Translations under genes and position numbers: made by a program
Shown here: positions 1 through 64,000 of the stretch, one piece after another
Layout of the letters: each line of letters starts with the position of its first letter
How positions within the stretch are numbered: the stretch's first letter is position 1
The notes under the pieces: model-generated
The model's input: the letters and a program-made list of their open reading frames with translations, nothing else
The model's database searches: none
What the model was told of the DNA's origin: nothing
Assembly: GCA_016219965.1 (NCBI GenBank)
Contig: JACRJM010000003.1
Location: 380,299 to 444,298 of the forward strand
DNA: 64,000 bases
From: Candidatus Schekmanbacteria bacterium
Lineage (GTDB): Bacteria; Schekmanbacteria; GWA2-38-11; J061
Direction: 5' to 3'

Positions 1-630
1 TTCGAATCTGCATAGTTGCAATTAGAGCCATCAGGCTCGCTATTGCCCCATGAGTACTTAATTTTCTTCCCGCCTTCCCTTGCCGCAAACTCCCATTCAG
101 CCTCTGAAGGCAATCGATATTTTAACCCGCTCCTCTTTGAAAGCCATTCAGTAAAAGCCACTGCATCATTCCAGGATACTCCCACAACAGGATAATCATC
201 GGATTGAGAAAAACCGGGTTTGTCCCAATATAACCCTATTTGCGAAATCCATAGTGAGCCGTTCCAGGCATACATGCCTTCTCCATTTTCTGCTTCTGTC
301 ATATAGCCAGTGGCTTTCACAAACTCCCTGAACTGACCCACTGTAACTTCTGATTCAGATAAATAGAAATCATCAACGCTGACTCTATGCACAGGTTTCT
401 CATCTTCATCACCTTCATCAAAGGTATCTCCAATATCAAATTTTCCTCCTTTGATGAATATCATCTTCATCCCTGCAGATAATGTTTTGTCCTCCATTAT
501 CTCAGTTGGTTGCAGAGATACACTTTCTTTTCCATTTTTTTGTGTGAACATAGAACATCCAGCTTGTACTGACATAATACTAATAATCAAAAGGAATAAA
601 AAAATGTTATTTTTTAAAAAGTGTTTCATG
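1..630 (-). CDS. SUMF1/FGE-type lipoprotein, 3' part outside window
   Basis: The frame is open from an ATG at 630 to the left edge (210 codons visible), so the C-terminus is missing. It begins with a lipoprotein signal peptide: charged start, hydrophobic stretch and lipobox VQAGC. The formylglycine-generating-enzyme-like fold (FGE-sulfatase domain) starts near residue 55, with the typical motifs [17 protein letters not shown] and [17 protein letters not shown]. It is a clear paralogue of the lipoprotein at 3878-4897. Many bacterial members are not sulfatase activators and have unknown targets. It lies 34 bp downstream of the metalloprotease gene on the same strand, so the two are probably co-transcribed. 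Confidence 0.85.
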
Positions 631-664
631 GAAAAATCCCTTATTTAAAAAAATCTATTTTGTA

Positions 665-2527
665 TTATTTAATATTAACCTTCTTTGATACTCCTATGTT
701 GTTGGACTCGTTTGACTCAATCACCGTATAATCTTTATCGCAAAATACTTTAAAATAGTATTTCCCCGGAGCCTTATTTGCATTCCATTTATATGTCACG
801 GTCTGGCTTCCATTCTTATTTAATTTATTGATTTTTTTTGCTCCGAGAATTTCGTCTCCATCTACAGAAGCGTTCTTATTCACTGATAAATAGAAATTTA
901 TTTTTGAAGCATTACTCTTCGCTTTACCTTTATTTTGAACAGCTGCCTTAACACTTATCATCATTCCTTTTTTTATATTAAGTGGAGTCGAGCTAACTGA
1001 TTTAACTATAAGGTCTGGCAGTTTCTTTACAACAGTTCCTGTCTGTGTAACATTTTTGGTAATTCCTTCTACTGTAATAATAGCGCTTCGTGGATTCGTG
1101 TCTGAATTTGCTGCGACTGTATAACTAATTACTGCGCTGCCGCTGCCGCTCACAGTTGGGGTTATTACAAGCCAATCTGAGTCGCTTAGGGCTGTCCAGT
1201 CGCATCCATCAGATGTTGTTATGCTTATAGTTCCGCTACCTCCAGAAGAATCAAAAGAGCTGTTTGGCAATAAAACAGAATAATTGCACACATTCCCTGA
1301 ATACACGAAATTGGCGACCGTGCTTTTTGTGTTATTTATCGTGAGCGCATTGTATGCTGAATCCGGTTCATTTACATCTTTTCCTATTGGATAGCTTTCG
1401 TAGGTTACGAGCGGAGTGGAAAAATATGATATTGTCGGACCATCATAACTCATGATGGTTCCAAATACTTCGGCAACATCATAACCATAAGAATAATCAT
1501 AAGCTCCCTGCCCATTTGCATGGTTCCTGTCATGATTGCACCCCATATTGTGACCAAGCTCGTGTGCTAATGTAATATCCTGACAATAATGCAAATCCGG
1601 TAAACTTCCTACTTCAACAACGGAGAAAGCACTATCTGCAAAGGTGTTATCAACTGTCTGCATCTGCCAGGCTAGACCGCAATAATCGTCATTGACGGTA
1701 AAAACCCTCAACAGTGACACCATATCAGCTTTATAATTGTTCCGTAACTCTCCTATCTGAGCATCATTAGTTATGTAAGACAATGCATTGTTAATTAGTA
1801 TGTTTTCATCTACATTGAGATTATCGTAAAGTTCGGTATGCACAAGCCGCAGTTGTGTGTTTACACCGCTGTTTGTGTATGCTGTATTTGCAATATCAAC
1901 TAAGTTCTGGATTAATGCATCAAGCCCTGAGCCATATGTGGTCTGCATCTGGGAAGTATAAAGGATAAGAACATCAATTAATGAACCGTCATCCTGATTT
2001 CCAGATGCTGAATTTTTTAATTTTCCGTTTTTTATATCCGGAATCTTAGCATGGTCATCAAATGGCATCATCTTTTCTGTATCATGTCTGACTACCAGAT
2101 AGTCATTATTGTCCGGCAATATTGAATAGTAAATTCCATCAATATTTATATTTCCACACATTTTACCTTTTACAACTGTAACAACCACAGTGCTCAGTTC
2201 TTTTCCTTCAACATTGCCAGACCATGTATAATTATCACTACCTCTTACATCAATTTTATTTCTTTTCAATATAACTTTCTTATCAGGAAGTGTTGCATAT
2301 AATCTCATGGTTGCTAGTTTTAAAGCGTTTGACGGGTCGATCAGTGAAAAATCCACAGTAATTTTTATTCTATCTATCAAGGGTGCGTTAAGTTTTCCTG
2401 CGGATTCAGCAACTATATTTTTCTGCAGAAAAAGTGAAGGCAGAGGTTCTTCTTTTTCTATCCCTGACCAGCTTATTTTTGAAGTAAATATTGAAATGAG
2501 AGCAATAAAAAATATTAGTCGTTTCAT
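665..2527 (-). CDS. Secreted metzincin-type zinc metalloprotease with BACON and CARDB domains
   Basis: 620 residues with an N-terminal signal peptide. The zinc site HELGHNMGCNHD (residues 322-333) fits the metzincin pattern HExxHxxGxxHD, and a Met-turn IMSY follows at 358-361, so a catalytic reprolysin-like (M12B-type) domain is well supported between about 180 and 410. A BACON-like domain (about 412-500, with DCDWTAL-like core and SDWLVITP) and a CARDB domain (about 505-615, ending ESNNIGVSKKV) follow. Both are usually binding or spacer modules in exported proteins. The same two modules recur in the 281-residue protein at 5088 and in the cytochrome at 47520. Substrate unknown. The region 1-180 resembles a propeptide. 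Confidence 0.88.
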   Translation of the reverse strand: MKRLIFFIALISIFTSKISWSGIEKEEPLPSLFLQKNIVAESAGKLNAPLIDRIKITVDFSLIDPSNALKLATMRLYATLPDKKVILKRNKIDVRGSDNYTWSGNVEGKELSTVVVTVVKGKMCGNINIDGIYYSILPDNNDYLVVRHDTEKMMPFDDHAKIPDIKNGKLKNSASGNQDDGSLIDVLILYTSQMQTTYGSGLDALIQNLVDIANTAYTNSGVNTQLRLVHTELYDNLNVDENILINNALSYITNDAQIGELRNNYKADMVSLLRVFTVNDDYCGLAWQMQTVDNTFADSAFSVVEVGSLPDLHYCQDITLAHELGHNMGCNHDRNHANGQGAYDYSYGYDVAEVFGTIMSYDGPTISYFSTPLVTYESYPIGKDVNEPDSAYNALTINNTKSTVANFVYSGNVCNYSVLLPNSSFDSSGGSGTISITTSDGCDWTALSDSDWLVITPTVSGSGSAVISYTVAANSDTNPRSAIITVEGITKNVTQTGTVVKKLPDLIVKSVSSTPLNIKKGMMISVKAAVQNKGKAKSNASKINFYLSVNKNASVDGDEILGAKKINKLNKNGSQTVTYKWNANKAPGKYYFKVFCDKDYTVIESNESNNIGVSKKVNIK

Positions 2528-2719
2528 AACAAACTTTTTATATTCTTTTTAACGTTTATTTTATTAGATTTAACACCTTTTTACCAACTTTAAAAAGGTA
2601 TAATTTTTTTAGTCAGAATAAAGATGTATCGCTGAGATAATCATTTCTTAAGGAAGTTCATTTTAACGCATATTATGTAGCAGAAAATTGTAACAGCTTA
2701 TGGATTAGTTTAACAAATA

Positions 2720-2782
2720 AAAAGCATCGGTTAAAAGTCTATTATCTTTCATACATAAAACATGGACTAATGAACCGATGCT
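2720..2782 (-). terminator. Intrinsic terminator of the PEP-CTERM gene
   Basis: Read on the minus strand, a perfect 10-bp stem (AGCATCGGTT paired with AACCGATGCT, arms at 2773-2782 and 2723-2732) closes a 40-nt loop that has a further 4-bp pairing, and it is followed by TTTTTATTTG. It sits 30 bp after the stop of the PEP-CTERM gene. The remaining 190 bp up to the protease start are AT-rich and I see no gene in them. Confidence 0.75.
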
Positions 2783-2811
2783 AATCTGAATTAACATTGT
2801 TCTTAGAAATA

Positions 2812-3606
2812 TTATTTTATTTTCCTCCTTCCAATTGCTAAAAGCCCCAATAGTCCAGCACCCAAAAGCATCATTGTTGAAGGCTCCGGAACAGGCGGAG
2901 CAACTGTAAGACTAGTCCAATAGTTCCAGGGTTTAATTCCTCCAATAATTGGAACAGGCGGAAAATTATTCCAATTATTAAATCCTACTGCCAGTTCATC
3001 TGCCTGCAGAGATACAGCAATTGCCGGGTTAAAACCTGCAAAGGCAAAAGAAGTTGAACCCGACTGCGGAGCAAAAACTGCCGGGTTGATTACAACATTG
3101 TAGGGTACGCCAGGAGTAACCGGTCCGGCGCCTCCCACATTCCAATCCCAGGAAATCCAGCCGCCTAAGCCATCGTTTATGGTTAACGAAACACTTTGAA
3201 CCCCAGCCGGAGCAATAACTGTTGTTGAAATGAGAGACCCGATCAGATTTGGATCTTCTGGGAAAGTGTACTGCCATGTAGCTACCTGTGAAAGCTCGCT
3301 CTCACTATTTCCCCAATACATTAAGAGACCATCTCCCAAACCGGATTCACTTCCAGCCGCTAAAAGTTCTGGCGGTACCTGAATAAAATCTTCACCTATA
3401 ACACCATAATGAGCACCAAGTGCATCATAGTAAGTTGTTACAGATGCAATCCTGCCGTCAGCTAGTGCATTTTGCCAATCGCTTTGTGTTTTAAGTGAAA
3501 CGAAAGAATCACTTGGATTGGCTTGTAGATATTGGGGGAATATTAATAGAAACGTTGATAACGCAACGAGTAAAACTACTACTGCAAGAGGTTTTCTATC
3601 TACCAT
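2812..3606 (-). CDS. PEP-CTERM sorting-domain protein
   Basis: 264 residues starting at the ATG at 3606. This start is chosen over one 20 codons upstream because a strong ribosome site (AGGAGGTGAG) lies 5-10 nt before it, and the next residues MVDRKPLAVVVLLV form a signal peptide. The C-terminus has the full PEP-CTERM tripartite tail: VPEPST, a hydrophobic helix, then the basic GRRKIK. Such tails are recognised by exosortase (XrtA/EpsH), which cleaves and anchors or exports the protein with the polysaccharide matrix. No exosortase gene is in the window, but polysaccharide genes are. The body (about 30-235) is beta-rich, with no family I recognise. A sigma-54 promoter lies just upstream. Confidence 0.9.
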   Translation of the reverse strand: MVDRKPLAVVVLLVALSTFLLIFPQYLQANPSDSFVSLKTQSDWQNALADGRIASVTTYYDALGAHYGVIGEDFIQVPPELLAAGSESGLGDGLLMYWGNSESELSQVATWQYTFPEDPNLIGSLISTTVIAPAGVQSVSLTINDGLGGWISWDWNVGGAGPVTPGVPYNVVINPAVFAPQSGSTSFAFAGFNPAIAVSLQADELAVGFNNWNNFPPVPIIGGIKPWNYWTSLTVAPPVPEPSTMMLLGAGLLGLLAIGRRKIK

Positions 3607-3649
3607 CTTTCTCACCTCCTCTCGTGCATATATTTCGCATTGTAGAATA

Positions 3650-3665
3650 TGCAATTTATATACCA
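3650..3665 (-). promoter_or_regulatory. Sigma-54 (-24/-12) promoter for the PEP-CTERM gene
   Basis: On the minus strand the sequence TGGTATATAAATTGCA matches the RpoN consensus TGGYAYR-N4-TTGCW at every defined position. The GG (-24) and GC (-12) pairs have the required spacing. Predicted transcription start near 3640 gives a leader of about 34 nt containing the ribosome site. Established knowledge: PEP-CTERM genes are often controlled by the PrsK/PrsR two-component pair, and PrsR is a sigma-54 activator. Confidence 0.75.
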
Positions 3666-3762
3666 TAACATACCAATGTAATTATCTTACTGATATTTAT
3701 ACTTATACAAGTTGCGTTAATTTTTTAACGACATTTATAAGTCTATTTAATTTTTAACAAAG

Positions 3763-3796
3763 TGTTCGATTCTCCGACAAGTTGTCAGATGTGACA
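3763..3796. promoter_or_regulatory. Candidate enhancer (UAS) with TGTC/GACA half-sites
   Basis: A perfect palindrome TGTCAGATGTGACA (3783-3796) lies next to a looser 17-nt repeat (3763-3779, TGTCGG...GAACA on the minus strand). Both are 100-130 bp upstream of the -24 element, the usual distance for an enhancer-binding activator of sigma-54. A similar 17-nt TGTCGG...GACA repeat precedes the other sigma-54 promoter at 11456. Function is inferred from position and pattern. Confidence 0.4.
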
Positions 3797-3877
3797 GTGG
3801 TTGAATGATAATTATTTTCAACAGATGTTTTTCGTTAAAATAAAGATGTTTAAAAATAGTGAACTAAAGTGGAATTT

Positions 3878-4897
3878 TTATCTGGCAACGCGGAATCCTA
3901 TGTTGCTGTATCCTATGCCAGGCCTGTGCATGCCTCGGTATATACAACGGATTAACTCCGGCTTATTGAACCATGACCCCCCTCGAAGTACTCGCGATTT
4001 CCCGGATAGCGGCCCCTTCGGGTTGTCTTTAGTGCTGTTTTTATAATATTGTCTGCCATACCAATCAGAACACCACTCCCATAAATTACCGCTCATTTCA
4101 TAGAGACCAAGACTGTTTGGCTTGTACGATTTAACAGGAGCTGTTATTTTATACCTGTCATTATGCTTCTTGTCGCTCCAGTCAAAATCAGTATTCGAAT
4201 CAGCATAGTTGCAATTAGTACCATCAGGTTCACTATTACCCCACGAATATTTTATCTTCTTTCCGCCTTCTCTTGCTGCATATTCCCATTCAGCCTCTGT
4301 AGGCAGCCGGTATTTTTTCCCGGTTTTCTTTGTCAGCCAATCAACATAGGCAACCGCATCATTCCATGATATTCCAGCAACAGGATGACTTTCCGACTGT
4401 GAAAATCCGAGATTGTCCCAGTATGTCCCGTTTTTTTGTTCCCATACTGAACCGCCCCAAAATAACACTCCTCCGGTCTTCTCTGCTTCTGTTTTGTATC
4501 CTGTAGCCTTAGCAAACTCCCTGTACTGTCCCACGGTAACTTCTGTCTCTGATAAATAGAATGAATCAACCTTGATTGTATGTGCAGGTTTCTCATCTTC
4601 CCCGCCATTACCAAAAGTATCCCCCATATCAAATGTTCCTCCCTTGATGAGAACCATCTTCATCCCTGAAGGGAGTTGCCTTTCATCTGTGGACTTTGTT
4701 GTAACCTTGGGCTGCACTTTATCTTTTACCGTTGGTTGCACTTCAGGCTCAGGGACTTTTTCCTGCTCTTTAACCGTTGGTTGCGCTTCAGGTTCAGGTA
4801 TTTTTTTTGGAGTAAACAAGGAACATCCACTTTGTACCAGAAGGATTGTAAAGATTAAAAGGCTGATGGTAAAACGATATCTAAATAAGTATTTCAT
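3878..4897 (-). CDS. SUMF1/FGE-type lipoprotein
   Basis: 339 residues. Lipoprotein signal peptide with lipobox VQSGC near residue 24, then a Pro/Glu/Val/Lys linker (about 30-70) in which a PEPE-x-QPTVK unit occurs twice. The FGE-sulfatase domain fills about 78-339: GTFDMGDTF, SETEVTVGQYREF, GISWNDAVAYVDWL, RLPTEAEWEYAAREGG, SGNLWEWCSDWYG, RVLRGGSWFN and the final NIGFRVAR. Known family roles range from formylglycine generation to iron-dependent hydroxylation and plain C-type-lectin-like binding. Catalytic activity cannot be decided here. Paralogous to the truncated gene at 1-630, from which it differs mainly by the longer linker. Confidence 0.88.
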   Translation of the reverse strand: MKYLFRYRFTISLLIFTILLVQSGCSLFTPKKIPEPEAQPTVKEQEKVPEPEVQPTVKDKVQPKVTTKSTDERQLPSGMKMVLIKGGTFDMGDTFGNGGEDEKPAHTIKVDSFYLSETEVTVGQYREFAKATGYKTEAEKTGGVLFWGGSVWEQKNGTYWDNLGFSQSESHPVAGISWNDAVAYVDWLTKKTGKKYRLPTEAEWEYAAREGGKKIKYSWGNSEPDGTNCNYADSNTDFDWSDKKHNDRYKITAPVKSYKPNSLGLYEMSGNLWEWCSDWYGRQYYKNSTKDNPKGPLSGKSRVLRGGSWFNKPELIRCIYRGMHRPGIGYSNIGFRVAR

Positions 4898-5026
4898 GAG
4901 AACCTCTCTGAACTTAACTTATTTAGTCCTATATTATAGAAAAAATGTAAATGAAAAAATTTTTTGTAGTAAATATCTTAAGATATAGCTGTTGAAATGA
5001 CGCAGATGGTAGCTGCCCTCTATCAT

Positions 5027-5051
5027 CCGGCGGGATTCCCCCGCCGGTTTT
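5027..5051 (+). terminator. GC-rich hairpin between two minus-strand genes
   Basis: CCGGCGGG and CCCGCCGG form an 8-bp stem with a short loop, followed on the plus strand by GGTTTTAT. On the minus strand, where a terminator for the gene at 5088 would be expected, there is no U-tract. It may be a weak terminator or a palindromic repeat. Confidence 0.4.
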
Positions 5052-5087
5052 ATATAGATTCGGTTTTCAACTGGTAGTAACAGGAAT

Positions 5088-5933
5088 TTATTTTACGGTT
5101 ATTTTCTTTGATACAGCTATATTATTATCTTCATTGATTTCTGTAACTGTATTTTCATTGTCACAGAACGCCTTTATATAATACTTACCGGCTTTACTTT
5201 TTACCTTCCATTTAAATGAAATAATGGATTGATCCTCTTCATTTATGTCATTAACATTTTTTGTACCAATTTCAGTATCTCCCTCAACTGACTTATTCTT
5301 GTTTTTTGAAACATAGTACTTAATATTTGAATTGCTGATTATTCCTTCGCCAACATTACTGACGGTAGCGCTTACCTTTATTTTTTCCCCTCGTTTTATT
5401 TTGCTTGGAAGGTTAACCTTTGTAGCTTCCGCATCATAATCAGTGCCATCCTGGCTGACAGTAATAGTATTGGTCATCGCGGTTATGTTGCCTTCGCGCG
5501 ATTCCACGCTAACATTCGGCATAACTTTAAAAACAAATTTTCCTTCTCCGATGCCACTGCTTCCGGATTTAATTGTTATCCAATCCACTGTACTTGTAAC
5601 CATCCATTCACAAGTAGGATCAGTTATAATTGTATTGTTGCCTTTGCCTCCGCTATAGGGGAAAGAGTAAGTCGCTGCCTTCGAAAGCTCATATGTGCAT
5701 TCTGGGGTGTAATCAGTAAGAGAATACGATGTAGGAAGGTTCATCATCTTTTTTTCAGAAACAAAACTTTTTACTGAATCAGATTCAGAACCGGAATTAT
5801 TGCTACTAACTCGCTTGGCATTTGAATGATTAGTTCTGCCAGTTTTTAGCGCACTGAAAGATGCCATGGAAAAAAGGGCAATTAGAAAGAATGTACAAAT
5901 GGTGAATATTATTTTATTTTTCCTGTAATTCAT
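5088..5933 (-). CDS. Secreted BACON-CARDB protein
   Basis: 281 residues from the ATG at 5933, which is preceded by AAAGGATC; a start 12 codons further upstream lacks such a site. The signal peptide (MNYRKN, then about 20 hydrophobic residues to FSAL) is nearly the same as that of the secreted protein at 60079. A BACON-like domain (about 90-165, with CEWMVTSTVDWITIKSG) is followed by a CARDB domain (about 170-281, with VTEINEDNNIAVSKKITVK), the same pair as in the neighbouring metalloprotease but without an enzyme. It is probably a binding or scaffold protein of the cell surface. Partner unknown. Confidence 0.82.
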   Translation of the reverse strand: MNYRKNKIIFTICTFFLIALFSMASFSALKTGRTNHSNAKRVSSNNSGSESDSVKSFVSEKKMMNLPTSYSLTDYTPECTYELSKAATYSFPYSGGKGNNTIITDPTCEWMVTSTVDWITIKSGSSGIGEGKFVFKVMPNVSVESREGNITAMTNTITVSQDGTDYDAEATKVNLPSKIKRGEKIKVSATVSNVGEGIISNSNIKYYVSKNKNKSVEGDTEIGTKNVNDINEEDQSIISFKWKVKSKAGKYYIKAFCDNENTVTEINEDNNIAVSKKITVK

Positions 5934-6216
5934 TATTTGATCCTTTGTAAAAGGGTAGTCTGTTGTCAATATCTATCGGTGTTTATTATTTATATTTTAA
6001 ACTTAACATTTAAATCAATGCAACAAATTTTGTTGCAGAAGAATTTGAAAAAAATATAAAGTTCTTTTACTCCTCAATTCGCGATATCTTTTTTAAAGAT
6101 TTTAGTGTCTGCTATTTATTTGCGGCTTATCTCAAACAGCGGCCAGCTGTATATTACAGCTATCGTTTAATGCAATAATTATGTAATGGGCAGTTAAATA
6201 AAGACGGAGACGACTC

Positions 6217-7785
6217 TTGGATTTAATAATAAGCAATTTGCGAATACCCGTTGAAAAAGACAGGGTGGATGAATATGTAAAAGCCGCTTCGCAAAAGCTG
6301 AACATCAGCAATGATAATATTCAATTGACCAAAATACTGAGCAAGTCACTTGATGTGAGCAGCAAAGAACAATTCTACTACGAAATCACAATAGTTGTAA
6401 GTATAGCCGGCAACTTCGACAACACGGAAAACTTCCCTGTATACACTGAAAAACCAAAGGAAGACAAAAAATCAAAAAACATCAAGGAGAGACCTCTCAT
6501 TATAGGTTTCGGTCCTGCCGGCATGTTCGCTGCCCTTGAGCTTATTGATCATGGGATCAAGCCTATAATATTTGAAAGAGGCAAAAAGATAGAAGAACGT
6601 TCCATTGATATCCAAAGATTTATTCAGGCAAGAACGCTGGACACTGAATCAAATATCCAATTTGGTGAAGGCGGTGCCGGTTCATACTCCGACGGAAAGC
6701 TGTTTTCCAGGATAAATAATTCGCAATATGCAGAGAGAGTGCTGGATACTTTCATTACATTTGGTGCACCTCATGAAATAGGGTACATCAGCAAACCCCA
6801 TCTGGGAACGGACGTGTTGTGCAGTATAGTCAAAAATATAAGGGGCTATATCCTCGAAAGAGGAGGAGAGATACATTACAGTTCAAAAATGACGGATGTG
6901 CTTATATCAGACGGCAAGGCCGCAGGAGTAATAATAAATGGGAATATAGAATATCGTTCTTCAATTATCTATCTTGCGCCGGGAAATTCTGCGCGTGATA
7001 CATTTGAGATGATCCGCAATAAAGGTATTGCTGTTGAGCAAAAATCGATCTTTGTCGGTGTGAGAATAGAGCATCCTGCCAAAACAATTAATCTTATTAG
7101 ATATGGAGATAAATATAAGGACTTCCCAGGCATAGGGGCTGCCAATTATTCTCTCACCTATACTGATCGAAAAATAAGAAGGGGAGTCTATACCTTCTGC
7201 ATGTGCCCCGGAGGTGAGGTAATAAATGCTTCATCTGAAGAAGGCCTGCTGGTTGTAAACGGCATGAGCTATTCGGGCAGGTCATCAGCATTCTCAAATT
7301 CAGCGATCGTCGTAACCTGCCATACGGATGATTATGGATCACCTGATCCATTGGCCGGCATTGAGTTCCAAAAGAAGATAGAGCGAAAGGCCTTTGATGG
7401 CGGTGGTGGAAGATGGAATGTCCCTGCGCAGAATCTGGTGGATTTTTTATCCGGGAGTGTCTCAATTGACTTAAACGAAAATTCTTACAAGATGGGAACC
7501 ACATCTGTTAATATGTATGAGATTTTTCCACCATTTGTTTACAGGATGCTTTTGTCCGCGTTCAATAAATGGAAAGAGGATTATCCATTGTTTGTTTCAG
7601 ATCATGCGATATTGTTAGGCGCAGAAACAAGAACTTCCTCTCCTGTAAGAATTATTCGCAATGAAAAATATGAGTCGGTAAATATTAAAAACCTGTATCC
7701 CATAGGCGAAGGTTCAGGCTATGCAGGCGGTATAACGAGTTCGGCCGCCGATGCAATAAAGGCTGTGGAGTGCAGTCTAAAATAA
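6217..7785 (+). CDS. FAD-dependent oxidoreductase, COG2509-like
   Basis: 522 residues, starting at a TTG with GGAG 8 nt upstream. A small N-terminal alpha/beta domain (1-90) precedes an FAD-binding Rossmann motif (LIIGFGPAG, ending near residue 102) and the family-typical QFGEGGAGSYSDGKLFSR. The C-terminus has NLYPIGEGSGYAGGITSSAADA, the second dinucleotide-contact motif. This matches the widespread 'uncharacterised FAD-dependent dehydrogenase' family (BaiN/HI0933-related), whose substrate is unknown. It seems to be transcribed alone, with the lysine-rich small gene 66 bp downstream. Confidence 0.85.
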   Translation: MDLIISNLRIPVEKDRVDEYVKAASQKLNISNDNIQLTKILSKSLDVSSKEQFYYEITIVVSIAGNFDNTENFPVYTEKPKEDKKSKNIKERPLIIGFGPAGMFAALELIDHGIKPIIFERGKKIEERSIDIQRFIQARTLDTESNIQFGEGGAGSYSDGKLFSRINNSQYAERVLDTFITFGAPHEIGYISKPHLGTDVLCSIVKNIRGYILERGGEIHYSSKMTDVLISDGKAAGVIINGNIEYRSSIIYLAPGNSARDTFEMIRNKGIAVEQKSIFVGVRIEHPAKTINLIRYGDKYKDFPGIGAANYSLTYTDRKIRRGVYTFCMCPGGEVINASSEEGLLVVNGMSYSGRSSAFSNSAIVVTCHTDDYGSPDPLAGIEFQKKIERKAFDGGGGRWNVPAQNLVDFLSGSVSIDLNENSYKMGTTSVNMYEIFPPFVYRMLLSAFNKWKEDYPLFVSDHAILLGAETRTSSPVRIIRNEKYESVNIKNLYPIGEGSGYAGGITSSAADAIKAVECSLK

Positions 7786-7851
7786 AATGAAGACATCTAC
7801 GTTATTTGGTATTAAACTTAAATTTCATATTTAACTTAAAGGAGGAAAATC

Positions 7852-7953
7852 ATGGCTAAAGGTCAAAATGCAAGAAAAGATGTAAAAAAGAAACCTGTAA
7901 AAACATTGAAAGAAAAACGGCTTGCCAAAAAAGCTAAAAAAGGAAGCAAATAA
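7852..7953 (+). CDS. Small lysine-rich basic protein (33 residues)
   Basis: ATG at 7852 with a perfect GGAGGAAAATC ribosome site. The product begins MAKGQNARKDVKKK and ends KKAKKGSK; 16 of its 33 residues are Lys or Arg. No signal peptide or cysteine. It looks like the short conserved basic proteins found in many proteobacteria with unknown role, perhaps nucleic-acid or ribosome binding. Its stop is only 2 bp from the stop of the convergent MBL-rhodanese gene, leaving no room for a terminator between them. Confidence 0.7.
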   Translation: MAKGQNARKDVKKKPVKTLKEKRLAKKAKKGSK

Positions 7954-7955
7954 TT

Positions 7956-9287
7956 TCATTTAACAATTCGGTCAGGCAAACCAGCTTTTGAGTCAACAGC
8001 ACATGTCCCTGCCTCAGGAGCTTTATCTATTGCGCATGTACCTCCCGAGGATGGAATTTCCATTGCACAGGTACCTCCATCTGTCTGGGGAGATATGTCA
8101 AACCTGTTGTATGGGAGTTTTAATAAAAGTGCTGCCATACCGCATTTGTTTGTAATGCCTGCAAAGATAAGTCCGCCGCCGACAAAAAGGCTTCCAAGGG
8201 CCAACCATTGGTTGACGAACAAGGCTAACAAAGAAAAAATAAAAACCAGAGTCCCTGCAACAAAACGGACCTGTCTTTCAACTGACCATTTTACCTTGCT
8301 TTTGATTAGTGGATAGCCTGACTTTTCAAGTGCAGTGATTCCCCCCTCTATGAGAGAGACATTGCTGAAGCCTGCCTGTAAAAGGGCTTGTGCTGCTATT
8401 GTGGCACGGTTTCCTGTCTTGCAAAGCGTGGTTATTTCACCATCAATATTTTTTAATTCTGAAATGCGTGAAGGTAATTCATTCAGGGGAATGTGTACTG
8501 CGTTCGCAGTTTTCACCTCGCCAAGCTCCGAGTCACTGCGTACATCGAGTATGGTAATCTTCTCTTTGCCTTTTATTCTGTCTGTCAAATCTTTGGAAGT
8601 GATTTTTTTTAAAGGGCCGGCTGTGCCATCCTGATTGGCTTTAACAATGTAATCCATGTTTGCAGGCTTTGGAATATTCATGGCACGCATATCTGCTGTA
8701 AACTTGTTGCGGTCAGCATAATTCAGGAAAGAATTATTTTGTTTTTCAAAACCGATTGTGGATTTAAAGTTTCCCTTATAATCATGTCCAGGGTAAATCT
8801 CTGTTTCTTCAGAAAACGAAGCAAGTCTTTTAAGGCTGTCAAAAGCTAATCCCGGGTCGCCGTTCTGAAAATCCGTTCTGCCAATACTGTTTATAAGCAA
8901 AGTGTCAGCGGTCATGAGTTTTTTCTCATAAAGAAGACAGATTATTTCATCTGTATGCCCGGGAGTATATAATACCTTAACTATCACATCATCAAATCTA
9001 ATCTCTGAGCCGTCCTTTAGACGTTCAGTTGCAACATCTGATACTGATTTTTCATGCATGAGAACAGGAATATTGAATCTCTTTTTTAATATTGCTGCAG
9101 CAGAGAGATGGTCAGCGTGAGTATGTGTATCGATGATATTCGAAAGCGATATATTGTTCTTTTTAAGATAATCGAGATAGGTGTCAACAAGTCCAAAATG
9201 TGGATCAATTAAAAGAGCTTTTCTTTCTTTAGAAATGATCAAATATGAAAAGCAACTTCCATGCTTAAATTGTTTAAAATTTTCCAT
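7956..9287 (-). CDS. MBL-fold hydrolase fused to rhodanese, membrane segment and Cys-repeat tail
   Basis: 443 residues. The metallo-beta-lactamase domain (1-200) has HTHADH at 55-60 and related metal ligands (GHT 110-112, GHD 167-169), as in persulfide dioxygenase/glyoxalase-II-like enzymes. A rhodanese domain (about 230-325) keeps the active Cys289 in CKTGNR. Residues 340-390 form two membrane helices resembling the YgaP/DUF2892 tail. The last 40 residues hold three 11-residue repeats with Cys407, Cys418 and Cys429 in GTCA motifs. Likely role: oxidation or transfer of sulfane sulfur at the membrane. The GAAGGGAG site precedes the ATG. Confidence 0.87.
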   Translation of the reverse strand: MENFKQFKHGSCFSYLIISKERKALLIDPHFGLVDTYLDYLKKNNISLSNIIDTHTHADHLSAAAILKKRFNIPVLMHEKSVSDVATERLKDGSEIRFDDVIVKVLYTPGHTDEIICLLYEKKLMTADTLLINSIGRTDFQNGDPGLAFDSLKRLASFSEETEIYPGHDYKGNFKSTIGFEKQNNSFLNYADRNKFTADMRAMNIPKPANMDYIVKANQDGTAGPLKKITSKDLTDRIKGKEKITILDVRSDSELGEVKTANAVHIPLNELPSRISELKNIDGEITTLCKTGNRATIAAQALLQAGFSNVSLIEGGITALEKSGYPLIKSKVKWSVERQVRFVAGTLVFIFSLLALFVNQWLALGSLFVGGGLIFAGITNKCGMAALLLKLPYNRFDISPQTDGGTCAMEIPSSGGTCAIDKAPEAGTCAVDSKAGLPDRIVK

Positions 9288-9389
9288 AACCCTTTCTCCC
9301 TTCTTCTCTCAATTTATTTAAAAAAAACATAATTTCAACAAATAGCAGGAGTCTTGTCTTGAATTATCAGGTTTCCCACCATTAACAAA

Positions 9390-9519
9390 AACAAAAAAGC
9401 CGGCGAGCGGATTAAATAATCAATCTATTCCATTCATGGGAAGGCTGTATTCTTTTCCCAATTGATAATGCCATAAGAAAAAATAGTATTCACCACCGGG
9501 CCGGCTTCCTACTCGCCAG
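9390..9519 (-). other. Structured intergenic RNA region ending in terminator
   Basis: Between pckA and the MBL gene, minus strand. The 3' part CTCGCCGGCTTTTTTG ends in a U-tract. Its arm can pair with either of two upstream segments: CTGGCGAG (complement of 9512-9519) or AAGCCGGC (complement of 9500-9507). The two pairings exclude one another, and a separate hairpin (TGGGAA/TTCCCA) lies inside the roughly 95-nt insert. It certainly serves as the pckA terminator; regulation by alternative pairing is inference. Confidence 0.5.
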
Positions 9520-9526
9520 ATTACCT

Positions 9527-11125
9527 TTATTTCGGACCTGCCAACACTATCTCTTTCCCAGTTCCGGTTTCATATTGTTTGAAATTATCTTTGAAGAGTT
9601 TGGCTAACTCTTGTGCCTTGGCATCGTAGTCGGATTTCTCTTTCCATGTATTGCGGGAATTCAAAATCTCTTTTGGAACTTCCGGGCACTCCGCAGGGAC
9701 TTGCAGACCGAAGACGGGCTCACAGGAGTATGGGACATCATCAAGTTTCCCTTCAAGGGCAGCGTTTATCATGGCGCGGGTATAGGCAATTTGCATCCGT
9801 GAGCCAACACCGTAGGGTCCTCCTGTCCAACCTGTATTGACCAGCCAGACCTTTACCTTGTGCTTATTAATCTTCTCACCTAACAGTTCACTATAAACAG
9901 TGGGAGGCAAAGCCATAAAGGGCGCACCAAAGCACGCGCTGAAAGTGGCTTTGGGCTCTGTCCCCATTCCTGCTTCAGTACCGGCAATTTTAGCGGTATA
10001 ACCGGAAATGAAGTGGTATCTTGCCTGTTCGGGAGTGAGACGGGAAATAGGGGGCATAACTCCGAAGGCATCGGCTGTGAGCATAATAATGTTTTCCGGG
10101 TGTCCTCCTGTTCCCTCTCGAATAATATTTGGAATATGAGTTACAGGGTAGGCAGCACGGGTATTTTCAGTGAGACTGTCATCGTCCAAATCAATTTTTC
10201 TGGAGTTTATATCAATGGCAACATTCTCAAGCACAGTGCCAAAACGGCGGGTTGTTTCGTAAATTTCAGGTTCTGACTTTGCTGAGAGACGAATGACTTT
10301 GGCGTAGCAACCGCCTTCGAAATTGAAGACTCCGTTATCAGACCAGCCGTGTTCATCGTCGCCTATAAGAGAGCGTTTAGGATCAGCAGAAAGCGTAGTT
10401 TTCCCGGTTCCTGAAAGACCAAAAAAGATGGCAACATCATCTGCAGGACCAACATTGGCACTGCAATGCATTGTCAGGACACGGTGCTGGGGGAGAAGGT
10501 AGTTCATGACTGTGAAAATGGATTTTTTGATTTCCCCTGCATAACTGGTGCCGCCGATCAGGACAAATTTTTTAGCAAAATTAACAATGATAAAGGCTTC
10601 GCTGTTAGTTCCATCCACTTCGGGAATAGCCTTAAAATGCGGCATATCTAGGACTGTAAATTGCGGGATATGTTCTCTCCGTTCGCCTGGGTCGTGAAGC
10701 TGACGAAACATATTGCGTGCAAAAAGAGAATGCCAGGCTGTTTCAGTAATAACGCGGATTGGCATACGAAAATCTTTGTCAGCGCCAGCATGGCAATCCT
10801 GGACAAAGACATCCCTTCCCTGCATATAGGCTTGCAGACGATGCAGGATACCTTCAAATCTGACCGCATCAAATGATTGGTTAGCTTTCCCCCACCAAAC
10901 CTTGTCCTGGCTTGAAGGTTCTCTGACAATGAATTTGTCATTGGGGCTGCGCCCTGTGTGAGAACCGGTTCTAACTACAATAGGACCCAAATGGGCAAGG
11001 TAGCCTTCGCGGCGGCGAATAACCTCCTCGTAAAGCATCGGGGTATTAAGATTCCAATAAATATTGCAAAGGTTCGTTAAACCCTGAGCATCCAATCCGA
11101 TTTTTGGTTTATTATTTTCATTCAT
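9527..11125 (-). CDS. pckA: Phosphoenolpyruvate carboxykinase (ATP)
   Basis: 532 residues, the usual length of the ATP-dependent enzyme. It converts oxaloacetate and ATP to phosphoenolpyruvate, CO2 and ADP in the cytoplasm (gluconeogenesis, or the reverse in fermentation). Visible motifs: RTGSHTGRSPNDKF near 52-65, the kinase-1a P-loop GLSGTGKTTLS (236-246) and the kinase-2 motif GDDEHGW (255-261), which carries the metal-binding Asp. The AAAGGAGGGGATT site before the ATG is strong. Monocistronic by position, with a structured terminator downstream. Confidence 0.97.
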   Translation of the reverse strand: MNENNKPKIGLDAQGLTNLCNIYWNLNTPMLYEEVIRRREGYLAHLGPIVVRTGSHTGRSPNDKFIVREPSSQDKVWWGKANQSFDAVRFEGILHRLQAYMQGRDVFVQDCHAGADKDFRMPIRVITETAWHSLFARNMFRQLHDPGERREHIPQFTVLDMPHFKAIPEVDGTNSEAFIIVNFAKKFVLIGGTSYAGEIKKSIFTVMNYLLPQHRVLTMHCSANVGPADDVAIFFGLSGTGKTTLSADPKRSLIGDDEHGWSDNGVFNFEGGCYAKVIRLSAKSEPEIYETTRRFGTVLENVAIDINSRKIDLDDDSLTENTRAAYPVTHIPNIIREGTGGHPENIIMLTADAFGVMPPISRLTPEQARYHFISGYTAKIAGTEAGMGTEPKATFSACFGAPFMALPPTVYSELLGEKINKHKVKVWLVNTGWTGGPYGVGSRMQIAYTRAMINAALEGKLDDVPYSCEPVFGLQVPAECPEVPKEILNSRNTWKEKSDYDAKAQELAKLFKDNFKQYETGTGKEIVLAGPK

Positions 11126-11286
11126 AATCCCCTCCTTTATTTATATAAAATCTAATTTGAGATTACACTAGTTCAACAATGAAGCGCAACATTTCGAAAA
11201 GCGGGTGGGAAGGATATTGTAAAAACTTTAAAATTCTTGTGCCCCTCCACTCACTATATCTTCAAGAACATTGCACTCTAAAGCTG

Positions 11287-11313
11287 TGTCGGTTTTTCAG
11301 ACATAGCATGTCT
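11287..11313. promoter_or_regulatory. Candidate enhancer (UAS) for the sigma-54 promoter at 11456
   Basis: TGTCGGTTTTTCAGACA (11287-11303) is an inverted repeat, overlapping the perfect palindrome AGACATAGCATGTCT (11299-11313). It lies about 145-170 bp upstream of the -24 element and resembles the half-site cluster upstream of the PEP-CTERM gene. The rest of the 402-bp gap between pckA and the SBBP gene is AT-rich, and I see no gene in it. Confidence 0.4.
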
Positions 11314-11455
11314 CAATATTTCAATGAGTTAGTTTAAACACAGATAAAATGTGTTGGATAATTTAGACACTTTTATCATATTAAGGTTACTGCAATAAAA
11401 TAAAATCATTTAAATAACTCAATATATCAATAAGATAAGCAATATATTGGCAAAG

Positions 11456-11471
11456 TGGTATGTATATTGCT
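11456..11471 (+). promoter_or_regulatory. Sigma-54 (-24/-12) promoter for the SBBP lipoprotein
   Basis: TGGTATGTATATTGCT fits TGGYAYR-N4-TTGCW at every defined position. The predicted start near 11482 leaves a leader of about 46 nt with an AGGGGAAA ribosome site before the ATG at 11528. Its architecture matches that of the promoter at 3650-3665. Confidence 0.75.
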
Positions 11472-11527
11472 TGCGTTGTTTTACTTAACTTTTTGTTTAT
11501 CAACATTTTTCAGTATAAGGGGAAAAT

Positions 11528-14500
11528 ATGCTGTCCAAGAACTACGTTACCAGACTATCAACAATCTTATTAGCTCTATTGCTAATTCCATTAGTTTCAT
11601 GCTCAATTCAGAAACCACAGCAATCGCTTAATACCCCAACTAATCCTGACAAGAAGGCAATTACTGCAAAGATGGCAAAGCTTCAGATTCCCTTCATTGA
11701 GAACAGAGGGCAGTTGCCGGATGAGGTAAAGTATTATGCAAACACCTTTGCAGGAACTGTCTATGTCAAAAAGAATGGCGAGATTGTTTATAGCCTCAGC
11801 AGAAATCACGGAGTAGCCTCTAAACTTGCTAACAGGAAAGTAACAGTCCTCAGTGAGAACCTTGTTGGTGGAAAATCAATATCACCAGTTGGAATGGATA
11901 GCTCTCAAACTAAGGTCAACTATTTTACAGGCAATGACAAAAGCAAATGGCAAACCGGCATATCAACATTCAACGAGGTGAACCTCGGTGAGATTTATAA
12001 TAATATAGAGCTTAAACTTAAAGCTTATGGGAATAATATTGAGAAGCTCTTTGTTATTAATGGGAATGGCAAAGTTGAGGATATAAAGCTCAATATAGAG
12101 GGCTCTAATGGATTAAAAATAAATGATAAGGGCGAGCTTGAAGTTGAAACAGAACTTGGTAATGTCGCATTCACAAAACCCTTTGCATATCAAGAGATAG
12201 ATGGAAAAAGATTTGAGGTTAAGACTGAGTTTATAATTGATTCGTCACTCTCCTATGGTTTCCATGTTGCCTCATACAACCCAAACTATCCGCTCATCAT
12301 TGACCCTCTTCTTGCCTCAACCTTTATTGGAGGAAGTGATGCTGATGGAGGCAATGCCATAGCCATAGACTACTCAGGCAATGTCTATATCACAGGACGG
12401 ACTGCTTCATCCAACTTTCCCACAACAGGGACTTCTTATGATAGCTCCTTTAATGGTTCTCATATTGTTTATGGTGTCGGGGATGTCTTTGTCTCAAAGC
12501 TAAATAATTCATTAACCACACTTCTTGCCTCAACATTTATTGGAGGAAGCAGTGATGAAGAGAGCAATTCCATAGCCATAGACTCCTCAGGCAATGTCTT
12601 TGTCACAGGATACACTATGTCATCCAACTTTCCCACAACAGGGACTCCTTATGATAGCTCCTTTAATAGTGGACTAGATGTCTTTGTCTCAAAGCTAAAT
12701 AATTCATTAACTACTCTTTCTGCCTCAACATTTATTGGAGGAAGCAGTAATGAATTCGGCAATTCCATAGTTATAGACTCCACAAGCAATATCTTTGTCA
12801 CAGGGGAGACCAGTTCATCCAATTTTCCCACAGCGGGGGCTCCATATCTTTATGATAGTTCACTAAATGGTGGTTCTGATGTCTTTGTCTCAAAGCTAAA
12901 TAATTCATTAACTACTCTTTCAGCTTCAACCTTTATTGGAGGAAGCGGTAATGATACCGGCAATTCCATAGCAAGAGACTCCTCAGGCAATATTTATGTC
13001 ACAGGGGAGACTTACTCATCCAACTTTCCCACAACAGGGACTCCTTATGATAGCTCCCATAATGGCAATACTGATGTCTTTGTCTCAAAACTAAATAATA
13101 TATTATCTACTCTTCCAGCCTCAACTTTTATTGGAGGAAGCGGCTATGATATTGGCAGAGCCATAGCCATAGACTCCTCTACGGGCAATGTTTATGTGGC
13201 AGGGGAGACTGGCTCATCCAACTTCCCCACAGCAGGGAGCCCTTATGATAGCTCCTATAATGGCAATACTGATGTCTTTGTCTCAAAGCTTAACAGTTCA
13301 TTAAATACTCTTTCAGCTTCAACCTTTATTGGAGGAAGTGGTTCTGATTCAATGGGCGATTCCATAGCAAGAGACTCCTCAGGCAATATTTATGTCGCAG
13401 GTTCCACTGATTCATCCAATTTTCCCACAGCAGGGACTCCTTATGATAGCTCCCATAATGGCAATACTGATGTCTTTGTCTCAAAGCTTAACAGTTCATT
13501 AACTACTCTTTCAGCCTCAACCTTTATTGGAGGAAGTGATGTTGATGGAGGCACTTCCATAGCAAGAGACTCCTTAGGCAATATCTTTGCCACAGGGTGG
13601 ACCGCTTCATCCAATTATCCCACAACAGCAGGGGCTTATGATACATCCAATAATGGAGGTAATTGGGCGGGTAGTTCTTTTGGAGATGTCTTTGTTTCAA
13701 AGCTTGATAATAATTTAAGCTCCGATGACCCTGATGGAGACGGGATTAGTTATCTAGTTGACAACTGTCCTAACACCTATAATCCTGACCAGACAGATAC
13801 AGACGGTGACGGCATAGGTGATGCCTGCGATATGGACATAGATGGCGATGGAATATTAAATGGCTCTGACAACTGCCTAAATACATATAACCCTACTCAG
13901 GTTGATTCTGATAATGATGGAATCGGTGATGCCTGTGATACTGATAATGATAACGATGGAATATTAAATGGCTCTGACAACTGCCCAAATACTTATAACC
14001 CCACTCAGGCAGATTCTGATCATGATGGAATCGGTGATGCCTGCGATTCTGACAATGATGGCGATGGAATACCAGATGCCTCCGACAACTGTCCTTCTGT
14101 TTCAAACCCGGATCAGGCAGATGCTGACAATGATGGTACAGGTGATATCTGCGATACCTGTACAGATATAGACGGAGATGGTTACGGCAATCCTGGATTT
14201 TCAGCAAACACTTGTCCTGCGGATAACTGTCCTGATATTTCAAATCCAGATCAGGCAGATACGGACAATGATGGTATAGGTGATATCTGCGATGCTGACA
14301 TAGATGATGATGGAATATTAAATGCCTCAGACAACTGTCCTTCTGTTTCAAATTCGGATCAGTCAGATATAGACAATGATGGCATAGGTGATGCCTGTGA
14401 TACCTGTATAGATACAGATGGAGATGGATACGGCAATCCAGGATTTGTAAACACTTGTCCTATTGACAACTGCCCTAATGTTTCAAATCCAGATCAGGCA

Positions 14501-14878
14501 GATTACAACAATAATGGACAAGGTGATGCCTGTGACCCTATCCCGACACTAATCACTCTTTCCTCCTTTGAAGTAAAACAAACCGGCAGGAAAGTTGCGC
14601 TCAAATGGAAAACCGGAACTGAAATTGACAACATTGGATTCAACATCCTCCGCAGCGAATCAGAAGATGGCCAATATAAGAAGATAAACCAGAAGCTCAT
14701 CAAGGCCAAAGGCACTGCGATAAAAGGGGCAAGCTATCAATTCAAAGACAATAACATTGAGGCAGGCAAGACATATTGGTATAAGCTTGAGGATATAGAC
14801 AGCAACACAGGAGCTACTCAGCATGATGCGGTGAAGGTTGATGTTGCTGCAAAGAAATCCAAGACAAAGAAAAATTAA
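11528..14878 (+). CDS. Large SBBP-repeat / thrombospondin type 3 lipoprotein
   Basis: 1116 residues. Signal peptide with lipobox LVSC at about 23-26. Residues 50-255 match the N-terminal domain often preceding SBBP repeats (FIENRGQLPDEVKYYA). Seven SBBP (beta-propeller) repeats follow (about 261-728), each with ASTFIGGS, a GN-[IV]-[YF]-VTG strand and DVFVSKLN, enough for one seven-bladed propeller. Residues 734-1003 are calcium-binding thrombospondin type 3 repeats (DxDxDGIGDACD and DNCP units). The end (about 1007-1105) is a fibronectin-III-like domain beginning LITLSSFEVK. Probably a surface-anchored adhesin. It is driven by a sigma-54 promoter and followed after 14 bp by a small peptide gene. 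Confidence 0.9.
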   Translation: MLSKNYVTRLSTILLALLLIPLVSCSIQKPQQSLNTPTNPDKKAITAKMAKLQIPFIENRGQLPDEVKYYANTFAGTVYVKKNGEIVYSLSRNHGVASKLANRKVTVLSENLVGGKSISPVGMDSSQTKVNYFTGNDKSKWQTGISTFNEVNLGEIYNNIELKLKAYGNNIEKLFVINGNGKVEDIKLNIEGSNGLKINDKGELEVETELGNVAFTKPFAYQEIDGKRFEVKTEFIIDSSLSYGFHVASYNPNYPLIIDPLLASTFIGGSDADGGNAIAIDYSGNVYITGRTASSNFPTTGTSYDSSFNGSHIVYGVGDVFVSKLNNSLTTLLASTFIGGSSDEESNSIAIDSSGNVFVTGYTMSSNFPTTGTPYDSSFNSGLDVFVSKLNNSLTTLSASTFIGGSSNEFGNSIVIDSTSNIFVTGETSSSNFPTAGAPYLYDSSLNGGSDVFVSKLNNSLTTLSASTFIGGSGNDTGNSIARDSSGNIYVTGETYSSNFPTTGTPYDSSHNGNTDVFVSKLNNILSTLPASTFIGGSGYDIGRAIAIDSSTGNVYVAGETGSSNFPTAGSPYDSSYNGNTDVFVSKLNSSLNTLSASTFIGGSGSDSMGDSIARDSSGNIYVAGSTDSSNFPTAGTPYDSSHNGNTDVFVSKLNSSLTTLSASTFIGGSDVDGGTSIARDSLGNIFATGWTASSNYPTTAGAYDTSNNGGNWAGSSFGDVFVSKLDNNLSSDDPDGDGISYLVDNCPNTYNPDQTDTDGDGIGDACDMDIDGDGILNGSDNCLNTYNPTQVDSDNDGIGDACDTDNDNDGILNGSDNCPNTYNPTQADSDHDGIGDACDSDNDGDGIPDASDNCPSVSNPDQADADNDGTGDICDTCTDIDGDGYGNPGFSANTCPADNCPDISNPDQADTDNDGIGDICDADIDDDGILNASDNCPSVSNSDQSDIDNDGIGDACDTCIDTDGDGYGNPGFVNTCPIDNCPNVSNPDQADYNNNGQGDACDPIPTLITLSSFEVKQTGRKVALKWKTGTEIDNIGFNILRSESEDGQYKKINQKLIKAKGTAIKGASYQFKDNNIEAGKTYWYKLEDIDSNTGATQHDAVKVDVAAKKSKTKKN
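12308..13711 (+). repeat. Seven tandem SBBP coding repeats
   Basis: Units of about 195-205 bp recur with near-identical blocks, for example the stretches encoding ASTFIGGS and DVFVSKLN. High DNA identity between neighbouring units points to recent unit duplication and makes the region prone to copy-number change. Confidence 0.9.
13727..14536 (+). repeat. Thrombospondin type 3 coding repeats
   Basis: Asp-rich repeats encoding DxDGDGI, DNCP and GIGDACD units, eight or so in number, in two unit types: one with ILNGSDNC, the other with CIDTDGDGYGNPGF. Each DxDxDG loop is a classical calcium-binding site. Confidence 0.85.
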
Positions 14879-14892
14879 ACAGGGAGTCAATT

Positions 14893-15048
14893 ATGAATAA
14901 TCCAAAAAAAGCTTACAGAAAACCAACTATCAAGCAAGTGAAACTTGTTCCGGAAGAAGCGGTCCTCGGCGTGTGCAAGAGTGATACCGGGGCAGGCCCT
15001 AATCAGTCAATATGCATAATCCCCCAGTGCTTTAATCCGGGGAGCTGA
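14893..15048 (+). CDS. Small RiPP-precursor-like peptide (51 residues)
   Basis: ATG at 14893 with GGGAG 6 nt upstream, 14 bp after the stop of the SBBP lipoprotein, so very likely in the same sigma-54 transcript. The N-terminal half (MNNPKKAYRKPTIKQVKLVP) is basic and leader-like, followed by EEAVLGVCK; the C-terminal half (SDTGAGPNQSICIIPQCFNPGS) is neutral, with Cys28, Cys41 and Cys46, and ends in Gly-Ser. This leader-plus-Cys-core layout, and the Pro-Glu-Glu-Ala-Val-Leu-Gly junction, resemble ribosomally made, modified peptides. No modifying enzyme (radical SAM, PqqD, LanM or YcaO) is in the window. The role is unknown. Confidence 0.65.
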   Translation: MNNPKKAYRKPTIKQVKLVPEEAVLGVCKSDTGAGPNQSICIIPQCFNPGS

Positions 15049-15183
15049 GGGGTAAATAAAATAGGGACAGCGCCCGTTTTTTCCGAAGCAGCGCTCGCTG
15101 TAGGATTTATGAACTTCACATTTACTACACAAAAATAGGCTCAGGTAAAAACTACATGCAGCCTAACTTTTTGATTTATTGAA

Positions 15184-15256
15184 AGCCGGCGAGCGGAATT
15201 GAACCGCTGACCTGCTGATTACGAATCAGCTGCTCTACCAACTGAGCTACGCCGGC
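15184..15256 (-). tRNA. tRNA-Thr (anticodon CGT)
   Basis: The minus strand folds into a complete cloverleaf: acceptor GCCGGCG/CGCCGGC, D-arm GCTC...GAGC, anticodon stem GCTGA/TCAGC with loop TTCGTAA (anticodon CGT, reading ACG), and T-arm AGCGG-TTCAATT-CCGCT. The 3' CCA is not encoded. The 16 nt at its 3' end recur at 9396-9411. Confidence 0.95.
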
Positions 15257-15268
15257 CTGTTAAGCGTT

Positions 15269-15297
15269 CTTCTAACACCACTTTATTGCACTGTCAA
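15269..15297 (-). promoter_or_regulatory. Promoter of tRNA-Thr
   Basis: On the minus strand TTGACA (15292-15297) and TAGAAG (15269-15274) are separated by exactly 17 nt, and the expected start lies a few bases before the tRNA 5' end. This also fills most of the gap before the next gene. Confidence 0.6.
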
Positions 15298-15436
15298 CCT
15301 CATGAAATTCTTATCAGTCAAATAAAAAATCCTTATGAAAATATTAATGGATTAATTCATTTTATATTATTAACCATAACAACAATATTATTAGGTGTGC
15401 CAAGAATTTTTTAAATTTTAGTTTTGGGGGGCAGTG

Positions 15437-15904
15437 ATGAATGAACAATCAAATGGGGTTTTTCCTCAATTGACAGCATCTAACCTTGAAGGAAGACAAT
15501 TCAACCTACCCGGCGATTTTGAAGGTGAAATCAATTTGCTATTCATAGCTTTTGTCCGTGAACAGCAGGATATTGTTGACAGATGGGTTAACGAAGCAAA
15601 AACATTGGCAAACTCCCATCCGAAGCTCTGCTATTATGAATTGCCAACCATATGCAAGGTCAATGTGGTTTACCGCAAATTCATAAACGGTGGAATACGG
15701 ACAGAAATCCAAGATCTAAAAGCCCGTGAAAGCACCATAACATTATATCTGGACAAAATGGACTTCCGCTCCTCACTTGAAATTCCAGATGAGGAAACAA
15801 TTTACGTCATGCTTGTTGACCGAAAGGGGAGTGTCCTGTGGAGGACTGAAGGTAAATTCACTGAAGAAAAATTAGAAGAGCTTAACAAAGCCTTAAGCCA
15901 GTAA
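15437..15904 (+). CDS. Thioredoxin-fold-like cytoplasmic protein without catalytic cysteines
   Basis: 155 residues from ATG 15437, chosen because GGGGGG ends 5 nt before it; a GTG one codon earlier is possible. The pattern resembles AhpC/TlpA-like or ATP10-like thioredoxin folds: FPQLTASNLEGRQFNLPGDFEGEINLLFIAF, then a helix, then YVMLVDRKGSVLWRTEGKFTEEKLEEL. Where a peroxiredoxin or TlpA has its CxxC or peroxidatic Cys, this has VREQQD, so redox activity is unlikely. No signal peptide. Function unknown. Confidence 0.65.
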   Translation: MNEQSNGVFPQLTASNLEGRQFNLPGDFEGEINLLFIAFVREQQDIVDRWVNEAKTLANSHPKLCYYELPTICKVNVVYRKFINGGIRTEIQDLKARESTITLYLDKMDFRSSLEIPDEETIYVMLVDRKGSVLWRTEGKFTEEKLEELNKALSQ

Positions 15905-15988
15905 ATAATAATTCGCTATACGAGCGTATTAACCCGGACTACACTTATTTAATCTCCCCTGAGAATGTAACACCATCGAAAAAAATAT

Positions 15989-16031
15989 TTGACATTTTTT
16001 TAAAAGAATCTATATACCCTACCAGGGTATA
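15989..16031 (+). promoter_or_regulatory. Copper-responsive promoter with CsoR operator
   Basis: TTGACA (15989-15994), 16 nt, then TATATA (16011-16016). The palindrome TATACCC-TACCA-GGGTATA (16013-16031) overlaps the -10 box and start region. This is the G/C-tract inverted repeat typical of CsoR-family operators, and it is placed so that bound repressor blocks RNA polymerase. Confidence 0.8.
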
Positions 16032-16055
16032 GCTTGGATATAGCTGGAGGTATGA

Positions 16056-16331
16056 ATGTTAGACGATGTATCAAAAGAAAAGGCGTTGTCGCGGCTTAAG
16101 AAAATCGAAGGACAGATAAGAGGGATAAGCCGCATGGTTGATGACAAGCAGTACTGCATAGACATTCTTACGCAGATTTCGGCAGCAAGTGCCGCGCTTT
16201 CCAATGTGGCAAAACTTATATTGAAAGAACATGTTGAAACCTGCGTCACAGATGCTTTGAGAAGCGGCAAGGAAAAAAGAAAAATAGATGAACTCATGGA
16301 CGTTATTTTCAAGTTCAAGAATACAACCTGA
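16056..16331 (+). CDS. csoR: CsoR-type copper-sensing repressor
   Basis: 91 residues, the normal length for the all-helical CsoR/RcnR/FrmR family. The Cu(I) ligand set is complete: Cys34, His59 and Cys63, with the same 25 and 4 spacing as the Mycobacterium CsoR triad. Copper binding releases the operator, here the palindrome at 16013-16031, so the gene regulates itself and the chaperone and ATPase downstream. GGAGG lies 5 nt before the ATG. Confidence 0.92.
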   Translation: MLDDVSKEKALSRLKKIEGQIRGISRMVDDKQYCIDILTQISAASAALSNVAKLILKEHVETCVTDALRSGKEKRKIDELMDVIFKFKNTT

Positions 16332-16377
16332 AACATAAGCAACAAACATCAAACCATATTATTTAAGGAGAATTAAA

Positions 16378-16590
16378 ATGGCTGAAGCAAAACTTACAGT
16401 TGATGGTATGTCGTGTCAGATGTGCGTAAAGCATGTAAAAAAGGCTATCGAGGAATTCAAGAGCGCAAGGAACGTCAATGTTGACCTTGACAAGAAGGAA
16501 GCTACATTTGCATTTGATCCTTCAATTGACAATTTAACTGCAATAATAGGCGCCATAACTGAAGCTGGTTACGAAGCGGCACAGAAGTAA
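16378..16590 (+). CDS. copZ: CopZ-like copper chaperone (HMA domain)
   Basis: 70 residues forming a single heavy-metal-associated domain with the metal-binding motif GMSCQMC. It should carry Cu(I) in the cytoplasm to the ATPase encoded 20 bp downstream. The AAGGAG site is strong. It sits between repressor and ATPase in the classic order csoR-copZ-copA. Confidence 0.92.
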   Translation: MAEAKLTVDGMSCQMCVKHVKKAIEEFKSARNVNVDLDKKEATFAFDPSIDNLTAIIGAITEAGYEAAQK

Positions 16591-16609
16591 TTTTTTTTGG
16601 GGAAAGTCC

Positions 16610-19414
16610 ATGGAGAAAAGAACGGAAATACCTGTATTTGGAATGACCTGCAACCACTGCGTGCGCGCCGTAACAAAAGCGCTTAAGAAGCTCGACGGTG
16701 TCGGAGAATTAGAGGTATCCCTTGAAAAACAGCTTGCAACTGTGTCCTTTGACGACACTAAAGTCAGCGAAGGCACCTTAAAAGATGCCATAGTAAAAGA
16801 GGGGTATTTTTTAGATGCAGACAAGGCTGCTCTTGCGGCAGCTGCGGAGGCTTCTCCTGCACCTATAGAAGCAGAAAAACCTGCTTTAAAAACTATAACG
16901 TCGAACTTCAAAATAACCGGCATGTCATGTGTAAACTGTGCAAGGACAATTGAAAAGGGACTTTCCAAAGTTGAAGAGATAAAAGAAGCGGTAGTTAATT
17001 TTCCCATGGAATCTCTTAAGGTCGAGCATCTTGAAGCTTTAACATCTCAAGCAATTGCTTTAAAGGTTAAAGACCTGGGCTACGGAGCTATCCAGGCTGA
17101 TGGAAACGGAGCAGGGAAGCTCAGCTTCACCATAGAAGGAATGAGCTGTGTTAACTGCTCAAAGACCATAGAAAAAGTTTTAGGGAAAGCAGAGGGGATA
17201 AAAAGCGTATCTGTAAATTTTTCAATCGAGCAGGGGACAGTGGAATATGACAACTCCATAATCACTGCCGAAGGGATTTATGAGCTTGTAAAACAGGCAG
17301 GCTACAAGGCAGTCCCAAGGGAAGATGATGGAGATAAAGAAAAGATCGCCCACAAGGAAAAAAGATCCTTTCTCCTTACTGTCTTCTTAACCATTCCCAT
17401 AGCCCTGCTGGTACATCTTCCCCAGTTCGGAGTAAATTTTCATCCTTTTGGAACATATCAGGACTATGCTGTTTTCGGGCTTGCAACCATTATCCAGATA
17501 ATCGGAGGCTTTCCATTTTACAGGGGCGCTTATTATTCGCTTAAAAACAAATCAACAAACATGGATGTCCTCGTATCTCTGGGAATTACAGCCGCATATT
17601 TTTACAGCACATTCATGCTCTTTTTCGGAAGCAGCATGGAAGGCATGGCGGCGTCTTCCGGAGCAGGCATTGACACTTCAGCCCTGAATGCAAATGACTC
17701 GATGGATATGAGCTCATTAAACATGGAAGGTGTTCCGCAGGCAGCCGGGCATATGATGCATCACCTGATGTTTGAAGTTGCTCCGGAGCTTTTAAGCTTT
17801 ATTTTGCTTGGCAAACTGATGGAAGCACGCGCCAAAGGTAAAGCAGGACAGGCGCTCAAAAAACTCCTTGAACTCCAGGCTGACAAGGCAAGGCTCATCG
17901 TTGACGGAGTTGAAAAGGAAGTGCCGGCATCACAGATTTCAGTGGGCGATATCGTGCTGGTAAAGCCCGGAGAGAAAATACCTGTAGATGGAGAAATAAT
18001 AGAAGGAAGCGCAAGCATTGACGAAGCTATGATATCCGGAGAATCCATTCCGGTTGAAAAGAAGCCGGGCGACAGTGTGACAGGCGCAACTATAAACAAG
18101 TCAGGTCTTTTAAAAATAAGGACCATGCGGATAGGAAAAGACACTGTGCTCTCTCAGATCATAAAGATGGTGCAGGAAGCGCAGGCTGACAAAGCACCAA
18201 TACAGCGTTTTGCCGACACTGTTTCCAATTATTTTGTTCCCGCAGTTGTTTCGATCGCCCTTATAAGTTTTGCAGTATGGTTTTTCATGATAGGGGAGAC
18301 ATTCCTTTTTGCATTTACAATAATGATATCAGTCCTCGTTATAGCCTGTCCATGCGCACTTGGCCTTGCAACTCCCACTGCCATAATGGTTGGGAGCGGC
18401 ATAGGATTGAACAGGGGAATCCTGTTTAAGAAAGCGAGCGTACTAGAAAACATATCAAGACTCAATATTGTGCTCTTTGATAAAACCGGGACAATCACAA
18501 AAGGCGAGCCCAAAGTTGTTGGTACTTCGTTTGCACCGGGTATCACGGACAACGAAGCATTAATGATAGCAGCAAGCGCTGAAGCGTCATCCACTCATCC
18601 TCTTGCTGAGGCTGTTGTAGATTACGCAAAAGAAAAAGGGATTACCCTCTCCGCTACAGACAACTTCCATGAAGAGAGCGGCATGGGGATAACATGCACA
18701 ATTTCAGGAAGCCGGGTTATTGTCGGAAAAAGAGCCCTCCTTGAGAAAAATGGAACTGATATGTCGGGAATCAAAAGCGCAGCGGAACGGCTTGAATCAG
18801 AAGGCAACACGCTGGTCTTTGCGGCAAAGGATGGAAAGGCAATAGGCGTATTCGGGATTGCTGACGTAATAAAAGACAATGCGCCTCAGGCAATAAAGAG
18901 GCTTCATGCTCTGGGAATAAAAACATGCATGATTTCCGGAGACAATAAAAAAATTGCCTCGATTGTAGCAGGAAAAGTAGGGATAGACACATTTGAGGCT
19001 GAAGTCCTGCCTCAGGATAAAATAAATGCCGTAAGAAAATATCAGGATCAGGGGCTCAAGGTTGGAATGGTAGGGGACGGCATCAATGATGCACCTGCCC
19101 TTGCACAGGCAAACATAGGGATAGCCATTGGCTCGGGTACTGATGTGGCAAAAGAAACAGGTGATGTCGTTCTTGTTAAAAACGACCTGCTAGATGTGGA
19201 CCGCGCAATACAGCTTGGAAGAAAAACACTCACCAAGATAAAACAGAATTTTTTCTGGGCACTTTTTTATAATGCAATAGGAATACCTATAGCTGCCGGG
19301 GTGTTTTATCCGTTTACTCTGCCGCCCCAGTGGTGTGCGCTTGCAATGGCATTCTCATCGGTATCGGTGGTGAGCAATTCGCTGCTACTACTAAGGTTTT
19401 CTAAGAAGTTATAA
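16610..19414 (+). CDS. copA: Cu(I)-exporting P1B-type ATPase
   Basis: 934 residues, longer than usual because of three N-terminal HMA domains with CxxC at 14-17, 107-110 and 180-183. The core is complete: phosphatase loop GES at 478-480, transmembrane CPC (580-582), phosphorylated Asp in DKTGT (624-628) and hinge GDGINDAP (822-829). Between two early membrane helices (about 340-390) is an extra Met- and His-rich loop (MDMSSLNM, GHMMHHLMFE) that could receive or release copper on the outer face. It pumps Cu(I) from the cytoplasm. Last gene of the csoR operon; its stop is 5 bp from the convergent gspN stop. Confidence 0.96.
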   Translation: MEKRTEIPVFGMTCNHCVRAVTKALKKLDGVGELEVSLEKQLATVSFDDTKVSEGTLKDAIVKEGYFLDADKAALAAAAEASPAPIEAEKPALKTITSNFKITGMSCVNCARTIEKGLSKVEEIKEAVVNFPMESLKVEHLEALTSQAIALKVKDLGYGAIQADGNGAGKLSFTIEGMSCVNCSKTIEKVLGKAEGIKSVSVNFSIEQGTVEYDNSIITAEGIYELVKQAGYKAVPREDDGDKEKIAHKEKRSFLLTVFLTIPIALLVHLPQFGVNFHPFGTYQDYAVFGLATIIQIIGGFPFYRGAYYSLKNKSTNMDVLVSLGITAAYFYSTFMLFFGSSMEGMAASSGAGIDTSALNANDSMDMSSLNMEGVPQAAGHMMHHLMFEVAPELLSFILLGKLMEARAKGKAGQALKKLLELQADKARLIVDGVEKEVPASQISVGDIVLVKPGEKIPVDGEIIEGSASIDEAMISGESIPVEKKPGDSVTGATINKSGLLKIRTMRIGKDTVLSQIIKMVQEAQADKAPIQRFADTVSNYFVPAVVSIALISFAVWFFMIGETFLFAFTIMISVLVIACPCALGLATPTAIMVGSGIGLNRGILFKKASVLENISRLNIVLFDKTGTITKGEPKVVGTSFAPGITDNEALMIAASAEASSTHPLAEAVVDYAKEKGITLSATDNFHEESGMGITCTISGSRVIVGKRALLEKNGTDMSGIKSAAERLESEGNTLVFAAKDGKAIGVFGIADVIKDNAPQAIKRLHALGIKTCMISGDNKKIASIVAGKVGIDTFEAEVLPQDKINAVRKYQDQGLKVGMVGDGINDAPALAQANIGIAIGSGTDVAKETGDVVLVKNDLLDVDRAIQLGRKTLTKIKQNFFWALFYNAIGIPIAAGVFYPFTLPPQWCALAMAFSSVSVVSNSLLLLRFSKKL

Positions 19415-19419
19415 TCCGG

Positions 19420-20313
19420 TCAGGACTTTTCGCCGCTAAGGGTTATTCCTTCGACTTTGATGCTTAGATTCGAAATAGGTCCGCTCAATTCTACAGGGAC
19501 ATTTTTCTTCCCCTTGATTCCCATTAAAGATATGGCTTTTCCTACTTCATGAGAGGTATCGTATTCACCAAAGAGTTTCATCTTGATATTTGTTTTATCC
19601 AGCGACTCTCCTACCTTAAATGTTCCGCCGCCGTTTATTTTTACTCCGCTTCCCTCAATAATAAAATTCTTCACATTGCCTCTGCCTCTTGTAGCTTCAA
19701 AAACAAAGCCTGCTTTATCAAGCTTGAGACTTTTTAGAAAAGGTGAAATATTTTCCAGCTGTCCACCGGCAATCTCAATCTGGCCGTTACCGGAAACCGT
19801 TCTTGCGCTGTCCTTCTGCATGACAATGTTAAAGTTGAACTTTGCAGGCCCCTTAAGCCTCATCTTCTTTTTATCGTTTCCGGACAGCAGCTTGCTGATT
19901 TCAACTTCTTTAGAGGTGTCAACTTTTAAACTTATGCGGTCTGTATCCAGGCGGATACTTCCATCCAGCTTGCCTTCAAAACCATCTGCACTGAAGTTAA
20001 CCTCTTTTTTAAGGAAAAATATAGAGGATAAAGGAAGCGTAATTTTAAGCTTCTCAAGCTGATATGGTTTAGAATCAACCGCCGTATTTTGTATCTCTAC
20101 TTCGGAGAAACTTACTCCAATCGGAAAAGTATAACCTGATTTCTGTTTTGTAATTTTATACTGGTAATCGGCCTCTATACCAGAAATAGCATTATCTACA
20201 ACCTTGTCAAAAGGAAACTTGATAAGCAGAAAAACAATAAAGCAGCTTATCCCGTAGAGAGTGTAAAGAAATACTCTCAAAAAATTCTTCTTTATGTCAC
20301 TTAGTATATTCAT
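19420..20313 (-). CDS. gspN: Type II secretion system protein GspN-like
   Basis: 297 residues: one N-terminal membrane helix (about 12-33), then a periplasmic beta-rich region with an AsmA-like flavour. The order LIKFPFDKVVDNAIS, the GYTFPIGVSFSEVEI strand and a C-terminal ELSGPISNLSIKVEGI fit the GspN family found with type II secretion genes in delta-like bacteria. No other gsp gene is near, so it is an orphan here. GGAAG precedes the ATG. It could instead be a general AsmA-like lipid or envelope protein. Confidence 0.65.
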   Translation of the reverse strand: MNILSDIKKNFLRVFLYTLYGISCFIVFLLIKFPFDKVVDNAISGIEADYQYKITKQKSGYTFPIGVSFSEVEIQNTAVDSKPYQLEKLKITLPLSSIFFLKKEVNFSADGFEGKLDGSIRLDTDRISLKVDTSKEVEISKLLSGNDKKKMRLKGPAKFNFNIVMQKDSARTVSGNGQIEIAGGQLENISPFLKSLKLDKAGFVFEATRGRGNVKNFIIEGSGVKINGGGTFKVGESLDKTNIKMKLFGEYDTSHEVGKAISLMGIKGKKNVPVELSGPISNLSIKVEGITLSGEKS

Positions 20314-20376
20314 ATAATTCTTCCATAACTTTCATTGATTTATAAGAAGTGAAGCTTATATTTGCAACAATTATCT

Positions 20377-22314
20377 TTATCTCTCCTTTTCAATCTGTTT
20401 TATGAGCGCTATTGCATTTTTATTCCCGGGATCAATGGCTATTGCTTTTTTGAGTTCAGCAGCAGCCTTTTCTTTCTCACCGGTACTGATATAGACTAAC
20501 CCAAGATTGATATATGCCGGCACATAAGATGGATTTATCTTAAGGGCTAAATTAAACTCCCTTAAAGCCTGAGCTGTATCTCCTTTTTTCTGATAAATGG
20601 TACCAAGATTATTGTGAGCTTCAACATCATCAGGATCAGTTTTTATAACCGCTCTTGTTTCGTCCATTGCTTCATCCAGTCTTCCAAGACCAATATAAAC
20701 TGCCCCCAAATTACTTTTTGCACTTAACAGACCGGGATTAATCCTAAGTGCTGCCTTGTAATTTTTCTCAGCATTCTCATAATCTCCGTCCATATGATAA
20801 AGAAGTCCTTTTAGATAAAGGGCATAGGAATCACTCCCATCCTGGGAAAGAAGCATATCGAGTATTTCAAGTGACTTTTTCTTTTCTCCTGTCATCATGT
20901 AGCTTTCTGCCAGATTAAGATAAATTTTCATGTAACCAGGCTCAAATTTTAGAGCACTCTGATACTGCTCAATCGCTTTCGCATAAAAACCACTTTTTTG
21001 ATAAACACTCCCAATACCATAAAGCGCTTTAACGGAGGGATGATTTATAGGCGATTTTTTGAGGGCATTGGTCCACAAACTTATTGGATTTTCCCATGAC
21101 AATGTAGCTTTTTTAGCAAGCGCACTATAAAGAAAGAGAATCATTGCAATAATTAAAATAAAACTTCTTTTGATTTTCTGCCTTTTATTGATGCTGCAGA
21201 AACCGGCAGATGAGGAAAGAAGTAAGGCAAACCCCATCACCGGCAGATATAGCCATCTCTCGGCCAAAACATCCTGTACCGGAAACACCAATGTTGGAAG
21301 CTGTGTTAACAATATCCACAATAAAGAAAAGAAAATAATTGGGGCTCTTCTTCTTGCAAAAAATCCAAACAAAATGACAAGCACTATCACTGCCGCAGAG
21401 CCTATGACTCTTAGATTAAAAAAAGAATCTGCAAAGGGTAAATAGTGGTCAACAGTCAAATTAAAAGGAAGAAAAAGAAGCTTCATCCCATAAACAAAAG
21501 AGCAGACCTGCGTTAATAACTGCACATGAATCGGTCTGGAAAAATCTTGGTTCCCTGCGGTTCCAAAAATAAAAATCCTCAAAAAGAAAATAATGACTGC
21601 TGCGATCCAATAGGCAAAATGGAAGGGGAAATATCTTTTTTTTATCCAATCTCTGAAGCCGTATTTTACCTCGTCCCTGCATCCGTTGGGATTTATAGAT
21701 TCATTTATATATTCAATGGCAAGGAGAATTAGCGGGAGTGTAATTCCGTTTTCCTTGCTAAAACAGGACATAATAAAAAAAATGAGAGAAAACATTCTGA
21801 ATGAAAAATCCGAACGACCTTTTGGTTTATTGTCAGCTTTCAGAAAAAAGAGAAGAGCCAGAAGGTAGAAAAAAGCGCAAAGCAATCCGGACCGGCTTGA
21901 AATATAAGTTACAGACTCAACATTAACCGGATGAGAAACAAAAAGGCTTGAGGCAAGCAGTGCAGTCAACACACATTCAGGATCTTTAGCAGGACCTTTA
22001 GTCAGGCGCTTGACCAGGAAAAAAAGAATTATCCCATTCAGCAAGTGCAATGCAATGTTAACAATATGATACCCGTAAGTGTTAAGTTTTCCAAAATAGT
22101 AATTTACGGCAAATGAATAATTAAGCAGGGCCCTCTGGGGGTTTGATGAAACTATGGACGTGAAATCAGAAATATTTTTTATTTTATAGTTATTCTGAAT
22201 GACATCTGCATCATCATAATTAAATGGAAAATGCAATGTCCCGCTGTAAATAAAAAATACAATGAGTACGGGAGCAAGAATTAAAAGAAGGGTTTGCCGT
22301 TTTTCTTTATTCAT
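20377..22314 (-). CDS. TMTC-like membrane protein with TPR repeats
   Basis: 645 residues from ATG 22314. A TTG 7 codons upstream would lie in the U-tract of the preceding terminator, so the ATG is preferred, although no strong ribosome site is seen. Residues 1-400 contain about ten membrane helices, including HPVNVESVTYISSRSGLLCAF, the signature of TMTC-like GT-C proteins. Residues 410-640 are about seven TPRs (AHNNLGTIYQKKGDTAQALREF). In eukaryotes this architecture transfers mannose to proteins; in bacteria the donor and target are unknown. The acidic residues of the first loop (NYDDADVI) are present. Confidence 0.78.
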   Translation of the reverse strand: MNKEKRQTLLLILAPVLIVFFIYSGTLHFPFNYDDADVIQNNYKIKNISDFTSIVSSNPQRALLNYSFAVNYYFGKLNTYGYHIVNIALHLLNGIILFFLVKRLTKGPAKDPECVLTALLASSLFVSHPVNVESVTYISSRSGLLCAFFYLLALLFFLKADNKPKGRSDFSFRMFSLIFFIMSCFSKENGITLPLILLAIEYINESINPNGCRDEVKYGFRDWIKKRYFPFHFAYWIAAVIIFFLRIFIFGTAGNQDFSRPIHVQLLTQVCSFVYGMKLLFLPFNLTVDHYLPFADSFFNLRVIGSAAVIVLVILFGFFARRRAPIIFFSLLWILLTQLPTLVFPVQDVLAERWLYLPVMGFALLLSSSAGFCSINKRQKIKRSFILIIAMILFLYSALAKKATLSWENPISLWTNALKKSPINHPSVKALYGIGSVYQKSGFYAKAIEQYQSALKFEPGYMKIYLNLAESYMMTGEKKKSLEILDMLLSQDGSDSYALYLKGLLYHMDGDYENAEKNYKAALRINPGLLSAKSNLGAVYIGLGRLDEAMDETRAVIKTDPDDVEAHNNLGTIYQKKGDTAQALREFNLALKINPSYVPAYINLGLVYISTGEKEKAAAELKKAIAIDPGNKNAIALIKQIEKER

Positions 22315-22333
22315 TACGACTAAAAGATACTCC

Positions 22334-22393
22334 AAAAAAAATTCAGGATAAATGAAAACTCATACTTTGTACTTTATTCTCATTTATCCTGAA
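22334..22393 (-). terminator. Strong intrinsic terminator
   Basis: A perfect 14-bp stem (TTCAGGATAAATGA with its complement) closes a 24-nt loop and is followed on the minus strand by TTTTTTTTGG. It ends the 115-residue protein gene and separates it from the TMTC-like gene. Confidence 0.85.
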
Positions 22394-22450
22394 CTATATT
22401 CTAACTGCTAACCGTTGTAACTTTAATCGTACCATTGAAGCTGTTCATAT

Positions 22451-22798
22451 TCACTTGTCGTCGGGACCCACAAAATCAAGATACTCGCTTCCAAGGAAAA
22501 CGTCAGGTGCTACATACCAGTCTCCTGTTACTGACTGTTTTGCTATCCTGGATGCACTGCTTGTGGCTTCACCTGCTGTAAATCCGAGAACCAGACCGCT
22601 TGTTACAGACCCAAGAGTAGCATAGACAAGCTTAAGCGGCGAATAGATTACAGATGACACTACGCTGGCAGTGACTAGTCCTGTCTTCCCCCATGGACCA
22701 AAATCTGAGAAGGTCTTAGCCTCTGCAGAAATGCCGGTTCCCAAAGCCAATAGAGTAAAAAGAGTTCCAACAGAAATAAGTTTTTTGTTTTTTTTCAT
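22451..22798 (-). CDS. Small exported protein of unknown function
   Basis: 115 residues with a clear signal peptide (cleavage near AEA, residue 27). A Gly/Ala/Ser/Val-rich central stretch (about 44-80, LGSVTSGLVLGFTAGEATSSASR) could form a membrane-embedded or glycine-zipper-like hairpin. The acidic end has GDWYVAPDVFLGSEYLDFVGPDDK. I do not recognise a named family. It has its own consensus promoter, strong ribosome site (GGAGG) and terminator, so it is probably well expressed as a single gene. Confidence 0.7.
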   Translation of the reverse strand: MKKNKKLISVGTLFTLLALGTGISAEAKTFSDFGPWGKTGLVTASVVSSVIYSPLKLVYATLGSVTSGLVLGFTAGEATSSASRIAKQSVTGDWYVAPDVFLGSEYLDFVGPDDK

Positions 22799-22866
22799 AT
22801 GTCATGCCTCCTTCTCAACAATTTCCAAGTTTTTTTACTTCTCTTCCTACATAGTCTTATATAAAA

Positions 22867-22895
22867 ATTATAACCTCTAAAAAGCGTGACGTCAA
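22867..22895 (-). promoter_or_regulatory. Consensus sigma-70 promoter
   Basis: On the minus strand TTGACG (22890-22895), 17 nt, TATAAT (22867-22872), about 70 bp upstream of the 115-residue gene. It matches consensus in 11 of 12 bases. Confidence 0.8.
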
Positions 22896-23024
22896 TTATT
22901 CCGGATCAAATTGAAATCTTTCACAGATATTTTGTTCTGTATTTCTCTTAACTTCAAAAAAATGATTTTGAGTATTTTTGATTTCAGAATAAAATCATAA
23001 AAAAATTTTTTCCTTAAAGGCAAA

Positions 23025-23801
23025 GTGAAGATATCCATACTTGCAAGCGGAAGCAGCGGAAACTGTATTTATATAGAAAATGGGGAAAGCTCAATTCTCG
23101 TTGATGCAGGGTTAAGCGGCAAAGAAACCGAAAAAAGGTTGTGCTCAATAGGCAGAAATATTAAAGACATCTCTGCCATAATCATAACCCACGACCATCA
23201 GGATCATGTAAAAGGAGCGGGTATAATAAGCCGCAGATTTCGCATACCTGTGATGATTGACGAGTCGGCTTATAATGCAGCCAGAGAAACAATCGGCGAT
23301 ATAGAGGATATAGCCTTTTTCGAGGCAGGTTCTACCATAGCTCTAGGGGGACTTAAAATAACCACAATCCCATCGCCCCATGATGCCGCAAGCCACGTTT
23401 GCCTTTTCATAGAAAATGGAGAAAGCTGTCTTGGCATATTTACCGACATAGGGTTTGTCACTGAAAAAATAGAAAGCATTTTTTCTTCGCTTGATGCAGC
23501 CGTGCTTGAATTCAACCACGACACAGATATGCTCGAAAATGGTCCATACCCTCCGCATCTGAAAAAAAGGATCCGCGGTGATCTGGGTCATCTTTCAAAT
23601 CTTCAGGCGACAAATCTTGTACTTAACAAAATGAGCGACCGCTTACACACTCTTTTTCTGGCACATCTGAGCGAACACAACAATACACCTTCAATTGCGC
23701 AAAAAACTCTCAAATATGAAGCCCGGAGCCACTGCCGTTTCAGCAAAGTAAACCTCGTGATGACATCGCGCTTTATCCCCACACCTTTGACAGATGTTTA
23801 G
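23025..23801 (+). CDS. MBL-fold hydrolase, YycJ/WalJ-like
   Basis: 258 residues, GTG start with AAAGG 4 nt upstream. The N-terminus MKISILASGSSGNCIYIE and the metal site THDHQDH (about 52-58) are typical of the YycJ family, double-strand-specific 5'-3' exonuclease-like MBL enzymes linked in some bacteria to mismatch repair or wall control. Further ligands: SPHDA, FTDIG and LGHLSN. Cytoplasmic. Confidence 0.85.
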   Translation: MKISILASGSSGNCIYIENGESSILVDAGLSGKETEKRLCSIGRNIKDISAIIITHDHQDHVKGAGIISRRFRIPVMIDESAYNAARETIGDIEDIAFFEAGSTIALGGLKITTIPSPHDAASHVCLFIENGESCLGIFTDIGFVTEKIESIFSSLDAAVLEFNHDTDMLENGPYPPHLKKRIRGDLGHLSNLQATNLVLNKMSDRLHTLFLAHLSEHNNTPSIAQKTLKYEARSHCRFSKVNLVMTSRFIPTPLTDV

Positions 23802-23910
23802 GGTTGTCATCTAATCCCTCAATTTTCAGAAACAAAGGAGAATAATTTTTTTCGCAATTAAATGAATTTTTATATTGAAGAATTATAAGCGTTATATATA
23901 TATCTACCCC

Positions 23911-24264
23911 ATGCAATACACAAAACAATCTGAGAGATATGCCGGAACTGTTCTTAGAACAGTCATTCTTCTTTGCCTATTCCTGTTTATTTTGGCTTGT
24001 GACAGACCGCCTGAAGACAGAATATTCAAAGATTTTAATTCCATAGTGAAAATCCACCCTGTAACCAATCAACCCCGGCCTGAATGGGAAGTTAGCAAAT
24101 CCGCCGGTTATAATCTCATCAGAATATACAGTGAAAAAAGCAGAACAGTAGTTGAGCTTGAGCTTAAAAAGCCCTATTACGGGAAAAAACAGATCAATAT
24201 GTACTATAGTAAGTCCCCTGACGGAAAATGGGAATGGATGGGTTGGAGTTTTGTATCAAAATAA
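23911..24264 (+). CDS. Putative small lipoprotein
   Basis: 117 residues from ATG 23911; a TTG 12 codons upstream keeps the frame, and neither start has a clear ribosome site. Hydrophobic stretch ending FILAC is a lipobox. The mature part is a single small beta-rich domain (KIHPVTNQPRPEWEV to WEWMGWSFVSK) with no family I recognise. Confidence 0.55.
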   Translation: MQYTKQSERYAGTVLRTVILLCLFLFILACDRPPEDRIFKDFNSIVKIHPVTNQPRPEWEVSKSAGYNLIRIYSEKSRTVVELELKKPYYGKKQINMYYSKSPDGKWEWMGWSFVSK

Positions 24265-24315
24265 CTAAAAGAGAAATCAAGGCTCCTGGTCGTCTTAATA
24301 GATGGAGACTGTTTC

Positions 24316-24588
24316 ATGGGATTACATTTTCACGATTCAGATGCCAATATTGAATGCACGCGATGCGGCAACACCCTGATAATAAGAGATGGCAAGGGGA
24401 GGGATTCATCTCTGTACTGTTTCAGGTGCGGCTACAGGCTTTATTATTACACCTTAGTCAGGGAAATGGAAAAAAGAGGGATAAAGATCCTTACATGTAT
24501 TAAATGCAACATAGATTTTGTCGCAACCGATGTCTCGGCTTACTATTGTCCTGCTTGTGAAAAAGAAGCCAAGAGTGCTCAAAAATAA
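24316..24588 (+). CDS. Double zinc-ribbon protein
   Basis: 90 residues with four CxxC pairs (CTRC, CFRC, CIKC, CPAC), enough for two zinc ribbons, joined by a short helix. GGAG lies 8 nt before the ATG. No signal peptide. It could bind nucleic acid or protein, but nothing narrows it further. Located directly upstream of polysaccharide genes. Confidence 0.7.
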   Translation: MGLHFHDSDANIECTRCGNTLIIRDGKGRDSSLYCFRCGYRLYYYTLVREMEKRGIKILTCIKCNIDFVATDVSAYYCPACEKEAKSAQK

Positions 24589-24621
24589 ACATTCTCTGCT
24601 CCTGTGCCTATCCGAAAAAAC

Positions 24622-25365
24622 ATGGATAAAATAAATATCTGCGGGCTTGATTTTTCAAACATTACATTCAAAGATGCAGTTTCTTTTGCATCAAAGCTCA
24701 CGAAAACGGGAAAGAAAGAAGTCATATTCCCTGCAAATGTTGAATCAATAATGCTTGCCAGAAATGATATTTATCTGCAGAAAATATACAATGAAGCTTC
24801 AATCCTCCTCCCTGACGGTATGCCTGTAGTATGGGCTTCACATTTTCTTGGCACACCTTTGAAAGAAAAGATCTCAGGACCTGATTTCCTTCCACGCTAC
24901 CTTGAAAGCATATCAGCCGGAGAGTACAGCGTGTTCATCCTGGGAGGAGAAAAAGGTGTTGCAGAGCGCACCGCATCAAACCTGTCCGGAACGATAAAGG
25001 GGCTCAAAATAGCGGGAACCATGCACGGTTATTTTAACAAATCAGGAGATGAAAATTTTTTTGTAATTGAAAGGATTAATTCCTCAGGCGCTTCGGTCCT
25101 GATAGTCGCAATGGGAACGCCGTTGCAGGAAAAATGGATTTATGAGAATATTGAACACCTGACTGTAAGGATTGCCATCGGTGTTGGAGCTGCCATAGAT
25201 TTTCTTTCCGGAAATAAAAGCAGGGCTCCGGAATGGATGTGTAGCAGCGGACTTGAATGGGTTTTCAGGCTGTTCCAGGAACCGGCAAGATTATGGAAGA
25301 GATATCTTGTAAGAGATATTCAGTTTCCTTTTCTGGTTCTGAAAAATAGATATAGAAAGGATTGA
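24622..25365 (+). CDS. WecG/TagA/CpsF-family glycosyltransferase
   Basis: 247 residues from ATG 24622 (a GTG six codons upstream is possible). It contains the family core: NVESIMLARND, LLPDGMPVVWASHFLG, FILGGEKGVAERTA, VAMGTPLQEKWI and GVGAAIDFLSGNKSRAPEWM. These GT26 enzymes add N-acetylmannosamine or similar sugars to an undecaprenyl-linked primer. The stop overlaps the leader of the next gene, a sugar-phosphate transferase, so the two act in the same pathway. Confidence 0.9.
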   Translation: MDKINICGLDFSNITFKDAVSFASKLTKTGKKEVIFPANVESIMLARNDIYLQKIYNEASILLPDGMPVVWASHFLGTPLKEKISGPDFLPRYLESISAGEYSVFILGGEKGVAERTASNLSGTIKGLKIAGTMHGYFNKSGDENFFVIERINSSGASVLIVAMGTPLQEKWIYENIEHLTVRIAIGVGAAIDFLSGNKSRAPEWMCSSGLEWVFRLFQEPARLWKRYLVRDIQFPFLVLKNRYRKD

Positions 25366-25369
25366 GCAT

Positions 25370-26794
25370 TTGTTAAAAGAACAAAACTGGGTAGTAACGC
25401 GGGCAATGCAGATAGCTGAGATTATACTTGTCGCCGGAAGTTTTCTTGCTGCCTATTATGTCAGGAATTATCTCATGTCTTTCTCATATGGGGAAATCCT
25501 TCCAATAAATGAATACATATGGATTATATTTATAATAATACCTATTTGGGCGGGATTGCTGAAATTCCATGGAGTCTTTGGCACTTTCAGGTTAGATTCT
25601 TTCATCTCTGATGCTGGGAGAATACTGATTTCTCATTTCTGGGGGGTAATGACCCTTGGTTTCACGGTATTTCTTTTCCAGAAAAAGTATTTCAGCCGCT
25701 CGCTTATCATCATATTTGCCATAATCTCTTTTATTTCTATACTGCTCGCAAAAATCATAGTCTATTTCACATTGTCACGCATAAAATCACTGGGGTTTTC
25801 CGTAAGAAACATAATTATAGTCGGAACCGGTGAAGACGCCATTGAGACTGCCGAACTTATTGAAAAACATAAAAAATGGGGTCTAAACATACTTGGTTTT
25901 GCAACAACTGAGAAAAGTAACACCAAGCAAGTTAAAGACTGGGAAATATTGTGTTCCATAGAAGAATTGCCTGAAATTGTCCACAACACGGTAGTTGATG
26001 AAATAATAATTTGCCTTTCCAAAGGAAGAATGATCGATATTGAAAAGCTTCTTTCATTTTGCGAAGAAGAAGGGATAAGAAGCCGGATTGTGCTTGGCTT
26101 CTATCCAATGGTTATAGCAAAGCCATCTTTTGAATATTTCCACGGTAAACCGCTGCTTACGTTTAATACCACTCCTGAAAAGAATTTCGAACTTTTTTTA
26201 AAGCGCGCTATTGACCTGTTTTTTTCCGTCATAGGATTAGTTTTGCTCTCACCGTTAATATGTGTTGTCTCGCTTGCCGTAAAAACTACAAGCAAGGGCC
26301 CTGTATTCTTTAGACAGACCCGCGTGGGACTTGCCGGCCGCAGGTTCGTAATGTACAAGTTCCGTTCTATGTATATCGATGCTGAGGACAGGCTTCGCGA
26401 ACTTATTTCGTTAAATGAAAGAGACGGACCCGCATTCAAATTGAGCAGTGATCCTCGCGTCACACCTCTTGGAAAAATAATAAGGGCTACAAATTTAGAC
26501 GAATTACCGCAGCTTTTCAATGTCCTTTGCGGAGACATGAGCCTTGTTGGACCAAGGCCGCCTCTCCCTTCAGAGGTAATCCAATATGAAAGATGGCAAA
26601 GACGCAGGCTTTCAATGAAGCCCGGGATGACATGTTTCTGGCAGATTTCAGGTGAAAAAAACATGCCTTTTCAGGAATGGATGAAACTTGATTTAAAATA
26701 TATAGACAACTGGTCGCTTATAACGGATATAAAAATTATTCTAAAAACTATACCCAAAATTTTTTATGGACTTATATTTAAAAACATGCCTTAA
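25370..26794 (+). CDS. Undecaprenyl-phosphate sugar phosphotransferase (WcaJ/EpsL type)
   Basis: 474 residues, TTG start with AAAGG 9 nt upstream. Four or five membrane helices (1-135), a Rossmann-like domain (about 140-250, IIIVGTGEDA) and a C-terminal bacterial sugar transferase domain (about 278-474: KTTSKGPVFFRQTRVG, LDELPQLFNVL, DMSLVGPRPP). It starts polysaccharide repeat synthesis by moving a hexose-1-phosphate to undecaprenyl phosphate. Paralogous to the enzyme at 30635. Its pairing with WecG is common in exosortase-linked polysaccharide loci. Confidence 0.9.
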   Translation: MLKEQNWVVTRAMQIAEIILVAGSFLAAYYVRNYLMSFSYGEILPINEYIWIIFIIIPIWAGLLKFHGVFGTFRLDSFISDAGRILISHFWGVMTLGFTVFLFQKKYFSRSLIIIFAIISFISILLAKIIVYFTLSRIKSLGFSVRNIIIVGTGEDAIETAELIEKHKKWGLNILGFATTEKSNTKQVKDWEILCSIEELPEIVHNTVVDEIIICLSKGRMIDIEKLLSFCEEEGIRSRIVLGFYPMVIAKPSFEYFHGKPLLTFNTTPEKNFELFLKRAIDLFFSVIGLVLLSPLICVVSLAVKTTSKGPVFFRQTRVGLAGRRFVMYKFRSMYIDAEDRLRELISLNERDGPAFKLSSDPRVTPLGKIIRATNLDELPQLFNVLCGDMSLVGPRPPLPSEVIQYERWQRRRLSMKPGMTCFWQISGEKNMPFQEWMKLDLKYIDNWSLITDIKIILKTIPKIFYGLIFKNMP

Positions 26795-26801
26795 TTTTAA
26801 A

Positions 26802-26839
26802 AAATAGGATACCTTGTTTAGCAGTATGTTATCCTATTT
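26802..26839 (+). terminator. Hairpin after the WecG-EpsL pair
   Basis: AAATAGGATA and TATCCTATTT form a perfect 10-bp stem 7 bp after the stop region, with an A-run before and an AT-rich tail after. A moderate terminator usable in both directions. Confidence 0.55.
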
Positions 26840-26884
26840 AATGAAATAAAAAAATTAATTGAAACACCAGATATCTTGAAATTT

Positions 26885-26934
26885 GAGCATTTGCTCGAAA
26901 AAATCTTGACAATGATAATACTAAACGATAAATA
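26885..26934 (+). promoter_or_regulatory. Promoter with upstream palindrome
   Basis: TTGACA (26906-26911), 17 nt, TAAATA (26929-26934). The palindrome GAGCA-TT-TGCTC (26885-26896) lies ten bases upstream of the -35 box, a plausible activator site. The transcript leads to the secreted protein at 26999. Confidence 0.5.
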
Positions 26935-26998
26935 TGCTTAATATATAAAGAGTTATCCGACCTGAATAGATTTGACACATAAATTAAGGAGCCCGTTT

Positions 26999-28591
26999 AT
27001 GAAAACAGTGTTTAAAGGAAAATTGTATTTTTGCACTTTGCTGTTTTTACTATCAATAATAGCATTACCAATTGCAAATGCAAAAACTACAGAAGCAACC
27101 GGACTGGACTTAACAAATGATGGAGAGGCTTCATTAAGAATCGGCGCTCTGGGTGGCACTTTAAAAGTTGAGGACCCGCTTTCTCCGCTATACGGCTCTT
27201 CGTTAAATATACCCTTACATGCTTACCGCTCTGATGATGGAAAATATGGATTTGTCCATTTTCAGGCTCAAGGTTCTACTGTCTCTGATACAGCGGGAGT
27301 AGTTTCAGATGACGGAACAACTCTCACAGTAAGCAACGATGCGAGTACAACAGGAAGCCTGCTCTCGACAAGACCCGGTAATGTGATGGTTCTCTATTAC
27401 GATGCTGACAGCGATGGTGCGATAGACCAATTCCCGGCATATTTAATAGGGCCTGCAAATATTTCAGGTAATAAAATAGTTGTTGCGGGCTCACTGCCAA
27501 CAGCCGGGATTATTCAGATTATCCAGATTGTCGAGACTCCGGAATTTGCTATACAGACTTTGGTTAGTCCATTCAAATGGCCAACAAAAATTGATGGAGT
27601 TAAAAGAAATGTTATGAGCGTAGGGGTACCTGCAGCGGTTTCAATAAATGATTCTGCAAATGCCGGATTCGTTAAAGTCGGAAAGAAAAAGGTCAATGTT
27701 TTTGATGAAAAAGTAGATCTGACTATTCCTTACAATAAGGATCTTATTACAGCTCTTGGAATTGACCCAGCGACCCTAACAGACACTCTTAAGGTTTATT
27801 CTCTTAGTGGAAATGACTTCAGTAGTGTTAAGGTGGGCAGCGTTGATACTTCTGCTGGAACTGTGACAGCAAAGATCAAACATCTTTCCATCTATCAGGT
27901 TGTAATGCAATCCAGTGATAGGAATTCTATTTCCTATATCCAGAATGTATCAGCAAAAGCTAAGGGTTCAAAAGCAGCAATAAAATACAGACTTGCAGAT
28001 GCATCGGGCAAGTCCTCAGATGTTAAAATAGAATACAGGAAACTTTCAGATCCGGGTTCCGGATGGGTTGAGATAAAAACTGAAAGTGGAGTAAAGCCAG
28101 GTAACAGGAAAGTTAAGTGGGATGTAAGTGGTCTTGATACAGGACACTATCAGGTAAAAGTAACTCCCACAAAGAATATAGATGGTACCGATGTTGCCAT
28201 GACATCAACAGCATCACCGACATTCTATGTTAAAAATGGAGGGGCTGGAGCATCTTCACCTTCAATTACTGAAGCAACAGTAGACAATTCATCTCTTCTC
28301 CCGCAGGTAACTTTAAGCTGGGATCCGGAAAGCAGCGCATCGAGTTATAACATATACAGACAAGTCCGTTTTAGCACAGGCGGTTTTGATAAAACATTGA
28401 CTTCAATTGATAATACTACTGGAACAATTTTCACTGACACTACTCTTTCCTCATCATTCTATGAGGCTGTTTATCAGGTGACCTCAGTAGATGCTGGCGG
28501 ACGTGAAAGCCTTTTCACTTCCTTAAAGAAACAGCTTAAACTTGCAAGCGAGGTCCTTTCAGGATACGGCGGTTATTATTACGGAGGTTAA
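26999..28591 (+). CDS. Secreted protein with fibronectin-like end
   Basis: 530 residues from ATG 26999, chosen for the AAGGAG 8 nt upstream and because the signal peptide follows at once (FCTLLFLLSIIALPIANA). The mature protein is beta-rich. About residues 300-410 (ISYIQNVSAKAKGSKAAIKYRL to VKVTPTKN) form one immunoglobulin/FnIII-like domain, about 420-515 another (VTLSWDPESSASSYNIYR). The C-terminus ends in GYGGYYYGG. No enzyme motif. Probably part of the extracellular matrix made by the neighbouring polysaccharide genes. Confidence 0.75.
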   Translation: MKTVFKGKLYFCTLLFLLSIIALPIANAKTTEATGLDLTNDGEASLRIGALGGTLKVEDPLSPLYGSSLNIPLHAYRSDDGKYGFVHFQAQGSTVSDTAGVVSDDGTTLTVSNDASTTGSLLSTRPGNVMVLYYDADSDGAIDQFPAYLIGPANISGNKIVVAGSLPTAGIIQIIQIVETPEFAIQTLVSPFKWPTKIDGVKRNVMSVGVPAAVSINDSANAGFVKVGKKKVNVFDEKVDLTIPYNKDLITALGIDPATLTDTLKVYSLSGNDFSSVKVGSVDTSAGTVTAKIKHLSIYQVVMQSSDRNSISYIQNVSAKAKGSKAAIKYRLADASGKSSDVKIEYRKLSDPGSGWVEIKTESGVKPGNRKVKWDVSGLDTGHYQVKVTPTKNIDGTDVAMTSTASPTFYVKNGGAGASSPSITEATVDNSSLLPQVTLSWDPESSASSYNIYRQVRFSTGGFDKTLTSIDNTTGTIFTDTTLSSSFYEAVYQVTSVDAGGRESLFTSLKKQLKLASEVLSGYGGYYYGG

Positions 28592-28601
28592 TATCTCAAA
28601 A

Positions 28602-28625
28602 GAAGCTCTATTATTTAGAGAGCTT
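28602..28625. terminator. Convergent terminator overlapping a stop codon
   Basis: AAGCTCT and AGAGCTT flank a short loop, then TTTTCGAG on the plus strand. It serves the secreted protein gene and overlaps the last codons of the convergent polymerase gene. Confidence 0.5.
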
Positions 28626-30536
28626 TTCGAGAGACTGTAAAGCATAGTAGTGTTCAGGATTGTATTGAATAGCCCGGCGGTAATCCTGCCGGGCTTTCTC
28701 TTTTTGTGACATTGTAAGGTAAGCATTCCCGCGATTATAGTAGGCATTTGCAATTTCATTATCCAAAGCTCCAAGTTCATGGGAACGCAGTTTAATTTTC
28801 TTTCTTTCTTCGCAAAGTTCAACAACCCTGGTATATTCTTTGAGGGCCGGGTCATAGTCCTTGCCTGAAAAATAAATATTCCCCATCTCATTGTAGGCAT
28901 AACAGAGTAAACGGTTAACATCCGAAACATAAGGTGTAAGGCGATATGCAATGTTTCCCTGTTCAATAGCCCCTTCGAAATTTCCTGTCTTATAATAACT
29001 CAGGCCCAAAGCATATCTGAGTTTGGCGTTATGGGGAGAGTAATTTATAGCCTTTACCAGAAGAGGTATGGACTCACTCCATTTTTTCTGAACCGAAGCT
29101 CTCTCGGAATATGAAAAATAATATTCTCCAATTAGCTCCCCCGCAAAGGAATAACCGCAAAATAACACCAACGCAGAGGCAACAGTTATTATTGATATTT
29201 TTATCCCCAGAGATTTCGGAATAGAAAAGCTAATTTTTCGTTCTTCTTTGTTTGAAAGAAATCCGGCGGCCAGCCAGAAATACATAAAAGGAACTGTCTT
29301 ATAAAAATTGAAGCTTACCATTGAATGCATTATGGTCGCAGCAATCCCGCAAATAAGCGCTGCTGATATTGTTTTAGAAGTTCCTTCGAGACGCCTGAAC
29401 TGTTTAAAACCATTTCTAAATATTGAAAAAATAAGGAAAATAAAAGCTGCAAGTCCAACAAATCCGGTTTCAGCTCCAATCTGCAGGAAATCGTTGTGAG
29501 CCCATTGGAGTATATCCAGGTCAATACTTCTTTCCTCTGCCGTCCTGTATTTCTGGGAAACTATCCAGTAATTGCCAAGCCCGATTCCGAGCACAGGATT
29601 CTCTTTAATCATCTGCCAGGTCCCCTTCCACATCTCAAGACGCACAAGAACGGTCGCTGCTTTATATTTAATTTCTGCCTCATCGGGACTTGCTTCCTTA
29701 TAGCTGTCTTTGGAAGAAAAAACTGAAGTAATGATATGGGGCTTTTCTATTGCAGCAGCGCCAATCAGAAGAGCTAACAGTATAGCGGCTATTACAAGCC
29801 TTCTTATGGTAAATACCTTTTTCTCAGGGAAAAATTTCCAAATTATGACTCCGAAAACAAAAAGACCCCCTGCACAAGCAAGCCAGCCTCCACGGGTAAA
29901 TGTAACTGCAAGAGCAGCTATCTCGACAATAAATGATATAAAGAAGAAGACCGCATGTGTTATTTTCTCTGCTGAAAGCACAAGCGCCAGCGTCAATGGT
30001 ATTATGATTACCAGGTAATGAGAAAGAAAATTACTGTGTCCAAGTGTCGACTTTACCGTGGTGGCAAGATTTACCGAGGTTGCGGTAAAATATTGGTATA
30101 TAGCTATTCCTGAAACAATCAGCCCTACAACGGAAGAAACAATCGCTAACGGCACCAGCCATTCATCCTCTTTAACCTGTACGAGAAGAAAAGAAAACAG
30201 GACAGCTAAAAACCATTTAATAAAATCATCTGTAAAAACATATATATTGGTAGCCATAATTCCGGACAGAAGTCCCATGGTAAGAAAAATGATAGAAGGT
30301 AGAAGAAGCGAGGTTTTGTGAAGAACTGTTTCTCCTGAAACAACAGATCTTATGATAAACAATAATATGAAGAGCAGAAAAAATGATTTGAAAAGAAGGT
30401 CCTTTATGGCTGTAAATGGGTCAAGTGTAAGTTGTGTGCGTGCAAATGTCACTGTTGCTACCATCAAAAGAATCGCGATGAGCATTATTACAGGAAACCG
30501 ATTGTCTCTGTCTGATATATAGCTTGTTGTTTTCAA
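28611..30536 (-). CDS. O-antigen ligase/polymerase (Wzy_C) fused to TPR repeats
   Basis: 641 residues, TTG start with AGGTGA 8 nt upstream. About twelve membrane helices (1-440) with the Wzy_C region TFTRGGWLACAGG and the long outer loop containing NPVLGIGLGNYW and QWAHNDFLQIGAETG. The cytoplasmic or periplasmic tail (about 475-640) is four TPRs. It likely joins polysaccharide repeat units or ligates them to an acceptor. A second protein of the same architecture is at 58144, and both are typical of PEP-CTERM/exosortase bacteria. Confidence 0.88.
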   Translation of the reverse strand: MKTTSYISDRDNRFPVIMLIAILLMVATVTFARTQLTLDPFTAIKDLLFKSFFLLFILLFIIRSVVSGETVLHKTSLLLPSIIFLTMGLLSGIMATNIYVFTDDFIKWFLAVLFSFLLVQVKEDEWLVPLAIVSSVVGLIVSGIAIYQYFTATSVNLATTVKSTLGHSNFLSHYLVIIIPLTLALVLSAEKITHAVFFFISFIVEIAALAVTFTRGGWLACAGGLFVFGVIIWKFFPEKKVFTIRRLVIAAILLALLIGAAAIEKPHIITSVFSSKDSYKEASPDEAEIKYKAATVLVRLEMWKGTWQMIKENPVLGIGLGNYWIVSQKYRTAEERSIDLDILQWAHNDFLQIGAETGFVGLAAFIFLIFSIFRNGFKQFRRLEGTSKTISAALICGIAATIMHSMVSFNFYKTVPFMYFWLAAGFLSNKEERKISFSIPKSLGIKISIITVASALVLFCGYSFAGELIGEYYFSYSERASVQKKWSESIPLLVKAINYSPHNAKLRYALGLSYYKTGNFEGAIEQGNIAYRLTPYVSDVNRLLCYAYNEMGNIYFSGKDYDPALKEYTRVVELCEERKKIKLRSHELGALDNEIANAYYNRGNAYLTMSQKEKARQDYRRAIQYNPEHYYALQSLEKLSK

Positions 30537-30549
30537 AGCTTATGTCACC

Positions 30550-30578
30550 TTGACTATATAGACTTTTTAAAATATAGT
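30550..30578 (+). promoter_or_regulatory. Sigma-70 promoter of the polysaccharide operon
   Basis: TTGACT (30550-30555), exactly 17 nt, TATAGT (30573-30578). The predicted start near 30585 falls only a few bases before an intrinsic terminator-like hairpin. Confidence 0.65.
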
Positions 30579-30588
30579 TTGCCCGCGA

Positions 30589-30611
30589 AAGCAGAAGTAG
30601 CTGCTTTTTTT
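30589..30611 (+). terminator. Terminator-like hairpin in the operon leader
   Basis: AAGCAG, loop AAGTAG, CTGCTT, then a run of Ts. It lies between the promoter at 30550-30578 and the ATG at 30635, so transcripts would end within about 30 nt unless read-through is promoted. Confidence 0.55.
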
Positions 30612-30634
30612 ATCCGGAAAAAATTGTTAATCAT

Positions 30635-32047
30635 ATGTTAAAAAAACATAACCAGCTGTTTTTATCAATCGTATTTTTATTTGATATAATAGTTGTTTCC
30701 GTATCCTGGATCGCGGCATACTTTCTAAGGTTTTTTTATATCAAGGTAATTCCTGTAACAAAAGGGGTCCCGTCTTTTGAAGGATATCTTCTCCTGCTCC
30801 TTTTTATCCTCATAATATCAGGAGGCATATTCCGTTATTTCAAGCTTTATATTCCGCGGCGGCACAGTCTTGATTTTGATGAATTCATCTGCATAGTCAA
30901 ATCAACTGCAACCATAATAGTACTCACAAGCTTCATTACTTTCTTTTACAGGAACTATGAATATTCCCGTGTTGTAATGTTATACTTTTTCTTTGTTAAT
31001 GTCACAACCATGACCATAATCCGTGGGATAATCAGGAAGAGCCTCAAATATTTCAGGAAGAAAGGATACAACATAAGGCGGATTGTAATCATTGGCACAG
31101 GAGATGCAGCTGAAGATTTTTTCAGGAAAATTGAAGAACATCCTGAAATGGGATTCAAAGTTGCTGGTTTCGTTGATAATACCATAAGGAATGACTCCGG
31201 ACAGTTAAGAGACAGATATCTTGGCAAAATTGATGACTTAATTACTATTATAGGCACACATCATATAGACCAGGTTTTTATAGCCTTGCCTCTTAGCGAT
31301 TACAGCACTCTTACAAATACAATGGACATCCTGAAAGATGAGATGATCGACATCAAGATATTGCCTGATATCTACCAATTCATAACTTTAAATGCCGGAG
31401 TTGAGGACTTTCTTGGTCTTCCAATCATAAGCATCTCGGAAAGCCCACTATACGGATGGAACCAGATATTAAAAAGAATGATGGATTTCGGTTTCTCCTT
31501 TGCCGCCCTGTTAGTGTTTCATACCATATTACCTATAATGCCTTTGATATATTTAATCACATGGCTCACTTCAGGAAGGCCTGTTTTCTACAAACAGGAA
31601 AGGATGAGTCTCGACGGGAAAAGGTTCATGGTCTATAAAATCAGGACCATGCCGTTAGATGCAGAAAAGGATACCGGGGCTGTCTGGGCAAGCCCTGATG
31701 ATCCAAGGCCAACAAAGTTCGGGTCTGTATTGAGAAAAACAAGCCTTGATGAGCTACCGCAGCTTTTTAATGTTTTGATGGGAGACATGAGTCTTGTCGG
31801 TCCAAGGCCGGAGCGCCCTGTATTCGTAGACAAATTTAAAAATACTATACCAAAATATATGCTTAGGCACAGGATTAAAGCAGGCTGCACAGGATGGGCG
31901 CAGATAAATGGTTTGAGAGGTAACACATCACTTGAAAAACGAATTGAATATGACATTTTTTACCTTGAAAACTGGTCGCTTTCCTTTGATCTCAAAATAA
32001 TATGGCTCACTTTCTGGAAAGGACTAATCAATAAAAACGCCTATTGA
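30635..32047 (+). CDS. Undecaprenyl-phosphate glucose phosphotransferase (WbaP/WcaJ type)
   Basis: 470 residues with the same three-part plan as the enzyme at 25370: four membrane helices (1-125), CoA-binding-like Rossmann domain (about 145-250, RIVIIGTGDAAEDFF) and sugar transferase domain (about 275-470: SGRPVFYKQERM, SLDELPQLFNVLMGDMSLVGPRPERP, RIKAGCTGWAQINGLRG). The TGWAQINGLRG motif is typical of the glucose-specific branch. First gene of the run leading to ugd. The ribosome site is weak. Confidence 0.92.
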   Translation: MLKKHNQLFLSIVFLFDIIVVSVSWIAAYFLRFFYIKVIPVTKGVPSFEGYLLLLLFILIISGGIFRYFKLYIPRRHSLDFDEFICIVKSTATIIVLTSFITFFYRNYEYSRVVMLYFFFVNVTTMTIIRGIIRKSLKYFRKKGYNIRRIVIIGTGDAAEDFFRKIEEHPEMGFKVAGFVDNTIRNDSGQLRDRYLGKIDDLITIIGTHHIDQVFIALPLSDYSTLTNTMDILKDEMIDIKILPDIYQFITLNAGVEDFLGLPIISISESPLYGWNQILKRMMDFGFSFAALLVFHTILPIMPLIYLITWLTSGRPVFYKQERMSLDGKRFMVYKIRTMPLDAEKDTGAVWASPDDPRPTKFGSVLRKTSLDELPQLFNVLMGDMSLVGPRPERPVFVDKFKNTIPKYMLRHRIKAGCTGWAQINGLRGNTSLEKRIEYDIFYLENWSLSFDLKIIWLTFWKGLINKNAY

Positions 32048-32133
32048 TTTTATGAATCTTTTCGATTAAGAATAGGCAATTCAACAGAATTAAAATAACA
32101 TTAGCTATTTAGGTACAACCTGCGGAGGAAACA

Positions 32134-33435
32134 ATGAATATCTGCGTTATCGGAACAGGATATGTAGGGCTTGTTACAGGAGCTGTGTTTGCAGACCTCG
32201 GAAATGACGTTACCTGTGTAGACAATGTGGCAGAGAAAATAGAAAATCTGAAAAAGGGAATAATGCCCATTTATGAACCTGGCCTTGAGGAAATGGTAAT
32301 CCGCAATTTTAAGGAGAAAAGGCTTTCCTTTACAACAAGCATTGAAGAAGGTGTAAAAAAATCTGATGTTGTTTTCATCGCTGTCGGAACCCCACCAAAA
32401 GAAACGGGAGAAACTAATCTTTCATTTGTCGAAGAGGCAGCTTTTGAAATATCTCAGCATCTCAATGGATATAAGGTAATAGTCAATAAATCCACAGTTC
32501 CCGTAGGAACAGGAGACCTGGTAAAAAGAATAATAGAAAAAAACAAAAAAAATCATGAAAAATTCGACGTAGTTTCCAACCCCGAATTCCTGCGGGAAGG
32601 AACTGCAATAACAGACACGCTGTATCCTGACAGGATAGTTATCGGCGCCCCTTCAAAGCAGGTTGCAATGATACTCCTTGAACTCTATGCAACTCTCGAA
32701 AGACCAATGATAATAACTGATGTTTACAGTGCAGAAATGATTAAATACGCATCTAACTCTTTTCTTGCCCTGAAGATATCCTATATCAATTCTATCGCAG
32801 ACCTCTGCGAAAAAACAGGCGCCAATGTTGTAGATGTGGCAAAGGGCATGGGACTTGATTCCAGGATAGGAAGGAACTTTCTTGACCCGGGACTCGGATA
32901 TGGCGGCTCCTGCTTTCCAAAGGATGTTGACTCCTTCATTAACATTGCACAAAAATACGGGTCAAGCTTCGATATCCTGAAAGCGGCAGTCAAAGTGAAC
33001 AAGGAGCGGGTCAATACTTTTGCAAATAAAATCAGAAAAACGCTCGGGACCTTTGAGGGAAAAACTATCGGATTGCTGGGGCTTGCCTTTAAACCCGACA
33101 CTGACGACATAAGGGAAGCAAAATCCATTGAGCTTCTCGATATCTTTCTCAAAGAGAAGGCCGTGGTAAGGGCTTACGACCCTGTGGCAATGGAAAATAC
33201 AAAAAAGTTATTCCCGCAGGTTACATATTGCGAAAGCTCTTATGAAGTTGCAGAAGGGTGCGACTGCCTTGTAATTGTAACGGAATGGAGGGAGTTCAAA
33301 CAACTGAACCTGGAAAAAATAAAGCATACCATGAAAAGTCCAATTATATTCGACGGCAGGAACATCTATGATCCTGAGCGAAAGAAAAAGATGGGGTTCC
33401 AGTACTACAGCATAGGAAGACAGAATGCCATTTAG
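32134..33435 (+). CDS. ugd: UDP-glucose 6-dehydrogenase
   Basis: 433 residues. NAD-binding motif GTGYVGLVTG at 6-15, and the catalytic Cys260 in GYGGSCFPKD. It oxidises UDP-glucose to UDP-glucuronate in two NAD-dependent steps, giving acidic sugar for the polysaccharide. GGAGG lies 5 nt before the ATG. The yicC gene begins 11 bp before its stop, tying sugar synthesis to the following housekeeping operon. Confidence 0.96.
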   Translation: MNICVIGTGYVGLVTGAVFADLGNDVTCVDNVAEKIENLKKGIMPIYEPGLEEMVIRNFKEKRLSFTTSIEEGVKKSDVVFIAVGTPPKETGETNLSFVEEAAFEISQHLNGYKVIVNKSTVPVGTGDLVKRIIEKNKKNHEKFDVVSNPEFLREGTAITDTLYPDRIVIGAPSKQVAMILLELYATLERPMIITDVYSAEMIKYASNSFLALKISYINSIADLCEKTGANVVDVAKGMGLDSRIGRNFLDPGLGYGGSCFPKDVDSFINIAQKYGSSFDILKAAVKVNKERVNTFANKIRKTLGTFEGKTIGLLGLAFKPDTDDIREAKSIELLDIFLKEKAVVRAYDPVAMENTKKLFPQVTYCESSYEVAEGCDCLVIVTEWREFKQLNLEKIKHTMKSPIIFDGRNIYDPERKKKMGFQYYSIGRQNAI

Positions 33436-34309
33436 CATGACCGGATACAGCGAGGCTGCTATTCGCAAAAACAATGTAAAAATAGATGTTACTATAAAAT
33501 CTTTAAATCACAGATTCCTTGAAATTGCCTCTCTCAAAATTCCTGAGTTGTTAAAACCCATAGAAAAAGAAATATCACGAATCCTCAAAAGCTATTTCTC
33601 CAGAGGAAGATTTGAACTTTCATTTAATGTCGACCTGGCAGACAAAACAACAGAAAAAAATGTGGAAGTGGACTGGAACGCTGCCAAAGCTTATTTCGGA
33701 GCTTTGAAACAAATAAAAGATAATCTTAAAATAAACGGGGATATTTCCCTCTCTGACATTGCGTCAAATCCTGCTCTCTTCATTTACAGCGAGAGAAAAC
33801 CGGAATATAACAACATTGACAGACTTGGCATAGAGGCTCTCCATAAAGCTGCAAAAAAACTAAAAACATCAAGACAAAAAGAAGGCGCTTCCCTTGTTTC
33901 AGACATCAACAAAAGAATGACGCTGGTGACAGCAAAAGTTGAGGGAATAAAGAAACTCGCAGCGCATATGCCTAAGGGATATTCAGAGAGGATGAAGAAA
34001 AGATTAAAAAATTTAAATGATCACAGAGATGTACCTGAAGAAAAGATAGCTGAACTCATAGCAATTGCAGCAGACCGGTCTGATATATCTGAGGAGCTTT
34101 CAAGGTTAAAAATCCACATAGACCACTTCCGGGAGATTCTTAAATCAAAAGTGGATGTGGGGAAAAAACTTGATTTTTACATTCAGGAAATAAACAGGGA
34201 AGTAAATACAATCGGATCAAAGGCAATAAATGCCTTGATTACAGAGAATGTCGTATCAATAAAGGGAGAGCTTGAAAAGATAAGGGAGCAGGTTCAAAAC
34301 ATTGAGTAA
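33425..34309 (+). CDS. yicC: YicC-family endoribonuclease
   Basis: 294 residues, normal for the family. N-terminal YicC_N motif SMTGYSEAAIRKNNVKIDV and SLNHRFLEI; C-terminal DUF1732 motif GKKLDFYIQEINREVNTIGSKA. Family members cut RNA, and in E. coli YicC acts on a small RNA. It overlaps ugd and is followed closely by remA and gmk, the order conserved in many bacteria. Confidence 0.92.
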   Translation: MPFSMTGYSEAAIRKNNVKIDVTIKSLNHRFLEIASLKIPELLKPIEKEISRILKSYFSRGRFELSFNVDLADKTTEKNVEVDWNAAKAYFGALKQIKDNLKINGDISLSDIASNPALFIYSERKPEYNNIDRLGIEALHKAAKKLKTSRQKEGASLVSDINKRMTLVTAKVEGIKKLAAHMPKGYSERMKKRLKNLNDHRDVPEEKIAELIAIAADRSDISEELSRLKIHIDHFREILKSKVDVGKKLDFYIQEINREVNTIGSKAINALITENVVSIKGELEKIREQVQNIE

Positions 34310-34320
34310 ACCTGGAATAA

Positions 34321-34581
34321 ATGGATACCTATCTAATAAACGTCGGCTTCAACAATATGGTGGTTTCATCGAGAATAATCGCCATAGTGTCACCGGCATC
34401 AAGCCCCATTAAAAGACTTAAAGAAGATTCTAAGAACAGCGGCAAACTGGTTGATATAACACAGGGCAGAAAGACCCGCTCCATAATAATAATGGACAGC
34501 GGACATGTAATACTTTGCGCCCTCCATCCCGAGACCATATCGCAGAGAATAAATGACATCGATAAAAAAGAAAAAGATTAA
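34321..34581 (+). CDS. remA: RemA-like DNA-binding regulator (DUF370)
   Basis: 86 residues. Motifs [28 protein letters not shown] and the basic patch [19 protein letters not shown] are typical of DUF370. In Bacillus, RemA activates biofilm-matrix genes. Here it sits directly after a polysaccharide gene run, so a link to matrix control is plausible but not shown. Its end overlaps gmk by 29 nt. Confidence 0.9.
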
Positions 34582-35182
34582 CATCAAGAAACTTTATTCC
34601 CATGAAAAAGGCCTGCTGATAATAGTGTCTGCACCATCAGGTTCAGGGAAAACCACGATATTAAACCATATCATAAGCAAGATACCCCAAACAAAATATT
34701 CAATATCCTATACAACAAGAACTAAAAGACCCGGGGAAAAGGAAGGGAAACACTATCATTTCATAGACAACGATGCTTTTTCAAAAAAAATAACCCAAGG
34801 GGTTTTCCTTGAATGGGCAAGAGTTTATGACAATTGCTATGGAACTTCAAAAAAAGACATCTCGAAACTCATATCAAAGGGATATGATGTAATAATGGAT
34901 CTTGATACAAAAGGCGCATGTAACGTAAAAAAACTTTTTGGGAACGCAGTGCTTATATTTCTTCTTCCACCTTCAATAAATGAACTTAATAAAAGGCTTA
35001 AATCCCGCAACAGTGACAGCCCCGATGAAATTAAGAAACGGATCGGGATGGCAATGAATGAGATTTCTCATATACCTGAATACGATTATGTTGTCATAAA
35101 CGACAGCCTTACCCATGCAGTATCAGCTATAAAATCCATAATAATCTCAGAAAAGAAAAAGGTCTCACGCATCCTGAAATGA
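34553..35182 (+). CDS. gmk: Guanylate kinase
   Basis: 209 residues. P-loop APSGSGKTT (about 27-35), GMP-binding [18 protein letters not shown]. Converts GMP to GDP with ATP. The N-terminus has an extra basic stretch of about 18 residues, encoded partly within remA; no later in-frame ATG fits. rpoZ, often next, is absent: maf follows with an ATGA overlap. Confidence 0.95.
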
Positions 35183-35799
35183 GAGAAGAAGCGAACAAAA
35201 AGAAAATAATACTTGCCTCTTCTTCTCCAAGGAGAATTTCTCTTTTAAAAAACCTTATTCCTGAATACCACAATATAAGTGTTGATATTAACGAAGAACC
35301 ACGCAAAGCAGAACTTCCGCGAAATTTCGTAAAAAGAATGTCCCTTGAAAAGGCCCGTGCAGCTGCAAAAAGCTTTAAAAACGAAATAATTATCGCTGCT
35401 GACACTGCTGTAGTAATAGATGGATTAATTCTGGGAAAACCGGCAACTCAGAAAAGAGCCGGGGAAATGCTGAGGCTTCTTTCAGGAAAAACGCACAAAG
35501 TAATGACAGGGATATCAGTCGTTGATTCAGAAACCGGAAAGAGCTACTCCGCATGCGTTGTTACTAAAGTAATTATGGCAAAGCTTACAGACAATGAAAT
35601 AAAATGGTATATTAAGAGCGGAGAACCTTTCGACAAAGCAGGAGGATACGGGATACAGGGAATCGCTTCTCTCTTTATTGAAAGAATCGACGGTGATTAC
35701 TTTAATGTTGTAGGACTTCCTGTTTTTACATTAAGAAAATTGCTTGAAAAGTTTGGCATTGACCTTATAAAGATAGCAGCGGAAAAGAAGCAGCAATGA
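35179..35799 (+). CDS. maf: Maf-family nucleoside triphosphate pyrophosphatase
   Basis: 206 residues. SSSPRRISLL at the start, the catalytic AADTAVVIDG and the KPATQKRAGEMLRLLSGKTHKVMTG block, GEPFDKAGGYGIQG. Maf proteins hydrolyse dTTP/UTP or modified nucleotides and affect septum formation. The start overlaps the gmk stop and its stop overlaps the yggU start, so translation is coupled. Confidence 0.95.
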   Translation: MREEANKKKIILASSSPRRISLLKNLIPEYHNISVDINEEPRKAELPRNFVKRMSLEKARAAAKSFKNEIIIAADTAVVIDGLILGKPATQKRAGEMLRLLSGKTHKVMTGISVVDSETGKSYSACVVTKVIMAKLTDNEIKWYIKSGEPFDKAGGYGIQGIASLFIERIDGDYFNVVGLPVFTLRKLLEKFGIDLIKIAAEKKQQ

Positions 35800-36134
35800 A
35801 CCAGAGAAAAAAGAGAGGGCAAAGAGAAAAAAAATCTGATAGCGGAAATAGCTCAAATAGCCGGATTATATTGGAGGTAAAAGTAATCCCCCGTTCTTCG
35901 AGAAGAGAAGTCATAATTGAAGGTGAAAACAGGATAAAGGTAAAAGTCAATGCACCGCCCGTTGAAGGAGAGGCAAATGATGAGTGCATAAAAGCAATAT
36001 ATGATTATTTCCATCTTAGACATAAAAATCAGATTGAGATAATGAGCGGTAAAAGCAGCAGGAACAAGGTAATCAGGATCTCAGAATTAAGCAGCAGTGA
36101 AGCAGAAGAAATTAATAACCTACTTAAAGGATGA
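35796..36134 (+). CDS. yggU: YggU/DUF167-family protein
   Basis: 112 residues. After a basic, Ser-rich start of about 25 residues comes the DUF167 fold: [56 protein letters not shown]. The function is unknown in all bacteria. ATGA overlaps at both ends place it in the maf-mtnA operon. Confidence 0.9.
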
Positions 36135-37189
36135 ATGAAAAAATGATACGTCCGGTTTTTTGGGAAAAAGGGAAAGTAAAATTGCTTGACCAGACAAAGC
36201 TTCCTCTAAAGGAATGCTATGTAAATTGCTCGACAGTAGAAGAGGTGGCAAAAGCAATAGAAACAATGATAGTGAGAGGAGCTCCCGCCATAGGAGTAAC
36301 TGCGGCAATGGGTGTAGCGATTGCTGCAAAGAATGCAAAAGGGAAAACACGCTCTGCTTTTCAAAAAGAGATTGGCATTGCCATAAAAAGGCTTGCAAAG
36401 ACTCGGCCCACAGCAGTCAATCTTTTCTGGGCTCTTAAAAAAATGAAAATGATACTTGAAGAAAGTCATTCAGGGGAAACGGTGGAAGGGCTGCGCAATA
36501 AGCTCATCGCTGAAGCAATAAAAATATGCGATGAGGATATTGAAATCAACATGACAATGGGAAATAAGGGACAGCACCTTTTCAAAAGCGGAGACACTGT
36601 CCTTACTCACTGTAATGCCGGCGCCCTTGCTACAGCAGGATTCGGGACTGCCCTCGGAGTTATAAGGGCTGCTATAAAGGAAGGTAAAAAAATAAGCGTC
36701 TATGCGGATGAGACGAGGCCCTTCCTTCAGGGCTCAAGGCTTACGGCGTGGGAACTTAAAAAAGACGGCATACCTGTTACGCTTATCACCGACAACATGG
36801 CAGGATATATGTTTAGTCTCGGATTAATAAACAAGGTAATAGTAGGCGCAGACAGGATTGCGGCAAATGGAGATGTCGCAAATAAGATAGGAACCTATTC
36901 TGTAGCCCTCCTTGCACATCATCACCATGTTCCTTTCTATGTTGCCGCACCTATATCAACTATAGATATCACAAAAAAGAGCGGCGCTGAAATTCCAATC
37001 GAGGAAAGAAACAGCGAAGAGGTTACATCAATTCAGGGGTGCGTAATGGCTCCTAAGGGAATAAATGTAAAAAACCCTGCCTTTGATATTACACCGTCAA
37101 AATATGTAAAAGCCATAATAACAGAGCGTGGAGTACTAAAAGCACCATATAAGGAAAGCATAAGACGTGCATTTAAAAAAGGTAAATAA
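36131..37189 (+). CDS. mtnA: S-methyl-5-thioribose-1-phosphate isomerase
   Basis: 352 residues. The isomerase of methionine salvage, turning methylthioribose-1-phosphate into the ribulose form. The catalytic Cys161 (THCNAG) and Asp241 ([10 protein letters not shown]) are in place. The first ATG overlaps the yggU stop; an ATG four codons later (MIRPVFW) has better spacing from AAAGG. No other salvage gene is near; in such genomes it often serves a methylthioadenosine/5'-deoxyadenosine side path. Confidence 0.95.
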
Positions 37190-37768
37190 ATGAACACATT
37201 TTTTCAGAAAATGATAAGGGCATCAAAACTTGACCGGACGCTTTTTCAGGAGGTTGAAGGCGATGAGGGTTCAACTATGCAGGCCGTGCTTATAATGCTT
37301 TTTAGCAGCATATGCGCAGGGGCCGGGCTTGCTTTATCCGGCATTTTATCAAATGAAGAACTATATGCCATTCTTTCAATAGGGATGTTTGCATCAATCG
37401 CAGGGTGGTTCATGTGGTCATTTATAGTCTATATACTTGGGACAACGCTGTTTAAGAGCCCAAAAACCTCAGCAACTTACCTGAAGCTCATGAGGACAGT
37501 AGGTTTTTCTGCATCTCCCGGGGTATTGCGGCTATTGATATTTATTCCCGGAATCGGAATTTTCATAGATATAGGAGTACAGATCTGGTCGCTTGCAGCT
37601 TCAGTGATTGCTTTGCAGCAGTCTCTTGATCTTTCAGTTGCAAAAGCAACCGGGCTTTGCATATCCGGCTGGATAATCTATGCTGTTTTCCTCATAGGCA
37701 TCTTCCAGACGCTTGGAATACCTTTACTTCCCCAAATGCCCGGGGCACCAATTCCAGCCGTAAAATAA
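37190..37768 (+). CDS. YIP1-family membrane protein
   Basis: 192 residues, beginning right after the mtnA stop with AAAGGTAAATAA upstream. A short cytoplasmic N-terminus (ASKLDRTLFQEVEGDEGST) then five membrane helices; helix text such as GFSASPGVLRLLIFIPGIG fits YIP1/DUF1282-like proteins. Role unknown. Last gene of the ugd-yicC operon. Confidence 0.75.
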   Translation: MNTFFQKMIRASKLDRTLFQEVEGDEGSTMQAVLIMLFSSICAGAGLALSGILSNEELYAILSIGMFASIAGWFMWSFIVYILGTTLFKSPKTSATYLKLMRTVGFSASPGVLRLLIFIPGIGIFIDIGVQIWSLAASVIALQQSLDLSVAKATGLCISGWIIYAVFLIGIFQTLGIPLLPQMPGAPIPAVK

Positions 37769-37827
37769 TTAATTTGATTAATCATCATATCTTGACGCGC
37801 AGTTGACATTTTACTAAAAACATATTT

Positions 37828-38817
37828 ATGAAAATACCATTAATACTTTCTCCGCTTGATTCTGAGGATGAAGTGGCTGAGCTTGCAAAGCTCGGTGCAA
37901 AAGAATTTTACTGCGGGATAATCCCGGAAGAGTGGGAAATAAAATACTCCCCTTCATCTATAGACAGAAGACCAAAGGGAAAAGCCCATTTCCCTACATG
38001 GGAGTCCCTCCAAAAGGCCGTGGCGACAGCCCATGACAACGGAGCTAAAATTAATCTTACGATAAATGAACATTACTACTCTCTTGAGCAGTACCCTATC
38101 ATCGAAAATTTCATAGAAAATTCCTTAACTGCCAAAGTCGATGCACTGATTATTTCTGATCCTGCACTTTTGCTTTTTATAGCGGAAAAGAATTTTCCCG
38201 TAGAAACACATTTAAGTACAGGAGGTGTATGTCTTAACATAAACACAGCTCTCTTTTTCAAGGATCTTGGTGTAAAAAGAATAATCCTGCCGCGCCATTT
38301 GAACATAGATGAGATAAAAAAGATTACATCTGCTTCGACAGGTATTGAATTTGAAACTTTCATCTTCAATTCACGCTGTGTCAACGTTGACGGACTATGT
38401 ACATTCCAGCATGGTCTGTCTGGAAAGAAAGTCGAATATTTTTATAAAAATGCATGCATGCTCCCTTTTAATGTCCAGGCTTTTACAAAAAGAGAAGTTG
38501 AACCTGATAAAAAACAAAATGCCATAAAGAAACAACGCATCTGGGAAAGGGTTCATATAGATGATCTTCCCTGCGGCGCCTGCTCAATCTACGATTTTTC
38601 AGAAATCGGAATAAAGGCTTTAAAAATAGTTGGCAGGGGAAACGAAAGCGAACGGAAAAAGAATGATGTCAAATTCCTTTCTACATTGCTTTCCATGCTT
38701 TCAAACGAAACAGATAAAAAAACCTTCCGCATAGAAGCAAAAAAACTCTACAACAAAACTTATGACAGAGAATGCCGTTATCACATGTGCTATTATCCTG
38801 AAGTGATGGAAAGTTAA
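37828..38817 (+). CDS. U32-peptidase-family protein, Fe-S type
   Basis: 329 residues. TIM-barrel-like start (LAKLGAKEFYCGI) and the U32 signature FETFIFNSRCVNVDGLC with Cys184 and Cys191. Further cysteines in LPCGACSIYDF and CRYHMCYYPE could complete a 4Fe-4S site. Family members are not proven peptidases: RlhA/TrhP hydroxylate RNA, and UbiU/UbiV hydroxylate quinone without oxygen. It is paired with the gene that begins 1 bp after its stop. Confidence 0.8.
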   Translation: MKIPLILSPLDSEDEVAELAKLGAKEFYCGIIPEEWEIKYSPSSIDRRPKGKAHFPTWESLQKAVATAHDNGAKINLTINEHYYSLEQYPIIENFIENSLTAKVDALIISDPALLLFIAEKNFPVETHLSTGGVCLNINTALFFKDLGVKRIILPRHLNIDEIKKITSASTGIEFETFIFNSRCVNVDGLCTFQHGLSGKKVEYFYKNACMLPFNVQAFTKREVEPDKKQNAIKKQRIWERVHIDDLPCGACSIYDFSEIGIKALKIVGRGNESERKKNDVKFLSTLLSMLSNETDKKTFRIEAKKLYNKTYDRECRYHMCYYPEVMES

Positions 38818-38818
38818 C

Positions 38819-39616
38819 ATGGAGTTTTGCTTTTATATATCAAAGACTGATCTGCTCTCAAAGTTTGATGAAAGCTGTAACCGTATCTATTTCGGCGCTG
38901 AGTTCTGCGAAAGGCTTATTCCCGAGGTACAGGACATTGAAAAAGTAAAAGAGTTTACCCTCTTAAGAGGGCTTGAATTTTCCCTTATGACTCCTTACTG
39001 CACTGACAATGGAATTGAAAAACTAAAAAAATTATTCACATTTATTGCTGCCAATTTTGACAGGGCTGAAGTCATTGTCAATGACTGGGGAGTATTGAGG
39101 GTTCTTAAGGAAAGCTTCCCTGCTCTTACGCCTGTGCTTGGCAGGCTTATGACAAAAATGAAAAGGGATCCGCGGCTTATCCCGCTGCTTCCTGTAATAA
39201 ATCAGGGAAGCAGGGATTACTATTCGTCAACTAATCTCAATCTTCCATGGTACAGGAAGTTTCTTCATGTACAGGGAATAAGAAGGGTTGAGCTAGATAA
39301 TCCGTACCAGAAAATAATATCAGAAAACCTGCCAAAGGATTTAAACATATCTCTTTATATGCCTTTTGCCTATATTTCTACTACCAGGTTTTGTCTTGCT
39401 GCCGGGTGCGAGAAAGAGGAAAATGAGTTCAAAGCCGGCATAATCCCATGCAGCAGGGAATGCAACAATTATACATTTCTTCTTCAAAGCCCGGGAATGC
39501 CTGTGCCTTTAATCAGAAGAGGCAACACCATCTTCATGAAAAAGGACTCTGTTCCCGACAATCTCTCAGAATGTTCGATTGACCGCATAGTATTGCAGCC
39601 CGAAATCCCTCTCTAA
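38819..39616 (+). CDS. U32-like partner protein
   Basis: 265 residues, GGAAAG before the ATG. It has the same barrel-like plan as its upstream partner but lacks the full U32 signature. Cysteines cluster in FCLAAGC and PCSREC (about 185-210), a possible Fe-S site as in UbiV. The two probably form a heterodimer. Its last 15 codons are duplicated at 39770-39816 beyond the stop, a sign of local rearrangement. Confidence 0.65.
   Translation: MEFCFYISKTDLLSKFDESCNRIYFGAEFCERLIPEVQDIEKVKEFTLLRGLEFSLMTPYCTDNGIEKLKKLFTFIAANFDRAEVIVNDWGVLRVLKESFPALTPVLGRLMTKMKRDPRLIPLLPVINQGSRDYYSSTNLNLPWYRKFLHVQGIRRVELDNPYQKIISENLPKDLNISLYMPFAYISTTRFCLAAGCEKEENEFKAGIIPCSRECNNYTFLLQSPGMPVPLIRRGNTIFMKKDSVPDNLSECSIDRIVLQPEIPL
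39563..39609 (+). repeat. Parent of a duplicated 47-bp gene end
   Basis: End of the U32-like partner gene. A copy with 42 of 47 bases identical lies at 39770-39816, 207 bp downstream. Confidence 0.8.
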
Positions 39617-39672
39617 GTTTTTCAAAGAATTTCATATCGAGCATCACTAGTTCCTGCGGGTGGAGCTTCAAA

Positions 39673-39697
39673 CAGAAAAATCAGAAAAAATAAATGG
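39673..39697 (+). pseudogene. Remnant of a TonB-domain gene 3' end
   Basis: CAGAAAAATCAGAAAAAATAA plus ATGG repeats, with one extra A, the end of the TonB-domain gene (40185-40208, including its stop). It is followed by the same hairpin element. No further similarity is seen upstream, so this is the leftover of a deleted copy. Confidence 0.6.
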
Positions 39698-39707
39698 CGA
39701 TTAAATT

Positions 39708-39774
39708 GAGAGGGGCGGAGATCTGCACTTCGCTTAAAACTTCATGCGCTCTTGTGCAGACCTCCGCCTCTCTC
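39708..39774. repeat. Long hairpin element, copy 1
   Basis: 21-nt arms (39708-39728 and 39754-39774), 19 Watson-Crick pairs plus one wobble, around a 25-nt loop. The inner arm ends are CTGCAC/GTGCAG. The loop is the reverse complement (24 of 25) of the loop of copy 2 at 40219-40283. Confidence 0.85.
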
Positions 39775-39816
39775 AGAATGCTCCATTAACCGCATAGTAT
39801 TACAGCACGAAATCCC
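39770..39816 (+). repeat. Duplicated end of the U32-like gene
   Basis: 42 of 47 bases match 39563-39609. Here it is not attached to a gene body and has no stop at the original place, so it has been spliced into the open frame before the TonB-domain fragment. Confidence 0.8.
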
Positions 39817-39901
39817 ACCTCCGTTTTTTTCTCGCAATCTAGGCCGTATACGAACAAAAAAGTATGTGGATAATAAAACACCACACATAATTACTGAAGA
39901 C

Positions 39902-40204
39902 ATGACAAAACCGGAACCGCTTGAGAAGGTAGAGCCCATATACCCTGATAAGGCACGAAAAGAAGGAATAGAAGGGACAGTAATTCTTCAAATAGTGATT
40001 GGGCCAACAGGAAATGTTGAAAAAGCAAATTTATTAACAGTTATTCCGCCTAAAGCAAGAGGATTCGGTTTTGAAGACACAGCCATACAGGCAATTTTAA
40101 AATGGAAGTTTTCACCTGCCAAAGATGCCAACTGGGAAAACGTACGAGTTTATTATAATGCTCCCATAGTATTTAAACTAAAGCCAGAAAATCAGAAAAA
40201 ATAA
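39902..40204 (+). pseudogene. TonB C-terminal domain fragment, N-terminus lost
   Basis: From MTKPEPLEKVEPIYPDKARKEG to the end, about 100 residues, is a standard TonB C-terminal domain (GTVILQIVIGPTGNV, AIQAILKWKFSPA). The frame is open up to 39752, but its first part encodes the duplicated U32-like tail, not a membrane anchor or signal peptide. Without these the domain could not reach the periplasm to contact receptors. I read it as a 5'-truncated gene created by the local duplication. An expressed cytoplasmic domain is less likely. Confidence 0.65.
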
Positions 40205-40218
40205 ATGGTTGTTAAATA

Positions 40219-40283
40219 AGAGATGGGGCGGGCTGCACCAGAGCGCATGAAGTTTTAAGCGAAGTGCAGGCCGCTCCATCTCT
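40219..40283. repeat. Long hairpin element, copy 2 (inverted loop)
   Basis: 20-nt arms (40219-40238, 40264-40283), 18 Watson-Crick pairs plus one wobble, the same inner CTGCAC/GTGCAG ends and a 25-nt loop in opposite orientation to copy 1. It lies between convergent genes and could act as a bidirectional terminator. Confidence 0.85.
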
Positions 40284-40307
40284 TTATATTCTCAAAAGCT
40301 TCTATAA

Positions 40308-43300
40308 CTACTCCTCTATTTCTTCAATTTCCCCTTCAAGCTCAAGATATATCTGTTTCATCTTCTCTATTTCTTCGTCGCTTGCCTTCCACATGCCGCG
40401 CTGGTATGCCTCCATCAAACGCTTCATAGTGTCTTCAACAGACCAGATGTTCTCCTTCATCATTTTTTTTCGCATATCTTCATCGAAAAGATATTTTTCA
40501 GCCACCTGGCTGTAAACCCATGTGTCAACAGACTTGGTAGTGGCAGACCATCCCACAAGGTTCTGCAGTCGTTCGTTTATATTAGACACGCCGCGGTAAC
40601 CGCTCTCCACCATCCCCTTCATCCATTGAGGATTAAGTATTCGCGTCCTTGCCTCAAGCTTCACCTGGCTCTGGATGTCGCGCGTTTCAATTCGCTTCCG
40701 CGTTGTATCAGGCACTACTGTGATAACCTGTTTCTTCACAGTTTCAGGCCGTTTTTTCCTTATCGTATCAACAGCCATAGAAAGCCCGCCAAGGAATTCG
40801 TAGTAATGATCAAGGTCGGTTATCCCTCTCTCATCGGTGTCGCGCACCTGTGACACTATCTCCACTGTGCTCAATACTTCTTCAAATGCAGCGACACTCG
40901 ATACTCCCTGGAATGTGTCGCCATAGATGTGGCTCATGTTAGTGAGGTGCATCTTTGAAATCTCATCTTCACTTTCCCACTCAGATGTCTCAATCAGGTT
41001 TGTAACATCGGTGGCATATTTTTCGCCCGAGGGCCCGAAGATCCTCGATGCTGCCAATTTTTCTGCATTTTCCGATGGAACTCCTTTTTTGATAAGCGCC
41101 TCTTTAATCATCTGGCAGTGCTTCCTTATGAAATTCTTCTCAGGCGGCTCCGGAAGTCTTGTCACTAGACGAAATGCCTGGTCAACAAACCTTAATGTCT
41201 CCGGCAGTGTGTCGCGGAATATTCCGGAAATCTCAACCGCTACATCAAGGCGCGGTCTGCCAAGCTCTTCCAAAGGTATAGGTGCTATTGCCACTATCTG
41301 ACCAATGTATGACCTTATTGGTCTTACCCCAAGGAGTGCAAATATTTCTCCCACTGTTTCACCCTGAGTCCTCATGGTTTCAAGCCCCCAGAGCACCACG
41401 CCAACGGTTTCAGGATATCCGTCAGTATCATTCATCTCCTTATATGAGTTTATGACCTGCTGTGCCACTGTTGCCCCTCTTTCACATGCAAGGGCGGTAG
41501 GGATAAGCTGAGGATTGAACTGGTACATGTTGCGTCCGGTTGGAATTACATTGGGGTCACGCACAGGATCGCCACCTACTCCTGAACTTACAAACTCCCC
41601 GCAGAAATAACGCATAAGCTGGTCGATTTCGCGGTTGTTTCCGAGCATTCCTGCAATTTTTCTTCCATACTCAAGGCTTTCCTCGAGAGATTTCAAATCA
41701 TCTTTTGAAAGGCTGTTTTTTATAAATTTATTTATCCATTTTTTTAAAGGTTGCGTTGTGCTCAAACTATAACGGATCATCTCCCGTGCCTGTCTATCTA
41801 TCTCATCTATTGCAGCTCCCATAAGAATGCCGCCCGACAGGACTTTTGCAGGAGTTAGTTGTCCTTCATCCCAGTCAATCCCTTTTGCATGTCCAATGAT
41901 CTTTGGAACAGAGTTTATATTCCCGCGGTCATACCTTAAAATGCCCGCCACATACTCTTCAAGATCTTCACCCTTTAGCGAACGGCCAAGTATGTGATCT
42001 CCCTTTGGCATGAGATTCCCTTTGAGTTCAAAGATTCTCCCATAAAGCTGGTCTATATCAACTGTATCAGCTTCTATCTCTGCAAGATTCTGTTCCTTTG
42101 CCATTTCAAGGATGCGTTCAAGCGCCTGCTCTGCCCGCGACGCACTTGTCTGCTTCAGCGAATAGTAGTTCTGGATCTCTCCTTCAAGTTCCAGTGTTCT
42201 CTCATATAGTTTTGAATTGATAAGCGGTGGTGTCATATGGCTTAAAAGGGCAGAGCATATCCTCCTTCTTGCTATCATCCCCTCAGCAATCCCGCTTGCA
42301 AGATAGACATAAATGTTAACAAGATTGCCAATCAAGATGTCCGGAAAACAGGTTTCAGACATGGCCATCTGCTTGCCTGGCAGAAATTCAAGTGTTCCGT
42401 GAGTCCCAAGGTGGACAACTGCATCAGCTCCGTATTCACGCTCTATCCACCTGTAAAAGGCAAGATACTGGTGGTGCGGCGGAAGGGCCTGGTCATGGGT
42501 GAGCTTAGAGGTGTCCTCGTGGTAACCGCGGGCAGGTTGAAACCCTACGAAAACATTTCCGAAATGAAGGCCCGGAATGTAAAAATTATTATCATCTGCC
42601 ATTATTTTCCCCGGCGCTTTTCCCCACTCAGAATTCATTCTATCCCTGCATAGTTGAGGCAGTTCATTAAACCATGGAATATATTTTTCTGCCGGCACCT
42701 TTATGCAGTGTTCTTTTACTTTTGTGAGTGTTGCCCAGTTCGCCTGGTTGATAAGATTCTTATTGTTGATAAGCCTTAGGAATTCATGCCGCGTCTTAGG
42801 AAATCCATGCACATCGTAACCCTCTTTCTGCATCCGCTCGAGTATGGCTATCAAGCTCTCAGGTGTGCTAAGGCTCGCAGCAATTCCTACACGGTCTTTT
42901 CCAGGAGGATAGTTATAAAGGATTATGGCAATTTTTTTATCCTTGTTCTTCTTGTGTCGCAGATTTACCCAGTTTGCTATGCGGGCAGATGCGCGCTCAA
43001 CTCTTTCTTCTATTGGAATACTGACTCTTACAGGACGCTCTGGTGTTCCTTCCTCTTTACGGGCGGAAATAACCCTCCCCTCAATCAGACCGTCAAGCTC
43101 AGGAAGAGAAAGCGACAGTGTTGTTTCTATTGGGGTAAGCCCTGCAGGCGATTCCATCCATTCTTCAAGACTTGAAAGAGTGAGCGGCAATGACTTTATG
43201 AGCGGCACATTCATTTTTTCGCAGAAGGCAAGGCATTTTTCATAATCCCCGCCTAAAGGCCCTCCTTCAAGCCTGAAATTTAGCGTGCTTACCATGATAT

Positions 43301-44204
43301 CTATTGTGTTTTTATCTCCCTCCATAAAAAACTCGCTCATCGCTCTGAACGCATTTGAAGCCCCGCATGCTGCAGGAAGCACTCCTACTCCTTTTTTTTC
43401 AAGATGCTCTATCAGCATTCCCACGTCAGCATTATCATTGACAATGACAGTGTCGTTGTTAGTGAGAAGCCCGACAAGGCTGAGCCTCCCCTTTCCATCC
43501 TTAAAACCCTTTTCATTAACGTAGCCGCGGTACCATTTGAGATAATCCGCAGTCGAATAAAACCGTGCAGGAGCCTTAGGGTGATAAATGAATTCCGTTG
43601 GCTCAATGCGCGGCTCGCCGAAGGTTACATCATAGTCAAAGTACTCCTTCAGGACGAAAAGGAACATGTTCATAAAATTCTCGTCCCCACCGCTGTTGCA
43701 GTATTTGTAGATCCTGACATAGTTGCCGGCATCTCTCCATTTTCCGAAGCGGAGAACTTTGAGAAGCACGTCCATCCGGTCAAAAAGAGTGCGGAATTCC
43801 CGCCTTGTCTCTCCTGAAGAAACAAGCCGCTGGAGGAAACCCAGAGCCTTTGATATTTTTGAATCCTTGGCAGAGCCCAGGTAATCTTTAAAATTAAATT
43901 TCCCCAGCGTTGTAAGGGCCATTGCCTGTGGAGTACCGGAAAGGATAATGATACTTTTTCCCATACCAAACTTCTTTATCATTTCCAATGGTTCACCTTC
44001 AAAGATCATGGAAGTAAGGATTACATCCGCTTTCTTTATGCTCTCCTCCATACGTTTCAACTGCTGAGGCGACATCCTCATCCGTCTGAAATGTAGAAAA
44101 TATTCGAGTTTGACCTCCCCCTTAAAGCGCTCATCCAGTTTTTTTGCCGAATAGGCAAGGGAATGGGCAAAGGCATGGTTTCCTACGATGAAGGTAAATT
44201 GCAT
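40308..44204 (-). CDS. BchH/CobN-like large chelatase subunit
   Basis: 1298 residues from ATG 44204. An earlier in-frame ATG abuts the GAGGAG site, whereas the chosen one is 9 nt from it. The N-terminus (FIVGNHAFAHSLAYSAKKLDE to about 160) resembles the BchH/ChlH head. The CobN/Mg-chelatase body has LYNYPPGKDRVGIAASL, VHLGTHGTLEFLPGKQMAMSE, GGDPVRDPNVIPTGRNMYQFNP and a C-terminal RILNPQWMKGMVESGYRGV. It should insert Mg2+ or Co2+ into a tetrapyrrole with ATPase partners (BchI/D or CobS/T), none of which is nearby. No cobalamin riboswitch was found upstream. Confidence 0.88.
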   Translation of the reverse strand: MQFTFIVGNHAFAHSLAYSAKKLDERFKGEVKLEYFLHFRRMRMSPQQLKRMEESIKKADVILTSMIFEGEPLEMIKKFGMGKSIIILSGTPQAMALTTLGKFNFKDYLGSAKDSKISKALGFLQRLVSSGETRREFRTLFDRMDVLLKVLRFGKWRDAGNYVRIYKYCNSGGDENFMNMFLFVLKEYFDYDVTFGEPRIEPTEFIYHPKAPARFYSTADYLKWYRGYVNEKGFKDGKGRLSLVGLLTNNDTVIVNDNADVGMLIEHLEKKGVGVLPAACGASNAFRAMSEFFMEGDKNTIDIMVSTLNFRLEGGPLGGDYEKCLAFCEKMNVPLIKSLPLTLSSLEEWMESPAGLTPIETTLSLSLPELDGLIEGRVISARKEEGTPERPVRVSIPIEERVERASARIANWVNLRHKKNKDKKIAIILYNYPPGKDRVGIAASLSTPESLIAILERMQKEGYDVHGFPKTRHEFLRLINNKNLINQANWATLTKVKEHCIKVPAEKYIPWFNELPQLCRDRMNSEWGKAPGKIMADDNNFYIPGLHFGNVFVGFQPARGYHEDTSKLTHDQALPPHHQYLAFYRWIEREYGADAVVHLGTHGTLEFLPGKQMAMSETCFPDILIGNLVNIYVYLASGIAEGMIARRRICSALLSHMTPPLINSKLYERTLELEGEIQNYYSLKQTSASRAEQALERILEMAKEQNLAEIEADTVDIDQLYGRIFELKGNLMPKGDHILGRSLKGEDLEEYVAGILRYDRGNINSVPKIIGHAKGIDWDEGQLTPAKVLSGGILMGAAIDEIDRQAREMIRYSLSTTQPLKKWINKFIKNSLSKDDLKSLEESLEYGRKIAGMLGNNREIDQLMRYFCGEFVSSGVGGDPVRDPNVIPTGRNMYQFNPQLIPTALACERGATVAQQVINSYKEMNDTDGYPETVGVVLWGLETMRTQGETVGEIFALLGVRPIRSYIGQIVAIAPIPLEELGRPRLDVAVEISGIFRDTLPETLRFVDQAFRLVTRLPEPPEKNFIRKHCQMIKEALIKKGVPSENAEKLAASRIFGPSGEKYATDVTNLIETSEWESEDEISKMHLTNMSHIYGDTFQGVSSVAAFEEVLSTVEIVSQVRDTDERGITDLDHYYEFLGGLSMAVDTIRKKRPETVKKQVITVVPDTTRKRIETRDIQSQVKLEARTRILNPQWMKGMVESGYRGVSNINERLQNLVGWSATTKSVDTWVYSQVAEKYLFDEDMRKKMMKENIWSVEDTMKRLMEAYQRGMWKASDEEIEKMKQIYLELEGEIEEIEE

Positions 44205-44607
44205 ATATGGCATCTCCTCTTTAATTATGAGATCTCAAGAATTTGAAGAATATTATTTTACATTACACTTTGAGTCAATCAGTCTTATTTTTTATTCTCC
44301 TTCCTTATTGCAATATTTCCAGTAAATTGATGTTATGGGCTCCTGCGATTAAATTTCAAATTAAATGCTTAAATGATTGTTATATTTTTTAAATATGCTA
44401 TAAGGTACTCTTAATAAATAGTAATCTGTGTGGATAGGCCTGATAAACGGATTGAAAGAGAAGGATAATTCCTATCAAATTTCATCTTCATAATGGATCT
44501 TCCATTCAGTATTCTGCTAAAGGACTTGCTTCTGGCAGAAGTTCCTTTGATTTATAAAGGGATTCTGATAAAATAGCTGCAAAGAGGCAAAAAAAAGGAA
44601 ATGCGTC
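44205..44607. other. Divergent intergenic region with one hairpin
   Basis: AT-rich 403 bp between the chelatase (minus) and the nitronate-monooxygenase-like gene (plus). A hairpin at about 44517-44548 has CTTCTG/CAGAAG as inner stem and AAAGGA/TCCTTT as outer stem. TTGATT (44547-44552) and TAAAAT follow with 16 nt between, a possible promoter for the plus-strand gene. No small gene is visible. Confidence 0.4.
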
Positions 44608-45717
44608 ATGACAACAGACATTTTTGAAAAATTTAAAATAGGGGATATTGTAGCAGATATCCCAATAATTCAGGGTGGAATGGGAATAGGAGTATCCCTT
44701 TCCAAGCTTTCATCTGCGGTGGCAAATGAGGGAGGAATCGGGGTTATTGCTGCGGCAGGGATAGGAATGAATGAACCTGATTTCGCAACCAACTTCTTAG
44801 AAGCAAATATCAGGGCGCTTAGAAATGAAATAAGAAAAGCCCGTGAGTTAACAAAAGGAATTTTAAGCGTAAACATTATGGTTGCCCTTTCAAACTTCGC
44901 AGATATGGCGAGAACAGCCATTGAAGAGGGAATAGACATTATCTTTTCGGGTGCAGGACTTCCGTTGAACCTGCCAAGCTTTCTTAAAGACGGGTGCAAA
45001 ACCAAGCTTGTTCCCATAGTTTCCTCGGCAAGGGCAACAGCTCTTATCGCAAAACGATGGGCGGAAAAACATAACTACATTCCCGATGCTTTTGTCGTTG
45101 AAGGACCCCTTGCAGGCGGCCATCTTGGTTTCAAGAATGAACAGATAGATGACCCCCAGTTTGAACTTGAAAAAATTATCCCTGAAGTCATAAAAGAGGT
45201 AAGAGCGCTGGAGATAAAGTACAACAAGCGGATCCCGGTAATTGCTGCCGGAGGCATTTATACAGGAGAAGACATTTACAGGTTCATTCAATTGGGAGCT
45301 GACGCAGTACAGATGGCAACCCGCTTTGTCACTACTCACGAGTGCGATGCATCTTTAAAATTCAAACAGGCTTACATTGATTCCACAGAAGAGGACATAG
45401 TAATAATCAAAAGTCCTGTGGGGCTACCAGCAAGGGCAATAAAGAACAAGTTTATAGAAGAAGTCATTGATGGGAAAAAAATCCCGTATAAATGCCCTTA
45501 TCACTGCATCATTACCTGTGATTATAAGAACAGTCCATACTGCATCTGCATGGTGCTCATAAATGCACAGAGGGGATATCTCAACCATGGATGTGCATTT
45601 GCCGGCCACAACGCTTACAGGACAACTGAAATAGTTTCAGTCAAGGAACTTATCAACTCCCTTAAAAAAGAGTATGAGCAAGCCGGATTAGAAGAGCATC
45701 AGCATGCCGCAAAGTAA
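44608..45717 (+). CDS. Nitronate monooxygenase-like FMN protein
   Basis: 369 residues, AAGGAA before the ATG. TIM-barrel FMN enzyme of the NPD/FabK group: PIIQGGMGIGVSLSKLSSAVANEGGIGVI at the start, VEGPLAGGHLGF and IPVIAAGGIYTGEDIYRFIQLGADAVQMATRF near the middle. After residue about 285 it has a Cys-rich part (KCPYHCIITCDYKNSPYCIC), unusual for simple nitronate monooxygenases, which could bind metal. Substrate unknown. Overlaps the helicase start by 14 nt. Confidence 0.85.
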   Translation: MTTDIFEKFKIGDIVADIPIIQGGMGIGVSLSKLSSAVANEGGIGVIAAAGIGMNEPDFATNFLEANIRALRNEIRKARELTKGILSVNIMVALSNFADMARTAIEEGIDIIFSGAGLPLNLPSFLKDGCKTKLVPIVSSARATALIAKRWAEKHNYIPDAFVVEGPLAGGHLGFKNEQIDDPQFELEKIIPEVIKEVRALEIKYNKRIPVIAAGGIYTGEDIYRFIQLGADAVQMATRFVTTHECDASLKFKQAYIDSTEEDIVIIKSPVGLPARAIKNKFIEEVIDGKKIPYKCPYHCIITCDYKNSPYCICMVLINAQRGYLNHGCAFAGHNAYRTTEIVSVKELINSLKKEYEQAGLEEHQHAAK

Positions 45718-47353
45718 ATCTCCAGTGCGGCACCATTCCTTAGAAGAAGCAAAACCCGTCATGAAAATTTTAGGATTCAATGACATCACTCTTTCGCGGG
45801 AAATAAGAAAAGCCATTGAAGATATGGGGTTTGAAGAGGCTACACCAATCCAGGCGCAATCAATCCCAATTCTTCTTCAAGGAAAAGATGTCATAGGCCA
45901 GGCGCAGACCGGCACCGGCAAGACCGCTGCCTTCGGAATACCGATATTGGAGATGGTTGAATCTGAATCAAAAAAAACACAGGCTATCATACTCTGTCCG
46001 ACCAGGGAATTGGCAGTCCAGGTTGCGGAAGAAATGAAAAAGATAGCACGTTATAAAAAAGGGATCGAGATTCTTCCTATCTATGGCGGCCAGCCTATAG
46101 ACCGCCAGATAAAGGGATTAAAGAGAGGCGTGCAGATAATTATCGGGACTCCGGGGCGAGTCATGGACCATATGGAGCGCCGCACCCTCAAAATGGAGAA
46201 CGTTAAGATAGTCGTCCTTGATGAAGCTGATGAGATGCTCGACATGGGATTCAGGGAAGACATAGAAACAATACTTAAAAAAGTGCCTACTGAAAGACAG
46301 ACGGTTCTTTTCTCTGCAACCATGCCAAAGTCTATCCTCGATTTAACACACAGATTTCAAAAGAACCCGCAGTTCATCAAGGTTGTGCACAAAGAACTGA
46401 CTGTACCGAGCATAGAGCAGTTCTACCTTGAGGTAAAAGAGCATTCAAAGGCTGAAATACTTGCACGTCTCATTGATGCCTATAATCTCAAGCTTTCTCT
46501 CGTATTCTGCAACACCAAGAGAAAGGTGGATGAACTAGCAGGAAGTCTCCAGGCAAGGGGTTATTCGGCAGAGGGTCTCCACGGTGACATGAACCAGTCT
46601 CAAAGGGACAGGGTTATGGCCAAATTCAGAAAAGGGATTGTTGAAATCCTCGTTGCAACTGACGTGGCAGCACGCGGGATTGATGTGGAAGACATAGAAG
46701 CGGTCTTCAACTACGATGTGCCGCAGGATGAAGAATATTATGTACACAGGATAGGGAGAACAGGACGCGCAGGAAAAACAGGGCGCGCATTCACATTGGC
46801 TGTGGGGAGAGACACTTATAAGATAAGAGACATACAGAAGTACGCAAACACCAAGATAAAGTCCTTAAAGGTCCCGTCAGTGACCGATGTGGAAGAAAGA
46901 AAAACCGGCAAATTGCTTGAGCAGGTAAAAAATACAATCAACGAAGGTCATCTTGGGAAATATGTCCATTTAGTAGAAGGGCTTCTGGAGGAGGACTACA
47001 CTTCTCTTGATGTTGCAGCAGGCCTGCTTAAAGTTCTTATGGGTGAAGAAAACAAAGAAAAACCACGTCCATCATCGCGGGAAGAAAAATTTGGTGATAC
47101 AGGAGCTTCTCATGGAATGGTTAGGCTCTTTATAAATGCAGGCAAAAACCAGAAGGTACGGCCAGGTGATATTTTAGGAAGCATTGCAGGCGAAACAGGA
47201 ATCCCCGGAGAAGAAGTGGGTGCAATTGATATCTACGATAAATTTTCCTTTGTCGAAGTTCCTGAAGAATACGCAAATGATGTAATCTCAGGCATGAAAG
47301 GGAAACAGATAAAGGGTATAAAAATCAGCATTGAACCAGCGGGAAAAAAATAG
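45704..47353 (+). CDS. DEAD-box RNA helicase with DbpA-type RNA-binding domain
   Basis: 549 residues (an ATG at 45761, MKILGFNDI, is an alternative start; both ribosome sites are weak). Helicase motifs: AQTGTGKT, PTRELAVQ, DEADEML, SATMP, ARGIDVEDI, HRIGRTGRAGKTG. The C-terminus (about 475-549) is the DbpA RNA-binding fold (MVRLFINAGKNQKVRPGDIL, EVGAIDIYDKFSFVEVP). CsdA/DeaD-like: helps ribosome assembly and RNA turnover, usually important in the cold. Confidence 0.95.
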   Translation: MPQSKSPVRHHSLEEAKPVMKILGFNDITLSREIRKAIEDMGFEEATPIQAQSIPILLQGKDVIGQAQTGTGKTAAFGIPILEMVESESKKTQAIILCPTRELAVQVAEEMKKIARYKKGIEILPIYGGQPIDRQIKGLKRGVQIIIGTPGRVMDHMERRTLKMENVKIVVLDEADEMLDMGFREDIETILKKVPTERQTVLFSATMPKSILDLTHRFQKNPQFIKVVHKELTVPSIEQFYLEVKEHSKAEILARLIDAYNLKLSLVFCNTKRKVDELAGSLQARGYSAEGLHGDMNQSQRDRVMAKFRKGIVEILVATDVAARGIDVEDIEAVFNYDVPQDEEYYVHRIGRTGRAGKTGRAFTLAVGRDTYKIRDIQKYANTKIKSLKVPSVTDVEERKTGKLLEQVKNTINEGHLGKYVHLVEGLLEEDYTSLDVAAGLLKVLMGEENKEKPRPSSREEKFGDTGASHGMVRLFINAGKNQKVRPGDILGSIAGETGIPGEEVGAIDIYDKFSFVEVPEEYANDVISGMKGKQIKGIKISIEPAGKK

Positions 47354-47411
47354 GCATCACCTGAATACGTATTCAACATTATTCCAGCAATTAACTTACT
47401 ATTCACCTTCC

Positions 47412-47453
47412 TTTGAATAAAAAACCCTTCAGCCTAATAAAAACTGAAGGGTT
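47412..47453 (-). terminator. Terminator of the multihaem cytochrome gene
   Basis: A perfect 10-bp stem (AACCCTTCAG/CTGAAGGGTT, arms at 47423-47432 and 47444-47453) followed on the minus strand by TTTTTTATT. It may also stop the convergent helicase transcript. Confidence 0.8.
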
Positions 47454-47519
47454 GTATTGAAACTATATTGGCAGACTAACTTGTCCGTTTTTTAGACTAA
47501 TGTTAAGCATTGTCATCTG

Positions 47520-50117
47520 CTAGGGCATCGGGCCATAAGGGATGACATTGTTGGTATCATCTGCGTCAGGTAGTTTGTCATCAGCATCAACAACTCCTAT
47601 GACATACATACCGGAAGCATTTACTCCTTTCGGCAGATTAATTTTTATACTTTGATTCATGCTTTTGCCTGCCTTCAGACTTTTGATTTTGTAAGTTTTA
47701 AGCAATTTATCAACCCCTTCATCAACTGTGGCGTCACTTGAAAGATATATGGCAAGCCCAGTTTTAGGAATTGTTATATTGCTCTCATTTTTCACTATAA
47801 AAATTCCATTCAATCTGTATCTTGCCGGTTTGATCGATATGCGGGTCTGCTTCAGTTTCTTCCATTCACCAGTTGCATCAACCTGCGTGCCGGCCTGTGT
47901 TATAGTAAACGTGTAACCGGCGATAGTCATTGTACCGCTTCGGCCATTGTTACTGCTATTTGTATCCACGGTATATTTGACTGTCCCATTCCCTGTCCCG
48001 CTTGAACCTGATGTTATAGTGATCCAGCTATCATTACTGATTGCCGTCCAGGCGCAACCGTTTCCTGCTGTAACCTTAACGTTTCCGGAGCTGCTAAGTG
48101 CTGAAAGCGAAATGCTTGCCGGATCTATGGAGTATGTGCACCCGCCGTCTGATGCGACATTGATGGAAACTGTACCCAGATTGGAATCTGTCTGGCCGTC
48201 ATTGGCTGCGAATGTGAAAAAGTCGCCCCCAGTATAACCGTCTTCAGGATAATATGTTGCAGCTGTACCTGATAATCCTACTGAGCCATGACCTGCCTGA
48301 GAAACAATACGAAGAGTTAATGAATCTCCGTCTTTATCAGTTGCATTCAAAGGAATTGCCAGCGGCACTCCTGAAGTTGAGGTTGTGACATCGCTTACAA
48401 CCGGTGCACGGTTGGAGTTAGCGTTTTCACTTCCGGGGCCTTTGTGACATGTGTAACATCCGATCTGAAAACCTCTCCAGAATAAATTAGTTTTGTTAAA
48501 AGCATTAATTGAGCGGTCAGCCTGTGAACGGGACAATACTGTTCCGCGATAATCCAATCCGTGACAGTCACGGCATTGGGCAGCACCGCTTCCCTCAACT
48601 TTATCAGGATGACTATTTACCCATGATTTGCCGACAGGATGCATTCCATGAGGTCCGCCGCTTACTGTATTAGGCACTGTAGCATGACATGAGTCGCACT
48701 CTATCAGCATTCCAACATGTCCCTGGTGCTGGGTACTGGCAATATTGTCGTTATTATGTGAACTTGGAAATTCAGCATGAGTTGAACCATGACAGGCTTC
48801 ACACTTTAGACCGCCGTGTCCGCTTGAATAACGATATAAAGACAGTCCTGTAGCTGGCGTATCCTGATTGGTTGCAAATGTCTGGTTAACAGCATCACGC
48901 ATATTCCCCGGAGTGTCAAACACTGATGTATAGCGGATCTCACCATTATTTTGCACCGCTGTACCGGTGTGACAATTCTGGCAGTTAGGTTCGTTTAACC
49001 AGCCTGTGCGCGTTGAAGCGCCGACATCACTCATAGAACCATGGCAATTCTGGCACTGCATAAGCATAGAGCCGTCAGATGCTACGGCCTTTCCCATCGC
49101 TCCGCGCAGACAACGAGTGGTAGATCCTGGGTGGCACCTGTAACAGGCAGAGCGGTCGTCGCTGGAATTAAGTGATATGCTGTTTGTAGGATCAATAACA
49201 TGCGCATGAAAATAGTGAACATCTTCCGTTAAAGGGTTGATTCCAGTAATACCGGAACCCGGTAATGCTTCCGACTTGTGGCAGGCAGCGCAAAGAATAG
49301 GAATGCTATCCGTTACAACCGTAGCATAAAGGCCTGAGGCATTATAACCTTTAGTTGTAAGGGCATTCTGAAAATCTGTGTTTGCAGCCTGGCGCTCATC
49401 ATGGAGCCTTAAGATGTTAAGCCTGTAATCGCGGGTTGGGTCAGGGTCATTTACCCAGCCGGCTGCTGGTTGGGCATCAGGACCCGACAAGGAACTGTGG
49501 CATGCACTGCAATCCATCTCGTCTGAAACTGGCAAAACTATATCACTTGTGGCAAGGGTCGTACTTCCCTGTTTTGCTGTTATGCGCATCATTGGATATG
49601 CATTTTTATTCATAGCATCATCATATGGAGTAATCGGAATCCCATATGCTGCAAACCAATTTTCACTGCTTTCAAAAGCCATGGACTGCGGAGTGTTTCC
49701 TGTCCCCGGCATAGAATACGAAGCAGGACCCGGCACAGGAAGTCCAACATCAGCAGACAGCGAAACCCCAAACAGCGGCAATACATAGTCCCAGAAATTG
49801 GTTTTGCCGACCGATGTTTTGTTAATAGATCCATCCGGATCTGCAACAGCTTCATAGGTAACTGTAATCCCTGTGTCGCTTGTTACTAACTTCCCGCTCG
49901 AATCAATGAGCTGTGCGTTTATCACATTATAGGGAGGTAAAATCGAAAATACCGAAAAGTCACTGTCCATGCAGTGCATGCCAAGATTGTTCCAGCCTAC
50001 AATTGTCCAGTTTGTAACTGCAAGCTCCTGAGCAGATAGGACGTTAATCAGGGTCAATAGGATGACAAAACTGATCGTAAGAGTAAAAAACACTTTCCAC
50101 AGTTTTTTTCTTTTCAT
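47520..50117 (-). CDS. Secreted nine-haem c-type cytochrome with BACON/CARDB-like modules
   Basis: 865 residues from ATG 50117 (GGAG 8 nt upstream; an earlier TTG lies inside that site). Signal peptide, then a domain starting NWTIVGWNNLGMHCMDSDFS. Nine CxxCH haem sites between about residues 202 and 556: CSACH, CAACH, CYRCH, CQNCH twice, CEACH, CDSCH, CRDCH, CYTCH. Then a cadherin-like domain (about 565-655), a BACON domain (about 660-740, CAWTAISNDSWITITSG) and a CARDB-like end. Probably an outer-surface electron carrier anchored or arrayed by the beta modules. Confidence 0.93.
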   Translation of the reverse strand: MKRKKLWKVFFTLTISFVILLTLINVLSAQELAVTNWTIVGWNNLGMHCMDSDFSVFSILPPYNVINAQLIDSSGKLVTSDTGITVTYEAVADPDGSINKTSVGKTNFWDYVLPLFGVSLSADVGLPVPGPASYSMPGTGNTPQSMAFESSENWFAAYGIPITPYDDAMNKNAYPMMRITAKQGSTTLATSDIVLPVSDEMDCSACHSSLSGPDAQPAAGWVNDPDPTRDYRLNILRLHDERQAANTDFQNALTTKGYNASGLYATVVTDSIPILCAACHKSEALPGSGITGINPLTEDVHYFHAHVIDPTNSISLNSSDDRSACYRCHPGSTTRCLRGAMGKAVASDGSMLMQCQNCHGSMSDVGASTRTGWLNEPNCQNCHTGTAVQNNGEIRYTSVFDTPGNMRDAVNQTFATNQDTPATGLSLYRYSSGHGGLKCEACHGSTHAEFPSSHNNDNIASTQHQGHVGMLIECDSCHATVPNTVSGGPHGMHPVGKSWVNSHPDKVEGSGAAQCRDCHGLDYRGTVLSRSQADRSINAFNKTNLFWRGFQIGCYTCHKGPGSENANSNRAPVVSDVTTSTSGVPLAIPLNATDKDGDSLTLRIVSQAGHGSVGLSGTAATYYPEDGYTGGDFFTFAANDGQTDSNLGTVSINVASDGGCTYSIDPASISLSALSSSGNVKVTAGNGCAWTAISNDSWITITSGSSGTGNGTVKYTVDTNSSNNGRSGTMTIAGYTFTITQAGTQVDATGEWKKLKQTRISIKPARYRLNGIFIVKNESNITIPKTGLAIYLSSDATVDEGVDKLLKTYKIKSLKAGKSMNQSIKINLPKGVNASGMYVIGVVDADDKLPDADDTNNVIPYGPMP

Positions 50118-50511
50118 GGTCGGTCTCCTTCTCAAGAAATGTCATCATATGAAAATCAGCAATCAGGTTTGAATAAGTTCAATGATGATTAATATAGGTA
50201 TAAACAAAAGTAATTCAAGAGTAGGAACCAAAAATCATTTATATCAATGCATCCTACTTTAGAACTTCATACATATATCTTCTTGACAACATCTGCTTTC
50301 TTTTTATTTTAACTGATATCAAACACAACATATACAACCTACACATTTATCTTACGCAAATTAAAGAACCGGTAAAATTTTAATAAAGAATCCCACATGA
50401 TTAATATTCTTTATTTACTACCTACCTTTAGTAGTCACCTGACCAGAGTTAAACTGATGATGCCGCACGTTAACGGTCTGAGTAATAATCTTAAAGATGG
50501 GGGGACTGATC
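50118..50511. other. Divergent intergenic region
   Basis: 394 bp between the cytochrome (minus) and the PKD protein (plus). It is AT-rich, with no sigma-54 match on either strand, no riboswitch I recognise and no convincing small gene. Both genes must be started from here. Confidence 0.4.
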
Positions 50512-53500
50512 ATGAAGATATCCAAGTTGTTAAAAAAAAGACCAATGCTTTTTTCTGGACTACTCCTGTTATATCTTATTTTGCCAATCTTCTTTGCAGT
50601 TAAACCTGCAAGTGCAGCAGTTGATAAAGTCATATGCGTGCCCTGGCAGGGGAATATTGCAAAATACCATACAACGTGGAACGGACTTAACGTAACTCTA
50701 AAAGGAGTAATCAAAACAACCACTACGTCAACAATATGGTATAGATGGAACTATGGAGATGGAAGTCCCACCACAGCAGTTTCTTCTCTCTCCGGCAAAA
50801 TAAGGTACACTGTTGAAACCCAACATACTTACTCTGGCACTGAAGGAACACCATTTACAGCCCAGTTGCTGGTTGACGATGTTGACAACTCAATGACCCA
50901 TGCTGTTTCTGACAATTATCTTGTCAAAATAGAGACTCAAAATCTTGACTCCAAGATCAACGTAGCCATTGACAACGGGCTTTGGTATCTCTACAAGTCC
51001 GGAGGTGAAAGTTCCTATTACCATTCTTATGACGGATCTCCTGTTATGGTATGGTCCTACAGCAGTTATTATGCATCACCGACCGCCTCAGCTGTGCAAG
51101 CCTTTGAAATCAATGGTCACAAGGAGACCGGGGATTTTGATGAGGATCCTTATGCCGAGTACGTTCAACTGGGACTTAACTGGCTCTTCAACGGTTACTA
51201 TTACAGCACCAGCTATCCAATGCTCCAGTCTGTAGGTATTGGACTGCAACATGGTGAAAATCCTGACAGCAGGCCAAACGGAAAAGGCATAGAATGCCGT
51301 GATTATGGATACCGTCCGATTTATCAGGGGGGAATGGTAATGGATGCCATCATCTCCTCTGGCACACCGGATGCTGATTCGGGACGTGATTTTGATGGTG
51401 ACGGTAAAACCGAAACTTACCGGGAAATTGTACAGGATATGATAGATATGTACGCGTGGGGCCAGTATGATGACATATCTTATGGCGGCTGGCGTTACAA
51501 CTGGAATGATTGGCCTGACAACTCTGCCTGTCAGTGGGCTGCAATCGGCATGATACCTGCACAGGAATCCCCATGGAATTGCACTGTGCCAAGCTGGGTA
51601 AAGACATATGATGATGGATGGCTCAACTACAGCCACTATCAGTGGAACTGGGACGGAACACAAAATCTATGGGGCGGGTTCGGCTATACCGGACCGACCT
51701 GGGGAGATGCACTCACCCCCTCTGGCATGGTCCAGCTTAGTTTTGTAGGGGCAACTACAGACGATCCGAGATGGATCCGCTGCGAACGCTGGTTCGCCGA
51801 CAACTGGAAAGATGTCAATAGAGACTGGCTTGATCAAAATAATGTCTACGCCTATTACGCTTTCGCAAAAGCGATGAGGCTTGCAAAGCCAAATCCAGTA
51901 GTTATCTTCTCTCAGGGCGGCATTTTTAATGGACTTGACTGGTATCGCGGCAGCGGGGCAACGATGGGCCTGGCAGAGAAGATATCCAGCCAGCTGATTG
52001 CCAGCAGCTACTGGGATTACTATGGTGCCAACCTTGGAACCGCCTGGTGTGTGATTATTTTGAAACCTGTTCTATTCGCTGAAGCACCAGTCGCGTGCTT
52101 TGATGCCGATCCCAATCCGAGCTATCCTGATGCCTCTATCTCCTTTGATCCATCCTGTTCTGGTCACTCCGAATCAGGAAAGGATATTAGCAATCTGGTT
52201 TTGTTCGAATGGGACTGGGACAACGACGGCGTGTATGATGCCACGACTACTTCTCCAAATATAATAACACACACTTTTAGCTGTTCGTCAGTACCTTGCG
52301 TATACCCTGTAACGCTGCGTGTTACAGATGACAGCGGACCTCCGCGAACAGCTAACTATGTGCAGGATATTCAAATTACCAATCCTCCTCATCCGCCGGT
52401 GGCGAGTCTGAAAGGACCTTATATGGTTTCGCTCTGTGAGGGAGATTCGCTAATCCTTGATGGTTCCGACTCCTACGACCCGGATGAAGGTCAGCATGAG
52501 GCGGGATGCCCCGATTGTCCTGACGACACGATTATATCCTATGAATGGGACCTGCTTGGAGCTCCGTGGGACTTCGATAATGAGATTACTGTAACCGGTA
52601 CCTTGGATTTGGGAAGCGGCTTTACTGAATTCATGCCGGAATCAGGAGCCTATGATACAGGCTTGAGAGTGACTGACAATACTGAAAACGCCTACCCGGG
52701 AAGCGAAGAGCCTAATCTGACCAACGATGATTTCGCTGTAGTAGATGTTTACAATGCAGGACCATGTGATATTACAGCTACAGCCCTTTGCCAGGCAGTA
52801 TCGCTCGTGTGGGACGATGTAGGGGCTGACTATTATGTGGTCTACATGAGTACGACCGGTCCGAATCTCGGGTTTGCAGACGTAGAGACAACAACAGCGA
52901 CCAGCAAAATAATGGGAAGCTTCGTGATGAATGCCAATACCTGGTTCAGGGTGATGGCAGTTACCGGTCAAAACAAAAGTCTGAGCAAAGCTGTGGCAAT
53001 CTGGGGCGATCCAACTCTTTGCAACCCTACAGCTGATGCCGGCGGTCCTTACGAGGTCTGTCTTGGTGATTCTGTTACTTTAGATGGCTCTGCCTCAACA
53101 GCGCTTGTTGGAACAATCGTGGCCTGGGATTGGGATCTTGATGATGATGGTGATTTTGACGATGCCTTTGGTGAAACAGTCAATTGGACTCCATCAATTC
53201 AAGGGACATACCCAATAGGTCTAATGGTGACATCATCGGATTCGCTTGAATTGACCAATGCGATAACCACAACAGTTGAAGTTTCCAAGTGCCTGGTAGA
53301 TTTGGCGCTGGATATCTGCCCAATTGCTTTCCCCAACAAAGTTTCTTTCCGCAAAAACTGGGGACTCTCTGTTGGAGTTTTAGGGAGTCGTGACTTTGAC
53401 GTAACAACTCTGAATTGGCCTACTGTGAAGTTCGGAAAGACGGGAACAGAAGCCAGTCCTATGCGTGCACCAATTTTCAGGGATTTTAACAGGGACGGAA

Positions 53501-53634
53501 ACCTTGATGCCATTTACATGTTCATAATGAACAAGTGCGGCTTTGCGATGGGCAACACCCAGGGTATTCTGACAGGCAAACTTAACGATGGGACTGAAGC
53601 AAGTGGAAGTGATTCGGTTAAGATTATTTATTAG
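50512..53634 (+). CDS. Large secreted alpha-toroid and PKD-domain protein
   Basis: 1040 residues from ATG 50512 (GGGGGG 7 nt upstream; an ATG inside that run is rejected). Signal peptide to ASAA (about 36). Residues 40-140 form a PKD-like domain (YRWNYGDGSPTTAV). Residues 145-520 look like a squalene-cyclase/prenyltransferase-type alpha-toroid (INVAIDNGLWYLYKSG, ASAVQAFEINGH, YGGWRYNWNDWPDNSACQWAAIGM). Three PKD-type domains follow (about 520-925) and a Cys-containing end with RDFNRDGNLDAIY. No catalytic DxDD or QW motif set was found, so binding or structure is more likely than cyclisation. Confidence 0.82.
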   Translation: MKISKLLKKRPMLFSGLLLLYLILPIFFAVKPASAAVDKVICVPWQGNIAKYHTTWNGLNVTLKGVIKTTTTSTIWYRWNYGDGSPTTAVSSLSGKIRYTVETQHTYSGTEGTPFTAQLLVDDVDNSMTHAVSDNYLVKIETQNLDSKINVAIDNGLWYLYKSGGESSYYHSYDGSPVMVWSYSSYYASPTASAVQAFEINGHKETGDFDEDPYAEYVQLGLNWLFNGYYYSTSYPMLQSVGIGLQHGENPDSRPNGKGIECRDYGYRPIYQGGMVMDAIISSGTPDADSGRDFDGDGKTETYREIVQDMIDMYAWGQYDDISYGGWRYNWNDWPDNSACQWAAIGMIPAQESPWNCTVPSWVKTYDDGWLNYSHYQWNWDGTQNLWGGFGYTGPTWGDALTPSGMVQLSFVGATTDDPRWIRCERWFADNWKDVNRDWLDQNNVYAYYAFAKAMRLAKPNPVVIFSQGGIFNGLDWYRGSGATMGLAEKISSQLIASSYWDYYGANLGTAWCVIILKPVLFAEAPVACFDADPNPSYPDASISFDPSCSGHSESGKDISNLVLFEWDWDNDGVYDATTTSPNIITHTFSCSSVPCVYPVTLRVTDDSGPPRTANYVQDIQITNPPHPPVASLKGPYMVSLCEGDSLILDGSDSYDPDEGQHEAGCPDCPDDTIISYEWDLLGAPWDFDNEITVTGTLDLGSGFTEFMPESGAYDTGLRVTDNTENAYPGSEEPNLTNDDFAVVDVYNAGPCDITATALCQAVSLVWDDVGADYYVVYMSTTGPNLGFADVETTTATSKIMGSFVMNANTWFRVMAVTGQNKSLSKAVAIWGDPTLCNPTADAGGPYEVCLGDSVTLDGSASTALVGTIVAWDWDLDDDGDFDDAFGETVNWTPSIQGTYPIGLMVTSSDSLELTNAITTTVEVSKCLVDLALDICPIAFPNKVSFRKNWGLSVGVLGSRDFDVTTLNWPTVKFGKTGTEASPMRAPIFRDFNRDGNLDAIYMFIMNKCGFAMGNTQGILTGKLNDGTEASGSDSVKIIY

Positions 53635-53697
53635 AATATTGAGCAATAAAACAAATCGAACAATTGTTGTAACAGTGATGAGAAATCACTAATCAGT

Positions 53698-53727
53698 GGC
53701 AGGGTCAGCAATGGCCCTGCTTTTTTA
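53698..53727 (+). terminator. Terminator of the alpha-toroid/PKD gene
   Basis: GCAGGG, short loop, CCCTGC, then TTTTTT, about 65 bp after the stop. Confidence 0.85.
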
Positions 53728-53765
53728 TATTCCATCCATTTGGTTTAACAAGTCTTACTCAATAA

Positions 53766-53802
53766 AAAAGCAGACAGGTTTTTCTTAAACTCTGTCTGCT
53801 TT
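53766..53802 (-). terminator. Terminator of tRNA-Asp
   Basis: Perfect stem AAGCAGACAG/CTGTCTGCTT, followed on the minus strand by TTTTTTATT, just 3' of the tRNA. Confidence 0.85.
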
Positions 53803-53805
53803 AAA

Positions 53806-53880
<75 letters not shown>

Positions 53881-53899
53881 TGAAAAATAATAATGCGTT

Positions 53900-53928
53900 T
53901 ACTTAAACTACATTTAATAAAAAGTCAA
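53900..53928 (-). promoter_or_regulatory. Promoter of tRNA-Asp
   Basis: Minus-strand TTGACT (53923-53928), exactly 17 nt, TAAGTA (53900-53905), about 20 bp before the tRNA. Confidence 0.6.
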
Positions 53929-54084
53929 TTGCAGCCTTATTGCAGATGCAAGATTTACCATCAGACAAGGAAGCAATCGGTGAGCAACCCGGAGTATACA
54001 GAATCTAAACGTCGCATGAAACCCGCAACTTAAAGCTGCATACCCAAAAAAATTTTGCTTCTAAACATACTACTGTATTACCAA

Positions 54085-54157
54085 TGGGCAGGACAGGGAT
54101 CGAACCTGCGACATTCGGCTTGTAAGGCCGACGCTCTCCCAGCTGAGCTACCCGCCC
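54085..54157 (-). tRNA. tRNA-Val (anticodon TAC)
   Basis: 73-nt cloverleaf: acceptor GGGCGGG/CCTGCCC, anticodon stem TCGGC/GCCGA with loop CTTACAA (anticodon TAC), T-arm GCAGG-TTCGATC-CCTGT, discriminator A. CCA is not encoded. Confidence 0.95.
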
Positions 54158-54173
54158 CTAATGAAGAATATAT

Positions 54174-54202
54174 TTTGTAAAGGATTGGGAATAGTTTGTC
54201 AA
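54174..54202 (-). promoter_or_regulatory. Promoter of tRNA-Val
   Basis: Minus-strand TTGACA (54197-54202), exactly 17 nt, TACAAA (54174-54179), about 16 bp before the tRNA. Confidence 0.7.
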
Positions 54203-54255
54203 GGCTATAAAAGAAACCTCTAACTTCCAGGAACCCTTGTCTTGTTATCGTCCTG

Positions 54256-54885
54256 TCAGGCACCTACCGGGCATTCACTTATGCATTTTGAACAGGCACG
54301 GCAAAGGCCCAGGTTAACTGTCTTTGTTTGCCGAGGATTCTGTGGACATACCTCCACACATTTGTCGCAGGAGGTACATCCATTTGTCCTGGATGAGTTT
54401 CTAGAGAGTAAACCACCGGCCCCGGTAAGTGCAGTTATAAAAAGCCGGGGGCCAAATTCAGGGTGCACAAGAAGGCCAAAGGGGCTTAGCGTTCCAAGCC
54501 CTGCGTTTGCTGCGAGCTTTGGAAGGTTGATTCTCGGAGAAAGAGGATATAAGGCTTTGCCATTTATCCCCTCTTTTGCAAGTAGTTTGTTAAGCCTGTA
54601 AATGAACATTTTTGTATCTTCAAAGACCACCGGGTCAAAACTGTGTGCTTTCCATTTGTGAAGGAAAACGTATGTTCCGTCAATCTCTCCTATATCATCA
54701 ACATTTTTCTTAACATATTCACTGATCTTGTCTGAAGGAGTATAAAGCTTCCTCAACGGCCTCATCAGAAACCTACGCGGGTTTCTTCTCAGGAGAATGA
54801 TTGATGGCATGAGATTGCCGAAAAATTCAATCTTCTTCTCGTCGGTTGATGCTTCAATAAAATTGTAATCAGAGTTTTCCGACAT
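54256..54885 (-). CDS. Dicluster 4Fe-4S protein, QueG-related
   Basis: 209 residues. The C-terminal 45 residues hold two ferredoxin motifs, CTSCDKCVEVCP and CRACSKCISECP. The middle (LPKLAANAGLGTLSPFGLLVHPEFGPRLFITAL) matches the fold shared by epoxyqueuosine reductase QueG and reductive dehalogenases, but the protein is about half the length of QueG and the N-terminal catalytic part is missing. It is probably an electron carrier. GAGGTGA precedes the ATG, and the gene follows the MFS gene by 9 bp. Confidence 0.75.
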   Translation of the reverse strand: MSENSDYNFIEASTDEKKIEFFGNLMPSIILLRRNPRRFLMRPLRKLYTPSDKISEYVKKNVDDIGEIDGTYVFLHKWKAHSFDPVVFEDTKMFIYRLNKLLAKEGINGKALYPLSPRINLPKLAANAGLGTLSPFGLLVHPEFGPRLFITALTGAGGLLSRNSSRTNGCTSCDKCVEVCPQNPRQTKTVNLGLCRACSKCISECPVGA

Positions 54886-54894
54886 AGTGTCACC

Positions 54895-56214
54895 TCAATG
54901 GGATTTCTTAGCCAGATAGTCTTTTTCCTCAGTAGAGGCTTTTTTCCAGGTTATCAACGCATAAATTGCTACAAGCAGATTTGCAGCTCCATTAAGTACA
55001 TATGGCATTGAGTGACCCATATGGTCAAAGAGAAATCCACCAGCTTGAAGAAAGAACATTATACCTAAAGCTGCGGCTGTATGATAACCTCCGAGCAATG
55101 AGCCTATAAGATTTCTCGGAGCAATGTCAGAAGTCAATGTAGAAGACCCGACACCGGCACCATTAACACCAAGAGCAAATATAATAATACATAGCTTCAT
55201 CCATATTGAAAAAGGATTATTAACAAAAAATAATAGCATAAAACCTGACCCTGCCAGAGTAAGCCCTAATATGAGGATTTTTAATCTTCCCCATTTTTCT
55301 ACAAGATAACCCCAGGCAGGATAACAAAGAAGACCTATTATGCTTGCCATGGCAATAGTAAGTCCGCCTTCCGCCATTGCCTGCATAGGTGTCCTTCCGA
55401 ATTCTTTTGCAACCTTTATAACCCAGACCATTGTGAACATTCCAAGTATAATTACATCAGCTCTTGACGCAAACGCAGCAGAAAATGTTATTCTAAGACA
55501 GGGGCTGTTTTTAACTATTCCGAATATTTGTTGCCAGGCAACCTTTTCCTTTTTCTTCACCTCTATAATATCAACAAGACCAAACATAGAAACTATTGAC
55601 GCGACAATTCCAATAGCAAATGTTAACAAAAATACAGGCTGCAAACCTATGCTCTTGGGAAGACGCACTACAAAAGAATTGATAAATAGCGCTGCCAATA
55701 CAAACATAAAACCCATAAGCGCCATTGCTTTTCCCCGACCTGTTGTGTATGTATAATCAGTAATAAGAGACTGTACCTGTGGCCAGACAAATAACAGCGA
55801 AAAACCTATAAGAGTCCTGAATACATAAACAGGTATAAGCTGCTGTTCTATTCCAAGTTTCTCCGCCACAATATGAGATGAACCAAAGCATACTATAAAT
55901 ATTCCGCCAAAAATCAAACCTGTAACAAGAAGCTTTTTCCTGCCAACTTTATCTGAAAAAACACCTATTGCTCCGACCAGTAAAATAATCATTATTTCCA
56001 CAATTACTGAAAGGGAGGCATTGATCTTACCAAGATGCTGTCTGCTTATACCAATTACCTCCTGAAGGTAAAGTGGCTGCAACGCTACAGGAAGCATATT
56101 CAAGAACATTCCAATGAAAGACATAGCAAAAAGAATAACAACATTTGTCTTTGTCACGTTCTCTCTAAACGGGATTCCCAAGACTACAGTTTGCTTTTCT
56201 GAAGACATACTCAC
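54895..56214 (-). CDS. Major facilitator superfamily transporter
   Basis: 439 residues with twelve predicted membrane helices. The loop between helices 2 and 3 has GVFSDKVGRKKLL, the MFS signature, and the second half repeats it as GYLVEKWGRLKIL. AAAGGAG lies before the ATG. Substrate cannot be told. Its partner gene downstream encodes a ferredoxin-like protein, an odd pairing that may point to a redox-active substrate. Confidence 0.9.
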   Translation of the reverse strand: MSMSSEKQTVVLGIPFRENVTKTNVVILFAMSFIGMFLNMLPVALQPLYLQEVIGISRQHLGKINASLSVIVEIMIILLVGAIGVFSDKVGRKKLLVTGLIFGGIFIVCFGSSHIVAEKLGIEQQLIPVYVFRTLIGFSLLFVWPQVQSLITDYTYTTGRGKAMALMGFMFVLAALFINSFVVRLPKSIGLQPVFLLTFAIGIVASIVSMFGLVDIIEVKKKEKVAWQQIFGIVKNSPCLRITFSAAFASRADVIILGMFTMVWVIKVAKEFGRTPMQAMAEGGLTIAMASIIGLLCYPAWGYLVEKWGRLKILILGLTLAGSGFMLLFFVNNPFSIWMKLCIIIFALGVNGAGVGSSTLTSDIAPRNLIGSLLGGYHTAAALGIMFFLQAGGFLFDHMGHSMPYVLNGAANLLVAIYALITWKKASTEEKDYLAKKSH

Positions 56215-56329
56215 TCCTTTTTAAAAAAGCTCCGTTTTATTAAGATGTTTCATTATCATTCAATAATAAAAAGTGTAAAGAACATTTGGAACATGTGTAA
56301 AGAAAATAGCTTTCAGAATTTAATGAGGG

Positions 56330-58126
56330 CTATTTTGCTTGGAGCATTCCACCGTACTTATACTTTTTACTTTGAGATGTACCGTATTTTTTAACAACCT
56401 GGCCTGCAATTTGACTATCTTTCCATAAATTGAGATTTTCAGTAAGAATTGTTATTCTCGCATTGGTTTGCACCTCTTCATTGGTCAGGGCGTTGCCGCT
56501 ATCGGTATCTATAATCATAAGTGGATTCCCCGCTGATTTAGAAGAGGTCAAAAAATATTTTCCATCAAAAATGGCAAAATTTATTTTAGCAACCTGTTTT
56601 TTATTATTATCACTGAAAAAGCAATGCCACGAATACACTGTTTTTGAAATAGATCCGCTGTTTATTAACAAATTGATGTCGCTCGCGGTTAGCACATTAA
56701 ATATACTGGAAACACTGAAAGGGAAATCCTCAAAAATCCTGCCAGTTTTCCCTAGTTCAAATAAAACAAAAGGCACATTAACATACGAGTATGTAAGCTC
56801 CCCTGTTTTATCCGGAAGATCTCCATCAAGAGAAGTAAATGCCACTCTTATTTTTGAAGAATTTGTATTGGACTGCTTCAGACTTTCGAGGAGATAAATT
56901 ATTTCGTTTTCTAAAGCTTTTGTATATTCTTTATTATTTTCAGCAAAATCTCCTTTTTTGTTATAAAGTAGAGGCGGATAATGGACCCACACAAAAATAT
57001 TACTGCTGTGGTTCTTGTTAATCCCATCAATTACGAGATTTGAAAGATACCTAAATGAATCTTTGAACCCTTCCGTAGGAACAACACCACGTTTAAATGG
57101 AGGAAGCAGTGATAAATCAAAAAAGGTTGTCAGCTCATCCGAAGGTTCAATCATATCGCGAAATGAAATAAAAAGTATTTCATAGCCATTTCTTTTTAAT
57201 GCAGAAATATTTGTTGCGTCTGATCTGACAGCATATTTCGCACTCATAATGGAGTTTATGTTGTCTGTCAGATTTGTTGACGGAGTTATCGCTTCTCTAA
57301 AAACATAAGTCCCCCACCCTCGTAGATCTTGTTTCTGATTTTCATAAAAAATCATTTTCTTAGGTGAAATATTTTCACCTGTTATAAGCAAAATTATTTT
57401 TTTGTCCTTATTTTCCGGTGCATTAAACGAGACATTTTCTATAATGCCATAACCGGCAAAATATAATATTATTGCTGAAAAAATAGTTGCAGGTATAAAA
57501 AATCGCCTTTGTCTACTTTGGCTAACTGAGAAAGCCTCATAAAATATCAATAATAAGATTGAGACCATAAGAAAAAAGAAAATTAACATATCACTTATAC
57601 TTAAGGAGGTGTATAGATAACGCGCCCGGATAATCATAAAGAACTTGCGTGGCAAAAAAACCAGCAGAGCTGACAATAAAGCGATTATATCAATTTCTAT
57701 CTGAAAATTTTTGTTAAATCTTTCAGAAGTCTTTTGTGAGTTAATAAAATTTCTGATGAGATATAGAAAACAAGCTATAATAAGTGAACACACCGAATAA
57801 AAAAGAGTAAATTTTAGTAAAATAAAAAGTTTAGTGAAAGACACTTCCCTGAATGGAGAAAATACAAAACAGCTGTTCTTTTCTTTTTCCAGAAAAAAAT
57901 TTAATACCCCAAAAATAAGAAAAAAAATCCCCCATGCAAATAAAGAAGCTAAAAAGCGTATTTTCTTATAAGATGCTTTATCTCTTAATTCCGGAGACAG
58001 CAGTTCTTTTATTTTTGAAATAATTATAGATGCAACAGAAAATTTTTCATGTGTAACTATATGCTTGATGAGGCTTGCAACTGTAAGCAAAACTAATATA
58101 GTTTTTGCAAATAACATTAAATTCAT
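56330..58126 (-). CDS. Membrane protein with sulfatase/EptA-like domain
   Basis: 598 residues: about six membrane helices (1-240), then an extracytoplasmic domain (about 243-470) whose order resembles phosphoethanolamine transferases and lipoteichoic-acid synthases: KIILLITGENISPKKM, a Ser/Thr-rich TPSTNLTDNINSIM where the nucleophilic Thr would be, and RVAFTSLDGDLPD where the metal-binding SDHGE is expected. The canonical His is missing, so activity is doubtful. It may be a polysaccharide-modifying enzyme or a degenerate relative. Divergent from a Wzy-TPR gene with only 17 bp between starts. Confidence 0.55.
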   Translation of the reverse strand: MNLMLFAKTILVLLTVASLIKHIVTHEKFSVASIIISKIKELLSPELRDKASYKKIRFLASLFAWGIFFLIFGVLNFFLEKEKNSCFVFSPFREVSFTKLFILLKFTLFYSVCSLIIACFLYLIRNFINSQKTSERFNKNFQIEIDIIALLSALLVFLPRKFFMIIRARYLYTSLSISDMLIFFFLMVSILLLIFYEAFSVSQSRQRRFFIPATIFSAIILYFAGYGIIENVSFNAPENKDKKIILLITGENISPKKMIFYENQKQDLRGWGTYVFREAITPSTNLTDNINSIMSAKYAVRSDATNISALKRNGYEILFISFRDMIEPSDELTTFFDLSLLPPFKRGVVPTEGFKDSFRYLSNLVIDGINKNHSSNIFVWVHYPPLLYNKKGDFAENNKEYTKALENEIIYLLESLKQSNTNSSKIRVAFTSLDGDLPDKTGELTYSYVNVPFVLFELGKTGRIFEDFPFSVSSIFNVLTASDINLLINSGSISKTVYSWHCFFSDNNKKQVAKINFAIFDGKYFLTSSKSAGNPLMIIDTDSGNALTNEEVQTNARITILTENLNLWKDSQIAGQVVKKYGTSQSKKYKYGGMLQAK

Positions 58127-58143
58127 GTTTCCAGCTCATTGTA

Positions 58144-60063
58144 ATGGACGACATCAAAAAAAAGCTGAGGCAAAAAAAAATAGTTACTTATAATCAGCTA
58201 TCTGGCTGGCTAGTTATCATAATGTTTCTATTTTTACCTTTCCTTTTTTTCCCTAATACACTGGAGCTTCATTTTGTCGCAAAAAAAGCCTTGTTTTACA
58301 TAATAGTTTTTAATCTTTTAATAATTTCAGTTATACAGATTCTGAAAGGGAAAAGGGATTTTTTCAGAACACCGCTTGACATATGGTTTGCCATATTTTT
58401 TCTGTTATCCATTATTTCTGGTATCAATGCAATTAACAAAACTGAGTTTTTAAGCTCAGTTCAATATATTTTTTTCCTAATCGCCCTATATTATGTAACA
58501 ATATATTTCTTCCCCAAAGAAAAACTCAACACCATAATTACAGTATTAATACATTCAGCCTCTATTATTTCAATTATAGCCATCTTCCAGGCGTTGAATG
58601 CAGATGATTTTACTTTACAGGAAACAGTTACTGCAACTTTTGGCCATTCTAATCTTCTAGCTCAGTATCTTATAGCAATTTTTCCTTTATCGCTATGCAG
58701 GAGCATAGAAGCTCGTAAAAAATATTCTACAATTTACCTTATTGAAACACCTGTTATATTTTCAGCCATAATGCTCACATATTGCAGAGGAGCATGGATA
58801 GGCACATTAAGTTCTATTGTGCTTGTATGTGTATTGCTTTTGACTTCTACAGAAACAAAAAAATACTTTTCAATTGGATCATTTCTCTTAATAGTGACAG
58901 GACTTTTTCTAATAAGCATACCTATAATTCTTCAAAATACAGGTGTAATACAATCTTTGGTGATTAACAATTCAGACCTTAAAGAAAATAACCCAGACGA
59001 ATCATACGCAGTAAAGTCTAAAGTAAAAACTTTGGAACAAAGAAAAGAAATATGGGAAACAACTATAAAAATGATTTCAGATAGTCCACTGGTTGGAGTC
59101 GGATCTGGTAATTTCCAAATAGTTATCCCTAAATATCGTGAGCCACATGATGTAAATAAGGAATCCGTTATAAAATGGGCTCACAATGATTTGCTTGAAA
59201 TCGCTGCTGAATCTGGAATTCCTTCTGCAATTATATTTGTATTTATATTCATAACCGCCCTATGGGTATTTTTAAAAAACCGCCATTTATATGGGGAATA
59301 TTCGGTACCATTTATATCTCTCGGAGCTTCTTTTGTCGCAACTTTTGTTCATTCGCAGACAAGTTTCAATCTTTATCAGGCAACATCTGCAACTATCTTT
59401 TTTTTCTCATTGGCAATAATTTGTAACTTCAAGAGAATTGATTCCAGAAATGCCGAACCTTCAATTGTTATTAAAAAAAATGATTTTCTTATTGCCTTAG
59501 TCTTTTTTTTAATCAGCCTGCTTTTCTTTGTAAAGCCAGTCTTAGCTGAATTATACTACGTCAAAGCTGCAAAAGCGTCTAAAGAGGGAAACTGGCAAAA
59601 TTGCATGCAAAATATTAATGAGAGTATTCGCTATAATAACAGTGAGGCAAAGTACTTTTATACTGCAGCACTCGGTTCATTCCGACTTGCAAACTATAGT
59701 AATGCTGTCATTTTTTCAAAAAAAGCCAGTAATCTTACCCCATACATTCCTGAAACTTATAAGATTTTGATATTTTCTCTTAATGAAATGGGTAATAAAA
59801 ATTATAAAGAAGGAAATCTTGATAAGGCAATTGTTTACTATAGGAATTCAATTGAATTTTTTGAAAAGGTATTTCTACTACCGTTATCGAAAAGGAATAT
59901 AAAAGTTTACTCTAAGCTCACAGGAATTACCTATTACAATCTCGGAAACTGCCTATTAAAAAAGGGAGATTTTAAAGGGGCTCTCGCCTCCTATAAAACC
60001 TCCCTTAAATTTTCTCCTACTTACCAACCTTCAATACTTAAATTGCAAGAAGTTATGTCATAG
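58144..60063 (+). CDS. O-antigen ligase/polymerase (Wzy_C) fused to TPR repeats, second copy
   Basis: 639 residues from ATG 58144; an upstream TTG would overlap the divergent gene. Same architecture as the protein at 28611: about twelve membrane helices with TYCRGAWIGTLSS and the loop SPLVGVGSGNFQIV plus KWAHNDLLEIAAESG, then TPRs (about 470-635). Shared short motifs (GHSN-x-L-x-x-YL) confirm paralogy, though overall identity looks modest. The gene is clearly more AT-rich than its neighbours. No ribosome site is seen, so it may be translated from a near-leaderless message. Confidence 0.87.
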   Translation: MDDIKKKLRQKKIVTYNQLSGWLVIIMFLFLPFLFFPNTLELHFVAKKALFYIIVFNLLIISVIQILKGKRDFFRTPLDIWFAIFFLLSIISGINAINKTEFLSSVQYIFFLIALYYVTIYFFPKEKLNTIITVLIHSASIISIIAIFQALNADDFTLQETVTATFGHSNLLAQYLIAIFPLSLCRSIEARKKYSTIYLIETPVIFSAIMLTYCRGAWIGTLSSIVLVCVLLLTSTETKKYFSIGSFLLIVTGLFLISIPIILQNTGVIQSLVINNSDLKENNPDESYAVKSKVKTLEQRKEIWETTIKMISDSPLVGVGSGNFQIVIPKYREPHDVNKESVIKWAHNDLLEIAAESGIPSAIIFVFIFITALWVFLKNRHLYGEYSVPFISLGASFVATFVHSQTSFNLYQATSATIFFFSLAIICNFKRIDSRNAEPSIVIKKNDFLIALVFFLISLLFFVKPVLAELYYVKAAKASKEGNWQNCMQNINESIRYNNSEAKYFYTAALGSFRLANYSNAVIFSKKASNLTPYIPETYKILIFSLNEMGNKNYKEGNLDKAIVYYRNSIEFFEKVFLLPLSKRNIKVYSKLTGITYYNLGNCLLKKGDFKGALASYKTSLKFSPTYQPSILKLQEVMS

Positions 60064-60078
60064 CCAGGATGATATTTC

Positions 60079-60660
60079 TTACTTCAATTTGCTGCCATAA
60101 TTACTCTTGTAAGGATTAACCTTTGCAAATGCCTTTGCAAAGTTCCCAACGAGCGCTACATCACTTGAAGGTTCCATATTTCCATTATTACGCTCTCGTG
60201 TAACCTTTATAGTGTCAATAGCAGAGAGGTTGTGCGCATTAGAGTTCCCTTTATCATCTTCCAGATTATTTGGCTTGAAGGTTACAAAGCTTCTTCCTTT
60301 GTCACTCCAATCTGTATTGAATGCTCCGGTGCTGAAAACATAATCATCTTTTGTAAAAAACCATCCTTCATAAAAATGAGGATCAGTATATGATGCAGCA
60401 GGAAAGATTGTTGGAAGTCTTTTTACGTTCAATTTCATGTTTGCCTTGTTTTTCTTTGCATCATAGATTATTTTTGCTTCTCCTGATGCTTTTTTATCAT
60501 GGGCGCCTTTCGCTGAAACGAGTTTGACAGAAACATGACCTTTTGCTTTTCCTTTATTCCCTTTATTTGAGTTTAAAGCACTAAAGGATGCAATTGAGAA
60601 AAGTCCGATAAGAAAAAAAACAAAGAAACTAAATATAACATTATTCTTCTTGTAATTCAT
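60079..60660 (-). CDS. Secreted protein with anti-sigma-K (RskA) C-terminal-like domain
   Basis: 193 residues; the signal peptide MNYKKNNVIFSFFVFFLIGL is close to that of the BACON-CARDB protein at 5088. After a Lys/Gly-rich linker, residues 70-170 follow the pattern of the RskA outer domain: KLNVKRLPTI, YEGWFFTKDDYVFSTGAFNTD, GRSFVTF, IDTIKVTRERNNGNMEPSSDVALVG. There is no zinc-finger or membrane helix beyond the signal peptide, so it is not itself an anti-sigma factor but a free copy of the sensing domain. AAAGGAGGAG precedes the ATG. Confidence 0.7.
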   Translation of the reverse strand: MNYKKNNVIFSFFVFFLIGLFSIASFSALNSNKGNKGKAKGHVSVKLVSAKGAHDKKASGEAKIIYDAKKNKANMKLNVKRLPTIFPAASYTDPHFYEGWFFTKDDYVFSTGAFNTDWSDKGRSFVTFKPNNLEDDKGNSNAHNLSAIDTIKVTRERNNGNMEPSSDVALVGNFAKAFAKVNPYKSNYGSKLK

Positions 60661-60799
60661 TTTTTACTCCTCCTTTTATATATTATAAGACTAATGACTT
60701 AGACTTTTACTGTCAATTGATTTTGTTTAGGCGGTGTTTTTCGGCCTACATCCTCCTTATTATTAATAATACTATAACACCAGAAAAATTATGTGAGAT

Positions 60800-61555
60800 T
60801 TAGCACATGCCATATATTTCTCTTATTTCTTTTGTATAGACTTTCTCTTTCTCATAAACAAAGAGTGGTTTTAATATTTTAACTCCGGTATTCCCCATTT
60901 TTTTTGCAGATATCATTACCATAGTAGCTTCAGATGTAATGTTGGAATGCACAAAGCGCATAATTTTGGGCTCAAATCTCCAGGCCCTCATTTTTTCTAT
61001 AAGGAAACTTAATCTCCTTGGGTCATAAATTAAAAATAATGAACCACCTGGTTTTACTAGAAAAAAAGCTGCTGTTAAAACATCAGATATATTGCAGCTG
61101 ATTTCATGTCGTGCAATAGCTTTTTCAATATCTTCATTGAGTCTTCCACTGCTAGGCTCCCTGAACGGAGGGTTTGTTATCACAGCCTGACAACTTTCAG
61201 TCAGGAAATATTTTTTTACCTTCTTAAGGTCGCAATTTTTAATCTCAATCTGTTTTTCCATTCCGTTAAGAATGACATTCCTCTCTGCCATTTTGGCAAG
61301 GGATTTTTGCAGTTCTATGCCTTTAATTATGATTTCTTTTTTTTTTGAACAGAGAAGAATCGGTATTATGCCTGATCCTGTGCCAAGATCTATTATTTCA
61401 TGTGCTTTAAATCCGGTAGAAATATAGAAATCAACAAGAAGCACAGGGTCAAGTGAAAATCTATAACCCTTTTTTTTCTGCAGTATACTTACCGGAGGTT
61501 TTGATATTGTATCGAGTGTCTCGTCCGGCTCTGCAATAATCAATTTGTTCTGCAA
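60800..61555 (-). CDS. tRNA1(Val) adenine-N6 methyltransferase-like
   Basis: 251 residues, TTG start with a weak ribosome site. SAM-binding motif DLGTGSGIIPIL (about 56-67) and catalytic NPPF (about 130), followed by REPSSGRLN and RHEISCNISDVL, as in TrmN6/YfiC. It would methylate A37 of tRNA-Val. The tRNA-Val gene found at 54085 has anticodon TAC, which is the isoacceptor modified in E. coli. Confidence 0.85.
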   Translation of the reverse strand: MQNKLIIAEPDETLDTISKPPVSILQKKKGYRFSLDPVLLVDFYISTGFKAHEIIDLGTGSGIIPILLCSKKKEIIIKGIELQKSLAKMAERNVILNGMEKQIEIKNCDLKKVKKYFLTESCQAVITNPPFREPSSGRLNEDIEKAIARHEISCNISDVLTAAFFLVKPGGSLFLIYDPRRLSFLIEKMRAWRFEPKIMRFVHSNITSEATMVMISAKKMGNTGVKILKPLFVYEKEKVYTKEIREIYGMC

Positions 61556-61648
61556 GATATTTTACTTCTTGTCCTTTGTTATTTTATTTTACTAATATAG
61601 AAAAAAATTTTATAAATATTATCAGACCGAATCTAAAAGGGGAAGAAA

Positions 61649-62179
61649 ATGAAAAAAAACTTTGTATTTTTAGTAGCCCTGTTTGTTATCGTGGGCATAA
61701 CACTTTCATGTAATAAGGAAAAAGCTGGTGTAACAACTCAAACTTCCCAGGCTCCTGCAGCAAGCAAGCAAAAAGCCCCTGATTTTACTTTAAAGGACCT
61801 TAATGGAAATGATTTCAGACTCTTTAATCACCTAGGGAAAGTAATAATAGTTGATTTCTGGGCAACATGGTGTCCTCCATGCAGAATGGAAATTCCGGAT
61901 TTTCAAAGTTTATATAGCAGATATTCAAACAAAGGATTCCTTCTTGTAGGCGTTTCTCTTGATGACAGCAGTGAACCTGTTAAAGAGTTTGTAAAAAAAT
62001 ACAATATATCCTATCCCGTTGTCATGGGAAATGAACAGGTAACAAATTCTTACGGTGGAATAAGAGGAATACCAACCACATTTGTAATAGATGGCGAAGG
62101 GAATATTTACAAAAAATATATAGGGTACACAGAAGGACAGGTTTTTGAACAAGACATACTTGCTCTTCTAAAAAAGTAG
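61649..62179 (+). CDS. TlpA/ResA-like thioredoxin lipoprotein
   Basis: 176 residues, AGGGGAAG before the ATG. Lipobox ITLSC (about 22), short linker with Ala/Gln, then a thioredoxin domain with DFWATWCPPCRMEIP and the cis-Pro in RGIPTTFVIDGEG. It should reduce disulfides in the periplasm, for example apocytochrome c during haem attachment, which would suit the nine-haem cytochrome at 47520. Confidence 0.92.
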   Translation: MKKNFVFLVALFVIVGITLSCNKEKAGVTTQTSQAPAASKQKAPDFTLKDLNGNDFRLFNHLGKVIIVDFWATWCPPCRMEIPDFQSLYSRYSNKGFLLVGVSLDDSSEPVKEFVKKYNISYPVVMGNEQVTNSYGGIRGIPTTFVIDGEGNIYKKYIGYTEGQVFEQDILALLKK

Positions 62180-62221
62180 CTCTGAAATAAATTGTTGTTT
62201 AGCTTTCTGCGTTGGAAACAT

Positions 62222-62246
62222 CAATTTGTTTTCAATAAACAAATTG
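62222..62246. terminator. Hairpin between convergent genes
   Basis: Perfect 10-bp stem CAATTTGTTT/AAACAAATTG with a 5-nt loop, between the tlpA-like and M16 genes. AT-rich, so weak; probably bidirectional. Confidence 0.5.
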
Positions 62247-62247
62247 C

Positions 62248-64000
62248 CTATTTAGTCGTCTGGTTATTATTCTCAGTTTTTTCAGGCTCTAAAATCGTTA
62301 TAACATAGTGCTCAGGATCAATATATTTCTTAGCTGTTTTAATAATATCATCTTTTGTAACTGCGAGAATTTTTCCAGCATAGCGAGTATAATTGTCATA
62401 CCCCAATCCAAGCGCCTCATCGCTGCCGCTAACTGAAGCCCTTGCTTTTCTTTTCTGAAGACCTATCTCAAAGTTCCCAATAAGAGCCTTTTTAGATCGT
62501 TCTATTTCTTCCTCTGTTATATCTCCGCTTAAAACTCTTTTTAATTCCTCAAGGATGCCGGAGACAGCCTTTTCTCTGTTATCAGGTTTTGTTGCAATAT
62601 ATACACCAAAAACACCGCTGTAGCGGTAGGGTCTGAAAAAAGATGTTACAGAATATGCAAGGCTTTGTTTATCGCGAAGCTCTATAAAGAGTCTTCCTCC
62701 CTGGCCTGCTAAAATTGAATCAAGGACCTCCATGTCATATGCATCATCTTCCAGAACTGATGGCCCGTAAAATCCCAAAATAATGTGAGCTTGTTCCCTG
62801 TTTTTATTGATAATGCTTTTTTTTATTTCGCTTAGCCTTGGAAAAGAAACTACCTTCTCGATTTTTTCTGTTTTTCCGGTTTTCCAGGAACTTAATCTTT
62901 GTTCCATTATCTTCACTATATCTTCTGATTTTACATCACCTACCACTGATATAATAAGGTTGTCTGCTTTAACTGTTTCATTGTAATAATTTATCAGACC
63001 TTCTCTCGAAAATTTCTCTACGGTTTCTTTTGTGCCTAGTATGTCATGACCATAAGGGTTATCGCCAAAGAGACTTTTGCTGAATAATGTAAAAACATAG
63101 CGGGTCAGATTATCTTCTTTATTCTTTATATGGGAAAGAATTTCCGTCCGTTTTTTCTCAATGGAATCGCCTGGAAAATCAGGATGCTCTAATACATTAA
63201 AAAATATATCCACCCCATTGTCTAAATACTTGGATAAAAAGTTCAGAGAAATACCTGACAGGTCACGCCCTGAGAAATCAGACAGATTCCCTGCAATATT
63301 ATCTACCTCTTCAGCTATTTGAATTGAGGATTTCCCTCCGGCGCCCATTGGAAGCATTTCAAACGTGAAATTCATTATGCCTTCATCTCCTGTTTTTTCC
63401 ACATTTGTGCCTCCCGCAAAAGTGGCCTGAATGGCTACAACAGGAACTTCGTGGTCTTCTTCAATTATAAGAACAGTGCCATTTGACAATACATTCTCTG
63501 TAAGATGACGTCCTTTTATATCTGTTTTTTCCTCATGATTGATAGTTACCGCAGACGTTTCTTGAACTGTAGACTTATGAGCATTATTGTAAAGCGCCTT
63601 GATTTTTTCCTCATTGAAATCAATTTTTGAGTCTGTTGGCAGAAGCATTATGAGGCTCATATTGTTTAGTGTGAGATATTTTTCAGCAGCTTTTCTGATA
63701 TCCTCAGGAAGCGATCTTCTTATTTTTTCAAGATATTTTTCTTCGAAATTCACATCTCCTGTAAGCGTAACGTAGTTGCCAAGATTCTGCGCCATACCAT
63801 CAACAGTTTCAAGCGTATAAATAGTGCTGCTCTCAATTGAGAGTTTTGCGCGAGACATCTCTTCTCCGGTGGCATTCTGTGCAACCAAATTCTTGATTTC
63901 AGAAAACACAATATTTAATGCCTCTTCAACTTTATCAGGCTCCGCAGACAAACTTACGAGAAAAAGCCCGGGGTCCTGCGGCGTCATGGAGTAGGAATAG
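62248..64000 (-). CDS. M16-family peptidase, 5' part outside window
   Basis: The frame stays open through the right edge (YSYS before MTPQDPG), so the true start and the first half-domain, where the zinc motif HxxEH would be, are missing. About 584 codons are visible: the end of the first M16 unit (to about 140) and a complete second unit beginning HLTENVLSNGTVLIIEEDHEVPV. In that unit the zinc-motif region reads GIMNFTFEMLPMG, without the His pair, as in the inactive half of two-domain M16B proteases. The later RxxxY region (RDKQSLAYSVTSFF) is conserved. Whether it has a signal peptide is not visible. Confidence 0.88.
   Translation of the reverse strand, partial: YSYSMTPQDPGLFLVSLSAEPDKVEEALNIVFSEIKNLVAQNATGEEMSRAKLSIESSTIYTLETVDGMAQNLGNYVTLTGDVNFEEKYLEKIRRSLPEDIRKAAEKYLTLNNMSLIMLLPTDSKIDFNEEKIKALYNNAHKSTVQETSAVTINHEEKTDIKGRHLTENVLSNGTVLIIEEDHEVPVVAIQATFAGGTNVEKTGDEGIMNFTFEMLPMGAGGKSSIQIAEEVDNIAGNLSDFSGRDLSGISLNFLSKYLDNGVDIFFNVLEHPDFPGDSIEKKRTEILSHIKNKEDNLTRYVFTLFSKSLFGDNPYGHDILGTKETVEKFSREGLINYYNETVKADNLIISVVGDVKSEDIVKIMEQRLSSWKTGKTEKIEKVVSFPRLSEIKKSIINKNREQAHIILGFYGPSVLEDDAYDMEVLDSILAGQGGRLFIELRDKQSLAYSVTSFFRPYRYSGVFGVYIATKPDNREKAVSGILEELKRVLSGDITEEEIERSKKALIGNFEIGLQKRKARASVSGSDEALGLGYDNYTRYAGKILAVTKDDIIKTAKKYIDPEHYVITILEPEKTENNNQTTK

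Follow-up and report, generated by a model that had tools for sequence, protein, structure and literature searches.

A dispersed family of putative RiPP precursors, probably modified in trans, beside genes for exported proteins in a Candidatus Schekmanbacteria genome

A 51-residue open reading frame (ORF) directly behind a lipoprotein gene of a Candidatus Schekmanbacteria bacterium is, in our judgment, probably a RiPP precursor gene that the genome carries in about eight scattered copies, most of which lie beside genes encoding a C-terminal Fn3-like domain (CTD) and which would be modified in trans by an enzyme cassette on another contig, C4. The ORF was found in a stretch of 64,000 nucleotides, hereafter the window. 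From its relatives, its gene neighborhoods, and comparison with known systems, we infer the chemistry and function of the peptide.

The ORF encodes MNNPKKAYRKPTIKQVKLVPEEAVLGVCKSDTGAGPNQSICIIPQCFNPGS (Table 1). As the sequence-only reading of this DNA had described, it has a well-formed ribosome site (GGGAG, 6 nt before the ATG) and follows the gene of a surface lipoprotein; purine-rich stretches likewise precede the other copies of the peptide gene in this genome. The lipoprotein carries a lipobox-like LVSC near its N terminus, and a gap of only 14 nt separates its stop codon from the peptide gene, with which it likely forms one operon. A terminator scan of positions 11200 to 15450 returned no site on the + strand, either between the two genes or downstream of the peptide gene. 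Past the ORF, a tRNA-Thr gene lies on the opposite strand (15183 to 15257), and positions 16056 to 19414 hold what we take, from the translations, to be an ordinary set of a metal-responsive regulator, a metal-binding protein, and a P-type ATPase. Against Pfam and NCBIfam, the peptide had no match at an E value of 10. The earlier statement that no maturation enzyme lies nearby is correct: profiles of the kinase, radical SAM enzyme, PqqD, peptidase, and nucleotidyltransferase matched none of the ORFs of the 64-kb window at an E value of 1e-3, and the precursor profile was the sole cassette-family profile to match there at that threshold.

Table 1. Coordinates, within the window, of the peptide gene, its predicted parts, and the adjoining lipoprotein gene
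Feature	Position	Strand	Description and evidence
Exported lipoprotein gene	11528..14878	+	DUF7948, SBBP repeats, TSP_3 repeats; Pfam PF25778, PF06739, PF02412
C-terminal Fn3-like domain (CTD) of lipoprotein	14546..14875	+	Residues 1007-1116 of the window protein; common partner of peptide-linked genes
Ribosome-binding site GGGAG	14882..14886	+	Read from sequence; 6 nt before ATG
Precursor peptide gene	14893..15048	+	51 codons and stop; genome copies, alignments, codon analysis
Predicted leader, residues 1-23	14893..14961	+	Y8xxP11xI13 recognition motif, ends PEEA; alignments A1, A2, A6
Predicted core, residues 24-51, VLGVCKSDTGAGPNQSICIIPQCFNPGS	14962..15045	+	Three Cys, C-terminal Ser

A search of the window's own genome (G000; 3.58 Mb, 98% complete) with the peptide returned 12 places, eight of which were full length or one residue short (E values of 8.7e-32 to 5.9e-24). 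These eight copies are 78 to 100% identical, and the other four places comprise two damaged copies and two short fragments. One damaged copy, on contig C6, has the start of its leader swapped for the end of an SBBP gene, while the other, at C14:107695, lacks the start of the leader. Damaged copies lie at L044 7571-7684, L039 8693-8806, and L052 2229-2381, and damaged forms include an SBBP fusion, a copy without the leader start, and a copy in the related genome G003 with the Tyr replaced and no Ser end. ORF conservation across the genome is far beyond chance; the gene is real and under strong selection. Pairwise NG86 comparisons (28 pairs, of which 19 were usable and nine were left out for lack of a usable dS) gave a median dN of 0.08, a median dS of 1.36, and a median dN/dS of 0.05, and the copies are thus old paralogues. 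Over all 28 pairs, codon differences in residues 1 to 27 were 261 synonymous versus 169 nonsynonymous, and those in residues 28 to 51 were 299 versus 44. Given these counts, the core is constrained more than the leader, and the copies of this genome yield nearly one product.

Three of the 60 relatives searched (G001, G002, and G003) have two to four strong peptide matches each. G003, which is Candidatus Schekmanbacteria GWA2_38_11, a member of the order that includes the window's genome, has four window-type copies, yet at 70% completeness shows neither an orthologous kinase (best E value, 1.2e-8) nor a close radical SAM enzyme (best E value, 7.7e-46). Farther afield, precursor loci include three in MAGs titled Acidobacteria, one in a Thermoanaerobaculaceae MAG, and one in a Chloroflexota MAG. 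The precursor profile matched 20 of 386 genomes at an E value of 0.01, the window's genome included, and 37 of 285 sampled genomes of one other phylum at an E value of 0.001. Conserved homologues, on which the sequence-only reading had made its case depend, are therefore present in the genome itself, in its relatives, and in other phyla.

The usual cassette combines a PqqD-type protein, a radical SAM/SPASM enzyme, the precursor, an HprK-like kinase, a SipW/archaeal-type signal peptidase, and sometimes a nucleotidyltransferase. Among 19 non-Schekmanbacterial precursor loci, we found the kinase at 18, the radical SAM enzyme at 15, PqqD at 13, the peptidase at 15, and NTP_transf_5 at 6, counting a weak radical SAM match at L056 (where the kinase gene is on the opposite strand) and a weak, distant peptidase match at L098. 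Twenty further loci, viewed over ±1.5 kb, gave 16, 17, 15, and 13 for the kinase, radical SAM enzyme, PqqD, and peptidase, respectively; one of them, L160, repeats L127 of the first set. The DNA fetched for L099, L100, and L101 holds a precursor and a kinase with no radical SAM or PqqD match, and that fetched for L132 holds a precursor and none of the cassette enzymes. The proposal that the ORF is a RiPP precursor is supported by these neighborhoods, in which homologues from other phyla adjoin genes for PqqD, a radical SAM enzyme, a kinase, and a peptidase.

In a precursor alignment of 15 rows (A1), C28, C41, C46, and S51 are invariant, and the consensus of a further alignment (A6) is YxKPxIxxVxLxPEEAVLxxCK. 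All of 24 diverse precursors contain [Y/W/F]xxP and the first conserved Cys, which is followed by Lys in 23 and by Arg in one, and each has two to four Cys after the predicted cut. Fifteen positions past the Tyr, 20 of the 24 carry a small residue (A, S, T, or C), and the terminus is GS or GT in 21. Since the motif of linear polyphosphorylated peptide (LPP) precursors places the cut at this same distance from the Tyr, the leader is probably removed after Ala23. The leader-core junction proposed earlier at PEEAVLG was near this position, with the leader now predicted to end at its PEEA; residue 3 of the core so delimited is Gly.

The C terminus is the other constant feature. Of 38 precursors representing other types and genomes, 31 end in Ser, 6 in Thr, and 1 in Gly. 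This tally excludes the window-type Schekmanbacterial copies (of which the full-length ones all end in Ser), a degenerate copy, G003:C113, with neither a stop nor a Ser at the terminal position, and the copies of G402, G592, and G638; it includes L092, another type in G003, and L093, which was spotted by eye and missed by the profile. The Gly-ended precursor, L162 (G635), is an exception whose kinase gene is 2.2 kb off. G638, G402, and G592 each have kinase genes and numerous precursors (at least 36, 10, and 26, respectively; L181 to L227) in which the same leader type is joined to hypervariable cores; these precursors are dispersed or form short tandem groups. A terminal Ser occurs in 36/38, 10/10, and 26/27 ORFs of these genomes (72/75 in total, a count that keeps three non-Ser ORFs that look truncated or degenerate), while Ser makes up only 9 to 13% of the preceding 20 residues. 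The precursor profiles were seeded with Ser-ended sequences and weak matches lean toward such ends, but since many matches aligned without the end of the profile, this bias does not account for the terminal Ser. Its conservation suggests that this Ser is phosphorylated, as it is in paeninodin, and such a pattern would be expected under a kinase that targets the C-terminal Ser, like PadeK and ThcoK on lasso precursors (passages of PMC9266682 drawn on here). Given that LppK and BsfK, two related kinases, target core Ser3 in the excerpts of their reports used here, the kinase alone would not fix the site.

A distant precursor match in G041 pointed to the maturation cassette. There, a pair of radical SAM genes, of which the second is SPASM-like, and a PqqD gene are followed by the precursor and then by genes for an HprK-like kinase, a methyltransferase with a weakly PqqD-like C terminus, a signal-peptidase-like protein, and NTP_transf_5. 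A single clear orthologue of the second radical SAM enzyme is encoded at C4:131366-132421 of the window's genome (47% identity; E value of 6e-106, versus 2e-22 for the next-best match in that genome), with further orthologues in G002 (52%) and G001 (49%). The cassette on contig C4 runs radical SAM enzyme, PqqD, kinase, peptidase, while PqqD comes first in G001 and G002; no precursor was found in the DNA fetched around the three cassettes. Radical SAM and PqqD genes, which the sequence-only reading proposed to seek elsewhere, are present on contig C4. Since this orthologous, precursor-less cassette sits on another contig, maturation in trans, which that reading had raised as a possibility, is the best reading. 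NTP_transf_5 adjoins a DrrAB-like exporter on contig C15 of the window's genome, on C31 of G002, and in the G041 cassette; in G001, a distance of about 3.8 kb separates the two, which adjoin the cassette. Judged by these matches, the window's genome contains the complete set, split into three parts. The best scores of the cassette-linked exporter are of the DrrA/DrrB type, under the cut-offs. CydC-like ABC genes near the peptide copy at C3:58377 (L042) and near the G001 cassette (L089) were rejected as exporter candidates, as both exceed the CydC cut-off. Directly upstream of the C4 cassette lies a gene for a subtilase protein with CARDB parts (L088 6256-9285), which is not among the CTD search matches.

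Family models recognize the cassette enzymes of the window's genome to different degrees. PqqD matched PF05402 (8.2e-16), the radical SAM enzyme matched Pfam Radical_SAM (1.7e-24), and the peptidase scored 56.0 bits against TIGR02228 (cut-off, 51.85), while the kinase was matched weakly (PF07475, 19 bits of 33.3). In an alignment of six radical SAM enzymes (A4), the CX3CX2C motif (C40, C44, and C47) is invariant, as are seven Cys (C260, C278, C315, C318, C324, C327, and C346) that we take to form a SPASM-type pattern; the Pfam SPASM model did not match the enzyme of the window's genome at an E value of 0.01. Eight kinases share an invariant Walker A motif, His158, Lys179, and Asp197, with the residue after this Asp being Glu in the three Schekmanbacterial kinases and Asp in distant ones. 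By comparison with HprK, the invariant His, the Walker A Lys, the Asp, and the residue after it may be those of the His-Lys-Asp-Asp motif. A model of the L098 kinase (five sequences; pLDDT, 81.5) is predicted to have the PEPCK/HprK fold. Foldseek ranked PEPCKs first, with HprK 1kkl_B at an E value of 2.7e-5, and the best VIA match was to a PEPCK (Z of 13.5, rmsd of 5.2, 247 aligned); HprK was absent among the 50 VIA matches listed, and the solved lasso-kinase structures (ThcoK and PadeK) were absent among the structure-search matches listed. In all four peptidases compared, the Ser of SMHPF and one His are invariant.

We found the CTD at 26 places in the window's genome, 25 besides that of the window, whose protein matches neither Pfam nor NCBIfam over this domain and gave a single weak match in the PDB, to an Fn3-like protein (E value of 0.067). 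Nine of the 10 peptide copies in this genome have a same-strand CTD gene stretch no more than 1 kb away (upstream within 270 nt for seven, overlapping for one, and downstream for one), and for the tenth the CTD is 1.5 kb away. Random placing, in which the contigs are joined into one line of equal pieces, gave a mean of 0.07 and a maximum of 2 such linkages in 20,000 draws, in agreement with an analytic figure of 0.009 per copy. Nine peptide-linked relatives are 49 to 77% identical to the window CTD. Seen from the CTD, 17 of the 26 places lie within 10 kb of a peptide copy and 9 do not, with the qualification that the profile (17 rows) was built from linked genes and its weak matches lean that way; it had no match in 15 stretches of 15 kb of the same genome chosen by position or in other unlinked stretches. 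The partner proteins are otherwise unlike one another, being of SBBP, RCC1, LVIVD, and TSP_3-like kinds in the window's genome and FG-GAP-like in G002. The gene neighboring the copy carries a CTD in 3/3 cases in G002, without any DUF7948 match there, in 1/4 cases for window-type copies in G003 (the rest being degenerate, at contig edges, or without), and in 0/2 cases in G001, where one copy is at a contig start. DUF7948 was rejected as the constant partner because peptide copies occur in G002, where DUF7948 has no match; in addition, two DUF7948 genes of the window's genome with different ends adjoin no peptide. A third, at C15:1566, has the CTD and runs off the contig end. The expectation of repeated copies downstream of SBBP genes was therefore borne out, although the more constant partner is the CTD rather than SBBP or DUF7948. 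Among the copies of this genome, the divergence of the peptide DNA tracks that of the CTD protein (Mantel r of 0.46; 77 of 5000 permutations as high), and so the link may in part reflect joint duplication. In other genomes, the CTD occurs inside C25-peptidase proteins by the cassettes of L098, L102, and L133 (E values of 2.7e-13 to 2.3e-10). These gingipain-type proteins lie beside the cassette (L098 9327-13853, L102 12316-15954, and L133 470-6676), and one lies beside a precursor copy in G002 (L051 6727-9660).

The closest known systems are LPP pathways and paeninodin-type lasso pathways, to which the present family adds the radical SAM enzyme, the Cys core, and the trans copies by surface-protein genes. 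LPPs, in the passages of PMC13381572 (Popov et al., 2026) drawn on here, have the motif YxxPxVLxHQxIxFETxxS, are phosphorylated on Ser3, and are cut after Thr in a step that requires the SipW-like LppS. Shared with them are a discrete PqqD-type protein, an HprK-like kinase, a SipW-like (archaeal-type) leader peptidase, a nucleotidyltransferase (here on another contig), an ABC exporter, and a YxxP leader with the predicted cut in the same register. In contrast to the LPPs of those passages, the system described here has a radical SAM/SPASM enzyme and a Cys core, a conserved C-terminal Ser instead of Ser3, another motif after YxxP, and a DrrAB-like exporter instead of an MsbA-like transporter; it also occurs in other phyla, with many trans precursors beside surface-protein genes, whereas LPPs are described from Bacillota. 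The words radical SAM, trans, and surface are all absent from the main text of PMC13381572. With paeninodin-type lasso systems, the likeness extends to a kinase (PadeK/ThcoK) directed at the conserved Ser that ends the precursor, as proposed here (the review PMC9266682, in part), and to a Y/WxxP leader, a PqqD-type B1 protein, and a nucleotidyltransferase (PMC13381572, in part). Instead of their macrolactam synthetase and B2 protease, we find a radical SAM enzyme and a signal-peptidase-like enzyme; neither of the former two was detected by Pfam or NCBIfam among the cassette proteins of L055 and L088. The Bsf lasso cluster, in the sections of PMC10368454 used, is similar in its precursor, PqqD-type B1 protein, HprK-type kinase, nucleotidyltransferase, ABC transporter, and an FG-GAP repeat protein at its border, but it has a lasso cyclase and a B2 protease, and its kinase BsfK targets Ser3. 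By the features compared, the present system thus resembles the LPP and phosphorylated lasso pathways and is a member of neither.

The SynChlorMet families (NCBIfam TIGR04248 to TIGR04251) also bring together, by their names, PqqD-related and radical SAM/SPASM proteins and, by profile matches, an HprK-like kinase, but the proteins of the window's genome score far under the cut-offs (ScmE, 81.6/400 bits; ScmC, 16.0/125; ScmD, 24.1/100). Sactipeptides, ranthipeptides, and other radical SAM RiPPs pair a SPASM-type enzyme with a Cys-containing core. Here, however, a kinase and a signal peptidase are added, and the radical SAM enzyme falls under the cut-off in all 25 matches listed of 86 NCBIfam families. 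In literature searches with subscription papers and preprints largely outside their coverage, we found no mention of SynChlorMet, no paper joining radical SAM, RiPP, and HprK, and none joining radical SAM, RiPP, PqqD, and HPr kinase.

In the pathway that we favor, the PqqD-type protein encoded on contig C4 would bind the YxxPx[I] leader and hand the precursor to the radical SAM/SPASM enzyme, which would alter the Cys-containing core. The HprK-like kinase would phosphorylate the C-terminal Ser (Ser51), and the SipW/archaeal-type signal peptidase would remove the leader, probably after Ala23. The nucleotidyltransferase and the DrrAB-like ABC exporter of contig C15 may then finish and export the product. 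Since most copies adjoin a gene for an exported CTD repeat protein, we expect peptide and surface protein to be made together, and the product may serve at the surface together with CTD proteins.

Several other explanations fit parts of these data. It is quite unlikely, in our view, that the peptide is of LPP type, phosphorylated and cut but linear, with the radical SAM enzyme either not the primary modifier or directed to another substrate. The kinase, PqqD, SipW-like peptidase, and nucleotidyltransferase are of LPP kinds, and L099, L100, and L101 have no radical SAM match in the fetched DNA, but a radical SAM gene accompanies the precursor in most cassettes (15/19 and 17/20), at least two core Cys are kept in 24/24 precursors, and the full LPP motif is absent, with Gly in the window peptide where the LPPs of the PMC13381572 passages have their phosphorylated Ser3.

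Near invariance of the core among the paralogues of this genome would also be explained if the peptide were a scaffold for a small cofactor. MftC acts at the C terminus of its peptide, and the radical SAM enzyme here could do the same; its best NCBIfam scores are to the mycofactocin (106.5/265 bits) and heme-type (100.6/500 bits) families, far under the cut-offs. We see only a slim chance of this, given that the cores of G638, G592, and G402 are highly variable under the same leader type and C-terminal Ser and that there are several Cys per core. Highly improbable, finally, is an unmodified peptide, a small secreted or structural partner carried along with duplicated SBBP operons: linkage to genes of exported proteins and the co-divergence of CTD and peptide noted above fit duplication as a single unit, but the N-terminal parts of the partners differ (SBBP, RCC1, LVIVD, FG-GAP, and TSP_3), homologues sit in enzyme cassettes, and the leader motif and C-terminal Ser are kept across phyla.

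Well-known multi-precursor systems keep the leader and vary the product. Dispersed precursors matured in trans, as we propose, would be a testable case with the reverse pattern, a conserved product and a drifting leader, and they would bring a radical SAM enzyme into the scheme of HprK-type kinase and signal peptidase known for LPPs in Bacillota. A C-terminal Ser retained beneath hypervariable cores offers a simple mining rule, and the precursor sets of G638, G402, and G592 may represent a trans-encoded peptide library. The tie to exported repeat proteins may reveal the purpose of phosphorylated RiPPs, the roles of paeninodins and LPPs being called unknown in the part of PMC13381572 consulted. 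We can only speculate, and consider it rather unlikely, that these peptides form a new class of RiPPs. A single cassette would then crosslink a constant peptide made beside exported CTD proteins, phosphorylate its C terminus, and trim it. The phosphate, which the nucleotidyltransferase might extend, would be a handle for attaching the peptide either to the CTD protein or to the cell surface, and like cassettes in other phyla would act on genome-wide libraries of precursors whose cores are hypervariable and which have nothing in common but the leader and the C-terminal Ser.

A second, distinct RiPP-like cassette lies on contig C4 of the same genome (L156 5443-14691; G000:C4, about 210.4 to 219.7 kb). 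It comprises a PqqD-related gene, a 58-aa possible precursor ending LGPAQACSTTPCTVSPSGSGF, a CTD protein, a radical SAM/SPASM enzyme, an HprK-related kinase, a large exported protein, and a signal-peptidase-like gene, with PqqD, kinase, and peptidase scoring under the NCBIfam cut-offs. G002 has a similar second cassette (L157). Since the L156 cassette also holds a CTD protein, such proteins accompany two kinds of cassette.

Follow-up and report, generated by a model that had tools for sequence, protein, structure and literature searches.

REP repeats are usually regarded as palindromes that have no clear direction in relation to genes. Their recognition by TnpAREP is described as involving both a GTAG tag and the palindrome itself (PMC8266576). 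In the account given by PMC3733652, REP families of the CGTC type have no RAYT gene flanked by the repeat, and M. tuberculosis, D. radiodurans, Bordetella and Brucella harbour REP-like families that lack such motifs at their ends in conserved form. In E. coli, REPs located no more than 15 nt from a stop codon have been described as lowering translation (PMC12306157).

The window analyzed here is a stretch of 64,000 nucleotides (G000:C3:380299-444298) from a genome of about 3.6 Mb (3.58 Mb) in 18 contigs. A sequence-only reading had pointed out two long hairpins with near-perfect stems and a shared 25-nt loop in opposite orientation, both preceded by the same TonB-gene 3' end, and all these features were recovered. 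The first hairpin (HP1) extends from 39708 to 39774 and the second (HP2) from 40218 to 40284. HP1 folds as claimed, its arms GAGAGGGGCGGAGATCTGCAC and GTGCAGACCTCCGCCTCTCTC forming 19 of 21 pairs by eye, and the 21-nt arms of HP2, separated by a 25-nt spacer, are 90% complementary. The two loops are reverse complements of each other at 24 of 25 positions. An 18-nt core, GCTTAAAACTTCATGCGC, is present without mismatch on the + strand in HP1 (39732-39749) and on the - strand in HP2 (40243-40260); within the window the loop core has just these two occurrences, where shuffled sequences lead one to expect none. Both hairpins match the covariance model R2, at G000:C3:420006-420072:+ with 81.6 bits for HP1 and at G000:C3:420516-420582:- with 78.6 bits for HP2. 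A repeat search of the window listed HP2 and not HP1. Other repeats of the window are a segment of about 470 nt present at 1-478 and 4194-4671, 4.2 kb apart, with 76-78% identity, and coding-like tandem repeats at 12238-13656 and 13744-14535 (units of about 195-216 nt and of 108 nt), which probably correspond to repeat-domain proteins.

The surroundings of the two hairpins are partly duplicated. Pairwise alignment revealed a common sequence, AGAAAATCAGAAAAAATAAATGGnnnTTAAAT, to the left of both: the left flank of HP1 (39674-39706, + strand) is homologous to the TonB-gene 3' end that precedes HP2, and the left flank of HP2 (40186-40217, + strand) consists of the end of a TonB-like open reading frame (ORF) and of the bases beyond. 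This ORF, at 39752-40204 on the + strand, encodes a TonB C-terminal domain (PF03544, E = 3.5e-16); its open frame begins inside HP1 and its true start is uncertain. A second duplication, absent from the sequence-only reading, concerns the 3' end of the ORF at 38819-39616. The segment 39562-39609 forms a direct repeat (D19) with 39769-39816 on the same strand, at 90% identity, and the first bases of the downstream copy are also the right foot of HP1. At 39752-39830 the TonB-like open frame continues into this duplicated ORF end (LSECSINRIVLQHEIP), so that an annotated start of the TonB-like ORF would mislead. On the other side, about 24 nt separate HP2 from the stop codon of a CobN/magnesium-chelatase H-like gene (40308-44213, - strand; PF02514, 1135 bits), which is convergent to the TonB-like ORF. 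HP2 has the sense orientation for this cobN-like gene, HP1 for the + strand genes at its left.

The two hairpins turned out to be far from alone. Covariance models recovered a family of 72 hairpins in this one genome, comprising 55 copies of type A and 17 of type B, HP1 and HP2 being both of type B. The core GCTTAAAACTTCATGCGC occurs 30 times in the genome at up to two mismatches, the control with the reversed pattern giving no occurrence, and it was from reading these copies that the two stem types were recognised. Type A is arranged as GGCTTGGCAGTCCCGC-TTA-(G-core-C)-TGCC-GCGGGACTGCCAAGCC and type B as AGCGGCGGCAGTCTGCAT-TTC-core-TCTT-ATGCAGACCGCCGCCGCT. A further core, GGCACTAAACAGCAGGTGCC, was found via the flanks and is present in 36 copies. 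Among the core variants (TTAAAACTTCATG, C33A, T35A, TTCAAACTTCAGG and core 3), each main one was seen on type A and type B stems alike, as though copies had swapped cores and stems with one another. Two type A copies (L084 at G000:C2:104685-104762 and L086 at C3:268014-268096) carry some 12-17 extra bases on the 5' side, between outer and inner stem. Nearly all of the 71 copies checked are intergenic. When type A and type B copies are neighbours at no more than 200 nt, they face each other in seven cases out of eight and lie in tandem in the other. The spacers of these composites are mostly without homology (exceptions were C1 and C6, next to type B), indicating that the composite is not a single copied unit. 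A comparison with Rfam yielded no match above the gathering score, and only eukaryotic microRNA look-alikes and similar chance matches below it.

When both stem types were put into one MAFFT alignment, the helices were obscured (RNAalifold recovered three pairs), and the types were therefore aligned separately. The family fold takes up about 60 nt in total. Its outer stem, about 18 bp long, leads through a 3x4 internal loop to an inner stem, which is closed by a near-invariant apical loop of 8 nt; this loop reads RAACNNCA in 51 of 57 aligned copies. Since both the internal loop and the core are asymmetric, every copy has a strand, and thus a direction. In type A, 92% of the cells are paired, as compared to 82% in shuffles and at most 46% in slid controls, and double-sided changes number 77 against 17 in shuffles. 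Type B behaves in the same way, with 30 double-sided changes against 10. The outer stem thus shows real covariation, for which arm-to-arm copying without selection could be another source, as suggested by the foot of HP1 (see below). Changes in the inner stem are also coordinated between cores: one pair is A-T, C-G or T.G, and a T/C mismatch present in cores 1 and 2 becomes A-T in core 3. A few bases beyond the conserved stem, pairing is no better than in shuffles, showing that the element has definite edges. As to which strand is folded, the evidence from wobble pairs is mixed. Read on the sense strand, the inner stem contains 59 G.T and no A.C, which favours sense RNA; the outer stem, with 18 G.T and 44 A.C (in part an alignment slip at one pair), does not.

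The direction of the copies was compared to that of the genes, using ORFs called mechanically around 71 copies. Of 31 isolated copies located between co-directional genes, 28 are sense and three antisense (p = 4.6e-6). When clustered copies are included, 38 of 45 are sense and seven antisense, four of the latter being the distal partner of a facing pair. Between convergent genes, 17 of 21 copies lie nearer the gene to which they are sense, and four copies were found between divergent genes. The stem starts at a median distance of 29 nt from the stop codon. Some copies are located inside likely operons, between gspF and gspG and in FecC-FecE-like and PabB-PabC-like pairs (identities read from the ORFs), and in several such cases the next start is 11-33 nt away. 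A replication-strand bias is an unlikely cause of this orientation because it changes with the genes within a few kb. A family whose direction can be read, and for isolated copies in co-directional contexts agrees so often with that of the upstream gene, offers a natural test of whether REP-like repeats owe their retention to a role as RNA elements or are merely tolerated DNA.

The occurrence of the family was then compared with other genomes. Covariance model R1 found no match in 40 other genomes of relatives, and neither R1 nor R2 found any in the sister genus (G001-G004) at E <= 1. Core 3, 20 nt long, was looked for in 84,980 genomes, a set from which the source genome and its closest neighbours may be missing; the scan gave one match, in Ideonella, without a matching outer stem, which is about the chance expectation. 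The gap between gspF and gspG is 24 nt long and hairpin-free in the sister genus, whose gspF is 86% identical over 155 aligned residues; here it measures 146 nt and contains a hairpin. Such a gap, empty there and filled here, supports insertion after divergence, for a comparison that concerns one locus and in which the extra sequence exceeds the length of the hairpin. No clear signal of target-site duplication was detected, the best of many offset tests giving z = 2.9. The earlier suggestion of a REP-like mobile palindrome is largely right, considering the dispersed intergenic copies at gene 3' ends, often in head-to-head pairs, and their absence from the sister genus.

The same reading had also raised the possibility that a segment of 37 bp, lying between inverted repeats of 6 bp, had flipped. 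A phase-variable site-specific switch of this kind, in which a small invertase turns over the segment between the CTGCAC and GTGCAG repeats, would be in keeping with window copies that have common left flanks and opposite loops. However, the core occurs in both orientations genome-wide, its orientation goes with the direction of the adjacent gene, and the asymmetry of stem and internal loop moves along with the core in aligned copies. Moreover, the family at large does not conserve the bounding CTGCAC/GTGCAG, and the 37-bp segment contains neither promoter nor gene. A dedicated switch is thus unsupported, and we consider it most improbable. Since each hairpin is sense to genes beside it, HP2 to the cobN-like gene that is convergent and HP1 to those of the + strand, what looks like a flip is the normal polarity of the family. 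For this pair alone, the left flank common to both copies makes it plausible that an inversion once took place through the arms of the palindrome; a flip of the inner part and one of the whole hairpin would differ at only about one stem position. The right foot of HP1 is fused to the duplicate 3' end of ORF 38819-39616, and its left foot, TGAGAG, fits this new right foot, CTCTCA, and not the left foot of HP2. This fit suggests arm-to-arm correction, by which the core could have been inverted as well. In the simplest history, a local tandem duplication would have copied the TonB-gene 3' end plus hairpin and most of the first TonB copy would then have been lost; one hairpin copy would have been re-inverted via the arms of its palindrome, with the result that each copy now has a neighbouring gene to which it is sense. 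Local duplication and one re-inversion would explain the shared flanks; no invertase is needed.

For the family as a whole, the explanation that we favour, and hold to be reasonably probable, is that HP1 and HP2 belong to a lineage-specific family of REP-like palindromes, transcribed as hairpins at 3' ends or between cistrons and spread as mobile DNA. The sense polarity together with the conserved loop points to a role as RNA, most likely in how the upstream message decays or is processed. The copies would be transcribed as RNA hairpins, a host factor would probably recognise them by the apical loop, which is conserved, and by the internal loop, which is asymmetric, and the hairpins would modulate the decay or processing of the message located upstream; judged from sequence, their probable role is that of folded tails on messenger RNAs. 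Their spread would be that of a non-autonomous mobile DNA moved by an enzyme. Purely selfish DNA of the REP/BIME type is a possible explanation, to which we give distinctly less credit. An HUH transposase (of the IS200/IS605 or RAYT type) would then read one folded single strand, 3'-end placement would reflect tolerated insertions, and the hairpins would have no role as RNA. In line with this, TnpAREP is described as binding REP single-stranded DNA in one orientation only (PMC8266576), the facing A/B pairs resemble the REP dimers presented in PMC3733652, and the genome does encode RAYT-like genes and one IS200-type gene. The sequence-only reading had indicated a RAYT transposase as a partner to look for; such genes are present, but none adjoins the hairpins, no copy being found within 1.5 kb of any Y1_Tnp ORF. 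The one RAYT gene with clear flanking repeats, at C3:529765-530100, has on both sides inverted copies of a different sequence, AAAAAGGGTTGCGTCCCC (region G000:C3:529441-530210), probably its own repeat, and is thereby tied to a repeat other than the hairpin family. On this distance and this separate repeat, RAYT was rejected as the partner of the hairpins. AAAAAGGGTTGCGTCCCC constitutes a second palindromic repeat family, with 29 matches at up to two mismatches, in this region and at 27 other places. At G000:C4:502530-502894 a B/A pair of the main family (L068, L140) is nested between two inverted RAYT-type repeats. The stem foot carries no GTAG or CGTC tag (base tables displayed no conserved flanking bases for either type), target-site duplication was likewise not seen, and tolerance alone does not predict the 28:3 sense orientation.

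Strong hairpins right after stop codons, many of them between convergent genes, could also be transcription terminators turned repetitive. In the family, however, no T-rich tract such as characterizes intrinsic terminators was found directly after the stem, where T amounts to about 0.2-0.5 per position, similar to upstream. Several copies, moreover, lie in likely operons shortly before the next start. Ordinary terminators seem to be in use in the window, where hairpins with a T-tract number 29 against 18.9 expected. The lack of a T-tract and the copies within operons make ordinary terminators an improbable origin. A strand-polar mobile RNA element, in which the hairpin would be recognised as RNA by a dedicated factor and would enter behind stop codons in sense, perhaps by an RNA- or transcription-coupled route instead of a DNA transposase, is unlikely in our opinion. 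If it were true, one organism would share a 3'-end control tag over dozens of unrelated genes and operons.

How does the favoured family of transcribed, mobile palindromes compare with known systems? As presented in PMC3733652 and PMC8266576, REP, BIME and REPIN elements (GTAG, CGTC) are similarly short intergenic palindromes in many copies near ORF 3' ends; PMC3733652 adds alternative loops, compensatory stem changes and dimers mostly in opposite orientation, often of two types. The lengths given there for REP are 20-40 bp, whereas the present hairpins reach about 60 nt, with an inner stem in addition to the outer one. No link to a RAYT gene was found here. In the absence of both the tag and the RAYT association, we regard the family as acting in the manner of a REP but do not class it as a GTAG or CGTC REP. 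Small non-autonomous MITEs such as RUP, NEMIS, Bcr1 and ERIC are also located near genes, fold and may affect mRNA, but the description in PMC3733652 gives them 70-300 bp and terminal inverted repeats of 15-30 bp; here the whole element is one hairpin. The stem-loops of selective RNA processing and stabilisation operons (PMC8219983) resemble ours in their position at 3' ends within operons, where they are able to set relative transcript levels. They are presented there operon by operon, in contrast to one sequence family spread over dozens of unrelated genes. The untagged REP-like stem-loop families of PMC3733652 share with ours dispersed palindromes, the lack of a tag and of a known dedicated transposase, a likeness drawn from their description, lineage and sequence being different as far as our searches show. 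By this analogy the hairpin family fits the untagged REP-like class, and places such repeats in an isolated bacterial lineage. Its distinguishing feature is a strong sense polarity to the upstream gene, which is not among the REP features reported in the available text of PMC3733652 and PMC8266576.
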